In this document: positions 1-64,000 of the stretch, piece after piece
How the letters are laid out: each line of letters starts with the position of its first letter
Position numbering within the stretch: position 1 is the stretch's first letter
Source of the DNA: Angiostrongylus vasorum
Lineage: Eukaryota; Nematoda; Chromadorea; Rhabditida; Metastrongylidae
NCBI GenBank assembly: GCA_018806985.1
Contig: JADANN010000402.1
Span: forward strand, 124,001-188,000
Direction: 5' to 3'
Length of the DNA: 64,000 bases
Program-made: the position numbers and the translations under genes
The notes under the pieces: model-generated
Seen by the model: only the letters and a program-made list of their open reading frames with translations
Databases searched by the model: none
Told to the model about the DNA's origin: nothing

Positions 1-1045
1 CCCTTCCTAACCACATTTGTGGATAACCGTCGTATAAAATATCAAGAACAAATTCACAGAATGCATGCCTTTCTCGAAAGGTCCATACTTCCAAGATTTT
101 GTGGAATCATTTAAAAAATGATCGAAACTTAGAAGCTAGTAAAGTCGTTGTTGAGAATTCAGTCATCGCCTCTTTCAGTTTGAATCTAAATTCTGAAATT
201 TTCTTATAATGAAAGTTCTCTAGCGATCAGCATCATCGAATCCAAAAGTCCTATTGTAGCTCATCCTGCATGAAGAATTCTCTGTTTTTTTTTCTTCGGG
301 TTCTCAAAGACCAAATTGCCTCATTTGGTATGGAGAATGTCGTCATTTTGTGAACATCTGAATTCCAAAGAGAATGATGATTACGAATCGTTTTCCTAAA
401 CATGTTTTTCCTTTAATAAAACACTAGAATGCCGATGTAGTACTTTGTGTAAAGCAGACGAAAGGGCACTCGTAGCACAGTGGGTAGAAGTGCACCGCAA
501 TGCACAAGTGGTCATTTGTTCGATCTTGGAAGTTATTCTTTATCTACGTGACCTCCGCCGAACATTTTATGCGTAAGCAGTTTTTTTTACGATGTTTTTT
601 CAAGGCTGATTATTCGTCCAAAATGGCAGGTCCTGAGTTTGCACACATACAATAAGTAAGCGTCTTAACGGAACATTCGATGGTGGTATTTAGATAAGAC
701 GATTTCTTTAAATTCTTCCCCCTAAGGCGATTAGATAATTAGGGTAAGTAGGTAAGTAGGCTCGTCCACTGATCTTGTCACAATCGCCAAATTGTGGTCG
801 ATTGAGAGATTTAGTCTTTCGGGAAATACTCTGAAGGTTTTCGATGGTTGCTATCTTAATGCTTCATAGACCGTCCACTTGGTTCTACAACAGTCATGAA
901 AGTGACCGATTATGAGAACACTAGTTTACTCTCAATATAACCTTCGCTCTAAAAGTAGAATTTCTCAGCATGCATGAACATACTAAAGAGTGACTGATAT
1001 TCACTAAGTTGGAATTCAATACTATACGGTACTGTTGGTGTTAGT
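1..1045. other. Intergenic; only a weak SINE1-head remnant
   Basis: No exon with convincing coding character is visible on either strand. Around 470-540 a degenerate tRNA-like head (an A-box-like AGCACAGTGGG and a B-box-like TTCGATC) resembles the 5' end of the SINE1 family on the plus strand, but the SINE body does not follow. Confidence 0.5.
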
Positions 1046-1330
1046 CACTTTAAGCTTCGGTTTAACTGAGTTCAATAGCGACTTGTGCCCACAAGATCAT
1101 TCTCGTTGAGTGATAGTTCGTGAGTGGTTCCTTATAGCACCGAGAAGCTAAAAGATAGCTAAAACAAAGGCAAAGCAAGAGCTTTCGTTGGTATGGTGGA
1201 TGATGGCACGTGAGGCCGCAGTAAGAGTAATCGCGTGTTTGAAACCTAGCTGAGGCGCCTAGTTCTGTTCATATCTCAGCACCTCTATGGTTGTATTCCA
1301 CATCGTAACGTATGATGGGAAGAATAGGCA
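1046..1330 (+). repeat. FB2 dispersed repeat, plus orientation
   Basis: This matches the FB2 copies at 47.57-47.81 kb and 58.64-58.87 kb: an opening 'cagcttaactgggttcaatgcc'-like block (here diverged), a middle block ending in 'agctgagag/gcaaagcaagag', a promoter-like 'gtggtggtgaacg'-like box, and an end close to 'atctcagca..ttgtggttgtatt'. It is diverged and lacks the inverted partner seen at other loci. Confidence 0.55.
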
Positions 1331-1404
1331 GAAAAGGAAAGCTTGTGTTAATGTTAGTGTTAAACCTTAGACGAAACTAATTCGAATATCGTGCGAACAG
1401 AAAG

Positions 1405-1795
1405 CTTCCAAGACCGACTTTCTTTTAACTTCGGCATTGATCAATAGCGTAATGGTTTTCTCGACGAATAAACGTAAGGTTGTTTGTGATTACAGTATCT
1501 ATTAGTACAGAATAGATTACAATTCGACGCTTTCGCCTTCTTCAGAGCCTGGAAGAAACAAATTGACAATCAATAACCATCCTCATGCTAGTCATCATTT
1601 TCTGAGGATGTATTCACACAGTAAACGTTGCATTCCTTTATAAGTATCATTCGTCGTCCATATAAGACTCTATGCGACTGGTTTCCACCAAATAACTGGA
1701 AGACTTACAAAAAACGAAATGCCTGTGAAGAAGGCAAAACCGTTGAAACGTCAGCTATCGTATACTAATAAATGCTGTATTAACAAACAATCTCG
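1405..1795. repeat. Coding-less PLE-type fold-back remnant
   Basis: The left part (about 1,408-1,590) carries 'accgactttc..aacttcggcattgatc' and 'ttcgccttcttcagagcctgg'. The right part (about 1,700-1,790) carries the reverse-complement motif 'gaagaaggcaaaaccgttgaaacgtcagc' (shortened here). These are the terminal motifs of the Penelope-like elements at 30 kb and 56 kb, in inverted orientation with only about 100 bp and no coding sequence between them. Diverged, so probably old. Confidence 0.55.
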
Positions 1796-2959
1796 TATTT
1801 GCTCACCGAGAAAAACAATGAGAGAGATAAGTGATCAATTTCGCCGATCACCTATGCCACTTTAGTTCCGTCAACCTTCGATTTCCTCCAGTACTCCAGT
1901 AAAGTCGCCATCCATTCATATCACACGCTAAGGCAATTCAGCGGACTCAGCTCACTAATGTGAACATAAGCAAATGTTACACTTTTCGTATAGAGCTCTG
2001 TATTCCACTGTTTTTGTCGAGAGCCTAACCACAAGTAAGTTCTCTCAGTGGCAAAGGTTTATTGTACCTGGGCTTCATGTAGGCTTTCTCTCGTTGTAAT
2101 TTACTCCTGCAACATAATCCAGTCAACCTCTCTGAGTTGCATTATTCTGTTGTAATGCTAGGGAGTCACTGAAGAAGATAAGGAATTTGGACTAGAATGT
2201 TCCGCTATGTCAGCTGTACTGAACAAAGGCGGAATCACCAAAACCTTTTGCCGTAATATAGAGTGAATAACGGACAGCTTCCATGGTTTTCCACTTAATA
2301 TTAAAACCAAAAAAAGCGCACATATACAGATTCTAATGACATCATAGCCGATTCTGTGCCATTTGGAAGCCACGAAATATGTCTTCACCGGACTTATGAA
2401 GAGCGATAACAGCTTTTAGGAAAAGCTGGGTTAATGGGTTGAATGGAAAGTTAGTCATCTTCTGTCTTCTCATGAAAAGTCACTTACTAACGAATCCAGA
2501 GATTCGCTCTCCCCTGTATAAGCTGGCGATTGCAATGTTCCCTAGCACATCGACCGCATTCTGAACGCTTTGGCTTTCATCCTGATTGGAAACACAGAAA
2601 TATCTTTTGAAGTGGAACAGTTTACCGAGCACTCGGCTCGAATCCATCACGGTTCAGTTCAACGAAGACCCCAACTTCCTATCAGGATTACTTTACATGT
2701 AATTTGGAACTAATGACAAAGTAATACTTGGACCCGACGTTAGGATCAAAAATCAAAGCTCGTAGACATCATTTTTGTGATAGCTAAAGATGACGTCAGG
2801 GGAATGACGGTTGCTCTGTAAACGGGTAAATATGAGGAAGTAGTGAAACAAATAAAATGAAATAAAACGTAGAATAACAAAGTAAAGTACGATCAGTTCG
2901 ATAATTGAGATAAATATGGTCGATATGAGCACCATTATGGCGACGTGTATTGATCCCAA
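1796..2959. other. Intergenic, nothing recognised
   Basis: Only short accidental reading frames without recognisable domains or clear splice-bounded exons are present. No repeat family of the window is evident here. Confidence 0.4.
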
Positions 2960-3240
2960 TGCACAAGTGGCTCAGTGGAGTGCGTGAACTCCTCAGCTTT
3001 AAGCAATCATATCTCAATGAGATATTTGCAAAACTCGGACCGCAGGTATATGCGGTGGGGAACGAACGCGCTATTGTCCTTTCCGGGGAGTAACGCGTTC
3101 ACCACCACACCATGTGGGTCCTTCGTTTCGCCTGTCTCTCAGCTAGTTCTGTTGATCACTGCCATCCACGATCGATGCCGATTTGGGCTCCCTTAGATCA
3201 ATCCCGCTGACGGCAATCGCACTTGCGTTAAAAGTTCCAA
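2960..3240 (-). repeat. FB2 dispersed repeat, minus orientation
   Basis: Reverse complement of the FB2 unit: it opens with 'atctcaatgagatatttgcaaaactcgg', passes the 'aacgaacgcgctatt' and 'aacgcgttcaccaccacacc' boxes, and ends near 'gatttgggctccc..agatcaatcccg'. In the forward sense the 'ggtggtgaacgcgtta' and 'gcgttcgttccccacc' boxes have the spacing of tRNA-type A and B boxes. Good similarity to the copies at 28.8, 44.2 and 52.2 kb. Confidence 0.7.
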
Positions 3241-3458
3241 AAGTTCAACTTTTTGTACCCGACTTTTTCTGAAGGTTTTTAACATTAACCAAGCTTAAGA
3301 GTAAAATAAGATTTGGAAAAAAATAAACACATGTTCTCAGAGCGAAGTCTTTTCTGTGTATAGTGTAAACATTTTCCTTAACTGAACTAGTTATCGAGAA
3401 ATTACTGGTAATTTTCGAAGAACCAGTACTGATGCGGCAGGTAGGAAGTAGGAACTCC

Positions 3459-3460
3459 AA

Positions 3461-3495
<35 letters not shown>

Positions 3496-3511
3496 ACAAA
3501 CAAACAAACAA
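3459..3511 (+). repeat. (AAAT)n / (AAAC)n microsatellite
   Basis: About ten perfect AAAT-type tetranucleotides run directly into four AAAC-type units. It makes a spurious Leu/Phe/Ile-rich reading frame on the minus strand, which should be ignored. Confidence 0.95.
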
Positions 3512-3732
3512 GAATGATCTCGATTTCGTCAGTTGTTTGCTTTGTTCCGTAATTGCGACCAATCTAAATCATTTCGATTGTTTTACGACATAATATTTAC
3601 ACTTTCTGTCGTGACTTTTGATGCTATACTTTTTCACTTTTTGTACTGTCCTTATTATTTATACTCCTTTTTATACTGTAACTTACTGTATGCTTCTCAA
3701 CACTATTGGTTTGAGTAGTAACTCACACATGA

Positions 3733-3872
3733 ACACTTGGACTGCCCGCCCGTCCTTACTGGTTGTGCAGGCCCCAGCATATTCACCATTTTTTGGAGTT
3801 TTGCTGGTTTAGCCATTGTGGCTTTCTGGAGTCCGGAGGTCATCCTGGCCAAAGTCTGCCCCCAGTGAGTAG
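3733..3872 (+). repeat. RepC fragment (5' part)
   Basis: Contains the RepC opening block: 'acttggactgcc', 'ctggttgtgcaggcc', 'ggagttttgctggtttagcc', 'ggccaaagtctgcccc'. It is the first ~140 bp of the ~350-bp unit that is complete at 4,501 and 11,749. Confidence 0.7.
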
Positions 3873-4030
3873 TAACTCATGAAGTGGACTCTGAAATTCG
3901 TGTCTGTAAAGTTTGATAGGACGCATAGCTCCTAGAGACGGGATTGTTTGTTCTTTCATATTTGCAAAAGTACGTTTAAATATATTTCATATCATTATAC
4001 CACCATCACAGCTCTTTGTCACTGTATTGA

Positions 4031-4308
4031 GGGGGCGCGTGTGGCGCAGTGGTTGGAGGCGCCACTGCGACACACGCGGAGTCGATCCCCGCGCCCATGG
4101 CCCACCGAAACTTCCATCTCTCCGGGGTCGGCAAATTGGTACCAGACTTGTCTCGAAGGATAGCAGCACTGGCTCGATATATCGATGGGCGACTGCGAGT
4201 CATTGTAAAGGCCAGTTATGCATTCAATCACCTCCAGCGACACTTAATGAAGTCGAAGGCATGGCGCATCCCTCAGGGATTTATCGACGCCGAGAGCTTT
4301 ATCCTTTT
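4031..4308 (+). repeat. SINE1: tRNA-derived SINE, full-length, plus strand
   Basis: The best-preserved SINE1 copy. The head is tRNA-like: 'tggcgcagtgg' fits the RNA polymerase III A box and 'gagtcgatcccc' the B box about 35 bp later, followed by the 'gcgccc' acceptor-stem complement of the opening 'gggcgc'. A body of ~200 bp follows ('ggtcggcaaattggtaccag', 'ggctcgat', 'aaggccag.tatgcattcaatcacctcca'), ending in 'gagctttatccttttt'. That head-body-T-rich-tail layout defines a tRNA-derived SINE. It probably borrows the reverse transcriptase of a LINE sharing the tail; none is identified here. Confidence 0.85.
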
Positions 4309-4500
4309 TATCACTTATTACTGTATTACTACACGGAAACTAATAATCTGTGTCAAAATCGTAAGGTACTACGTAAAGTTGCTCTTCCAATGTCAACTGG
4401 CAGATTGCAAAGTTCAGGCAGAACTTGATATTTAGTTATATCTGCACGTGTAGTTTGTTTTTCATGTTCTCCTGATCCTCTATGTATCATTTCTTCGTCG

Positions 4501-4860
4501 TACTTACTTGGATACTTGGGTGACCCATCTTTCCTGGTTGTATGGGCCTCAGCATATTTTTCGTTTTTTCCGAGTTTTGTTGGTATAGCCGTTGTGGTTC
4601 CCTAGAGTCCCGAAGTCAGCCAGGCCAACGTCTGCCCCAGGTCGTCACTACCACAGGCAATCGCCCTCCTTGTGAATGAGAGTGAGATTTGCCACCATGC
4701 GACTAGTTTGATACCAGGACGGTGGTGGATTCTGGTATTGTTTTATGCTTATCTGGGTTTCCTGATGAAAACGCCGGACTCTTCAGCTTGGGAACTCCTG
4801 ATTGGGGGATGAGTTCTCCGCTGTACATCACAGCCCGATACCCACGTACACCTCCCAGCG
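4501..4860 (+). repeat. RepC dispersed repeat, near full-length
   Basis: It starts at 'acttacttggatacttgg' and includes 'gttgtggttccctagagtcc', 'gtcgtcactaccacaggcaatcg', 'tgatacca ggacggtggtgg' and 'tcctgatgaaaacgcc', ending near 'acatcacagcccgatacc'. The same order appears at 11.75 kb (+), 31.0 kb (-), 37.96 kb (-) and 38.99 kb (-). No coding potential or terminal inverted repeats can be seen, so the class is unknown (SINE-like or a non-autonomous DNA element). Confidence 0.75.
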
Positions 4861-5544
4861 ACGATGAATCGGTAAAGCGTTCGGAGGGTTTCTTTGTCTT
4901 ATAATGTGAAACTCTGGTTTTTCGTCGCTGTCTTTCTTTTGAGAGTATTTTTTGTTGCTGCCACTTTCCACAAAGGTTGTTATCGATTTTTTGAGAAGTG
5001 TGCTGTCCTCGTAGTTCTTTCTGAATTCGTTCGAAGCTTTCCACTTACAACTTACATGATGTCGTTATAAGCACTTTTGAGCGATTTCGAGGACGTTCTT
5101 CATCTCTATCTTTTGTTCTGCCAGTAATTCCTAGAGCCATGTGTTGGGACATCCGTTCAATAATATTTTACAGCTCTATTCATTCATTACTTTTTACACT
5201 TCATTTTTCAAGGCACCAAGTTTTTCGCATCAGCGGCCAGATTTCATTCACTTCACTTAGATGTCGATTACTCGAAAAAGGCGATTACACAAGAGAATCT
5301 CTCAACTTTAGAGGTGCGATTCATTCACTTTTTAAAATGGCCTTATTGCCATCTTTCTTTCATTTGAACTGCTGTGCTTCGTTTTTGGCTTAGATCACCA
5401 ACTTTTCACATCATTATCTTCTGGCTCGTACTTTCAGAAAAACTTTTTTTCTTCGTATTTAATGAATCTTGTTAGTTCTATTATCCTTGTCAGTGTATTT
5501 TCACGTCCCACGTAGTCTCATGTATCATTTCTTTTTGGTATATT

Positions 5545-5553
5545 TCAATTTAG
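5545..5553 (+). promoter_or_regulatory. Splice acceptor abutting the GPCPD1 start codon (putative SL trans-splice site)
   Basis: 'ttcaatttag' lies directly against the ATG at 5,554. In nematodes such an arrangement usually means that the mature mRNA begins with a spliced leader joined here. An additional upstream cis-spliced 5' exon cannot be excluded. Confidence 0.5.
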
Positions 5554-8500
5554 ATGTCTGGAAGCCTTAGAACAGCACGGGTATGCTTTGCCGTTGACGT
5601 TGAGGATTTGGGTCCATCTTACTTTGTACTTGTGACTGGTTCAACTACATCACTTGGAAAATGGGATCCTCTCAAAGCGAAACCCCTTACGAAGGATGCC
5701 GACAGACCGTCTGTTACTTTTTTATTACATCGTACATTAATGATTTATTGGTGGATTGAAAACTGGCTGAGACAGGCGAAACGAAGGACCCGCATGTTGT
5801 GGTGGTGAACGCATTAGTCCCCGGAAGGGGTAATAACGGAATCGATCCCCACCGCTGAGCCACCTGCTGTCCGAAGTTTTGCAAATATCTCAGCATCATT
5901 GTGGTTGAATTTCATACAATATCTTGTGATAAGGAATTGTATTAGGTAGTAAATAAAAGGTTAACATAATGATTATAATGTTAACCTTTTATTTGGTGCA
6001 TGCTATAATTTTTTACGGCAGGGTATAATGTGAAGTGCAACCACAACGATGCTGAGATATTCGTAAAAACTTGGGCCCTCGGGATAGATCGAACCACAAG
6101 GGCCTCCGTGGTGCAGTATGTAATGCGCAGGCCCCTGGAAAGGGTAATCGTGGTTCGATCTAGCCCAGGGTACAAGTTTTGCGAACATCTCAGCGTCATT
6201 GTGGTTGTATAATGATTATATTTATTTATATGTTCGTATGAACTGATCTTGTTAAGCTGATGCGAGCTTGGTATAAGTTGTTGTTGTTGCTGTTGTTGTG
6301 TTGTGTGTGTGTGTTGTTCGATGACTGACGTTCAGGTGATTTCGCCTTCCTGAGAGCCGCCTTTAATCTCACTGGAGTGGAGTCCCACTCGTAACAGCGG
6401 GGGCTCTGAGGAAGGCGAAATCGCCGAGACGTTTGTCATCGATCAACACCAAGAACGACTAACTGTACCAACCTTGCATCAGTTCAACATTATCAGTTTA
6501 TAAGAACATATAAACAATTACATCGATTATTCACGCCGACATTTATAGAAAGTCAGTCTTTTGAATGACTATAGTGTTTTATTGAGTATTATTTCAGTAC
6601 TCGTTGGCGTGGTTTTATGGATACAACGGACGATGACGTCCGTTTTCGATATTTCATTGGCTACTTCCTATCGAGCGAACAGGGAGAGCGTCTGATCATA
6701 GGTGAAGACGTGTCCAACTCCGTGATAAGCGTAGTGAAATTCCACACACACACACACAAATAAATGAGTGTCGACGTCGTACGAAGTGAGTATTGCACGT
6801 GACTGAGATTGTGTTGTACAACTGTACTGTGTGATGTTCGACACTCTTTATCCACCCACCAACTGCAGCCTGAGAGCGTATAGTGTGGCGATTCTGATGA
6901 TCTGAACGACTGTAGTAGGTTTTTGTCGTTCTCGTGGTATCTCTCGCTGGCCGTCACTTTCTACATGCTGCTCGGTACTTCTTCCCGGTCAGCCCGTGCT
7001 CTCGTAGTCTTAAATTCAAATTTTGATGGTTTGTGTGCTTTATTTGTAATTAATGAACTCCGTAGAGAAATAGATTGACTGACGAAATCTTCTTCATACT
7101 TCTTTCACATTATTACACTTATTTTTTCTTTTTTCTTTTTGTCACTTCAATACGGCTGCATAAGCTAGAAAAGAAGGAAAGAAAGAAGAAATATGGAAAA
7201 AAAAGTCGAAGTGACGTCGTAATTGCTTGTTAGACATTGCGTTCTTTGTATCTATACAATGTCTTAAGGAAAAACACATGCTAGTGAAGCAGGAATTCTT
7301 TTGGGTACACCTCTATCTAGTATCGCTCTATCATGTGTGGAAGCGGCGAGATTGAACCGAACTGTAGTAAACGTCCGACTGCCCCCAGATTTTTGTGGTC
7401 CCAGTTGTACCATATTTTGGGCTAATCAAACTCTTCTGTGAACTCTGTTTTTTTTTTTTTTTTGCCTTTTTTTAACCTAGAACCAAACTGAATAGGGGTC
7501 GGAGTATTGTGAGCTGCAAGCGAAATCTGTTAGATGAGCGAATCTCAGAGCTTTGAAGATTTTTCTTATTTCATCTAACTCTTTGGGAAAGAAGTTGTGT
7601 AGTGGGGAATAGTACTGCGAAGTCAACAGGATAAGCAGGAAGAAGTTTAGTGCTTACTGGCTGTTCAAAAATTAGTCTCGCATCTCTTGCTTTTCGCTTT
7701 AGACTAGAAGAAATTGGCAGATGTGAGAAATTTCAATGAAAACATCACCGCTGATAAGGGAGTAAATGAATGAGATTGCGAAAGAACTATGCTGTCCATC
7801 ATTGAGTTTGCCTTTGAATTATGACCAAATAGCTCTATTTAAGTCTGATTAGAAAACAATAAGCAAATTTCCACATATTTACTTCGAAGCAGTGCGATGG
7901 AAATAAGGATAGGTTCTTCGCTTAGTTTCTTAAGCGAAGATTAGTTGGTAGACTTTAGAGGATTTCTATACCATATAGAGAGTTCTCGAATTATAGAAAA
8001 TATTTGTTAGTTAGATAGAGAATTCTCTAATTGGTAGAGGGATTCTTTGTATAGACTGAATCAATACAGAATTCCTGATTTACCAGCATGGCCTTGACTG
8101 TAACCTTAATTAAGATTTCAACATCTATGTACTTAAATATAATAAAGTTCGATAGTCGGTGAATTGATCCACGTTTGAAGGATGACGTCATCAGAACCAT
8201 ATATGTTGGGGACATAAGCACATCGTATATGTGGCGTTTAGTAATAGAATTGTAATATAGCATTTGAAACATACAAGTATAATCATATCGGCGTTGATAA
8301 ATTTCATCGATGCGTCGCAGAATCTGCTCTTTCTGGAGTGGATTTGTTAGATCTCAGCACATTCATTACTTATTGGGGTCAGTGTATGGACAAGTCAATG
8401 TTTAATTTTCGCATATGGTGCAAATCTGCAACTGGCAAATTCACCTGCTGGGGTTGACGGGTGCTTAATAAATCGTATTTACCTTTTTACTGAATGCAAA

Positions 8501-11500
8501 CCTCGTAGTAATATCCTAGTTTTTGCTAACGATTTAGTCAGTATGGATGATGCACAGACGACGATTGAGGAGCTTAATGAGGCTAGAAGAAGTATAGGAT
8601 TGTACCGAGCATAAATCATGAGAAAGCCTATTTCATGAGTACACATTCGAAAGTAACGAAATTGAACTGCATGGTTCTAGTATTGTTGAGACCGTATCTG
8701 CGTGTATTTTCGTGAGTAGGGAAAGCTATATGAAGGAGGCACCTAGGAAAAGCCAGCAGTCATCTAAAGAAACATAAAGTCTTTGTTGACGTTTCTGACG
8801 CAACGCTCTGCTCAGGATTTTAGTGCGTAGCAAAATTTTAAACACACCTGCAGACCACTTGATGAGTGTCTTCTGGAATATAGCCATCAAGGGTAAAATC
8901 TAACAGGAGTGCCTGTCGGGTTCAGACTACCCAGTGCTCTCCCATCTTCAAGTTTTTGAAGAATCACTTGGAAAGTGGAGTGTAGATCGGATTATCACCT
9001 AATAAGAAGAATCAACGACGGGTGAAGGAGAAGGATAGTAGCATGAACTCTACGGGATGCAGATGGCTTTTGGAACTAGCATTGTACAATGAGCTAAACG
9101 TTTTATAGATAGCATAAATCGGTTCTGTTCTCAAATGGAAATGCCTCGTACGTTCGTCCACACGGTGATTTCTTCCTTCTGTATGTTACACGAATCTTCA
9201 TCACATCTAATGTGCGGATCCCAGCACTTCCTGCACTCGATTTATTTTCGCGAATCCATCATCCACGAAGGCCTTCAAAAATCTCGCGTGTTTCATTTGT
9301 TGCATGAGGAATTCGTCTTCGTTATGAATGTCATAGAATGCTGGTCGAATTTGCTATCATTATCCAGTCTTGGAGTTAACAGGACTAAGGCATTTCTACG
9401 TGGATTATGCTCTCCTTCAATCACTGGATGATACTAGCTTGCATCAATTACTCGAGAAAAACGCCGTAGGTGATAATCACGAGGCAAGGAATTGAATGAG
9501 GCGATTTACTAGAGCTGGCGCTACTCGTGAAAACGAGCTGTAGAAATATCCAAATCACACTGAAAAGACCGAGTTTCTTTAAACCTCTTCATAGATAGTT
9601 GATATATTTATTTCCATGATCTTATAAACTGATCTTGTTTAGCTGATGCGAGGTTGCTATAAGTCTTCGTTGTTGTTGTTGTTGCTGTTGTTCTTGTTGG
9701 TCGATGGCTGACGGTGCGGCGATTTCGCCTTCCTCAGAGCCGTGATGTTACGAGTGGGAAAAAATAGCTAAATCACAGTATTCTAACTGAGATTTCATGT
9801 TTCTCATCACTGCGTGTAAACTGGTCGGTTACGGTGTTGAGATGGGGGTCCACGCCATCATTATGTCAAAATATAGACCAATTAAAGTCGTAATAGCTAT
9901 TGTAGTTTATATGGCAGTCTGACCAATGAGTTCTCTATCACCACATATGAGATACCTTGTTATCTGCGCATGATTTGTATAGCTCTTAAGGACCAATTTC
10001 CGTTAAACCTTGGTTACAATAATCAATAATCAATAAACTTTTGGATGACTGAGCTAACACGAGGTTGGTTTAAACCTTAATAAGTCATGTTGGAGTCGAC
10101 GATCGATCAGCACCTGCCCTGTGGAAGAGGATACCACCTAGTGAAGTTTCGTTTTCGAGCGGTGCTATCACTTCACTGGATTCTTCGACTCGATGCGACA
10201 ACGACCAGCTGTGAACCATCGACTCGGACCCATCCACAAAGCTCTGAGGAAGACGAGAGCCCCGAAACATTAGCAGAACAATTCTCCTCCTACCCAGTCT
10301 CATGTCAGCTCACTCATTTTGTGTAGATCTTAGTTTGGAAGAAAAGTTTTCTTTCGAAGGTTGTATGTTAAAGGAGACGAAGCCTAAATGACAAACCCAC
10401 TCCAAGGCCACCGGATTCTCCATCCATTTGGAGCCAGTGAATATGTCAGGGATTCGTATGCGGAATTTAAGCACGGATCTATCAGTCATTTTCGGGTAAT
10501 TTCTAAAATAGACCACCAATCGATGAGACTGATCAATGCTGGTATCTTAGTATTTTTTCCGCTTTTTTTAAATGTGATGAGAAATGATTGCGGCAATCTT
10601 TGAACCTTTAAACTCTAATAATTCTGATGTGTTGTGATATGAGAATATGTACGTTCGCCTCATCAAAAAGGTTACGAATTGTCATTGTTGTCGAGCTCGC
10701 GGTTATCGCAATTGTACTAAGATCTCTAGGCAAATTATATCCCTTCCAATATTTGTTTCATACCCCGCATAATCGCTTTCAGATAAATGGGAGTCGTTTC
10801 TTCATCCACGATTAGTTGTTCTTAAAGGAGAAAACAAGGGATCAGTTTTCCGAGCGAATCACGTCGACCTCTTCGGCTACTACGCTGGTCGAAAAGTAGT
10901 TTCGGAAGGATGGTTACAATACGATGAAGAGAACCAGATTCTTCTTCGTCTTCACGGTTTCGCTCTGAAGTTCTACAAATCAGCAAAAGAGCGAAAGAAC
11001 TGTACAATAAAAATCAATCCCATGGATGTAAGACATCGTTTGAAGAACGGAGCTCAGATCAGCTTCAGCTATGGTGTAGACGAAGAGGATGATGATGACG
11101 ATAATGGATCACCTGCGTATCCCAGTCATTCGCCCATTTCTGTGGCGGTACTCTCTGACAGAAATCCAAAGTTTACACGACAACCAGAAGTAGGGGTGCT
11201 GTTCAACAATAACGTAGACTACATTGTGTATAAAACACATTCAGTTGCTGTCGAATTCTTGGCATTCTACATTGAGATATTTTCGGAAGAAGGGAAACGA
11301 ATTGGTGCATGCTATGCCCTTCCATCATCCCTTTCAGATTCATGTGGTCATTCGAACTTACCATTCATTAATTCATCAGGAAGACCAATTGGACAAATTT
11401 CTGTAGAATATCTTTTTGTACGTAATTTGCGTCGATCCATCCCAAAACAAACGATGGAAGTGTCATATACAAGGCACTGGAAGAAAAGAAATACGATAGA

Positions 11501-14500
11501 AGTTGGTCACCGTGGTGCAGGAAATTCCTTCACAAAGTTTGCTGTAGCTCGTGAGAATACCATATATTCGCTTAATACCGCAGCGAAAAATGGGGCTGAC
11601 TATGTGGAATTTGACGTTCAGCTTACGAAGGATAAGGTGAGCTCTTGTGAACCATACAGATTTCGTTTTTTTTTCTTTTTGTATGGACATTGCCTATTTC
11701 TACAGTACTTTCGAAGTGTTTTTGTAACCAGTTATTTGCTTAGTACTACTTATTTACTTGGATACTTGGATATCCCATCCTAACTGGTTGTGCGGCTCCG
11801 AGCAAAATTTCCATTTTTTTGGGAGTTTTCCTGGTTTAGCCACTGTGGTTCTCTGGTGTCCTGAGGTCAGCCTAGCCATTGTCTGCCCAGGGTCGTCACT
11901 ACCACAGCCAATCGCCGCCCTTGATCAGAGGGAGATTTGCCATCATGCGACTGGTTTGATAACAGGACGGTGGTGGATATTGGTATCGGTTTACTCTTAG
12001 CTGGGCTTCCTGGTGGAAACGGCCCACTCTTTCTCAGTTTTGGAGGTCCTATCGGGTGATGAATCCCCTGCTGTACATCGCATCGCAGGCCGACACATAG
12101 GAACACTTCTCAGCCACGACGAGGCTGTAAATTGTTGGGAGGTAAAGCTAAAAATGGATAAAGCTCTCGGTGTTGATCAATCCCCTGAGAGATGTGCCAT
12201 GCATTCGACTTTAATAAACATCGTTGGAGGTAATTGAATGCATATCTGGCTTTTACAATGACTCGCGATGGCCTAGCGATATCAAGTCTGGTACCAATTT
12301 GGTGACCCAGGAGGGATGGAGGGCTTGGTGAACCTTTGGCAAGGGATCCAGTCCTATGTGTATTGCAGGGTGCCTCCGACAATTGCGCTACGCGCGTTGG
12401 GAGGTACTTAATAGTATTTGATACGTATATGTACATATACATGTATATGTATGAAAAGTTTTAGAATCTTATGTCGTTGCAGGTGGCAGTGATTTACCAC
12501 GATTTCCACGTGCTAGTTTCTGTTGCAAAGCGTCATTCATCCGGAAATTTTTCGGAAGTGTTGCGACCTTCAAATTTGCACAATGAGAAAAATGTGGACT
12601 TCCATGAAATCCCTGTAAAAGATCTCAAACTGCACCAGCTAAAACTTCTGATGGTGAGTTTATTTGTTATGGAAAGCATTTCGAAATCCATAGCTACCAT
12701 TCGTTCTTTGACAAATGGTAGCATGTAATTAGATAAGGAACAAGACATTTACGATCTCATTCCTTCTTTTTCGTGCTTGGTTAACAGCATTTTTATCCAT
12801 TATCTTTTATATTCTTCAATGAAAGGAATAGTTTTTTTTCCTTTTTCTTTGCAGTGGTATTTCGTCTGTTTCAGTTAGATAACGTGAATTTCCTGAAAAA
12901 GAAAGAAAATGTAAAGAAGCTTGTGGAAGATGATGATGAAGCGGAAGACTTCAAACCATTTCCCACATTAGTTGAAGCACTGGCGAAGGTCGATCCGGAT
13001 GTTGGATTCAACGTCGAAGTGAAATATCCCATGATGCAATCCGTACGTGTTATTGTGAAATCCAATGAACAAAATTTCGTTACATGAGAGGAACTGGGAT
13101 AACTCTCCGCTTTATAGACAATAATGATTGAGATCATGTGTTCAGAATGGGGAACATGAGTGTGACCATTATTTTGAACGCAACGAGTTTATTGACGTTG
13201 TCTTGGCTGACCTTCTCAATAACGCGGGTACCCGACGGATTATGTTCTCCAGCTTTGATCCAGACATCTGCAGTTTGTAAGTATTTTGTCAACTTTTTGA
13301 GCTTTTTCGTTTTCAAGAAAAATATTGAGTAAGTCCTTCAAAAAGAGACCAAAATATAAATAAGACCGCTGGATCCTAACCAAGAACTGTAAGTTGATAG
13401 GGAAAAGATAAGGACAATGAAAGCCCTATTCTGTTTTTTAATTGACGGTCTACGAGTGATGAACAAAGTAAATTTTTACAGAATATCAATGAAGCAGAAT
13501 AAGTATCCTGTGCTGTTTCTTTGTGTTGGAGAAACACAGCGCTACACACGTTTCCAGGATCAGCGCAGTAGTACAAGTTTAACAGCTGTAAACTTTGCTG
13601 CAGGAGCTGATATAATGGTATGTGTCAGATCTTTATCGTCGAATGAGGTCTTATTATGCTTTCCTGGGTGTCGAATAACGCTATGTATTTTCATAGATTC
13701 ATCACCTAGAAGGGTCATCAGAGTATCATGGCTTACATGGTGTTCCCTCTCTCCGTCCGGAACCCAGCTAGTAGTAAACCATGTCAAACACTGCACCTTT
13801 CCTGGAAGAAACCTAGACGCAGAATGGCGAGCTTTAATCCGATAAAAATGGGTAGGAATCACTCGTGGGGACAATAGGCTCTGGCAAGGATTTTTTGAAT
13901 AAAATAGAAAAGATTTGTCAAATGGCAAACTAATCAGCGTGCAGGAAATTATACTTTTAACCGCTCGATTCTTCACGGAGGTATACCATGTAAACCAACT
14001 TGGTAAATTACAAGGTGTTCTTTTCTCGATCTGTTGACTTGACTAAGTTTTTTGGAATAAATAACTAATTATACACCTGGGTGACCCGTCTTCATGATCT
14101 TATGATTTCCACGGCATTATCCATTTGACCGATATTTTGCTGATTAGGCAATTTTTCCTGAAGTCAAGGTCGCCGCACCAAGGCCTTCAGGTCGCCATCA
14201 CAGCTAATCGCCGACTATTGTGGATTAGAAGGGGGTTTGCAACCTGCTTTAGTGTTTACTTTAATATAGTACATTTAACTTCTGTAGAACTGTCTTCTTC
14301 GATTGTCTCCTCACTTACGTCGCTCTTGCGTACTGCACAAAATCCTCTAGGTAGAGAAATAAAACATGAATGGGTAGATGTTATTTTCCTACTGATTTCA
14401 TATTGGCAGTTTTAGGGTGTCAATTTCAACTCGGAAGATCTCTTGAATGACCCTTATCCAGTGAAACGGGCAAACGATTTTGGTCTGATCACTTTTGTTT

Positions 14501-15002
14501 GGGGAGAAGATTTGGATAAGAAGGAGAACATTAATTACTTTAAGAAGGAACTTGGCGTTGACGGCCTCATTTATGACAGGTGTGTTGAGATTTCGAAATT
14601 TCTTTGCAGCCGATGCGGAGCATTGTCCTTGAAAAGTCTTTCAATTTCAGAATCGGTGAGGATGAGCGTCGCAGAAATGTGTTTATAGTAGAGCGCGAGG
14701 TTAAGCGTGCGTTATTTAAAATAGAATCAGGAGCTAACTCGCCACAGAGGTATTGTTTTCGATTTGCTAGCCATCGTCTTAATAGCCATCTTGTTACCAT
14801 CACTCGAACTTAATAAATCTTCAGAGCAGTATCACCTCTTGGATCAATCAGCTCAGCCTCATCTCTGGATGGTGCGCTTCTTTTACATGAAGAAACTCTG
14901 AAAACATGTGTGACACCTAATGATGTATCAGTAGTCGATTTAAACGGTGACGTGGATATAAATCTTCTGAACGTCGCTTCTACTGTGCATGTTACTCGCT
15001 GA
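5554..15002 (+). CDS. GPCPD1: Glycerophosphocholine phosphodiesterase, GPCPD1-type (CBM20 + GDPD)
   Basis: Ten exons: 5554-5708, 6598-6701, 10783-11636, 12483-12653, 12875-13042, 13146-13276, 13482-13617, 14416-14579, 14651-14749, 14825-15002 (TGA). All introns are GT-AG and all phases agree, giving 2,160 nt and 719 residues; human GPCPD1 is 672. Residues 1-~110 form a CBM20-like module ([35 protein letters not shown]). The GDPD barrel starts near residue 325 with VGHRGAGNS, then [12 protein letters not shown] and VIYHDFH, supplying the expected catalytic His, metal-binding Glu/Asp and second His. Later blocks [19 protein letters not shown] and [10 protein letters not shown] are also conserved. 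The family hydrolyses glycerophosphocholine to choline and glycerol-3-phosphate, probably in the cytosol since no signal peptide is seen. A DEEDDDDD acidic run resembles the one in vertebrate GPCPD1. Introns 1, 2, 3 and 7 are loaded with repeats; intron 2 is 4.1 kb. The first two exons are small but fixed by phase and homology. Confidence 0.93.
5762..6220. repeat. FB2 repeats forming two fold-backs in GPCPD1 intron 1
   Basis: A plus-oriented FB2 copy (5,762-~5,925) is followed by a 36-bp hairpin of 'aaaaggttaacat' and its complement around 5,957-5,993. Then comes a palindromic unit (6,000-6,215) whose halves 'gatagatcgaaccacaagggcc' (shortened) and 'ggtaatcgtggttcgatc' pair with each other. 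The forward sense of the last unit contains 'gtggtgcagtatg' and 'ggttcgatc', close to pol III A and B boxes. Confidence 0.65.
6222..6590. repeat. PLE-type coding-less fold-back next to GPCPD1 exon 2
   Basis: The left arm opens with 'gaactgatcttgttaagctgatgcgag' (shortened), then a (TTG)n/(GT)n stretch, then 'gacgttcaggtgatttcgcc'. The right arm is the inverse: 'gctctgaggaaggcgaaatc', 'gacgtttgtcatcgatcaac', 'agtttataagaacatataaa'. The arms are separated by only ~60 bp. Both match the arms of the complete element at 55.9-57.8 kb. The right end stops within ~10 bp of the splice acceptor of exon 2 (AG at 6,596-6,597). Confidence 0.75.
8340..8960 (+). pseudogene. Decayed LINE reverse transcriptase fragment
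   Basis: In shifting frames the stretch reads as reverse transcriptase palm. Around 8,510-8,600 it encodes [12 protein letters not shown] followed by [14 protein letters not shown], where the first block corresponds to the F-A-D-D catalytic motif with the first Asp changed to Asn. Stops and frame changes surround it, so it is inactive. It lies inside intron 2 of the GPCPD1-type gene. The non-LTR clade cannot be decided by eye. Confidence 0.55.
9205..9440 (+). repeat. RepD dispersed repeat
   Basis: Shares 'ggatcccagcacttc', 'cgatttattttcgcgaatcc', 'gaggaattcgtcttc', 'gaatgctggt' and 'aaggcatttctacgtggatt' with the segments at 24,295-24,505 and 49,945-50,165, in the same order and strand. No intact coding frame; its class is unknown. 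Confidence 0.65.
9590..9770 (+). repeat. PLE terminal arm, single
   Basis: It has 'gatcttataaactgatcttg', '(gtt)n', 'tggtcgatggctgacg' and 'gcgatttcgccttcctcag', the left-arm sequence of the 55.9-57.8 kb element. No partner arm is adjacent, although a variant 'gctctgaggaagacgagagc' of the opposite orientation lies at ~10,240. Confidence 0.65.
11749..12100 (+). repeat. RepC dispersed repeat in GPCPD1 intron 3
   Basis: Near full-length plus-oriented RepC ('acttggatacttgg', 'gtcgtcactaccacagccaatcg', 'tttgataacaggacggtggtgg' shortened), immediately followed by a SINE1 copy in the opposite orientation. Both sit inside the intron between exons 3 and 4 of the GPCPD1-type gene. Confidence 0.75.
12151..12400 (-). 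repeat. SINE1 copy, minus strand
   Basis: The reverse complement shows the tail 'ggataaagctctcggtgttg', the body 'ggtaccaatttgg' and the tRNA-like head ending 'attgcgctacgcgcg'. Located in intron 3 of the GPCPD1-type gene. Confidence 0.75.
14066..14235 (+). repeat. Degenerate RepC fragment in GPCPD1 intron 7
   Basis: 'acacctgggtgacccgtc', 'caaggccttcaggtcgccatc' (shortened) and 'acagctaatcgccgac' follow the RepC order but are strongly diverged. Confidence 0.45.
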
Positions 15003-18000
15003 TGGCCTCTGTCATTTCTTCCATACCGTTCCCGGGTTATACATGTGCACGATGTGTGTTTGTCTTTTGCTATCACTATCGGATTCGGATTTAAATCCAT
15101 ATCGTCAACATCAGTCCATAACTTCCTCCATTCCATTTTACTAGCATCTTATTAAGCGTGTATGAAGCCTTCTAGACAGTAGTAGTGGATGTACAAGTAG
15201 CGTTATGATTATCATCTTTCTTAATGTCTCAGGATACCTCTGGCGTCTGTCTCACATTGTCTCACAGCATTTAGCTCTACATATGAACCAAAAACAACCT
15301 ACTTGTGATTACCGTCATAATTTCATTCGTGAGACGTCGCTTCCCCACCCCACCCCCGTTTCTTTTTTCAGTCATTTGTTGTTGGCTCTCGTTGGTTTTC
15401 GTTAGAGGCGTTCTTAAGCACTCATTATATGTGTTTTTACTCTTTCTCTTTTTCCTTCTTTTTTCTGAAGAATAACGAACTTAAACAGTTTGTTTTACTG
15501 TGACGCAGTGTTTTTCTTTTTTCTTCACCTTCAGAGTGCTGTCTGTTGTACGGAAAACGCGAGTTTTTCCCTGCTGCTACCGGTATATCCAAATAATTGT
15601 ATGAACCAAGAAAATCTATTATGACGATTGGGATATCAATATATTCCGAGTATTTTTATGAAAAGAAACTTTATATGTATCGTTTGTGCTCTGATTTCTT
15701 CACGTGCTAGTAATTGCTCACGTGTAACTCCATTTTTCTTTTTATACAGTATCCATTATTGTTGTAATATTTTTTGCCCGCTGGCTTATGTTCGAGTATT
15801 TTACTTTCGGAAGTATTTGAACGAACGTTGTCCTCTAACTCTAACACAACGGCGTGACCTCTAAAGGATTCCTACGATGCAAGAGAAAGATGGCAAGATT
15901 TAACCATTAAGCCCACCCACATTCCCTCTTATAGTGAGTTCTACTGATTGCGATTAAAGCTACTGGAATTTACAAATCACTGCTTAGAAGATAAAAAGTT
16001 TTCTTCTTCCATAGTCAGTAAAGTTCCGATTTTTCGGGACTGGTGACACGGGCTTCTTCCAGAATACTCTTTGAAGGCACTTATTTTGAACACGAAAGCA
16101 AATGAACGAGAAAGAATTCGTGTTCGTCAGTGCATCGCTTATGTGTTCAGCTGCCGTTCTTTCGTCAGAAATTTGGAATTATAAGGATCGTCACCAGTTT
16201 CTCGAAAGTTTCGATTCTAAACACATTTGAATTTGAGAGGGTACTGTATAGGATCTATGGTCGCATTCTGAACCCTTGAGATGCTGCAGTGTACGAGAAG
16301 TGATTGTCAGTTACCGAGTAACAAGCAACGTTGCGCGACTAAGTGATTGCTGCATTGCAGTGGTAACCAGCCATGCTTGTGCGTATTAGCAGTGTTTACG
16401 AGATCAGCAGTAGTGCAATAATGAGGAAGCTGTATTGGGTAAATTGCGTGCCTTGCTCCCGTCCTTGAATAATGTGAGTCTTGAGCTGCTCTTCTCTGGA
16501 CGTGATCAGAACGTTACGGTGGTATCCCGCGGTTCCCGACAGGTGTCGTAGGGTGCCACATTGCGTAACACCATCACTGGCACCGAATGTGCTCTTATTA
16601 TGTGGATTTTCTTCCAGGCATTTGTTGTATTGTCATATAAGGACGTCTGAGAACGAGCATGTTTACTTTCTATGTGCACGAGAAAGATACGGTTAGAGAA
16701 TGTACCGAGGCCAACGCTACTTTGAGGGGTGGGACATTCAAGTATTTCCCTACATACCAGAGTTCTTTAGTAGATATGGCTATTTGGAAGCAACTAGGAA
16801 TTGAATTACGTTGTTTATAGAAGTTGGTGAGTGCTTTTTGGCCCAAATCAGCCCTTGCGTTCTCATGTATGCTGCTATTTGTTTATGAGAACTGCTTGTC
16901 ACTACCTAGGCAAATGGGTACTACATAGTTCTCTCATGTAAGGAAATTTCTGGGAAGAGTAGGATAAGGCTAAACTGGTTCTATATTTTCGTTGGTATTC
17001 TGGAACGCTTACCACCGTATCGTTTCCTGCATAACTGCAATACTTAAGCTGTTCAGAACAGTATTGACTTATGGGAAAGAGTTCAATGTACTGATCTGAA
17101 GGTCGGTGTGATTTTCATAAAATGTTAATTCAAGTTCAAGTACTCGAAATTCAGATTCTCTAGGGGTTGGAAGCGAATTTGAAATCTTTAGTTTTTCTAA
17201 CCGATGCGTAGTAAGTGCAAACACCAGTGTACAGTAATGAATGGCACCACCTTGTCCTGATGGATGAGGCAATGCATCAGTTGGTGATTGTATTAAGTGC
17301 GCCTGACTGTCAATAGTTCCGTTATAGCAGGTTCACTCCAGCGATGTGTTGCTGCGTCACGTCATCTCCTACTCGATTAGTATCTCGTGGATCTCGGTGG
17401 CAATTCATTCGTGTCGTCCTCTCCCAGCACATGCTTCCGGTCAGCCGTCTGATGAGCGTGTTGTGTGCGTTCTGATTGTTTCCCAATCAGTCTGCGTAAC
17501 CTGCCATTATCTTGTCATAATTAGGAGTCATCCGTACATAACTAACATATGCACGACGAAAGTGCTAATCAACGTCTGTATCAACAGTATATTGTGAATA
17601 GATTAGGTATTTTTGGGCTTAGGACAATCCTTGTAGGTCATTGAACCTCACTATCGCCTCCAACAAGACGTTGAACTTACTCTTTCTCTCCTCCAGTGTA
17701 CCGTCGCCTTGAAGATTTATAATGTTAAAATCTGAAAACATGACCGAGTTTGTCCTGTTATCTTATTGTATTTTGTTCTACCTATCATATCTACTAACAC
17801 ATTACTTACTGCCTTTAATACTTCATATTCTAAACCATTTCTTTTTCTTTTACAACCTGAAAAGTCCTTGTAGTAAGTAAAAGAGCAAGCTGAAAGAGCA
17901 TGGGAAACCTTTTAAGCGATGGATTGATTTCTTTGTTTTCCATGAATTATCTCACATCTGTATTTTATGCTTTCCAAGTGGTATACAAGAAAAGACCAAA

Positions 18001-18740
18001 ATTCAGCCATCGGCGAAAAAAGTGCTCTGTTGATGTTTCTTTCTAAACGTGTACCTATAGAACCCATTTACACCTCTAGATATCACTGATAGATAAATAG
18101 TGGGTACCTGCATCATACTTAAATCATCCAGTGTCTAAAATTGTTCAGCTCAGCAAAGTCCACAATGAATCGGAATTTCGGTGTTTGACGAAGTCTCGAC
18201 AAATTCCTTCACACTTTCCTAACCAACTAGCGATTAATGTGGATCGCATTAAGAGTTTCTACCATGTAATTAGATTTTTTCCAGGTTGAGATTCTTAACA
18301 AAGATCTTCTGTTTAGCTGTTCATTCAAATGAAAATATCAAATTGCTTAGGTCCACTAATCTAATCATGATTTGGTTAAGGGATAAAATCCGGTATTCAA
18401 TCGCATTTAAGCACTCGTCATCGCTAGTGAGCTACAGAGACGTGTTAGACCTTTGAGGAAATTTATCTAATGAGGGGTCCAAATATTAGATGACTGTTAT
18501 TGCGTTTAAACTATTACAAGACAAATAGAGCTGTATCATAGACTTGAGTGTGAGGGAGGTGAACTTTTTTTCCGACGAGTTCAATCTTCATTTATACACA
18601 TGCGATTCGCATGATATATAATCCTGTTGGGAATCATACACATAACGATATTCCGATGATCACCTAATTCTATATTAATAAGCAACTACGAGGCTCAATT
18701 GAATGACGCATATTGCAACACGAATTAGCGCATATGTCTG
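15003..18740. other. Intergenic, no gene supported
   Basis: Downstream of the GPCPD1-type gene. T-rich tracts (15,430-15,530) may include its 3' end, but no single polyadenylation signal stands out. Reading frames here are short and lack domains; none of the repeat families is clearly present. Confidence 0.4.
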
Positions 18741-18749
18741 AACAGCTCG

Positions 18750-18940
18750 GCTGCTGACAAGGTCCTAAGGGTCAGGATTAATGATAATGATCAATTATTA
18801 CGGGATATACGGACTGAAGACTAAGAAGCAGAAGCAGAAGTACGAGGGAGTTCGGTCGCTGACAATCTCCTGTTGGGTCATGATGAATGATAATGATCAG
18901 TTATTACGCGATATACGGACAGCAGAAACAGATGTAGCGG
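18750..18940 (+). repeat. Two-unit imperfect tandem repeat, ~107 bp period
   Basis: Two copies of a block containing 'aatgataatgatca' and 'ttattacg.gatatacgga' start ~107 bp apart, each preceded by 'gctgacaa' and a related flank. The reading frame across both is open for ~80 codons on the plus strand but looks low-complexity rather than protein-like. Confidence 0.75.
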
Positions 18941-19130
18941 GTGCAAGAGAAGAAGAAGTGGCGAATGATCAAATTGGTGAGGAAAGATTCCTGATGAATG
19001 AATATACAATAAACTTGTAAAAGAAAGATCTTAAAATAATTAGGAACAGGCTGTGAATGGAAAAGAAGAACTTCTTCATCTTTATAATGCTTATTAAGAA
19101 TAGTTCTTCTTTTCTTATGTTATTTAGGTA

Positions 19131-19410
19131 TAAAAGGATAAAGCTCTCGGTGTTGATCAATCCCTGAGGAATGCTTCATGCATCCGACTTCACTATGTAT
19201 CGTTGGAGGTGAGCGAATGCATAACTGGCCGTTACAATGACTCGGGGTGGCCTACCGATGTATCGAGCCAGTGCTGCTATCCTCCCAGACAACTCTGGCA
19301 CCAATTTGCGGACCCCGGAGGTTTGGAAGGCCTGGTGGGCCATGGGCGCAAGGACCGATCCCACGTGTGTGTTCCTGGACGCCTCCGACCATTGCGTCAC
19401 ACGCGCCCCT
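19131..19410 (-). repeat. SINE1 copy, full-length, minus strand
   Basis: Complete SINE1 from the tail 'aaggataaagctctcggtg' through the body 'tctggcaccaatttgcggac' to the head 'attgcgtcacacgcgcccc' (each complementary to the copy at 4,031). Confidence 0.85.
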
Positions 19411-22400
19411 GTTATGTAGGTATATGACATAGAATTCTAACACAATGTTCAATTTTAGCACATGAACAGAGATGCCAATTTTTTCCATAATCAGCTCTGA
19501 AGACTCGAAAAAACATACGAGAAGCATTACCGTATTGCCTTAAATAATATATATACATTCCAAATTACAACTTTTATTTTGAAGTTTTCCATACAAGCAT
19601 GGCAGCAGCTGTTGTCACTGACATAATCATCACAGCATCTTACCCTACCCGGTCAGAATCCTGCTTGTTCAGCCTCATTGCTTAAAATACGAATCTGGAT
19701 AAAGAGAATACACACAGAAGAAGCCTTTTGTTAATTATAGAAAAATTAGAAACTAAGCATGAGAAAGTTTGACTCTCGTCTGTAGTGGCTCTTATCATAG
19801 GCAGTAATGTCCAGTATGGGTTTAGATATGTTCACTTGAAGATGAAAGGCAAATATTTCTTCTCCAGTCGCATGTGCATTGAACTCGATGCACGATGCAG
19901 CTGGTGCTCTTCTTCATTCGATGACGACATTTTATAGGTGAATTTGTAACACAGTGGTGTTAATTGCGTTAGAGGGTCAATAATGTAAAATTCCTGCATA
20001 ATTATGATCACCGCCTTTCTGAATGATGGCAAAAGCTTTTTTTTTACGATGTGCGGATTTACCCATAAGCGATTTCATTGCAGTGATATTATTGCATATA
20101 TCTAGCACCATTACCTTAAATATACGACAAAAGCAATCGATATCTTTAGCCCTTGTTCTTCCATAGGATTTTCATTTTGTTCTAAATTCGTTCTCTCTGA
20201 TGTTCGTCGAGTATTATCATGGTCTTCTTAACGAATTCTTCTTCAAACCGCTCTTCCACTTCCAATAATTAAGGCGTCGTCCGTTGGTTAATGATGGCTG
20301 CAGTTGTAAATCATACGCTGAATGACCAATCCGAGGCTGACGTATATTACAGTGCGGGAACGAGCCTGCACCACCACCTCTTTTGACCTCAGTGAACGAC
20401 ATCCATCCATTCCCATTCCCAAAACCAACTCCTAGCATTATGGATGTTGATCGAACACACCGAATAGTAATGGATACCAGAGAGAAACTAGTAACAAAAA
20501 ATCTGTATTCGGTAAGGTATCGCTTTCTAGGAAGAAATCTTCCGACGTCCATTTCTTTCTTAGGTGTTTGTCCAGAGAAGAAAGCAGGCATTTTTCATCT
20601 ATCACGTCAAACTCTGGAAATGTAAAGATTCTATTGTCGAAATCTCATTCATTCAATCTATATAGTTAGATCCAATCTGAAAATGTGCTCATACGGCTGA
20701 ATCCATAGTCCTAAGACGTCCACTGGGAAGAAGATAATGATAACACTCCAACTGAAACTTGAATTCTACCAATCTATGAGCTGAAGTTTTTGAGACGTAC
20801 CACACCTACATGGTGATGGCTCACATATTTGGCGTTCATTGATCACTAAATATTTGAGTGGTAGGGTGTGTTCTGCATTGAAAAGTGAATTTATGAAGGT
20901 GTGCAATGTTTACCGTGCAAAAAGCATTCTGAGAAAATGATGAACAGTGCAAGAATAGTTCGACCTTCACACTTCTCGAGTACTTTTTGTGTCTATTGTT
21001 TGATGTTCTCAATGTCTTCTTTCGGGAATCGTGGACGGTTCCGTTCAGCGTCTTATATTTCTTACCGGCTATCATAACTCTCCATTATTAATGGGGTAAT
21101 ATCGGTATATTACTCTTTGTGTTGCCGCTGTCTATTGGCCTCGGCAAAGAGCAGTCGTCCTGAATTGTTCGTCGGGAAGTGAATACGGACCGATTGGAGA
21201 CGGACGCAATGATATCCATGAATTATTAAGGCAATATGGTTGGTTGATCTTTTCGGCCAAGGACCACAGTAACCATAGCGCTCGTCTTATAAAGCACGAG
21301 CGAAATTGATTTAGGGCACTGCTGGTGTTAGCTAGTAATGACGCTATTATTGGAAGATAAATGTTGGTCATCTTAACTAAGGTAATTCGTGTCTTGCTCC
21401 ATCTATAGTCCTTTGCTTCAATCCTCCTCTATGTTCCACTCTCCAGTGCTTATAATACTGCTAGGTTTTGGAAGGGGGCTCTTATAAGGGTGTTTGAGCA
21501 AAAAGCCTGTTAAGGAATCCAATAAGGCAACGTTAAACTTTTTTCTTCCTGCATTGCAAATTAATGCGTAGTCCTTCTTATGATAATAAGGCACTCTTGC
21601 AGTTCCTTGCTGTAGTGAGCCTCTTGTGCTATATCATTTGTATACCCGGAAGATCCAGTGGCTTCGCGGAACGCGTGGACCCAGATGTGGACTTGGCCTT
21701 TACGATTCAATTGCACTCATAATGACAATGTTGTCAATCAATTCGTATAGAAGCTAGGAGGCTCATCTTTCCGTAGAACTCTCGGAATACAAGGTTTCTT
21801 TCTCGGATTTCACATGAAGTCTTTATTTTCCCCAAGCCCTGTGAAAAAACAATAATAGACAAGAATGGGATTAAACCACTGCAAAAATCGGAATAATGGA
21901 GCTGTTCTTGAAATACAGTGACGGTCAATTAGGCAAAACTATACCATTGTTGGAATGAATAAAGGATGTTTTTTAATAAAACCCTCATCTGGCTTCATTC
22001 ACTCATACACACTCTGTATCTGGTGGTAGAAAGATGAACGAGATTATTACACATCTATGAATATCCATCTATCAATCGCATAACCTCTCAGCTACACAAC
22101 AGGGATATCCTGCACAACAATGTCTCACCTGCTGTTCGCGCTGAGCTTTACAACAAATGAGCTCGACCACGAACGAACAACGATAATCTGTAAGGCGGTG
22201 ACATTGTCCAAAGCAGCTCCATTTATAATATTGTTCGCTTCTTAGAACGAATTGTCCAAATACTCTTAAGTTATATGGTTCACACAGTTATGCCGCCTTC
22301 CGAAGTGCATAATCTCAAGAATTAGAAGCTGAAGCTGTGTAGTACAACCTTAAAAAAGTTACTGCGACAACGAAATACGATAGGTTAGAAGTAAACTGCT

Positions 22401-24091
22401 CCAACACACAGTCGCAATGCCATATTGGAGTTTTGAAACCATGAAGGGGTTTTGAACTCTCCTCTCACGTAGGAAGTTTCCCTAATCTAACGCTTTTCGT
22501 CGTGCCACCGAACGATGGCACTCACTTATATTCCCTATGACCATCCTTTAAGCGCTTTCTTGTCAATGTTGCAGTATAAAAGATGTGATTGTTTGAAACA
22601 TGTAAGCATGATTCTCATTCACTGGTGCGATAGAACTTGCTTGCTTTTCCAAGAAGGTGCCAAGAGGTCTAGCTCAGAGCCAAGGTTCACTAGGTGGAGT
22701 AGGCTGAGATGGAGTTTGGCTTTCAGATAAAAAGTGCAGAAACTAACAAACAGATTTTTTATTCCTTGTCTATGAAGGCATTGTTTTATATCTGACAATG
22801 TTACTACTGACTACTGACCAACGAATGATGGAACCACCAGCGAACACATTTATTGCATGAAAGATTTACGACGTTGATAGGACTCGCCTGTGTCTTTCTA
22901 AATTGCCAATAAACCTAGACTTTGGTTAACGCTTAGCTTATCACAAGGTAGCCCAACTCATTTAGCCATACAAATTAGTGAAGAAGCTTTGCAAAGCTTA
23001 ATTAGCTATTCAGAAGTCACTTGTTGTTATCAAGGTGAAAGATTTCACCTCTGCCAACTTTCAACTGGGCAAATCATCCTCCGTGCCACTTGGATAACCG
23101 AACTGTTTTCTGCATGCCTATTAGGAATGATGAATACACTACCGTTGCCGCAGAATATGAAACTTGAGACGAATTTAGGGTTTTCTTCACCAAAAAGGTT
23201 CAGCCGGTGCCCTTGCGATCTAATTAGGGGGCGGGATGTCGTATTGTAGACGCCAGCGTAGGCGCCATCCACTTCATCGCACCAAACAGTAGCCTCCAGA
23301 CTTTTAGTCCCTATTCATTTTCTAGAATTTTAACCTAATTTATCCTGTATTTTGCTAGATGTTGGAAAAGGTTTTTGGAGCACAAGTTGCCGTTAAGATT
23401 GAGACCCACTTTGTCGAATCACACAGCTTCGCGAAGTTCAAGAGCTAACGGCGTCATCTGAACAGACAGACACAATTTAGGACCTAACCTCTACTACGTT
23501 TTTTTACTTTACTTTAGCAAATCCAGTTTTTGTTATTTTTTATCACTTTTAAATCTTCAAACACCAAAGTTGTTTTTTTAATATCCGTTCCTACTATCCT
23601 TGAGCTCAGTATTTATTACCGTTTTAAGAGCAGTGGACTAGGAAGAATGCAACCTGTTCCCTACTTAATCTAGTCGACCTTCTCTCTATCTGCTACACTT
23701 CCATTAGACCAGTTAATGGAATAAGCGTAGTTTAATGGAAGTAAAAAAAATCCACCCTTTCTAACTCAGTGTTGCTGTATGCAGTAGAGTTCATGCAGTT
23801 CTCGATCGTCACTAACTTGGTGACTACAACGACGTCTTTCCTGGGATAATCCTCTCATCGCGCAAGATTATTAGATTACGACCTCCGTCAGTCTGATCTG
23901 AGACTATTTTAGTATTACATCTATGACGTATTTGTAGTTATCTATGTCTAGAAGGGAATAGTGAAACAATGTTGAACTGAATTTGCCGAGTTGTTCATTC
24001 ACTCTCTCCTAAAAATCCTTTCCTCCTTGCTATTCAGCCGTTTCACTGTTCGAACCCTTCAAATTGATCCACTGAATAATTTGTACTGTTT
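19411..24091. other. Intergenic, no gene supported
   Basis: Several open frames of 60-125 codons occur (for example on the minus strand at 20,217-20,591 and 23,045-23,272), but none has a recognisable motif or convincing splice borders. They may be decayed mobile-element or coding remnants. No copies of SINE1, RepC or PLE are evident. Confidence 0.4.
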
Positions 24092-24103
24092 TTTTAAATT
24101 CAG
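24092..24103 (+). promoter_or_regulatory. Splice acceptor abutting start codon (putative SL trans-splice site)
   Basis: 'ttttttaaattcag' directly precedes the ATG at 24,104. A polypyrimidine run plus CAG against the start codon is what an SL-accepting outron end looks like. Confidence 0.55.
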
Positions 24104-27100
24104 ATGAATAACGTTCTCTATGCTCTTCCGTTCTTCATCGTTACGACATTTGCTCAAGAGCGGCTGAAGGACCTACCACTACCGCCAGATTACTGTAAGA
24201 ATGGAGGTGTTCTGGTAAATGTAGAGTGGTCTATTCATTTTCTACTGTAGAGATTCTAAAGAGGCTTTAGAATATTTGTTTGTTTTAATTTCATTTCAAA
24301 TGATCCGTCATCACATCCACTCTGTGGATCCCAGCACTTCTTGCATTCGATTTGTTTCCTTGCCTTTGTCATCCATAAAGATCTTTGAATTCTTCCCATG
24401 GGGGTTTGGCTGCTGCTTGAGGATTGCCGTCTTCTTTACAGACGTCGTTGAATGCTGATTGAGTCGATTCTCCCTCGAGTTCTAAGATAGTCGGGCTGGA
24501 GCGTTTGTTCAAGAATTGCAGGAAGTGAACTCTTTTCCAGGGCATGCATGTACCAATTTCTCGATCCTGGAAGGATGAGAGGCTTGATGGGCTGGGCCGA
24601 GGGCTCGAATCAGAACCATACTTTTGATCAATGACACAATTGCCACTGCGCTACCCACCTCCTGCTTTTAGAGATCGTCTAGTTAATTAGTAGATAGATA
24701 TGAACAGTTTTCGCTTATAAATTTCGCTTGAGATTTTTGTCCCTCGAGAACAGAATAATGCATACCTTGAAAATCAGGCATTTTAAAGTGTGACGCTTCT
24801 TTTTGTATACTAAAAAAATTTCGCCAACATAGTTTTTCTTCTATGCTATCAACTCTGCAAGAGTCTAATGATTCGTTCATCGTCTTAAATGTTTCAATGT
24901 CGACATCTTCGTCTCTGTCTGTGACAAGGACCAGTTATTAGAACCTCAACACAGCCACTTTCAAAGATCTCGTATTGTTCATAGTCTCGGTTGCAATACT
25001 TTGTCGTATGTATTGAATTAGATGCATGGTGTTTCCAATTCATCTTCTCTCCAAAAGTGCTTTTTTACCCAATCGATAGCTTAACCACCATGCTGTGCTA
25101 GAAATGGTTTATCAGTAGCCATTTCCTACGCCTAATACCTTGAGAAAAATTTTTTCCGAAGAAATCTTTTAACACGCACCGATTAAGGAGAAAAATTTTT
25201 ACCTAGCCCTAAACGACCGCCAAAACAAAATTACGGACAACAGAATATAGTCGCCTTCGTAAAATCGCGCCACGATGTTGTTTTTACGGAAGACAATTTC
25301 GTAGAAAAGGGTGACATCCTCCACTTCTGCACGTGCCTGGACTAGATCTTATCGCTTCCCATACGTTGTCTTTTTTCCACACAGCGTAATCTACGAAGAG
25401 CACAACTAAACACACAGGCGTACACAATGTCGGTTATTTGAGGACTAAACAGCTATGACGTGTTTCGGTCTCTGCGCATCTGGTGGAGAGCCTGGGATAC
25501 GCCGGCAGAAAGAGGCCGGACCATTCGGTCAGTCACTGCGGTCGGTCGGACACCTGGCGAGCGAGATGTGTTTGGTGTTGAGTGGTTGTAGCATTGGATT
25601 CAAAGAAGTGAACATGAATGCGGATTAGCTTTTTTTGATTGTTCGGATTAACCTGTACGCTAGCGGATTATCGCAGCGCTTGATCACAAGTGCAGTTGCC
25701 GCTCATCCAAGAAACATTCGGCAGATGATAGAGCGAGCGAACTCGAAGACATAACTGTCTAACACATACACCGGCACCTCAATCATATGATCATGAGATC
25801 GATAGTCAAATAATAATATCGATTTTCATTATGGTGGCTGATAATTTGCTATTTTTTCTTTCTCAAGGGTGAATGCGTATGTACACTTCGTTACGAAGGC
25901 AAGCAGTGTGAACACGAACGATGCTTGAAACGGTGGCCGACGGCATGGTGTAAATGGAAAGGTAGTGCCGATCGATTTTATCGACTCGTTCAGTAATTAC
26001 GCTGATTGTATTGAAAGATAAATATTTAATATCCAAGACAACCTTACTGTACCTAGTGTTGCTTCGAAAAAAGTTCCATACATCTTTTATTTCCTAACAA
26101 TTCTCTTGAAATCATCTAACTAGTGCCTTCAATATCAGTAAAAGAATAAATAAAGCTGTCTCAGAAAGACTCTCGGCGTTGATCAATCCCTGAGGAATGC
26201 TCCATGCATTCGACTTCATTAAGTATCCCAAACAGGTCTGGTACCAATTTGTCGACCCCGAAAGGATGGACGGTTTGGTGGACCATGGGCGCGTGGATCG
26301 ACCCTGTATGTATGTATTGCAGAGCGCCTCCCACCACTGCGTCACACGCACCCTTCAACACCAGTAGCCATCGTAATACGAAGAATAAGAATGAATAGAC
26401 AAATTTTGGTACATGAAGACATCTGGAAATATGATTAATGTGCTTCTCTGGTGTGATGTTTTTTTTAAACAGAAGGAATTCCTTCGTAATTGTTTTTCAG
26501 GGTTTAACTAGGTTTTACTTTCGAAATTCAAAAGCAAAAAAGCCATGAGGTCCGATTTTCTTTGTAGACCACTTGGAATGCCACAGCTAGGTTCTGGATA
26601 TATCCAAACTCCATGAAGAAAAATAGTTTTGCTAGCTAGTAAGAACCAGTGAAATGAAAATTGCGTTGAATGCCCAAGTCATTCTCGATGAATGAGCACA
26701 ATCATTCACGTACATCTTCTGATTGAACTTTAAGCAATCAATACCGTATCGTCCGATTGCGCACATTCTACCGTAATCCTCTGTTTCCTCTAATTTCTGA
26801 CAATCAACATTTTTTTGGGTACCTGGTCATAAAAGAAGTGGAACATCCACCTGAAATAGGAGAAAATACTGAACAGATTCAGAACAGTCGTCATTCACTT
26901 GTGTGACTTCGTTTAGTCGTTTAGGTTCGATGTCATTGTCCATTTGGTTTGACTGGAGAACGCTGTGAAAAGGTCACATATTGTGAACCCGATAAAGGTT
27001 AATTAATAATAATTACTCATGCGTTGTTGACATTCGTTGTGTAAGTACAGCTACGGTAGTTACGACAGTTAAGCTCTATTCAAAGGTGTTTTATTACTTA

Positions 27101-29774
27101 AGACATTTTTATTATAGGTAAATTGGTGAACGGCAAATGTGAATGTAACGCTAAATGGACTGGACTATTCTGTCAAATGCGCACATGTTACAACGGAATT
27201 CCTACCAGTGGAATGGTACCATTTGATATTTTATCACCATACATAGTGATAAATATCCTTTTACCTGTAGATATTCGTTGGCAATAACCTGTTCAGGATG
27301 GTTTCTGCCTTTGTGACGTCGGTTTCACCGGCCCATTTTGTGACGTTCCACTGATCTGCGAAAATGGTGGCAAAGTTACCCAGGTATTCTGTCTCGGATT
27401 TTAGCGGATGTTTTAAAGAAGTAAATAGCTTTCCCAGTGAAAGCATATGAATCTTGTCATCACAGTTAATAGAGGGATTCATGAGGAGCTTATACGATTG
27501 TAATTTTACAGCGAATCCCAGTGTCCAATATGCTTCGGCAGGTAATATCTGGAATCGATGGTTGGCTCTGTTTGCAAAACTAACTCATCCAAAACAATAT
27601 CACTTTAACTTTGTAGAATCAATCGATAAGTGCAAGATGGATTAGCAGTCAACCCTAATGACCCTTTTATATATACCTGACAACGCACGCACGACATCAC
27701 ATGGCCGACCGACAGCCAATGAATAGTATCAGCCATAATTGAGCTTATGTAGACTTTCTTTCTTATCCTATCTTTCATATCCTTAAAAAAACTAGTAGAA
27801 CGACTTCTGAACAGTATTTGGAAGATAGTAGCAGGTTACGCGAGAAGGCTGATTTCCTGAAAACTAATCGAAATCCTCATGCAGATTAAATGAAAAAAAA
27901 GTTAAACTATACTTTTATTCTTAAGGATAACGAGTGTTCCTGTCCACTGGGATACACCGGAGAAAGATGTGAAGTTTGCTCCATCGGTCACGTACGAGAA
28001 AAAGATCGGTGCATTCCTGAGGTGAGCTATGTTAAGCTTATCTTTACCTACTCAATCATGGTTTGTAAATACACTCATAGAAATTGCCCTTGCAGTACCC
28101 CTTAATGAATTCTGACGAAAATTCCTTTCCTTACAACTTCTGGCAGCAATCGTCTCGGCTTCTACCGAAGTCTACGAGTATCATTTTATGATTCACGTTA
28201 TGTATACAGCGGGTCGACATTAGTTACAGTCATCGTCCAGATTGTATTAGAGATGGTCATCATCGACGACACTTGTACGCTCTTGTGGTCCACGCTGCCA
28301 TTCCTCTCGTTTAACCTTCGTCAAACTCTCCTCATCTAGTAACCAATTCATATCTTTTTCCATTTAGATGCATAAATTTTTTTTCACTAAGATAAAATGT
28401 CAAGAAATCCGGATATTAAATGCTTTGATAATATTTCTGATGGCATTCTCTGGGGTGGCAAGCATAATTATTGACCTGTTCAAAAGTAGTAGCTCTTATT
28501 TCAGCTAGGTGAGCAACGGAACCATTGTCATATCAAACAGAACAAGTGGTTGTGGATATCTGGGTCAACTAGGTGGACAATAACTTCTAAAGTGTGAAGG
28601 CGACAAATAATAAGGAAAAAGTTGATTTCCATTCCTTGCCGTGGTTCTCCTGTATTCTATTGCATTCTAGGCAAATGGAAGATGTGGTCCTACGTGGTCG
28701 GAGAACTACACATCCCAAATTCGTCCTCCATCGCACGCAGCATTCTTTAAACTATGCTCTCCTACATTGATGCTAAGGGATTTGTAAAAGCCCGGACCGT
28801 AGGTGCCTGGGGTGGAGAACAGAATGCGCTATTACCCTTTCCGTGGCTAACGCGTTCAGCACCACATCATGCCGGTCTTTCGTTTCGCCTGTGTCTCAGC
28901 TAGTTCTATCGATCATCGCACCCAGCAATCACCCTTCAACGGGATTGATCTAGGGAGCCCAAATCGGCAACGAACCCAGTTAAGCTGAGGCTGTAGTCTG
29001 CGAAGAATCCGCATGGTGTGGTGGTGAACGTGTTAGCCCTCGGAAAGGGTAATAGCGCGTTCGTTCCCCACCGCAGACACCCGCTATCCGGAGTTTTGCA
29101 AATATTTCAGCATCACTGTGGTTGTATTTCGCATTATACCCTTGCCGTGAAAAATTGTGGTAGGCAGCAAATAAAAAACATTATGCGAAGAGAACTCTTC
29201 GGGTGATCGGTTTCTCTCAGATCGGCGATAATCGCTAACATAATTTGCAAGTGGGCATCCGAACGGAAAGGCCGTTACTGCGCTGTTTACAAGACTTGTT
29301 TATTACACTACATGTGACTTGAAGAGATGGAAAATCGAACACCTTTCTGCAGAACGAAGATATTGAAACACCACATCCAGAATTAGCAAAAGTAGTCATT
29401 AATATAAAATCAGAGATTTGAACTGCAAACTCTCAATCTCTAAGTAAGAACTAGAAGTTGCCTAGTTGCCAACTTGCAGAATATATTGAAATTCATACTA
29501 ATAAAAGCATAAAATAAATGCATTAGCCTTCATCAAGAGTAATTTCACAAATCAATTTCCCAGCCTATTTCAGGTATCTGAGTCATCTCTGATGTCGAAC
29601 GCCGGAAGTTTGACATCACAAACCTTCTCCTGGCCAATCATAATCATCGGCTGTGTGGCCGCAATTATTGTCATTCTTTTCATCAGCATTGTGGGTGTGG
29701 CAATTCAACGATGGAGTTCGAAAACTTCTAGGGAAAGTAGTGTTCGAGGACAACCGGATGCTACCGACGTTTAA
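24104..29774 (+). CDS. EGF-repeat single-pass membrane protein, unnamed
   Basis: Exons read as 24104-24214, 25868-25961, 26925-26997, 27118-27215, 27297-27383, 27926-28021, 29574-29774 (TAA), about 250 residues. The start encodes a signal peptide (MNNVLYALPFFIVTTFAQ). EGF-like modules follow with the usual C-x-C and G-x-x-C ends: CVCTLRYEGKQC, CHCPFGLTGERC, CECNAKWTGLFC, CLCDVGFTGPFC and CSCPLGYTGERC. A hydrophobic helix (WPIIIIGCVAAIIVILF) near the C-terminus precedes a short basic tail (QRWSSKTSRESSVR). It should be a type I surface protein, probably for adhesion or signalling; I do not recognise the orthologue. The junction between exons 2 and 3 is out of phase: exon 2 ends with one extra base, while exon 3 opens in frame directly after an in-frame TAG. 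A missed microexon or a one-base error is likely. All other junctions keep frame. Confidence 0.75.
24295..24505 (+). repeat. RepD dispersed repeat
   Basis: 'tggatcccagcacttcttgc', 'ggctgctgcttgagga', 'gaatgctgattgagtcgatt' match the copies at 9.2 kb and 49.95 kb in order. In intron 1 of the EGF gene. Confidence 0.65.
24535..24662 (-). repeat. SINE1-related fragment (head end)
   Basis: 'gtaccaatttctcgatcctgg', 'gcttgatgggctgggcc' and 'attgccactgcgctac' correspond to the head-proximal half of SINE1 in reverse orientation; the tail half is absent. Confidence 0.5.
26150..26356 (-). repeat. SINE1 copy with internal deletion, minus strand
   Basis: Tail ('gactctcggcgttgatcaat') and head ('actgcgtcacacgcaccc') are intact, but about 70-80 bp of the body between 'aagtatcc' and 'caggtctggtaccaattt' is missing. 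Located between exons 2 and 3 of the EGF gene, the same interval where the reading frame is lost. Confidence 0.75.
28783..29175. repeat. FB2 fold-back pair
   Basis: A minus-oriented half (28,783-~28,990) and a plus-oriented half (~29,000-29,175) meet near 'aagctgaggctgtagtctgc'. The two halves share the 'gaacgcgcta' and 'aacgcgttagcc' boxes in opposite directions, and the plus half ends with 'tttcagcatcactgtggttg' and 'gtggtaggcagcaaataaa'. It lies in the last intron of the EGF gene. Confidence 0.75.
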
Positions 29775-30479
29775 GTGATTTAGGTAATTTCTAAGCAACA
29801 TAGTCCGTAGTGAAACTAGTATTACTATTGGCTTTTTTGTATCAAGAACTTGTTAATCGCTGCTTAAAGTCGAGCTTTGTCTAAATTAAATCAGATCAAA
29901 AATACTTCTCAAAGACTAGAATGGAACTGACAACCTTAGCCATTATAGATAAACTTGACTTCTTAGATAACGCAGTAAACTTGTGTGCTACTGTTTAGTT
30001 TATTTTGCGAACAGAGGCCAAACATATTCCTAGTTAGGCCTACGACCGACTTTGTTAACCTCGGCATTAATCGAATAATTCCTTTATTCTTGTTAAGCAA
30101 AGATAAAGCGTTATTTTAATCTTTATTGCGGTGAAGCTGACGTTTCGGGTGATTTCGCTTTCTTCGAAGCCTGGAAAAAGTCCGCTGACTGCATTTACAC
30201 AGCCAACAGAGAAAACGCTAAACCGAGACACCAATCGCACTGAAAGCAAAATAGCATGTTCGAACATTAACCGCTTTCTATGAGTCTTCCGCCGAGTATT
30301 TCACATAGAGACCAACTGCGCAGAGTTCACATGGAACTATAATGTGCCGCTCTCATATTCTAATCTCAGTTTTAATTGCTGGGTGAGACCATGCATTCAT
30401 TCCTCCTTGCAGTTCATTTCTTTTCGCTGTTCATCCTGCCCTTCATTTGAAAGGAATTAAGTGCAGCTATAAAAATGCT

Positions 30480-30960
30480 TCTTAAGAAGGACAACTCTCG
30501 AGCATTCGGCATTCGGTAGTAATTGAAACAGCACCGAGCACTCTAAGACGCCAGCTAGTTCGTAAACATTTGTTTGAACGTCTACGTGCAGCGCAAAATT
30601 GCACAGTATGCCCTAACTGTAAGGACGGCGATTGCACGAATTCGGGTACAGTATATCTGACCCCTTGAAAAGCATGTAGAGAAGAATATATTGGCGAAAC
30701 GGGCAGACCACTCTGTGTCCCTCTAACAGAACAGCTGGACGGCAAACTTAAGCCAAGTACTCCACTTGCCGTGCATAGAACACATATAAAACAGGGGAAG
30801 ATTTTCAAGTAGAACTTATCATCCTCGCACAGGAATCGAAAACACCAACTCTTAAAGCATTCTCGATAAATCCCAAGAAAATAAACCGCAGGGAAGAATG
30901 CCTCGCAATAACGCGTGATCTAACACCGTATTTAAGGCATATTTCAATGTGCCTTCCAAT
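30480..30960 (+). pseudogene. Decayed GIY-YIG endonuclease of a Penelope-like element
   Basis: On the plus strand the reading gives CTVCPNCKDGDC followed by SGTVYLTP, a stop, then EEYIGETGRPLC, and later a block matching TITRDLAPYF-like sequence. This is the Cys-rich linker plus GIY-YIG nuclease core found at the C-terminus of Penelope-type proteins. At least two in-frame stops and a shift near 30,810 make it non-functional. Confidence 0.75.
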
Positions 30961-30984
30961 GGTTTATCGCCTCATCGTGCGTAG

Positions 30985-31297
30985 ATGGGATGAATGGGTG
31001 TCGTGCTGCGATGTACAGCGGAAGGATTCGTCCCCCCTTGCAGGATCTTCCAAGCTGAGAAGGAGTCCGGCTTTCCCATCGGAAAGTCTAGCTAAGGGGT
31101 AAACCGATACCAGCATCGACTACCGTCCTGGTATCAAACTAGTGGTATGGTGGCAAACCTCGCTCTGATCCACAAGGGCCGCGACTGCCGAATCCAAGGA
31201 AACACAGTGGCTAAACCAGAACTCCGAAAAGTAGGGATTATCCTGGGACCCGCATAACCAGTTAAGGCGCGCTATCCCAGTATCCAAGTATTTCAAT
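30985..31297 (-). repeat. RepC nested in Penelope-like element 2
   Basis: A minus-oriented RepC running from 'gtgctgcgatgtacagcgg' to 'gcgctatcccagtatccaagt' (shortened). It splits the PLE between the coding remnant and the right arm, so RepC inserted after the PLE. Confidence 0.7.
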
Positions 31298-31599
31298 GTG
31301 AGAGAGCCACATTACGCTTCAAGTGAACTCCGTGCGGTTGGTCTCCACGTGGCATATTCCGTGGAGAACTCATAGAAAGCGCAGGGTGGGCGATGTTATT
31401 TTGCTTTCAATGCAATTGAAATTCCGACTTAGCCTTTCCTGCTTGATCTTGGCCGTGTTTGGCAGGGTAGATTACAGTCAACCTACCTTCCCAGGGCTCT
31501 GAGGAAGGCGAGATCTGCTTAAACATCAGCTTCATCGTAATAAAGAATAAAATGACATCTTGTCTTTGCTCAACTAGAATATAAAGAATTATTCACTGT

Positions 31600-32217
31600 C
31601 TCTTTACAAGTTCTTCGCAATGTGTTAGGTCATTCTACATAAGTTGTACAATGCCATATTTACAGATTATTACGCTCTTCACCCTCAACCTTCTCTGGAC
31701 ACTGGAACACGTTCCTCTGCAACGTCGTTGATTGCCGGCTTCGTTTTCAATACTCTTCAAAACGTCCATCGTGTGATGTATTTAGGTGTTTCTTACGCTA
31801 CTCTCAGGAAAATAATCTATTCATTGTACAGGTAGCGCGTGTCCCACGCCATTATTCAGTGTGTATTTTACGCTAATTGTTCAATCACCTGAGCTCTAAT
31901 ATGAATTTGTATGTGTCCCTTATCTAACGGTGAAAACCTGACGTAAACAACTAAGATAAGGCAACAGTAATAGTCCCAATCTTCATACGATAAAACGGAA
32001 CATTTGCATAAATTATACAAGCGATCGATCATTAAGGTATTAATCAATGAGAAGCATAAAACTGTGTAATAAATGAACATTCTATACTGTACATGAGAAA
32101 TAAAGCACGTTTCCCATATCTGATCCATCGAAGGCATTTTAATATCACGGACAAAGGATCAAAATTATAACTGGACGATAAGACTGAAAAACATAAAAGA
32201 TGCTCTTAACTTTAAAA
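31600..32217. other. Convergent intergenic / myosin 3' UTR
   Basis: Lies between PLE 2 and the myosin stop codon at 32,218-32,220. It is expected to hold the 3' UTR of the minus-strand myosin mRNA. No domain-bearing frame is seen. Confidence 0.5.
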
Positions 32218-35200
32218 TCAAGTCTTCGTTGAATCGCCATCCTCGCTAGGTCCGTAAGTTGAACCTGCTGGAGTAGTTTGGGATGAGGGACGCCTCTCAC
32301 CGATATCGTTACCGCCAAGAGAATTGGAACTTGGTGCATATCCTGTCGCAAACTCGTCACCTCTTATAATAGAATTAATGCTTTCAAATCTTCTTAGATC
32401 TCGCGAAGTAGAAATATTACGACGATCACTTGATAACGCAATACGGTTTCTGAGAGCGTTCATATCTCGTGTTAACGAATCATTCGCTTCGTTCGCATCC
32501 ATCAGTTGTCTTGACAACTCTCTACACTTCGACTTTGAAGCGGCTATTTCTTCCTCTAATTCAAGAACACGGCGTTGTTCAGCTTTGTATCGCGCATTTG
32601 AACGCTCCGACAACTGTCGGTGCTGATCCATCTGACGTCTATCCTCCTCGAGCTGAGCATTCGTCTCCATTAATCGAGCTTCAAGTCGACGGACTTGTCG
32701 GCAAAATCGAGCTTTTTCCTGTTCTTCAACCTGAAGCAGCTGCTCTAGCTTTTGAGATTTAGCTTCCGCTGTCGTCAATTGAGTGCGCAAACGATTTGCC
32801 GTGCTCATTTCTACTTCTTCAATCTGCGCCTTCAACTCTCGAATAGTACGTTCTAGGGTTATCTTCTCAGCATCTGCGCGTTCACATAGCGAGCGTTCCA
32901 TAGTAAGTTCTGATGTGAGTTGCTCGACCTGCGTCTGAGCCTTTCTCAGTTTATCGTTTGCGAGTTCGTTGCTGACCTGCTCCTCGTCAAGCATTTCTTG
33001 CAAGTCCGTAATTCGTCTTTCATATCTATTCTTCTCTTCTTGCCCAAGAACTCCCTTCCGGATGGAAGCTAATTCCTCAACGAGATCGTTTCGCTCAGCC
33101 TCGATTTTTCGTCGAGCGGTTTGACAACTGGACAAGTTTTCGGAAAGCCGAGAAATGTCTGCTTCCGCTACACGAAATTTTTTCTCAACGTCTCGCAGTC
33201 TGCAAACAGCTTCGTCCATAGATGCGCGAGCTTCAGCCCCTTCGGTCTCCGCTTCTTTTGCATTCTGTTGAGCTCGTCGTGTCTGACGGTTTAATTCCTC
33301 ATTTTGCTTGGAAAGATGTTCTACTTCCTCTTGCAGAGATTGAATCTGTGTATCCAACTTTTTCCTCATCGCTACGGCTTGCGATTTTAGCCGATGTTCT
33401 GCGCCTAATTCTTCTTCCAATTCACGCAATCGATTGGCCATCGATCGTTTTTTATCCTCTTCGTCTTGATCTCTCTGTGCCATCTGTCTGGCACAATCTT
33501 GTCTAGCTCCCTGAAGCATTACTTCTGCTCTAGACTTGGCATCGTCAGCCATCTGAAGTGCGTCTTCTAGTTCGATGATCTGTTCCTTTGCTTGATTAAG
33601 TTCTTCCTCCAAACGTTTCTTCATTTTCTCTAATTCAAAGACATTTTTCCCCTCGTCATCCTTCGTGGAAGCCAAATTGTCAACTTCCAGTCGTAAGAAC
33701 CGCCTTTCTTTTTCCAAAGCTTCATTTTGTTCGCGCAACTCCTTCAATTCCTTGACCGCATTTAAAAAACGTGTCTCCGCATCTCGAGCCTGTTGCTGAG
33801 CGACATCACGTTCAGACATCGCTCTGTTCGTAAGCGCTTTTTCATCGGCGAGTTGCTGATCGAACTTCCGTTGTTTTCGTTCACATTCCCTCAGAGAAGA
33901 TGTAATTTCACTGACCTCTCGACATGCATCTTCCGCCTCTTGCTGAGCTTTCAATTTAGCATGTTGGGCTTTGTCACGAGCTACCTCTGCCTCTTCAGCT
34001 CTATCTATAGCCGCAGCCAATTCACGCCCATGTACGCGTTTTGCTTCCTCAACGGACTCCGTGACTGCCTCGTCAAGTCGCTTTCGAGAATCTGCGAGTT
34101 GCGATCTAAGCGAAGCTGCTTCTTTTTCAGATTTTTCAACAGCCTGCTTCAGCTCAAATTGAGTTTCCAGCGACTCGGCGAGGTTGTCCTCTGCTTTGCG
34201 CAACTTCGCGGTGAGGTTTGAGCGAGTAATATTTGCCTCTTCACTCGCCTCTGTCATTTCTGAAATCTGCAAGTCAAGAACGGCTATCTTCTTCAATAAG
34301 TCTCCATGAGTTCGCATTTCTGATTCTCTCCCTTCCAAAACGGTCTCTAGTTCACTCGTTAATTTTGTTACTCTTGCAAGAAGCTGCTCTTTTTCTTCGC
34401 AATACTGTTGCGAACGAAGCGTTTGATCGGCGAGCTGGTTTTCGGCTACCTTTCTGCGCCTTTCGCTATCAGTTTGCAATGTTTGCACATTGGCAAGGTC
34501 AGTTTTACAAGCCGCTAGCTCAGTCTCAAGTTGAGCGATTGCCTTGTCACTCACTGTTTTGGACTTCTTTAACAAATTCACTTCTTCCACCAGCTCTTCT
34601 ACTTGCCTCTGATATTTTATGCGTAACGCTTCACACCGCTCATCAGCTTCACGAATGCTTTCCGTAAGTTGGCTCTGTAATAAATTATACTCCTCCTCCC
34701 GTTTTGTTCTCATTGCATGGTGAGAAGCTGTTTTGCCTTGTGTCTCCTCCAACTCAACCTTGTAGCTTTCAACTTCTTCGCTCAAATCTCGACGCGCTTT
34801 CTCAGCCTTCATGCGCAAAGAATGTTCCTGTTTCAGATCCTCGAGTGTCTCATCCAGCCGGGTTTGAATCTCGCGAACAACCTTCTCTAGCTGTTGACGA
34901 GCTGACGTTTCTTCATCGCATCTAAGCTTGACACCGGTCAATTCCGAGTCTTTACGGCTGATTATCTGAGAAAGTTCTTCAATTTTCTTTAGTAGGTTGG
35001 CCGTTGATTCTCGTGCTTCCCTTAGTTCGGCATCGATCACTCTTTTGGCGACTTCACACTCACTTCGGGTTAACTTCTCCCTCTCTAACTCTTGTTGCAT
35101 ATCGCATAAAGAAATTTCTGCCCTGCTTTTCTGCTTGAGAAGGGATTTCGATTTCTCCTCTTCATCAATAAGACGAGATGACAAGTCCTTCACTCGTTCT

Positions 35201-38200
35201 TCCAACACGCGCTTTTCTTTTGCAAGCCTTCCCGCAAATTCTTCGCTATCAACACTTCGCATTTCGATATCCCTCAGTTTTCTCTCGACTTCAACCTTTT
35301 CAAGTTGTAATATTTGACGAGTACGCTCCTCCTGCTCAAGACGAAGTTCTATTTCATGCGCGTCATCCATGAGTTTCCTTCGAATACGATCCGCTTCTTC
35401 ATGTCGTTGTTCTTCCATACGCAGTTGCTTTTCCAACTGTTCAAGAGCAGATTCCAGCTCCATGTTTCGAGCCGCAATACGTTGACGCGCTTCATCTGCT
35501 TCAGCACGCTCCATGCTCTCTATATCAAGCTTCTCTTGCAGTCGACTGCGCTCTTCACCAAACTTTTCAATTTCACGAGACATATCATTGATAAATATCT
35601 CGCTCCTTCTGAGTTTTTCTGAAGTAGATCTAAGTTGCTGTTCCTTTTCGGCAATTACCATGTCCTTATTTGTTATTTCTAACAACGGTTTGACCTTAGT
35701 GAACAACTTCCACCAAGGCCAGCCACGAAGACGGATACATGCTAAACCATTTCTCTGGATAATCCGAATCGCCGCAGTTCGCTCACGCCGGCGGGTGAAA
35801 TCGAGGCGAGCCAAGAAACCACGACAAAGAGCCTGGAAGCCACCAACAAGAACAGCTAATTTATCATCGCGATCTTCTTCTAATCCGGCAATAACACCTG
35901 TTCGGAAAAACACTTTTGACTGCCCTATTCGATAGAGAGATGGTTGAACTTCCACTGCTTCGAGAATTCGACGAACAGCTTCCTTTCCGTCCATGAATCC
36001 CTCAGGAATTGCGTAAGGAGCAAGAAGTTTCTCATATCTTTGTCGGAACTCCTGGAATGTGATACGATTGGGAAATCCTTGACGGCAAATCCTTATTCCT
36101 TCAAGAACTCCATTGCATCTAAGTTGATCCAACACAAGGTGAGCATTCAAACTGCCATGCCTCTTCTCATGGTTGGGAATAATACATCGAACGAAATGAG
36201 GATACGTGTTGTTCAGCGTAGTCATCAGACGTGATAACTGATCTTTGTACATCTGTGATACTGTTCGGAACATTCCTTTCTTCACTCGACTGCCAAACAC
36301 GGTTGCTGTTTCTGACACTTCAGTAGCCGACAAACAGCACATATCGCTCACGTCTTTCCAGATTTCAGCAACAAGTGGATCCTTGCTAAGCTGAAGAAGC
36401 TCGACAACATTTTCGTTAAGAGGATCCATGTTTTTGACACGCCATCCCGTAGCTTTGTAATCAACGCGACCAGCGTAATGCACTAGCGCGAAATCACTCT
36501 TAGAACGCATTTCAGGTATAAGATATTTTGGATGGCTGTGGTGTTGCGAAGCTAGCCTTTCAACAAATCCAACATCATTTCCTTGAGGGAATAAACAGAC
36601 ATCGTCCAAGGTTGACAAAATACCCATAGGCTTCTCAATTAGATCGATGGTTGGCTTTAGGTTTAAACCAAAATCAATCATATCCCATTCAAGACCCTCG
36701 TTGAGATATTCTTGCTGTTCTTTTTCAAACATGGTGTTATTGAATAGCTGCTGCAGCTTTTCGTTAGTGTAGTTGATGCAAAGCTGCTCGAATGAGTTCA
36801 TTTCGAAAATCTCGAAGCCAGCAATGTCTAGAATTCCAAGAAATGACACAGCATGTTCCCTAGTGCGATCCAGCGATTTATTCAAGCGTTGTACCAGCCA
36901 TCTGAATAATCGCTCATAAGTTGCTTTTGTTATAGCACCAACGGAAAACCTTGCTTGTTCTTCGTTTTGACTCCGATGCACATACTCACGACCAACCTTT
37001 ATCTTTGGTTTCAGAAAAGCTCTCATTACTTCGCTCAAATGAAGTCCCATAAGAGTACAAATTTTCTGAGCTACACTGTCGTTTACCAGAACCGCTTGAT
37101 CCGAATTCTTTCCCTCATGAGAAAATTTAAGGTTCCCAAATAGCATAACGGCGGAGACAATTCGCAAGATAGATTGAATTTCGTCATCTTTGAATCCTAT
37201 AATATTCATAGCACGCAAGGTTTCCATGTATTCGACAGCATCATCAACACCAGCAATGGAAACGTCGCCGTTTGAGAGGAACTGATACTTTTCAGGACAG
37301 GACTCAAGCAGTAGTGCTGCTAAAGTATAACTTTAGAAAAAAAACCATTGGTGATCTCAAAAGCTATAGCTAGAAAAACCAAACCACGTTGTTCGGTACT
37401 GGCTCCTTTAACAATTTGATAAAAAATGTGAAAACATCTTTCCATAGCTGATTGACGAAGAATACGAGACTTCTCCAGAAGATAGAATTCAATGTTCGCT
37501 CCAGAAATACAACCAGCGCCATCAAAATGGATCCGTATGAATTTTCCCTAAAACAATTCCAAACAGCATAACGGCCTTTTCGTATGGAAATATATATAGA
37601 GGGACACTCACAAAACGAGATGAATTATCATTCTTAATAGTTTTACTATTTCCAAAAGCCTCCAGAATAGGATTCGCTTGTAGCAGTTGCTCCTCAAGAC
37701 GTCCCTAAAAAGACGTGCTTAACATTTTCGCGAAAAGTCTTCAACAAAAGTATAGGCGAAAAACTTCACCTTACTGTTGTGAGACCTCGGAGCAGCGATA
37801 TGCGCAAGATATTGAATTACCTTTTTAGTGTTCTCGGTTTTACCAGCACCTGATTCACCGCTAAAATTATGCTAACTTATGAAAGTGGGGAGCAATAAAT
37901 ATAAAATCGGCTAATAGAAAAGGTATGCTAACTATTCTCCGTCTCATTGTGGCTAGAAGGTGTTACTGAGTGTTGGGCTGCGATTTATAGCGGAGGGATT
38001 CATCCTCCAGTAAGGCCACCATAGCTAAGGTGTCCGACGTTTCCAACGGAAACCCAGCTAACAGTAAACCAATACAAACCAATACCACGATCAACTGCTG
38101 TCCTAGTATCAAACTAGTCGCATGGTGGCGAATCTCCCTCTGATCCGCAAGGGCGGCGACCGCCTGTGGTGGTGACGACCTGCGGCAGGCTTTGGCTAGG

Positions 38201-40075
38201 CTCACCTCGGGACTCCAGGGAACCACAATGGCTAGACCAGCAAAACTCCGAAAAGATGGAAATTATGCTGAGGCCTGCACAACCACACAGGTCGTTCTAG
38301 CATCCGAGTAAGTGATGGTAAGCAAGTAAAACGACTGAGGAACCGAGAAAACCACGAACGTGCAAAGAATCGACTGATCCTCTTTATCTTGAAGCATACT
38401 GCGATACGCCTCATCAGTCACAGCAAAAATATGTGGTGGCATCTCCTTCCTCTTCCTTCCCTAGAAAATTTTAACAATTATCCGAAAAATTACTTCATCT
38501 TAATTTCACACAAGATGAGCAGAACATAAACAAAAGAAGAAGACGTAGAAAACAACCGCGTAATATTTCAGGGATTTAAAGGACAAAGCAAACCATTACC
38601 AAGATTGCCTTAAAATTACGCTACCAAGAAAAATTTAAAGAAGAGGCTCGTTATGTGGTGAGAAATGGTGAACGTTGACATTACAGATCAACTAAGAATC
38701 AAATTATAAAATAAATATGGAAAGAACCTCAACAGAAACGTTGAATCAGTAAACTCACTTTATACAGTTCAGCAATGGAGTCAGTGTATATGGGCAATCG
38801 CTTATATGGGTTTACGACAACACAGAAGAGACCAGAGTATGTCTATAAATAAATCTTTTAACAATGAACAAGCACTAGATGTTTTCCAAAAGTGCTGAAA
38901 TATCAGAAAAAAAAATTTTAAAGCCATTGGCAGGTTAACAATGGTTTTAAGGAAATTCAATATCACTTCACATATTTACCAATACCGTTGATCTATGGTA
39001 ACCACCAAGATGCACCACCGTCTTGGTATCAAACTAGTCGCTTGGTAGCAAATCTCTCTAATCCACAAGGGAGGAGACTGCCTGTGGTGGTGACGACCTG
39101 CGGCAGACTTTGGCTAGGCCGACCTCGGGACTCCACGGAACCACAATGGCTAAGCCAGCAATACTCCGAAAAATTGAAATTACGCTGAGGCCCGCACAAC
39201 TAGTGAGGACGGGCCATCCAAGTACCCAAGTAAGTAGGTTCATCTGTGGTGTTATGGTTCATGTCCAACAAGGAGAACAACGAATTTAAACCTTAGCTCA
39301 GTCCAGTGGGCGTTCCAGTTGTGTTATTTAATCAACGTTTTCCTTCTTCCTGGCCCAAAACAGACATGTTATAGCACCCAGCTGCACTGATATTTCCTGG
39401 TAGTTTTAACATATCGATTATTCATGAGTTCATTTTTTTCTTACTAGGAAAGTCCTTAAAAGTTCAGAAGTTCATTTCCTCTGTAAAGAACAGCCATCAC
39501 TGAAAATCACAGTTTAAGCAGTCTAGAAACGTACATAAATCAGGTTGGAGAAGTAACGTTGCCTCAGATTATGAAGAACAGAAGCCTCGTTTAAGCACGA
39601 CATGCTCGACATATCTTCGCATTTGTCGAACCTTGGTGGATTCACCTTCTGATAGTCATCTCGACTAACTCGCTGCCGTTCATGTGATTCCAGAAACTCA
39701 ACCTCAACATAGCCTGAAAAAAGGACCAACATGTAACCCCGTGGTAGAAGAAATTTAGCACCAAGTGCTTGAAAACTTCTACAAAGTAAATTTATGAAGA
39801 AAAAATACCCTCGTTGTCCGGTTCGTTGATTATAAACGCTAGCGCAAAGCCATCTTTCTCATGAGGAACCCATAGTAGAGCTTTACCGTGAGCATCAACA
39901 TTTTTAATTCGTATAAACATCTCGGTTCCATTGGCCTGGAACCACGGATGTAATTTTCTTTCAAATGCGCGGCAATTTCGAACATGGTTCTTCCCAAGGT
40001 TTCAAAATCAATAACAAACTAGTTCACCTTAAGGATTTTGAGTTCGTCACCAGTTGATGGTACGTTTGTATTCAT
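32218..40075 (-). CDS. Non-muscle myosin II heavy chain (NMY-type)
   Basis: Nine exons in transcript order: 40075-40028, 39989-39809, 39713-39535, 38842-38759, 38460-38360, 37860-37770, 37704-37612, 37547-37385, 37319-32218 (TGA). All phases agree: 6,042 nt, 2,013 residues. The motor contains the P-loop [13 protein letters not shown] (~199), switch I NDNSSRFGKF (~253), switch [11 protein letters not shown] (~478) and the SH-helix region [19 protein letters not shown]. An IQ neck ([14 protein letters not shown]), a ~1,100-residue heptad coiled coil and a ~65-residue Ser/Thr/Gly-rich non-helical tail follow. Non-muscle myosin II drives cortical contractility, cytokinesis and epidermal morphogenesis; length and tail fit the nematode NMY-1/NMY-2 proteins, but I cannot say which. 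About 85% of the coding sequence is one uninterrupted exon. Intron 1 as modelled is only 38 nt with a weak acceptor, so residues ~17-40 are the least certain part. Confidence 0.95.
37955..38315 (-). repeat. RepC in a myosin intron
   Basis: Near full-length RepC in the intron between the exons ending at 38,360 and starting at 37,860, oriented with the gene: 'gaaacccagctaacag', 'gtcctagtatcaaactagtcg', 'ggtggtgacgacctgcgg' and 'ggtcgttctagcatccgag' all appear in RepC order on the reverse strand. Confidence 0.75.
38990..39240 (-). repeat. RepC, partial, in a myosin intron
   Basis: 'ccgtcttggtatcaaactag', 'ggtggtgacgacctgcggcag' (shortened) and 'gggccatccaagtacccaag' are in the same order as in the copy 1 kb away. 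The part beyond the 'ggacggtggtgg' block is missing. Sits in the 692-nt intron between the myosin exons at 38,842 and 39,535. Confidence 0.75.
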
Positions 40076-40089
40076 AGCTTGTTAGCAAA

Positions 40090-40098
40090 CTGAAATAT
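40090..40098 (-). promoter_or_regulatory. Putative SL trans-splice acceptor of the myosin mRNA
   Basis: On the minus strand 'gatatttcag' ends 14 nt before the ATG at 40,075. TTTCAG is the nematode 3' splice consensus, and a 14-nt 5' UTR is typical of spliced-leader-capped mRNAs. Confidence 0.65.
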
Positions 40099-40184
40099 CA
40101 TTTAAACACGATATTAACACCAAATTCGAAATTAAGTGTTATGTGAAAACAAAAGTAATTAAGGGATCAAAGCATGAAGCAAGC

Positions 40185-40312
40185 AGTAACTGATGAACTA
40201 ATAATGAAGAAAAGAGTAAGTGATAAGCTAATGATAAAGTAAGGAGAAATAAACTAATGATAAAGGAGGGATGAGCTAATGATAAAGGAGGGATAAACTA
40301 ATGATAAAGGAG
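40185..40312 (+). repeat. Minisatellite, ~22-bp unit
   Basis: Successive units share the core 'ctaatgataaagga'; the last three are nearly identical (22-bp spacing), and earlier ones diverge and lengthen to ~26 bp. It lies ~100 bp upstream of the myosin start, so within or near its promoter. Confidence 0.85.
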
Positions 40313-42754
40313 TAAGGACACGTCACGCTGTTTCAAACATTTGATTAGATTCTAGAACCTTCTAGAAGAAAAGGACCTAGAGATTTCTAGAAGACTAGAT
40401 AATATGGAAAGTAATGTGACTACCTTACAGTAACTTATTACCCTACAATAATCACATTACTAGTTCCATTACAGTAGAATACACAAAAATAACTACCTAT
40501 ACATAAACGTTTGAATATAAAACTAAGATTGCTATGACAGGCTCGTGCATGACAACGTAGTGACGAATAGACTTTTTACGTCACGAAACGTCTAGAACGA
40601 CTTAATCCGACTGTCCTTGAATCGACAGTTTTCCCGCCAGATTTGATCCATTGTGATCGGAGCACCATATCTACAACTAGTGGCTCGCACTAATTTCAAT
40701 GTGATTCGGCTTTTTTTCACTATGTTTTGCAACTTGATTCTCATTACTCAAAACAAAAGTGTTTATTCGTTGACAGTGTTGATACTGGTGTAGCCTCAAC
40801 AGTTTCTTTTGTTGTATTTGAATAAGCAGACTTCATGATAGCACTAAAGTGCTGGGCTAATCAAGTAAGATTTCAAAGTTTAGGATTTGCGTCGACGAGT
40901 ATAGGAAGATAGCGCTTCCATCAAAGTCAGCTTCCATTGGTCGCCTGGATGCCATTCGTTGCGTCATTTTTTTTTCTTTTTTAAAGAGTACTGTTACCGG
41001 TCTAGATGTTTTTAGAGACACTTAAGAATATTATGTTGTTTTAATAGATTGATGAAATACGTCTCTCTAAGGCATCTAGATAAACAAGTGAGTTTAATGT
41101 CCCAACTTTGAAGTACCATATGAAGGAGGTATGGACAAGTGTCAAAAACTTCGCTTCTGCATATTTTAGGAACAGTGCTTACCCTATTACCGGCAAACTA
41201 ACTACAAATTGGTTATGGACGTGTCCAACATTATTTAAACTGGGTAAACCTATAAGACGCTAGCCATATCGTCACCAAAAGCTGACAATGTATTGGACGA
41301 AACACGAACCAATTGATGGAACCCCTCTATGACTCCAGTAGTAGTCGCAGTAACCAAACCAAACAGTAAAATCACAACCACAAACTGAATTGCTAGCGAA
41401 GCGCATTCGTTTAAAGACTTATTTCCAAACTCCCACCATATCTAATGGAAAATAAAAACGAGCACGGCATTAAACTGGGCAGATCAACAAACACAGGATA
41501 CAAGTTCGGTATGTACAGTTTGCTATGTGATGTCTTAGGGTTGCGACGACATCGCGGGTCCACGCTAGTGTTGTTGGCAATCATTAACAAGAAAAACGAC
41601 CAGAATGATAACAATTTATTCAAATATATAGAATGATTTCTGGGTATCACCCATACGAAATGATGTCGGAAATAAGGAAAAAGAAAGGGCAAAGTTGTTG
41701 TATAACAGCGAATCGAGACCTCGTTATTAACTTACAACAAGGAAGTAGACCGATACAATCCAGTAAACCATGCGCATAACAGTCGAAACTAAAGAAGACC
41801 TGAATTCTATGTAGTACAAAATAAAACTGAACGAGGCTTGATCGCTCTGTGCCGCCCGGCTACCGCCGATGTTATGGCGGTACAAAAGTTGTTGTTGGTT
41901 TAATTACGGTTGGAATATTTGTTGCACGGTAGCCTAGCGTACGGCTTGAGCTGTTTCAGATAGATACTAACATGGTTAGAAACTGAGTTCCTCAATCGTA
42001 TTAACAAAGTAGCATAGTGTTAGGTGATGGAATATGGATGGCTGGTGATTTCCACGAAACAGAGCAGGAGGATTGAAACATGCGAGAGACCAACGACTGA
42101 AAATAGAGCGTGTAATTCCGAATCGATAGCGGGGAACGAAAAGATACAATATCTGACTAATGTCCGCTCGTTAAAGGCTGGAACACAGAAAGAAGAAAAA
42201 CTACATCAAACTCTGATAGGGACGTAGATGCTGCATTAGATGGAATATCCCAGAATGTCTTTAAGTCTTACATGAAGGAGGGAATGCTGAGGAAGAACCC
42301 AACGCGTACGTTCGATGTCGCCCTAATCTCGGTCGAAAGGAAATCAGTTAATTTCCTCACTAACAACTATCTTTAACTTAGTATAAAAGGAAAGCGCCAC
42401 CATGGGACTTATGTACACATTCAGAGCAGACACCTTGGATTCTTGCACTGTACTCTACTACATCGCAACTCAAACCCCTCTCCCAGAAATAAAAAAATTC
42501 TCGGACCACGTCGCGTCGTGTAATATCTGCGCTTACGAAGCTACGAAATGAACACAAAATGGCAGCCAAAAAACCATGCGGTGAACAGAGTAGCCCAGAA
42601 GAAAACCAATATATATTGTCCCATTTCTTTCTCTTCCACAATACACTGAAATTAATGCAAGCAGTTGCTACACTGTTATTATTCACAGCTGATGGATTAA
42701 AGTAGAGAAACAAAACAAGTTGTTAGGCTCTAAAAAAGCAGATCGATAGCAAAC
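40313..42754. other. Intergenic between myosin 5' end and CEY gene 3' end
   Basis: Should contain the myosin promoter (proximal part) and the CEY 3' UTR (distal part, reading leftward from 42,754). Frames at 41.4-41.7 kb (both strands) and 42.02-42.23 kb have no convincing domain. None of the repeat families of the window is recognised here. Confidence 0.4.
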
Positions 42755-45700
42755 CTAAGCTTCGGTTTCTTTGGCATTGCTTCCGTTACTGCCGCGACCA
42801 CGTCCTCCACGTCCACGACCACGTCCTCGACGTCCTCTTCCACGTCCTCCTTCACCACCATTCACTGTTTCAGTTTGCTGTCCTTCAGCTGGTCCGTCTT
42901 CGTGATTGGCTGTTGCAAATGAGCCACCGCGCCCTCTTGAACGATAACCACGACCACGAAAACCGCGTCCACGTCCCCCACGGAAGCGTCGTTGACCACC
43001 CTGAGATATCTTCAGAAATAAAATTCACCACTTCCAAATTTTCTCTACAGATTCAATTCTTAAATTGATTCATCTCATTTTGGTATTCTATTGGGAGCGC
43101 ATCTAGGGCAGTGGTCGGAGGCACCCTCCAATACACGTGGGGTCGATCCCCATGCTCATCAAGCCTTCTATCCCGCCGGGGTCGGCAAATTGGTACCAGA
43201 CTTATTTGGGAGGATAGCAGCACTGGCTCGATACATCGGTAGGCCAAAGCGAGTCATTGTAAAGGCCAAATATGCATCCAGTCATCTCCAAACCATGTTT
43301 AATGAAGTCGAATGCATGGCGCATCCTTCAGGGATTGATCAACGCCAACAGCTTTGTCCTTTTTTCCTTTTACCAATCCAAAGGATAACCATTTTATACA
43401 AAAGCCCCATGGAAAGTACCACTCGTTACAACGCTGATGTGAAGGAAGTGTAGATTTTATAATATATCTAAACGGCCAATGTGACTATTGAAGTTTACGA
43501 TTTCTACACATATCCACCACGTTATTTCAGTTTCTCACTGAAGGATTGCCATCCCCATTCTTTTACCACATAAGCTTTTCCTGCGATGCTTTTTGTATTA
43601 AGCTGACATCGCACTCACACAAATGTTACACTACGCTTCGTCCAGAATAAGTTATTCTCTCGATATCGAAACTTACAAAGAAGCATCGTTTGTGAAAAGT
43701 TCGCCCATGTAACGTCAGTGAATTCACCTCTTCTGTACTGAGATGACCACAAAAAGACCAATGAGGAATGTACTAATATCTTTGCTACACAAATACGACC
43801 AAACCTATTCGGCCGCGTTTCCGTACTACACTGAAGGGCATTTGATAACTCTGTCATGGTGAATAGGGACATTTTGGTCGCCTAGAACGGCAAGAAAAGT
43901 CGAGTCGCAATCACAAACGTGGTGAATGAGCGATAAATACTTCGATTTTCTTTCCACGAACTGTATCTTTTGTCATATTTTTGTCATATATGGCAGGCAA
44001 CGTATGGAAGAAAACCAGTTCGAACTTCCTCTGGACGATCTCCGTCGTGATCATTGGCAAAACCTCCTGAGTCACGCCCCTCACCACCAGCTGGTGCTCT
44101 ACGACGTCCACCTCTATAGAAATTACGGCGCCTGTAACGTCGTCCTCCACGTTCAGAATTACGGTCGGCAGCGTACTAAAAGCAAGTATTGGATATTAAA
44201 GAGTGTTATTTTTTAAACTACGAAGACTAGCTACAATGGTGCTGAGATATTTGCAAAACTCCGGACCACTGTTTTCTGCGGTGGGTAACGAACGCGCTAT
44301 TACCCTTTCCGGAAGTTAACGCGTTCACCACCACACCATCCGGGTCCTTCGTTTCGTCTTTCCCTCAGCTACCAGTTTTCTATCTAGCTATGAATACTGT
44401 TCGTTACTAGTAATTCCGAAAACTGCCTACGATCTTTCATTCTCAAAAATTCTACAGCACGCCAATGTTGAGCCTTAAAGTGACAACAGCACACCTTCGA
44501 TCCTTGGACTGGTCCTCCATCTTTAGCAGTAACATTGGAGGCTTCGGGTCCTTTCGCTCCTTCGACAACATCGAACATCACCTTTGATGACATAATTTGC
44601 ATAACAGTTATATTTGTGAGAATTATTTTGCTTTACAGTCATTTCAAAAACACCTGATACCTCCTCTCCATCTCCGAGGCTACGAAGGAACTTGTTCGGG
44701 TTGTTGTTGGAAATTGCTGTTTGATGGACAAAAATATCCTCATTTGTATCAGTGCGGTTAATGAATCCATAGCCATTCTTCACATTGAACCACTTAACCA
44801 CACCTGATACGCTCTTCGCTACGACCTATAGCATCAATCATTCAATAAATGGTCGTTCCGTAGAAAAAAAAACCCTGGATTTAACACCATATTGTCTATT
44901 AAAACATTTTGGTAGACGTTCAAGAATAAGCAACATCAGTCGATTTTCTCTACCAGCAGTGGTCATAAAGACAAACATGGATAAAGTAGGGAATCATATT
45001 GGTGGGCAGTTTCCAAAAAGAAAGAAGAGCAAGGAATATTGACTTCTGTGTAAAGAATGAAATATGTTCGATTTAAAAAACAAATAAATGGGAAGGAAAG
45101 AGAGAGGGCTATATATAGGTAGCGATTTTGAACGGCGCGTGTAGCGCAGTGCTCGGATGTGCCACGCAATACACATCAGATCGATCCCGGCGCTCAGTCT
45201 CACCAAGCTTTCCATTTCTCCGGGCTCGGCAAATTGGTACCAGATTTGTCTGGGAGGATAGCAGCACTGGCTCGATGCATTGCTAGGCTACTACAAGTCA
45301 TTATAAAGGCCAGATATGCATTCAATCACCTCCAACAATACTCAATAAAGCGGAATGCATGGCGCATCCCTCAGGGATTGATCAACACCGAGAGCTTTAT
45401 CCCTTTATCGTTCTTAACAAATTTGAAGATGACGATGGCCTCAAGTACTATACGCATGTCGTACGTGCTATGTACTCCTAATGTTATAATAATGGGTACA
45501 TTATCTCCCTTAAAACCACGCTTTTTGTAAAAACTGAGTTAGAAGAGAAACACCAAACTCACAGGCTTTTTCATTCTTTGCGGGTTGCTCAGTTTTTTCC
45601 GCGCTCGGCTTTTCCACGACTTCCTGGAATGCAAAAGTTACATTTGCGGGATCCATACTGACTAATGAATGACGATGATGATAAAACATCGAAATTTCGC

Positions 45701-46072
45701 AATATTTTCCTCTAAAAGAGGGCCATTTCCAACATGCCTTAAATTCAGAGGTTGGCACAGTAATACTTTCGTCCGACTCTAGACTGTGATCTTTTCCTCA
45801 AATCTGGTGAGAATGGAGAAATTAAACATATTCTTGCTGATGTTTAACTATTGAAGAACCAACGACCGAAGGAATACTTAGATCTGACACTCCTTTACTG
45901 ACCTTTCGACGAAGGGAGCCAGTTGTACTACGTAGGTATAGCACACATTCAGTTCATTTCCTGGTTAGGTACCTAGTAGGATAATCTATGGATGGCACAG
46001 GTAACATCCCAAAGAGCCTTAGCAAAAGTGCAAATACCTAGGTTTACTTACGGAATTCTTACTGTCGCTCAT
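42755..46072 (-). CDS. cey-1: Y-box / cold-shock-domain RNA-binding protein (CEY-type)
   Basis: Exons in transcript order: 46072-46052, 45623-45563, 44825-44661, 44581-44495, 44175-44026, 43000-42755 (TAG), about 243 residues. The cold-shock domain is complete: [15 protein letters not shown] (RNP1), [10 protein letters not shown] (RNP2), [28 protein letters not shown] and PVQGSKYAADRN, split over three exons whose junctions keep frame. The tail is rich in RGG/RGR, consistent with RNA binding and arginine methylation. Such proteins coat and stabilise cytoplasmic mRNA. The short N-terminus (MSDSKNS, then [19 protein letters not shown]) is acidic/lysine-rich as in nematode CEYs. The exon ending at 45,563 leaves one base while the cold-shock exon needs phase 0, so a microexon in 44,826-45,562 or another donor is missing. 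The symbol reflects closest resemblance; a cey paralogue is possible. Confidence 0.88.
43093..43370 (+). repeat. SINE1 copy in the last CEY intron
   Basis: Plus-strand SINE1, antisense to the CEY gene: head 'tagggcagtggtcggagg', B-box-like 'gggtcgatcccc', body 'ggtaccagac', tail 'cagctttgtcctttt'. It lies in the 1,025-nt intron before the last exon. Confidence 0.8.
44225..44380 (-). repeat. FB2 half unit in a CEY intron
   Basis: 'atggtgctgagatatttgca', 'aacgaacgcgctattaccc', 'aacgcgttcaccaccacacc' and 'tccttcgtttcg' match one arm of FB2. The inverse arm is absent here. Located between CEY exons 44,581 and 44,175. Confidence 0.7.
45133..45408 (+). repeat. SINE1 copy in the second CEY intron
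   Basis: Full-length: 'gtgtagcgcagtgctcggat', 'agatcgatcccggcgc', 'ggtaccagatttgtctggg' and tail 'gagctttatccctttat'. It sits in the intron where the CEY model loses phase. Confidence 0.85.
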
Positions 46073-46091
46073 GTTGGTGTCGTTCAACGCT

Positions 46092-46098
46092 CTGATGT
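46092..46098 (-). promoter_or_regulatory. Possible SL trans-splice acceptor of the CEY mRNA
   Basis: On the minus strand 'taacatcag' ends 19 nt upstream of the ATG at 46,072. It is a weaker match than that of the myosin gene because the tract before the AG is not T-rich. Confidence 0.35.
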
Positions 46099-46099
46099 T

Positions 46100-47040
46100 A
46101 CCAGTTGGTAGTTGCGATCTGACACGCCGCGCGCTCACTCCCGCTCACGCGATGTTCTGCGCTGAAAAAGTTTCCCATAAAACTAGGAATAATCCAGGAA
46201 GTGGAACAAATCGTAGAGTTTGACGAATGCAAAACAAACAAATGAACCATCGTCATCGAGAAAAGCTAAAAAAAAACTCAATAATTTTTCGAACCAACCG
46301 TCATTCAACCTCGGCAGTAAAACAATCAACATGTCTTGAGATCGCTCAGCTTACACGAAGCTGATAAGTTTGGTCTGTTAACCATCTTTAAGGTCTTTAA
46401 CTGTAACTTAGGTTAGTTAATAAGCCTAAATTATCAATTTCGTGTAAGTTTAGCAATTTAAATATGAACGCTAAAGAGTCAGTTTCTACAACTTGACAAG
46501 CTTGTCGAATAAACTTCGAACCTAAGGTACCTTACACAGGAGACTAAGGCCTAAGAGTAGATAAGGTGGAAACAGGAAACGAGAATGTGGGAAGGAAAAA
46601 CCTAGAGTTTAGATAAACATTACAATGAGAAGTAATCCACACGCCACTGCTGCTGCTGTTGGTTCAGTTGCAGTCAAGTTAATTGACAGACTACAAAACT
46701 TTCGATAAGATAAAGTAATAGCCATATGATAGTCACTCAATAAACTACGACGAAGGGAGTGAAAAATCCAGAAAAACAAGGACATCGACGAGAGTGTAGA
46801 ACTGAGAAGAGAACCGAGAAAATCGGGCGATAGATAGCCCAGAACAGCGTCGAGGCGTGGTTACTAGCGGGCGGCCAATCGATTCGACCGACCATGGGTG
46901 GCGGGTCTACCCAAGAGCCAGTGAGCCAGCCAGCCACCGCCGGGAATAGCGCCGCATAGTGCTGACACAGCAGCGTGTCCCTCCTGCTCAATGTTTAACT
47001 TTCACATACTGCCTATCGGTTTTCATGGCATGGTAACGGG
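46100..47040. other. CEY upstream intergenic region
   Basis: Probable promoter side of the minus-strand CEY gene. A motif 'caacctcggcagtaaaac' near 46,300 resembles the extreme end of the PLE arms but nothing else of the element follows. A GC-richer patch at 46,850-46,960 has no recognisable coding motif. Confidence 0.35.
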
Positions 47041-47309
47041 ATAAAGGATAAAGCGCTTTGGCGTTGATCAATCCCTGAGCGAAGCGCTGTGTATTCGACT
47101 TCATTATACACTGTTGTAGGTGATTCAGTGGATGTCTCGCCTATACAGTGATTGGTGGTGGCGTACCCATGTATCGAGTCAGTGCTTCTATCCTCCCAAA
47201 CAACTCTGGTACCAAATTGCCTACCCCAGAGTGATGGGAGGCCATGGGCGCAGGGGATCGATCCCATGTGTATTGCAGTGTGCCTCTAACCACCGCGCTA
47301 CACGTCCCA
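47041..47309 (-). repeat. SINE1 copy, minus strand
   Basis: Tail 'ataaagcgctttggcgttg', body 'ctctggtaccaaattgcc', head 'accaccgcgctacacg'. Full-length but diverged. Confidence 0.8.
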
Positions 47310-47314
47310 CTCAT

Positions 47315-47815
47315 GGCAGGGTATAATGTGATGTAAAACCTGCGATCATTTACAGGGGCCTCACGTGCCTTTTCCACTACACCAACGGTGGCCCTTACTT
47401 TTGCCGTTCTCGTAGCCAGTTTTTTTCGTCCTCTCAACGCGTCCTAAGCCCACCGAGGGTCCCGAATTTCGCTCATCTCTCGGGATCCTTGTAGTTCTAT
47501 TTCATATCGTAACCTGCTATGAAAACAAGAATAGGCATTAAGGAACAGTTAAGACATTGTGATTTTAACTTTAGTTTCAGCTTAACTGGTTCCAATGCCG
47601 ATTTGTGCTTCCTGGACGATTCCCGTTGACGGGTTATTCCCTCGTACTACCGTTAGAACAAAAAACTGGTTTTGAGAAAGGCAGAGCAAGAGCCTCAGTG
47701 GTGCGGTGGATAACACGTGAGCCCTGTGTAGCATCAATCACGTCCTCGAAGCCCAGCTGAACTTCCGAGTCGCACTCTTATCTTTCGATCCTTGTGGTTG
47801 TATCTTTTCTGAGTT
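47315..47815. repeat. FB2 fold-back pair, diverged
   Basis: The left part (~47,315-47,540) opens 'atggcagggtataatgtgatg' (shortened). The right part (~47,565-47,815) runs 'tttcagcttaactggttcc', 'ggtgcggtggataacacgtgag' (shortened) and ends 'ccttgtggttgtatc'. Arms are related in inverse orientation to each other and to the other FB2 loci. Confidence 0.55.
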
Positions 47816-47853
47816 TCAGTTTTCTTCCACGTTACAAAGAAATATTATCTGCT

Positions 47854-48131
47854 ATAGCGCGTATAGCGCAGTGATTAGAGGTGCCCCGCAATAAACACGT
47901 GGTCGTTGGTTCGATCCGGCGCATGGCTTCATTAAGCATTCCATCCCCGGGGCAACAGATTTGTACCAGATATGTCTGGGAGGATAGCAACACTGACTTA
48001 ATACATCGGTAGGCCATTGCAAGTGAGTGTGTAGCCTAGATGTGCATTCCTTCACCTCTAACGATGCATAGCGAAGTCGAATGCATGGCACATCGTTTAG
48101 GGATAGATCAACGTCTAACGCTTCGTCCTTT
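47854..48131 (+). repeat. SINE1 copy, plus strand
   Basis: The head has a good B box ('ggttcgatccggcgc') and an A-box-like 'tatagcgcagtga'. The body and tail ('aacgcttcgtccttta') are diverged. Confidence 0.8.
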
Positions 48132-48868
48132 ATTGATACTTATCATCTACTACGTATTTATTCGGATAAACTCATCCCTGATTTGTCTTCGGCTCAAGAA
48201 TCTGCGAAGGATGGCGTTTTGTCTAGATGTCCAGCTAGTGCCATTACTTCCCTTAGGATGAGGTCTTGCAGACTAGGAGAGTAGATTGAGAATATATGGT
48301 TTAGCGCTATCACCATGGCAGACAAAAAACTTCGTTGATCAGTGAACTGCGTAAAATCATGACATATTTCTAGTCGGATAGATGTATTTTGTGATAGATT
48401 TTGTCGAAATCATCATTCTCATCTAAAAGTGCTATGAAATTTCAGACTTATAGGACGTCCTTTACAGTACCACAATAACAACATACTGGGCGAATAAGTT
48501 ATCTCCATGAAATAGATATCTGGACCTCGTCTTTTGGACTTTAGGATAGAGAAAAATCGTTTGCAGAACGTTAGAAAACCCATACAAATCTCGACGAGGT
48601 TCAGTTTAGAGTGCAAGCCGTGTAGAATTCGAGAAAACTTGTCCACTTTCTAATTTATGACGCTTTCTCTGATCGGGTCAAAGATGTCTCGTCTGTGTTA
48701 CGATTGACACGTCAGTCATTGAGAGACATACATGTGAAAACATATCCATTCATTGATCCATACCACATAGACTTGCACATATACACGCTATACACGCATC
48801 ACCTATATACGCAGATGGGAGTAACGCACGCCCACACATATGTACGTATACATATGTGCTTATATATA

Positions 48869-49140
48869 GGGGGCGCGTGTGGCGCAGTGGCCGGAATCGT
48901 CCTGCCATACACATGGCATCGATTTCCGCGCCCCTGGCCGACCAAGCATTCATCCGGGGTCGGAAAATTGGTACCAGGCTTGTCTGGGAAGATAGCAACA
49001 CTGGCTCGATAAATCGGTATGCCACCACGAGTAATTGCAAAGGCCGGATATGCATCCATGCACCTCCAAACGATGCTTAATGAAGTCTAATGCATGGCGT
49101 ATCCCTCAGGGGATTGATCAGAGCCGAGAGCTTTTTCTTT
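48869..49140 (+). repeat. SINE1 copy, plus strand, after a CA/TA-rich stretch
   Basis: Preceded by an AT/CA-rich stretch (48,770-48,868). Head 'gggggcgcgtgtggcgcagt', A box intact; body 'ggtaccaggcttgtctggg'; tail 'gagagctttttctttttt'. Confidence 0.85.
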
Positions 49141-49944
49141 TTTTATTTATGCTTATGTATAGGTATACACAATGGGCCATATATATATATGCTTCTCTAG
49201 ACGGATCTATTGCTAGAGGATATGCAAAGACTCGCCGGATCCCATATGCTGTTTTACGTTATTGAAGCATTTATGAAGAGCGGCTTAGTGAGAAAAAGCC
49301 ACATGTTTTCATTTTCATAGCACACTTATAAAGCACGTGAAATCAATAATTCTCTATAGCAACAATCCGATAATTTATTCTACTCGAACATATGCATTAC
49401 ATCACTATGGCATAGGAGTTATGGATGCACTACGGTACTCTTGTGAAATTTAACAGTGTTCGTTTCGTCGATGTTATTGCCGTTGTCTAATAAAATACGC
49501 AATCCAAAAGTATGAACAACACAAATATGAGGGCGTTAAAATGTTGTAAAATGAGCATTACAACAGATCCGAGACCATCCAGATTTCTTACACAGCGGAC
49601 GTACGTGGTGAGCAGCACGAGTTTTCGTACTGAGCGCGACCGTAGAGCGTGTCATTTTAAGTCCATTCTTATTAGAGGTTCTGAATCAGAAAAGCTGAAT
49701 GAGAGACTTTTCTCTTGCATTATGAACTACAAACAAATATCCTTATATCGAATAAACCGAGAAATCTTTCGATTTTTCCTATGCAGATGTATACTGTTTT
49801 CTTTTCTATGCACATAACCAAAAGGTTAACAAGAGAAAGTCCTCCATGGCCCGCCCATATTGGCTATTACATCAGTCGCTGAGATATCGATCGATAATTG
49901 ATTTCATATAATTTCAATTAATTTCATATATTCTACATCGTCGT

Positions 49945-50165
49945 ATTGTCTGAACGGATCCCAGCACTTCAATTCGTTTTCCTCGGATTCATCGTCCATA
50001 GTGGTCTTTGAACATTTCGCGTGTTGTTTCGGCTGCTGCTTGAGGAATTCGTCTTCTTTATTGATGATGCAAAATACTGGTTGAGTCGATTGTTCTTGCT
50101 ATTTTGGAGAGAGCCGAACTAAGGCGTTTCCACGTGGATTGCTGGAGAGCGTTAGTGAGGAAGTC
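49945..50165 (+). repeat. RepD dispersed repeat
   Basis: 'gaacggatcccagcacttc', 'ggctgctgcttgaggaattc', 'ctggttgagtcgattgttc', 'ctaaggcgtttccacgtgg' are shared in order with the copies at 9.2 and 24.3 kb. Confidence 0.7.
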
Positions 50166-52170
50166 AAACTAGTACGTTGATTCTTGATGTATTTTGTTAC
50201 TAGCCAGTTCGCCATCCGCTCTCACTTTCCAAATGTTTAGTTTGCGAACATACTTACCAGTAATTTACTTTATATCACCCGCCTGGAAAAAAAACTCGAG
50301 CTTTGGCATAAGTTCAGGAACGGAAAAATGAAAGAGGAAAAAGCGAAGTAGGAAGAAACAAAATAAAGCTGCAACTCTTATACATGACTCATCCTCATGC
50401 GAAGGATGGTGGAACAGCTAGTCTCTAGGCTACGTGGTGCGCCAGTTGGTGGGTTAGGAAGTGTTTAAACATGACCATGTCCCCCTAAGGCCTAGATGGA
50501 TCTCAGGAGATGAATTCGCTGTCTTAACTGACCCGGATTGATTCCTATACTCGTATGTATTTTTCTGGCCATGTGCTATACACGAACATTTGTGTGTTGT
50601 CCTCAGTTTGATCTGCTAAAAAATTTTACAGTCAAGTTAGAGTGAAAGTTCATGGGAAGCAGTTCAAAGCAGTCTTTATAAAGAGACTCCTCTTTTATTT
50701 CAAGAGATTCCAGAAAACAACGTAATACTGTAACTAGTCTTCCAACTGGAATCATGGCAATTCATGGGTACTCTCGCGCCAGAACTAAATGGTTCTTGTA
50801 CGAAAAGCATTGTGTTATTAGTGTCTTTTAACTAGGTAGAGCTGTCATCTGGCGAATCTAGTATGAGGTACGGACGAATGGAAACTTAATTGGCTTTTGA
50901 TTAGAATTACAAGGTTGTGGATACACTTGTGATTCGCAGTGTAAGTTTCGAAATAAATATAAGAAATGTCCAGCGAGTAGGAAGAGCATGGCTGTACGAA
51001 AGCATGGGACCAGCACAATATGTCGCCGGTTCATATAAAAAATATGAACAAGAAAAAATAAAGACAAGAGAGAAAAAATAAATATATGGAGAGTAGTGAA
51101 ATAGCGTGTGTGAGAGAGAGGAAAAGTGTTGAAAGGGTTAATGGGCTAAGAAAGCTAAAGTGGAAGCTATTCTCACAGCACTTTTTGGTAGCGCTGGCGA
51201 GCTGACTCTTACCTAACTTATGGACACTTTATTGCTTTTTGTTATTGACAAACATGGGTGAAGTTGCATAATTTGCATAATTCGGCCTTAAGTTCACATG
51301 AACGTGTCGCTATAATTTACTTAGACGGTAATTCAAAGCAATAAAGTTTCTCTACTTATGGTGTCGTCGGTAGCGTTGGAGGGGTAGCGAAGTGATAATG
51401 GTTCCTTTCATCACGAGCACGATAGTGGAACGATCCTTTCTCGATGGGCTCACCAACTCTCCCACATCTGCGAGGTGGAGGAGTTTTAATTTAGAAGAAC
51501 TGTCCACTACTCACAACCCAAGTGAGAACACTCTAACAAGACTATCCCAGGATCTCAAGAAGAATCGAAAGACGACAATTCTCATTAGCAGTTGAAGCCA
51601 GACGCGAAAAGTTTGAAGACGACGGGTGCGAAGAAACGAATCGAATCTAAGAAATATTGGTATCCTCACAGTAGATGGGAAGAGTGGTTAATCAAAATGA
51701 TTAAAAAATACTGGCTGCTCATTAATTTCTTACTGTTTTTTCTCTTGAAATTCGGTCACATGTCTCAATATTCGGATTTACGACTACTATTATAAGCGCC
51801 AATGTTTCTATATCAATTCCACTTCGATCCGCCCATCTCGTTTTCAGTTATTTATTCTTGTCTACGTCATTTTTTTCATTTCATAAAAAAGTTTTCATAC
51901 GCTGACTCCATTTCTGAGCCATTGATGCTGTTGAGTTTTTCCCTACCCATTCTGTTGACGGTCTCCTCGATCTCAAAGTGGTAAGCACAGATTTCGCTTC
52001 ATCTCGTCAGCAACACACTGCCTACTGCACTATGGACTTCACCGTTTAGCTCCCACGACGGTCTTCCTATCGTAGGTAACTGCTGCGATATGCTTCCATC
52101 TGCTTCACGTCGGGTTTACTGAGTACTAAACATCTGCAATGTTGTAACTAACATCAAAGATTGTGCAAAT
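50166..52170. other. Intergenic, no gene supported
   Basis: Frames at 50,858-51,067 (minus) and 51,392-51,984 (plus) are short and without motifs. No member of the repeat families is recognised. Confidence 0.4.
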
Positions 52171-52176
52171 AAAGGG

Positions 52177-52620
52177 CAAGCCACAATGATGGTGAGATAT
52201 TTGGAAAACTGCGGACCGCAGGTGTCTGCGCTGGAGAACGAACGCACTATCACGCTTTCCGGAAGCTAATGCATTTACCACCACACCCATGCGGGTCCTT
52301 CGTGTTTAGCCTGTCTCTCAGCTAGTTCTATCGATCAGTGCCATCTGCAATCATTCGTCAGCGGGATTGATCTTGTGAGCCCAAATCGGCAATGAACCCA
52401 GTTAAGCTAAGGCTGTAGTCGAAATCACAATGTTAATTTTTTTATTAATCATGTGAACGCGTTAGCCCCCTAGAAATGGTAATAGCGTGTTCGTTCTCCA
52501 CCGCAGACACCAGTGGTCCGGAATTTTGCAAATATCTCAGGTCGATGTGGTTGTGTGTTATATAATACTCTGCACTCGGCCGTGAAAAATTCTACTAGGC
52601 GGTAAATAAAAAAAATTGAC
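52177..52620. repeat. FB2 fold-back, both arms present
   Basis: The minus-oriented arm 52,177-~52,425 has 'gatggtgagatatttgg', 'gaacgaacgcactatcacg' and 'aagctaaggctgtagtcg'. The plus-oriented arm ~52,445-52,620 has 'gtgaacgcgttagcccc', 'agcgtgttcgttctccacc' and 'ggcggtaaataaa'. Same layout as at 28.8-29.2 kb. Confidence 0.75.
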
Positions 52621-52734
52621 AAAGTACAGACTAGTTGTTCCTAAAGTGAATCTCTTACTGGATGTCCCTTTTGTTTTCTTCCGTCTTAACACATTTTTAT
52701 TAGTGTTGGATCACTTCGTATAACCTTGTATTTA

Positions 52735-53000
52735 TTGCCTATTATTTTTTTCATGGCAGGGTGTTATACGAAATACAACCATAATAATGCTGAGATACAA
52801 CCACATTCATGCTGAGATATTTACAAAAGTCGGACCCTGGGTCAGCTTCGAATCCGCAACTCCTCTTTCCGGTGATTCTTTGTTACCCACTGTACCCTGC
52901 TTCGATTTCTGTGAACCAGATTTTTAACCTAACGGTGTTATCAGCAATCAATCGCCAGTGGGTACGGTTCTGGGAGCATAAATAGCTCAAACAGCTCAAA
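52735..53000 (-). repeat. FB2 half unit
   Basis: Begins at 'ttattgcctatta' and 'atggcagggtgttatacg', with 'atgctgagata' duplicated ~25 bp apart, and continues into a diverged middle ending 'aatcgccagtggg'. Confidence 0.55.
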
Positions 53001-53661
53001 TAACAACCGAAAGAGAGACTTAGATACTAAAGTATTTAGTAGAGTTAGATACTACAGCACTTGTCGCATTTTCTCTCGTTCATTATTTTCTTCTTGTTTA
53101 TCATTGCATTATTTGTGCGCAAGAATTGTCGAATCGAATGATCGAGTGAGAATTACAAGAACGAAAGACTAACAAAAAAACTGGCTGACGAGCACTCTAA
53201 TTTGAACTTCAGGTGGTGCTGATGTTTCTGATGTATTTTCTAGCTTAACAGTTCGCGTTGATGTCGAGAAGCAACGTCGGTCACATTTCTGATGATGGCC
53301 GAATCAGCGATCATGAATTACTTGGATGAAACCCTCCATAAACTATTGTAAAGCTACATGGAAAACTTGCTTTCCTTCTCCCTTGTGAATTGCTTCTTGC
53401 ACTACTTGATGAACTGCCATCCGATGTCGCGGAGTTTCTTAACAGTGCTTTTTTCTGCTTTGTTAAAGACAAGAAGCACTTGAAAAACGGCCAAATGGCG
53501 GCTCCAACAAGTGCGCCCGACACCCACATCGGGAAGTACTAGTGAGCTACATCGGCTTCAATTCAGTCCAAATTTTAAACCATGGAAATAATATCTGCCA
53601 TAATAATATAATAAAAGGGAAAGTGGATAACGTACCCGATATCAACGTCTTCATCAACTGT

Positions 53662-53886
53662 CGTTAGAGGAAGCATATCTGGCTTATACAATGATCTATC
53701 TGGCTCTATCTGGCTGGCTTCCGGTGGCCTACCGATGTATCAAGTCAGTTCTGTTATCCTCCCAGTTAGGTCTGGTGATAATTTTTTCTAGTGCGGAGGG
53801 ACGGTGAGTGCGAGACGCCGGATCGAACCAGTGAATAATTCATTGTTTATTATAAGGCACCTTTAACCACTGTTCTACACGAGCCC
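53662..53886 (-). repeat. SINE1 copy, diverged, tail-truncated
   Basis: 'aagcatatctggcttataca', 'ggtggcctaccgatgtatca', 'ccactgttctacacgagcc' are the SINE1 body and head on the minus strand. The 'gctctcggcgttgatc' tail is absent. Confidence 0.65.
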
Positions 53887-53934
53887 CATTAATATAATAA
53901 ACAATGCGTATTTGAGATGTTCTCTCGCAAAAAA

Positions 53935-53958
53935 CTCTCTCTCTCTCTCTCTCTCTCT
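53935..53958 (+). repeat. (CT)n microsatellite
   Basis: An uninterrupted CT run of about 12 units. Confidence 0.95.
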
Positions 53959-54639
53959 ACTCTGTAAGCTCTATAAAGCTGTGTGCCGAAGATCAAAGAT
54001 AAAACTGATGATGCAACCAAAGAACATGAAGCACGATCTCATTACAGCGGGGGGGAGACAACCTTCTTATATTGACTTTTTCGTGATCCTTCCTGAAATG
54101 TGCTACTTTCAAGCACTTATTGCCACCTCACAGACTTCTAAAAATTGTGGTGATGACGTCACTTCGTATGCATGAAATATTATTAAGGAAACATATACGT
54201 CACCTATTGAAAATTGGATCTAATTAACTTTGCCCAAGGCGAGTCTGTGTCACTTAAATAAACTGAAATGGTTTGTCCTTGGTCTTTTTAACCTTTTATT
54301 CTACAGAATTTATTCACTACACAAGGTTATTGCTAGCCACATCACTTTCAAGGTTGATAGGTAGGACCTGAGAAAAAGGCCTAGTGATTGCATTACAACA
54401 AACGACACACGACACTTGAGGGTGTTTGACTTCACCATATCAGCCAATGCCATTCATTGTGATTGACAGTATCGATGATTAGTTAGAGAAGGACAAAAAT
54501 CATATACAGGTAGAGTTCACAGAGATCGACTACTACCTAAAAAGTTAGCTTATCACTTCAGTTTTTGACTGCTATCAGTGACAAAGTAAGCCGTACCGCC
54601 GAATAGTTTTTCTTCAATAATTCATCTCTTGCTTGTTGA

Positions 54640-55440
54640 GTGGTTGATATAACATTTATTCACAAAAACTAACCTTTCGGCGGTTACTCCTCCTTTAGAG
54701 CCTGGAAGGGTCAAACTGGCTCATAATCTACTTAGTCAAGCTCTTTCCCTAATTTAACAGATGAAACTATACATAAATCGCCGTGTTCTTGATAATCACA
54801 TGCTAGGTTGTCACTCCATTCCTTATTCACAAAAGCTGACGTTTCGGCGCATTTCGCCCTCTTCAGAGCTTGGAAGGGTCAAGATGACTTAATAGCAATC
54901 TGGTAGACCTAATACCTTTATAAATGAAACCAAAGAATCACGAAACCTGGATTTCAATCGCATTGGAAACGAAATAAGTTTTTCGCACACTCACCGCTTT
55001 CTATGAGTCTTCCACTAAGTATCTCACGCGGAGACCAACCGTACGGCGTTCACATGGATGGACAATGAGCCGCTCAAACATTAAAATATCAATATTTGAG
55101 AGATTACGAAAGATGAAGAGTGCGGTCAGTACGGTTAGCCTCCAAGTGAAATACTCAATAGAAACCTCGTAGAAAGCGGCGATTGTGCGAGGATTGTAAT
55201 ATTTTGTTTCAACGCGATTGCAGTGTAGTTCTCGTGATTCTTCTGTTGCACTTGTAGAGATTTAGAGATGTTGGGCTGGCCATGCACCCACTTCGAACCT
55301 TCCAAGCTTTGAAGAGGGAGAAATCCGACGAAACGTCGGCTTTTTTTGTGAATAAAGAATAGAGTAACAATCTCTTGTGTGTTTCTGAAGAAAATGCCGA
55401 TCAATGCCGAGGTTAATAAAAAAGTTAGTCCTGGGAATAA
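54640..55440. mobile_element. PLE-derived coding-less fold-back with an extra terminal copy
   Basis: The left arm (54,812-~55,085) contains 'gctgacgtttcggcgcattt', 'cttcagagcttggaagg' and 'gctttctatgagtcttcc'. The right arm (~55,117-55,440) inverts these ('cctcgtagaaagc', 'ccaagctttgaagagggag', 'gacgaaacgtcggc', 'gatcaatgccgaggtt'). Only ~30-50 bp separate the arms and no coding sequence is present. A further partial arm in the left orientation lies just upstream (54,640-54,790), making a partial tandem. Confidence 0.75.
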
Positions 55441-55539
55441 TACATAGATTTTCGTTCGCATTATAAACAGCTTCTTTTAAAAACTCATCGTTTTCTTTTT
55501 TTTCAGCCTTCCAGTTATTGTTGAAAACTAGTCGCACAG

Positions 55540-55710
55540 AGTCTTACATGGGTCTGGAATGTGCCTGACTTGGACCAGGAAAAATTGTCCTGAAGTATGG
55601 CGCGAGGTCACGCGTGATGAGAAGGCAGTCTTCCCTGCGTTTCACTTTTGGATTTTTGAAATTTATGCAAAAGCTTAAAGAATTTTGTGCACGAATCTTT
55701 TTATATATAT
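55540..55710 (-). pseudogene. Remnant of PLE GIY-YIG C-terminus
   Basis: On the minus strand this corresponds to the region of the intact 57-kb element coding for the KTLEVFWIIF...TITRDLAPYF block ('tcatcacgcgtgacctcgcg' matches 'tatcacacgtgacctggcg'). It has stops and no nuclease core. Confidence 0.55.
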
Positions 55711-56429
55711 GCCAGGACATTGAGCCTTACACCAAAACCTTCTTCATTATGTCTTGGTCCCCGATGGGTGCCGAGCTTAGTGTTTAGCTTCGCTTTGAGT
55801 TCCACGTTCTTTCATAAGGGTGCAATGCAGTCTACCCGTTTAGCTAACGTATTCCGTATTCACACCCACGTTCTTTAAAAGAAATCAAGTGCACAGTGCC
55901 CGAATTCATGGAGTCACCGTTTCTCCGTTATATTATACTGAAACCAATATCTATTTATATGATCTTATAAACCGATCTTCTTTTGCTAATGCGAGGTTGG
56001 TATAGGTGTTCGTTGTCGTTGTCGTAGTTGTTGGTGTTGTTGGTCGATGGCTGACGTTTCGGCGATTTCGCCTTCCTCACAGCTTGCACGTATTTTATAC
56101 AGGAATACTTTAATTATTCGGTGGAAAAAAGGCTAAAGTATTAATGATGATCAAACTTTTAAATACATGGTGCGTTAGGACGCTACGGTCAAATGTATTT
56201 CTAAGCCATACTGAACAGAAAGGCTACTCATCGTGATGTTACGAGTGGGACTGGCCCACGCGTTGTTCACGTGGGGTCGCGAGTAAGACACACCCCGGGG
56301 TCGAAATATTATTTTGAAATAGGGCGCCAGGTCACGTGTGATAGTGAGGCATTCGTGTTTCCGGTTCATCTTTGGATTTTTGAATTTTATCCAAAACGCC
56401 CCAAGAGTTTTGCGCGTTGATGCTTTTCG

Positions 56430-57018
56430 CTTACTCCACTGTCGATACATAGAGGACCGCTTCATCGTCTGTTCCACACGGGAACAGATGGATAAGTGCT
56501 TTGAATTGTTAAACCGACAGTCAGAGTATATAAAATTTATACGAGAATAACCAACCGAAAACTGGCTTCCATCCTTAAACATCCAAATAAAGCTCTCAGA
56601 AAGTGGTTATATAACAAAAATGGTATCGTAAGCCAAGTAGTGAAAATATACTGGTTCACTACCTCTCCTCACACATGAAAAAAAGCACTTGTCAAAAAAC
56701 ATGTACCATACCGCTAAAAATATGTGCACAGGAGAAGAGGAAAGGGAGGAATCGCAAAACCTGGCACGAAAAACAGCCATTTCCAATGGCTACGAAGTAG
56801 AAGCCACTCGGGTTAGACAAAAACGTAGGGTAGTTCCCCAAAATAATGTTTCGGACGCAAGTAAGATCCCTTTTAAGCTACCCTTCACATCAAATGAAGT
56901 AAGTTACGCCATTAAGAGATGCTTAAGAAGAAGTGGTCTTGAAAATTATGTAACGATTACTGACATCCCACACAATACCCCACGCTCTCAGCTAGTTCGC
57001 AACCGACCGTCTCTGTGA
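56430..57018 (+). pseudogene. PLE reverse transcriptase C-terminus and linker, broken
   Basis: Reads RYIEDRFIVCSTREQMDK and LLNRQSEYIKF, the region of the Y-x-D-D catalytic motif of Penelope reverse transcriptases (second residue pair here I-E-D, so the first Asp is Glu). After stops near 56,550 and a shift, a linker follows (56,689-57,018) with ARKTAISNGYEVEATR. A further one-base shift near 57,000 separates it from the endonuclease frame. The upstream palm and finger domains are missing, cut off by the inverted left arm. Confidence 0.75.
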
Positions 57019-57538
57019 TCGTTTGTGCAGCTTAGGAAACTGTACGATCTGTCCTAGCGGAAGAGACGGGGATTGCATGAGTTCAGGTATAATATACTTG
57101 ATCTCATGTAACGCATGCGGTGAGGAGTATATTGGGGAAACGGATAGACCACTTTGTGTCCGCATAAAAGATCATCTAGATGGTAAAGCTAAAATTCGTC
57201 AAAATACTCCTCTAGGTACGCATAGGGCACAAAAGCACAACGGCGATGATTTTGAAGTGACTGTACGGATCCTAGCGCAGGAATCGAAAACGCCAACGCG
57301 CAAAACTCTTGAGGTGTTTTGGATAATTTTCAAAAATCCAGAGATGAACCGGAAAGACGAATGCCTCACTATCACACGTGACCTGGCGCCCTATTTCAAA
57401 ATAATATTTCGACCCCGGGGTGTGTCTTACTCGCGACCCCACGTGAACAACGCGTGGGCCAGTCCCACTCGTAACATCACGATGAGTAGCCTTTCTGTTC
57501 AGTATGGCTTAGAAATACATTTGACCGTAGCGTCCTAA
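57008..57538 (+). CDS. GIY-YIG endonuclease domain of Penelope-like element 1
   Basis: An open frame of ~175 codons ending at the stop 57,536-57,538. A Cys motif (CSLGNCTICPSGRDGDC) precedes the nuclease core SGIIYLISC..EEYIGETDRPLCVRIKDH, which has the GIY-like and YIG blocks, the conserved Arg after YIGET-x-x, and a following H. The block THRAQKHNGDDF continues the fold. In Penelope-type proteins this domain nicks target DNA during retrotransposition. It has no start codon of its own and is the C-terminal part of a broken polyprotein, so probably not expressed as a functional protein. Confidence 0.8.
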   Translation, partial: RLCDRLCSLGNCTICPSGRDGDCMSSGIIYLISCNACGEEYIGETDRPLCVRIKDHLDGKAKIRQNTPLGTHRAQKHNGDDFEVTVRILAQESKTPTRKTLEVFWIIFKNPEMNRKDECLTITRDLAPYFKIIFRPRGVSYSRPHVNNAWASPTRNITMSSLSVQYGLEIHLTVAS

Positions 57539-57815
57539 CGCACCATGTATTTAAAAGTTTGATCATCATTAATACTTTAGCCTTTTTTTTCCACCGAATA
57601 ATTAAAGTATTCCTGTATAAAATACGTGCAAGCTGTGAGGAAGGCGAAATCGCCGAAACGTCAGCCATCGACCAACAACACCAACAACGACGACGACGAC
57701 AACGAACACCTATACCAACGTCGCATTAGCAAAGGAAGATCAGTTTATAAGATCATATAAATGGATATATCAATTATCTATGCCGAGGTTTATAGAAAGT
57801 CGGTCTTTTGAGTGA

Positions 57816-58495
57816 AACTAATATCATTGTGCATCGTTAACGTCAAATAAAACATGCTCTCATAATGCCGTTATGGACGCATGAAACAGGTTTAAATAAA
57901 CAAGACCTATAATGTAATGAAATACCATCACGTGTTTCCCAATGATGTCAAGAATAAAAAATCTAACTGTTAAAGAGAACGGTTATTAGCTCTGTACACT
58001 GCGGCCTTCCGGAGTGCAGGGAGTCCATGGATTTCGGGCAACGGAAGGCTTCGTGGGCGGTGAAGAACGCAAAATATTTTTTGTATTATTCAATAAACAA
58101 GCTAGAACATAGCGTCATTGAGTAAATGATAAAACTAAGCCAAGAAGGCTGTCACAGTATTGTCAATAGTATGGATGGTTATGGACAGCTGTGCATATTA
58201 TTTCGACTATGGTTTCAATTGTCTATTCATCTTGCATAATAACGCTCTGTTAGATCACCTGTATCACCTGCACCAGTGAAGATTTCATTCATTTATATCG
58301 TACGCCACGACACCAAGACGGTGCTTGTGAAGAGAATGTTGAGCTTCGTTGGAGTAGAGGTTGGAATAACTCGTTGTTTGGTGAAGCCCCGAACCTGCTG
58401 CATTATATTTTTAAATGACTTCACTGCAAGGCCCAGTTGTACGAGTGTTTGTGATACGTAGACATAAATGGAATGCGCTCATGAAAATATTCATG
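57816..58495. other. Intergenic, nothing recognised
   Basis: Frames are short and without motifs; no repeat family detected. Confidence 0.4.
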
Positions 58496-58499
58496 GATG

Positions 58500-59140
58500 T
58501 AATCACAACGATGCTGAGATATGCTTTACCTTTTTATTTTCTGCTTACTACAATTTTTACGGCAGGGTACTTAGCGAAATACAACCACAACGTTGATGAG
58601 ATATTTGCAAAACATTGTGGTTTCAACTACAGCCTCAGCTTAACTGGGTTCAATGCCGATGTGGGCTCCTCAGATCAATCCCGTTAACGAGTGATTGCTG
58701 ATGGCGCTGATCGATAGAACTAGCTGAGAGAGAGGCGAAACGAATGATCCGCATTGTGTGGCGGTGAACGCGTTATCCCCGGAAAGGACAATACGCGTTC
58801 GTTCTCCACCATAGACACCTGCGGTCCAGAGCTCTGCAAATATCTTAGCAACGTTGTGGATGCTGAGATATTTGCAAAACTCTGACCTCATACCAGATCG
58901 AACTACCATTACCCTGTCCGTGGTCCACGTGTTACACACGGCACCACTGGCACCTTCCTCCTGCCTTTCACTCAGCCAGTTTTTTATTGTATTGGTGCCA
59001 TCAGCAATCACCCGTCATAGGGAATGACCCATGGAGCACAATCGGCATTAAACCTAGTTAAGCTGAGGTTGTAGTCTAAATTACAATATATAACTTTTTA
59101 TCCACTGCCCATATTTTTTCATGGTGGGATAACACGTGAA
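58500..59140. repeat. FB2 composite: two units in opposite orientation
   Basis: A unit from 'ttacggcagggtacttagcg' (58,560) runs in plus orientation through 'cagcctcagcttaactgggt', 'ggcggtgaacgcgttatcc' and 'acgcgttcgttctccacc' to ~58,860. A minus-oriented unit follows from 'gatgctgagatatttgcaaa' (58,858) to 'atggtgggataacacgtg' (~59,135). This gives the fullest view of the family's ends. Confidence 0.7.
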
Positions 59141-59440
59141 ATCCTGTGCTGAAGTATTAGGTATGTTGTAAAATTCAATACACTTGAGTTCCAAGAATTA
59201 AATCTGTGATCCATCACATGATCGCTCCGTCTGACCTCGCGACTACTCTATTCGAGTTCCTTCATATAGGCGAGATTCGTGGGTAATGTTATATGCACCC
59301 AGTAATGTAGCAGAATTCCTTAAATATTTACAAGGGTTGTCGATTTTATGCTCATCAACATAACAGCCTGTTAATGAGGTCTCTAGAGACGGTTCTTATC
59401 TACTTGCTGGCCATCAAATGATGGGAGGGATGAAAATGAT

Positions 59441-59722
59441 AAACGATAAAACTCTAGGCATTGATTAGTTCTCGAGGGATATGCCATGCAGTCGACTTCA
59501 CCGAGCATGCTATGAGTGACCGAATGCCGAATTTAATCCATACCTGGCCTATACAGTGACTTGCGGTGGCTTTCCGATGTATCGAGTCAGTGCTGCTCTC
59601 CTACCAGTACCAATTTTCTGAATTCAGACGTATGGAAGCCTCGGTGATCACGGAGCGGTATCGAACCAACGACCATGTGTTTATTGCAGAGCACCTCTGA
59701 CCGCGGGGTTAAACACGCACCA
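59441..59722 (-). repeat. SINE1 copy, minus strand
   Basis: Tail 'acgataaaactctaggcattg', body 'ggtggctttccgatgtatcg', head 'gaccgcggggttaaacacgc'. Diverged but complete. Confidence 0.75.
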
Positions 59723-60710
59723 GTCGAAAGATTACCGGCGAATTTCCCATCCACCTTTCTCAAGCTCCACAACTGCTTGGTGAATCCCAGTTGCTCGATA
59801 GGTGCGATTAGCGCAATATTTTTTAATAAGGCTTTCACACTTGCTATGTTTTTCTGGCCCTGTACTAACACGGAAGGTTTGCCGGATTATATTCTTTCTT
59901 TATTGTAACATTTTCATTATAGCTTATTGCTCTTTTCTTTAATGGTTCGACAGAACGTAGAGACTACCCTTTACCGAGCCATGTGGAATCGCTATCTTTA
60001 CCGAATTGCTATCGCGATATGGTTGCCATGAGCACTATAATGGAGTAGATTATTTTCACGTCTTCATTCTATCACACTTGATACCTATCGACCTTGTAGC
60101 TTTCTTCAGCACTGCACCGTGGCTAGGGGATATTCTTGGATGTCGAACCCTGTTGTACAGAGTGGTGTTCCTCCACCAGCAACGCCTTTCAAGCTCGAAA
60201 GAAGATAGAGAATTACATTTGGAAGCCCGGCTAAGAGTAAATCAGTGCCAGGAATCGCTGCAGTCGTAGCAACTACCGGGTCAGTAGTTGACAAGTGTTG
60301 ACGCATCATGATGATAAAATGATAAGTCACTGATTGAGGAGCCTTCCTCAGCGTTGGCATAGCATGCGCATATCAATGGTCAATGGTATTCAACACAGTT
60401 TATCTTTCGACAGAGTTATAAAGTCTTATCTTTATTTCATACTGATTTTGACAAAATTTACAACCTACAATATACATATGTACGATATATGTAGATATTG
60501 TACACCGTATAACCTAACATTAGTAACTCATAGCGATAACAGCAACGTTTTCTAACTCTTGCCTACAATCAGAATAGATTAGACAGAGGTTATTGAGAGA
60601 TCGTTCTATATATCCGAAATCAATTACAGTCTCTACACGTAACCTTCAATCCTTAGCTGCAGTCAAACTTAACTGCATCTCTCCGTATAACTTGCAGTTC
60701 TTGCTCATAA

Positions 60711-60979
60711 AAGGATAAAAAGGATAAAATTCTCGGCGTTGATCAATCCTTGAGGGATGCGTCATGCATTCGACTTCAATAAGCATCGTTTGGAGGTGAA
60801 TGTATGCATATCTGGCCTTTACAGTGACTCGCGGTGGCCTACCGATGTATCGAGCCAATGCTATTATCCTTCCAGACAAGTCTGGTACCAATTTGGTTGG
60901 AAGGCTTGGTGGGCCATGGACGCGAGAGTCGATTCCACGTGTGTTGAGGGCGCCTCCGAGCACTGCACCACAAGCGCCG
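60711..60979 (-). repeat. SINE1 copy, minus strand
   Basis: Tail 'aggataaaattctcggcg', body 'gtctggtaccaatttgg', head 'agcactgcaccacaagcgcc'. Near full-length with a small deletion in the middle of the body. Confidence 0.8.
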
Positions 60980-61459
60980 TATTCTTGCCCATCGTAAACA
61001 ATATCCACATAGAAGATCCTGTCGGTGAAATGCACAATGTATGCAGCCTACTGAAGAATTCGAAAACATGATGCTTCTTACAACGCCTATATCTTGTAAC
61101 GGTTAGTTAGCGGCGGTTACTAGCGGTTCGGTTTGTGTAGAATATTAGCCACGCGGGTCTTTTAGCTGTTGTGTTGATCTACCAGCCTCAAACTTGGGTA
61201 ATTAAACCTTTAATACACAAATATAACATTAATAACATAATAGTAACGATGGAGAAGTAATGGTAGAGGAATGACGTCAGTTAAAGCTATGAGGTGCGAA
61301 GGCTAGTAGTGAAGTGAGGCTAACAACGAGATAATGGCATTCGAATATTATAATACCATTAATAAGTAATTAACACAATTACATTAATAGTAATAATGAA
61401 CAATTACCAAGAAGTAACCGTTGTTTAGCCGTGAGCGACGCCGCGTCGCGTCTATCCGC

Positions 61460-61562
61460 GACCAGCGCGGCGGCTGAGGGAGACAGTATGCTGGGGGCCG
61501 AGAAAGGAGACTGTACGCTGAGACGGGAGAGGGAGACAGTATGCTGAGGTGGGAGAGGGTTA
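61460..61562 (+). repeat. Short G-rich tandem repeat
   Basis: About three imperfect units of 25-30 bp with the core 'ggagacagtatgctgag', adjacent to a GC-rich patch 'gacgccgcgtcgcg' at 61,437-61,450. Confidence 0.75.
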
Positions 61563-63030
61563 CAGACGGGCCGTATTTTCGGCTGAGCTAAGATTTCAAC
61601 ATTATAACGATGAGGTGCATTTTAGTGGATCAATGAGGACAGTAAGTGATGAGTCATCTACGGAACATAGTCAGGCGGCTGGTCGTCGATAACGCTATGT
61701 CAGCAACGTGAAGTTTGAGCATCTATGGGTGCCACCATTGCCTAAGAGTCAAGGGCCAATATGATAATGGTTGGAAACTGATAAGCCTATAGCGGCTTAA
61801 CAGAATACACAGCATAAGTTGGCCGCTCAGCGGCCTTGTACGCATGGCGTACATTGCGGGAGGAATGGTACATGCCACAGATGGCGTTGCAAACATAACG
61901 CATTTGGAAACACCGGCCACTACTGACATTGCACCGTAAACAAACTAAGAAACTAGATACAATAATCTTCTGATTACTGAAGGATGAATGTGAATGGATA
62001 AGAATGAGTGAGTATGACTGTGAATGAATTGTGGTGATTGAGAGTGACAATGAATGATGTTGTGAGGGAGCGGATTATCCGCGCTACCGATCGGGGTGAG
62101 GTGAGTGATGGTATGTCTCCGCCGTCGAAGGCACCTGGTTTATATTGGTTACGAGAGCCGCGTGCGTATGCAACCGCGGACAACCTGGATCTTCGATCCT
62201 GGACTGGAGTAGACTGTACCTAACTGCCTGAAATATCAACGTCATTGGCTTCGTTGTTTCGCAAGGAATTAGTAAACTGTTCCACTGTTACTCCTCCTCC
62301 TTCGGATAAGCCATCGTTGGTGTGCTACTGGAGTCAAACCTGAATCGCTACTGTGCCTGAAACATTGAACATAATAGACCGAGTAGATTATAAAAGTTAC
62401 ATTACGGTGTTTGATGTGCGACTGTGAGGCGGCCATATATGGACATCAAATGTTATTAGATAGAAGGATAGAGAACTTTCCCAGAGAGAAGTTCTCTATA
62501 TATCTAGTGTTTACCTGTCCTGCAGGTTCAGCAGTGTGTTTTTTGATCGTACTCCTCTATAACAGCATTATAACTACCCACATATCGTCTCCATTTTTTT
62601 CGACTCCTTGTTGCCGCTTCCTTCAACGAAATAATAAGCCGACCGTATCTAAGCATTCTCACACCCAGTGCAAGGTCAGTAGACCTTTGCCCTTGAAGTT
62701 TTCAACAAGCTCTCTCCCGTGTGCTCGTTATCTACCCTACATTCGTCACGTTATCAAGTGATCGTTTTACGTGAATTTGAGCACGTTTGAGTGATCAAGT
62801 GGAAGAAAAACCGCATTTACGTGAAGGACGTATATACGAGGGTGGAAAATGATGTGTCTAAATCATGAAGGGACAAAAATTTACCTCGCACTTTCTAGTT
62901 CTTCTAACAAATGTAGAATAGACCACCATCTTATTAATTGCTTGTGTACATGAACAGCTCTATCTGGTTGCAGCCTTCAATCTCCACCGGTTACGGCTCC
63001 ATGCATTGATTTACTCATTGCCCACCCACA
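61563..63030. other. Intergenic, unresolved
   Basis: A minus-strand frame at 61,787-62,050 has several Cys (CLRCNVSSGRC..CNAICGMYHSS), which could be a decayed zinc-knuckle of a retroelement, but the evidence is weak. A plus-strand frame at 62,411-62,761 has no recognisable motif. Confidence 0.3.
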
Positions 63031-63037
63031 CCATATC

Positions 63038-63308
63038 TGCTCGTGTAGCGCAGTGGTCAGAGGTGCCCTGCAATAAAGAAGGTTCGATCCGCATCGCAGA
63101 CTCACCAAACCTTCCATCCCTCCGAGGTCGGCAAATTGATACCAGACTTGTCTGGAAGGAGAGCAGCACTGGTTCCGTCCAACGGTAGGCTATTGCGAGT
63201 CATTGTAAAGGTCAGATATGCATTCAGTCAACTCCAACGATGCTTAATGAAGACGAATGCATTGCACACCCTTATGGGATTGATCAACGGCGAGAGCTTC
63301 ATCTTTTA
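63038..63308 (+). repeat. SINE1 copy, plus strand
   Basis: Head 'gctcgtgtagcgcagtggtc', B box 'ggttcgatccgc', body 'ggtcggcaaattgatacc', tail 'gagagcttcatctttta'. Confidence 0.85.
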
Positions 63309-63935
63309 CCTGTTACCTGTCTTGTTTCCCAAGAGGCTGTGTGGCATTACACCGCATGACCACTAAACACTAGCGTAAGCAGTGGGTTCATCTTCTTCCG
63401 CCGATTCGCCTTATTAAGTCTGTTCGGTAGAAAGCCAAATAGCTCCACGACATTTTCCTCATTTCGGAATTATTTATGGTGACTCTCAATGAGGAGTCAC
63501 TTGAGGTCGAAGATGAAGCTTTCGTAAGCGGATATGAAATAGATACAGGTAGGAAAGAATGTGAAGCAAGAAGAGAAGGGACCAGTGGAGTAAGTATAGA
63601 AAGACGATAGCCTCAAAAGATTTTCTTCAAGCGTCATGACACATTGACTACGGTCCCTCTGCTGACAAGTAAACGAAATCTGCCATTTTGTAAATATGCT
63701 GATCGATCTTTCGAATTTTTACGAGTCCAATCGCAGCTACGTCTTTCAACTGGCATATATGAGTTCACAGTGAATCTTGTCAATTAAAGTAAACAACTAT
63801 TAGGAACAACAGAATTTCGCCAAAGAGATAGAAATTTTTGTCCAAGCCAATAAAAATTAAGCTTCTCATGAAAGTTTTGATTCAAGGTTAATATAAAGTG
63901 GAACATATATTTTGAAAAAGTTATTACTTTTCTAA

Positions 63936-64000
63936 GGGCGCGTGTGGCGCAGTGGTCGGAGGCGCTCTGCAACACAAACGTGGGGTAAAAAGTCGCCAAC
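63936..64000 (+). repeat. SINE1 copy, cut by the window end
   Basis: Head 'gggcgcgtgtggcgcagtgg' and 'tcggaggcgctctgcaacac' are present; the remainder lies beyond 64,000. Confidence 0.75.

Follow-up and report, generated by a model that had tools for sequence, protein, structure and literature searches.

Inverted, singly tailed copies of a nematode Penelope-like element suggest two-sided target-primed insertion

The window analysed here, a 64,000-nucleotide stretch of an Angiostrongylus vasorum contig, contains a 5'-truncated Penelope-like element with inverted arms of ~480 bp, located at about 55,952-57,812. From its sequence and that of related copies in the genome, we consider it likely (probability roughly 0.7) that this insertion arose in a single event by two-sided target-primed reverse transcription. 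In the proposed mechanism, the element protein would nick both target strands and each nick would prime reverse transcription of element RNA, with one cDNA begun beyond the tail and the other short of it, at two distinct start sites. Both cDNAs would end early and would then be joined end to end in a head-to-head orientation, and the arms of the window copy would later have been partly homogenised by gene conversion. Two convergent cDNAs from two start sites would leave outward-facing 3' ends, a single tail, target-site duplications (TSDs) and a free junction. The features of the window copy are collected in Table 1.

Table 1. Features of the fold-back Penelope-like insertion in the window.
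Feature	Position	Strand	Basis or remark
Left TSD TGAAACCAATATC (13 bp)	55939..55951	+	12/13 match to 57813-57825
Left inverted arm, antisense copy of element 3' end, outer end without tail	55952..56430	-	arm alignment
Substitution-free stretch between arms	56027..56356, partner about 57357-57688	.	putative gene-conversion tract
Head-to-head junction of left arm and 5'-truncated body	56430..56431	.	coordinates on copy L018
5'-truncated body: end of reverse transcriptase region, GIY-YIG endonuclease, 3' UTR	56431..57765	+	
GIY-YIG domain	57086..57322	+	PF01541, 22.0 bits, E 2e-4, cut-off 22.6
Right arm	57283..57765	+	arm alignment
Hammerhead-like core	57635..57662	+	first C of CTGANGA core is G in both window arms
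Tail, 45 bp, right end only	57768..57812	+	common to tail-bearing ends of other copies
Right TSD TGAAACTAATATC	57813..57825	+	partner of TGAAACCAATATC

A first-pass annotation had placed the element at 55948..57770. The element is indeed found there, but the insert is longer, as the 45-bp tail had been missed. The TSDs, which the annotation had suggested looking for just outside the arms, form a 13-bp pair with a single mismatch; the window contains no further instance of this pattern (chance 0.01). The same 13-base overlap was obtained from a search with the joined flanks, in which the left flank matched query 1-132 and the right 120-256. No empty allele was found by this search, the joined flanks matching only themselves and 14 places with 73-76% identity to the left flank. 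On the coordinates of copy L018, to which the body is 88.9% identical, the window junction jumps from 2185 (antisense) to 1325 (sense), and in a tblastn comparison with Ancylostoma proteins 56431-57409 was matched for P0003. The sequence thus bears out the proposal that this copy is 5'-truncated and terminates in an inverted duplicate of its 3' portion.

The window holds further Penelope remnants. A second, older and shorter fold-back of the same superfamily lies at 6217-6564, with an untailed inverted end (6217-6358), a direct end running into a tail (6402-6564) and 43 bp between them; similar palindromes recur in the genome. A third, old fold-back with arms about 68% alike is located at 54761-55417, 530 bp to the left of the main element. 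Its repeat family has many candidates in the genome, and its kinship to Penelope was judged by eye from an end motif. In addition, a Penelope coding piece of another family is present at 30516-30944, a tailed 3' end at 9559-9741, and an antisense piece at 55580-55930 adjoins the main element on its left.

The identity of the family follows from its coding content. The window frame 56,996-57,538 matches the GIY-YIG profile with a score slightly below the Pfam cut-off (Table 1), while the equivalent frame of copy L023 clears it with 22.8 bits. A 44-bit RVT_1 match is located upstream of GIY-YIG in the frame of a relative, L012, and the endonuclease hence lies C-terminal to the reverse transcriptase in this family (L023, window and L012 frames). 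These matches agree with the earlier assignment to Penelope-like elements with a GIY-YIG frame. The unbroken L023 frame matches 64 proteins, many without an organism name; all those with one are from strongylid nematodes (Ancylostoma, Angiostrongylus, Haemonchus, Nippostrongylus, Heligmosomoides and Parelaphostrongylus), and these relatives point to a strongylid nematode as the host, in line with the nematode that had been supposed. A hammerhead ribozyme motif is a further trait of Penelope-like elements, and a strict core string that resembles the hammerhead core (CTGANGA) is present in 64 of 86 family ends. A first Rfam search for a ribozyme gave no match, and a second gave three matches far under the gathering scores.

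The recurrence of the inverted form was determined from genome searches, in each of which 40 places were scored. The 3' end abounds in the genome (1,684-3,195 loose first-look candidates) and the 5' region far rarer (131), as 5' truncation is expected to give; these totals are not copy counts. Sample A comprised 21 of the 40 scored places, window included, and an inverted 3'-end arm was present in 14. Among the other places in this sample, L013 duplicates the L010 locus and has a partial arm, L019 and L022 have internal inverted pieces only, and L014, L016, L017 and L027 have no inverted piece. Picking by the 5' region (sample B, 11 of 40 scored places) gave an inverted arm in all 11, in L052 through a 32-bp match only. 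Picking by a tailed 3' end near that of L011 (sample C, 12 of 40) gave 8 of 12. The claim that the form recurs in the genome is supported by both. Sample D consisted of 11 close pairs picked from their positions, which are fold-backs by choice. Two rows were dropped, i.e. L013, whose shared junction and flanks with L010 mark a duplicated locus, and L041, which is identical to L018.

The copies vary widely in body start, consistent with 5' truncation, and the left arm can include as much as ~1.1 kb from the 3' half (L042 and L050). In L043, L048, L049 and L052, an inverted 3' end is followed by a direct 3' end with tail, ~325 bp of 5' region and the body. Such a pseudo-LTR, a direct 3' end ahead of the ORF, is thus seen in 4 of the 11 sample B copies, and is absent from the truncated window copy. 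Close neighbours among 141 distinct 3' ends were also compared: 0.43 neighbours are expected by chance, whereas 19 pairs were found, 18 of them head-to-head. The remaining pair is direct and 5 kb apart, and none is tail-to-tail.

Both outer ends of the fold-back copies are element 3' ends that face outward, and each coincides with either of two positions that are ~50 bp apart. An optional tail of 30-40 bp on one end is expected of a Penelope-like element; here the tail is about 45-50 bp and, in 40 of 43 fold-back copies, is found on one outer end but not on the other, a count that includes L032, L045 and L052, each with an incomplete end, and leaves aside L051, whose right end was not found. 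For sample C and part of sample D, a tailed end was among the selection criteria, and only the opposite end is informative there. In samples A and B, which were chosen regardless of tail, 22 of 23 copies have one tail (p = 2.7e-6 if the two ends were independent), or 21 of 22 when L045 is omitted. The tail is on the longer side in 16 copies and on the shorter in 6 (p = 0.052), and no rule is claimed from this. In L016, at 5320-6728, ~1.35 kb separates the tail from the 3' end, as would result from the insertion of another element between the two.

These end states bear on an alternative in which an antisense transcript of the element folds at its 3' end and copies itself, thus creating head-to-head repeats from one molecule. 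Such self-priming predicts the head-to-head orientation seen in 18 of the 19 close pairs. It also predicts that the two outer ends are alike, whereas they consist of one tailed and one untailed end in nearly all copies. We consider self-priming an unlikely main source of the fold-backs.

The single tail is associated with TSDs. A TSD score of at least 8 was found in 28 of 40 fold-back copies (L032, L045 and L052 were omitted owing to their incomplete ends), compared to 0.9 expected from 480 mismatched pairs. A score of at least 7 was reached by 30 of the 37 one-tail copies (2.5 of 40 expected), with 7 of 37 below it. The three exceptions to the one-tail pattern, L024, L053 and L061 (two double-tailed, one tailless), all score 3 or less; the difference, 0 of 3 against 30 of 37, is significant (Fisher p = 0.012). 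Among the copies without a 3'-end arm, TSDs are present in 4 of 10: exact 9-bp repeats in L014, L031 and L033, and in L035 a 13-bp repeat with one mismatch, judged by eye. A 10-bp flank match in L027 was rejected as a TSD since it is an AT repeat.

Two separate insertions placed head-to-head, or a later inversion or ectopic recombination, could also be envisaged, and L024, L053 and L061, which lack TSDs, could belong here. However, the TSDs of most copies tested flank the fold-back in its entirety, and close pairs are almost exclusively head-to-head and never tail-to-tail. This makes separate events a very improbable explanation in general; for the window copy they are refuted, provided that the 12/13 match counts as a TSD.

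The inner ends argue for independent formation of most copies. The inner end of the arm and the start of the body differ from copy to copy, and among 44 copies they coincide (within 3 bases) only between L045 and L046 and between L050 and L051; most fold-backs therefore arose independently. The first-pass annotation had suggested a recurrent fold-back form. It is the mode of insertion that recurs, but not the form itself, as the window junction is found in none of the 43 other fold-back copies. Descent of the fold-backs from one or few master copies, copied whole through RNA, is accordingly quite improbable. The two pairs do share junctions at different sites, their alignments ending at the left edge of the element, and this is as such descent would have it; in contrast, no further pair agrees to within 3 bases in both coordinates, and L045 and L046 differ in the tail states of their outer ends. 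A master element as the main route is thus refuted in this sample by the diversity of junctions, leaving it at most a minor route. As junctions are shared at different sites in these two pairs, a few of the fold-backs seem to have been recopied. It is possible that fold-back copies, as in these pairs, may be recopied with the cDNAs joined through their arms.

The same junctions can be compared with the expectation for self-priming, which predicts that arm and body turn at one and the same position. Instead, their end positions on the element differ in 42 of 44 copies, including the window copy (2185 versus 1325). The exceptions are L054 (290-370) and L057 (375-455), which turn at a single point with arm and body coordinates within 1 and 28-29 bp between, and arm and body lie within 60 bp of each other in 9 of 44 copies, 5 of which (L053-L057) come from the close-pair sample. 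There may hence be a second, self-primed route that is hairpin-like as in L054 and L057. L057, despite its single-point turn, still has one tail and a 12-bp TSD.

A further distinction between self-priming and two-sided priming is the number of templates, self-priming predicting one. With ungrouped rows set aside, a tree of 44 arms places both arms of the same copy in one group for 8 of 14 copies, as self-priming would have it; support is strong in three of these (the window copy, L018 and L036). The arms of L012 and L015 are split by supported branches, and the remaining 4 of 14 copies are without resolution. In a longer tree, the arms of L012 and L063, both TSD-flanked, fall in different supported clades, contrary to a single template, although an AU test did not reject sisterhood of the arms in L012 (p 0.093), L063 (p 0.344) or L023. 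L012 has a perfect 12-bp TSD, its left arm lacks four young-clade states that are found in the right arm, and private differences number 22 in the left arm versus 3 in the right. L015 has no clear TSD, and may therefore represent two events. An uneven share of private differences is also seen in L026 (48:21, p = 0.0016), and in L029 (16:0) and L036 (12:0), where the counts are biased because L029-L040 were chosen by a well-preserved right end. Sites 2222-2233 were rejected as diagnostic, as they look like an alignment artefact. Two templates are likely for L012, and the arm sequences suggest, without proving it, that two may be used more widely.

The annotation had described the arms as near-identical over ~480 bp. 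Alignment of the window arms shows 465 of 485 columns identical with 8 gap columns, i.e. 97.5% identity without gaps; BLAST gave 96.1% over a slightly longer stretch of 491 columns, and a repeat search split the arms into two inverted pairs, each 97% complementary. The near-identity is thus real, but it is probably largely a product of gene conversion in this copy. Across 332 columns there is no difference except one indel in an A-run, and all substitutions sit in the outer 77 and inner 76 columns. A clean run of this length was reached in none of 200,000 shuffles of the remaining 16 events. Divergence at the ends of the window arms is about that between the arms of other old copies (9-13%), and in the arm tree both window arms sit on a shared long branch (0.05) with short tips. 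Given this clustering of the differences, we infer later arm-to-arm gene conversion as the most straightforward explanation. Recent insertion from a diverged source was rejected as the sole cause, since it would not on its own produce such a pattern. In a test of 23 copies, conversion was clear in the window copy only (p at the floor of 2000 shuffles); L063 gave p = 0.0015, and L060, L028 and L059 were nominal. L055 and L057, beyond the 23, gave no arm match.

Near-identical inverted arms might also raise the concern of an assembly or long-read fold-back artefact, the structure being known from the assembly. This is scarcely credible: the arms of other copies differ by 1-13%, the symmetry ends at the element's own 3' end with TSDs outside, and 40-odd copies have junctions of their own.

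Insertion by two nicks has a parallel in LINE-1. In LINE-1 5' inversion (twin priming), two nicks of one target prime on the element RNA and create an inverted 5' piece; the inverted piece is an internal segment that is present once. Unlike this, the left arm of the fold-backs is a second copy of the 3' end, with a 3' terminus of its own. Inversion of the LINE-1 type was set aside, as the inverted segment is duplicated elsewhere in the copy.

Closer counterparts are found among Penelope elements. A 2013 rotifer study describes Pen2a_Av and its relatives in Adineta vaga with an RT and GIY-YIG ORF, a direct pseudo-LTR beside an inverted one, a 9-10 bp TSD in some copies, 5' truncation and head-to-head inverted repeats (PMC3846280). 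It also describes a tail on one of the inverted pLTRs, and considers self-priming on antisense RNA the best interpretation of palindromic junctions. Inverted pLTRs and short 3' extensions are likewise given as Penelope features in PMC8969392. The passages of PMC12910113 consulted contain nothing on inverted Penelope ends. The arrangement of inverted and direct 3' ends in L043, L048, L049 and L052 resembles that of A. vaga; in comparison, copies here are far more numerous, the left arm can reach ~1.1 kb, and the one-tail pattern is countable and tied to TSDs. The fold-back form, which the first-pass annotation had thought worth describing, is therefore not new, inverted terminal copies with an optional tail being already in print (PMC3846280). 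What is added is the counts for this nematode family and their tie to TSDs. The literature searched, with most subscription papers outside reach, contained no work that deals with this family or that links a counted one-tail rule to TSDs.

Biochemical data are available for Poseidon PAc of Anolis carolinensis. The purified protein cuts and extends each of the two strands, and begins reverse transcription at two sites within the RNA, with the tail as the interval between them (PMC11167929), which speaks for two-sided priming. A tail of similar length is found at some insertion ends in both systems. The start sites were alike on top and bottom strands (PMC11167929), and strand-exclusive use was hence not seen in vitro. 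Unlike this biochemistry of one element without strand preference, the genomic products described here suggest one start site per strand.

Fold-back copies are large palindromes whose arms can exchange sequence, as seems to be so in the window copy. On the second strand, inverted terminal repeats and optional tail of Penelope, the rotifer study leans to self-priming and the 2024 in vitro study stops earlier. The copy number of this nematode family lets the rules of insertion be counted, and the one-tail pattern tied to TSDs favours two-sided priming. More tentatively, and with slightly less than even confidence, we propose that Penelope insertion could be obligately asymmetric and two-sided, carried out by a dimeric RNP whose two protomers would start reverse transcription on opposite sides of the tail, at times using separate RNA molecules. 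If true, a complete insertion would always have one tailed and one untailed outward 3' end, and one-armed 5'-truncated copies would represent reactions with one failed cDNA.
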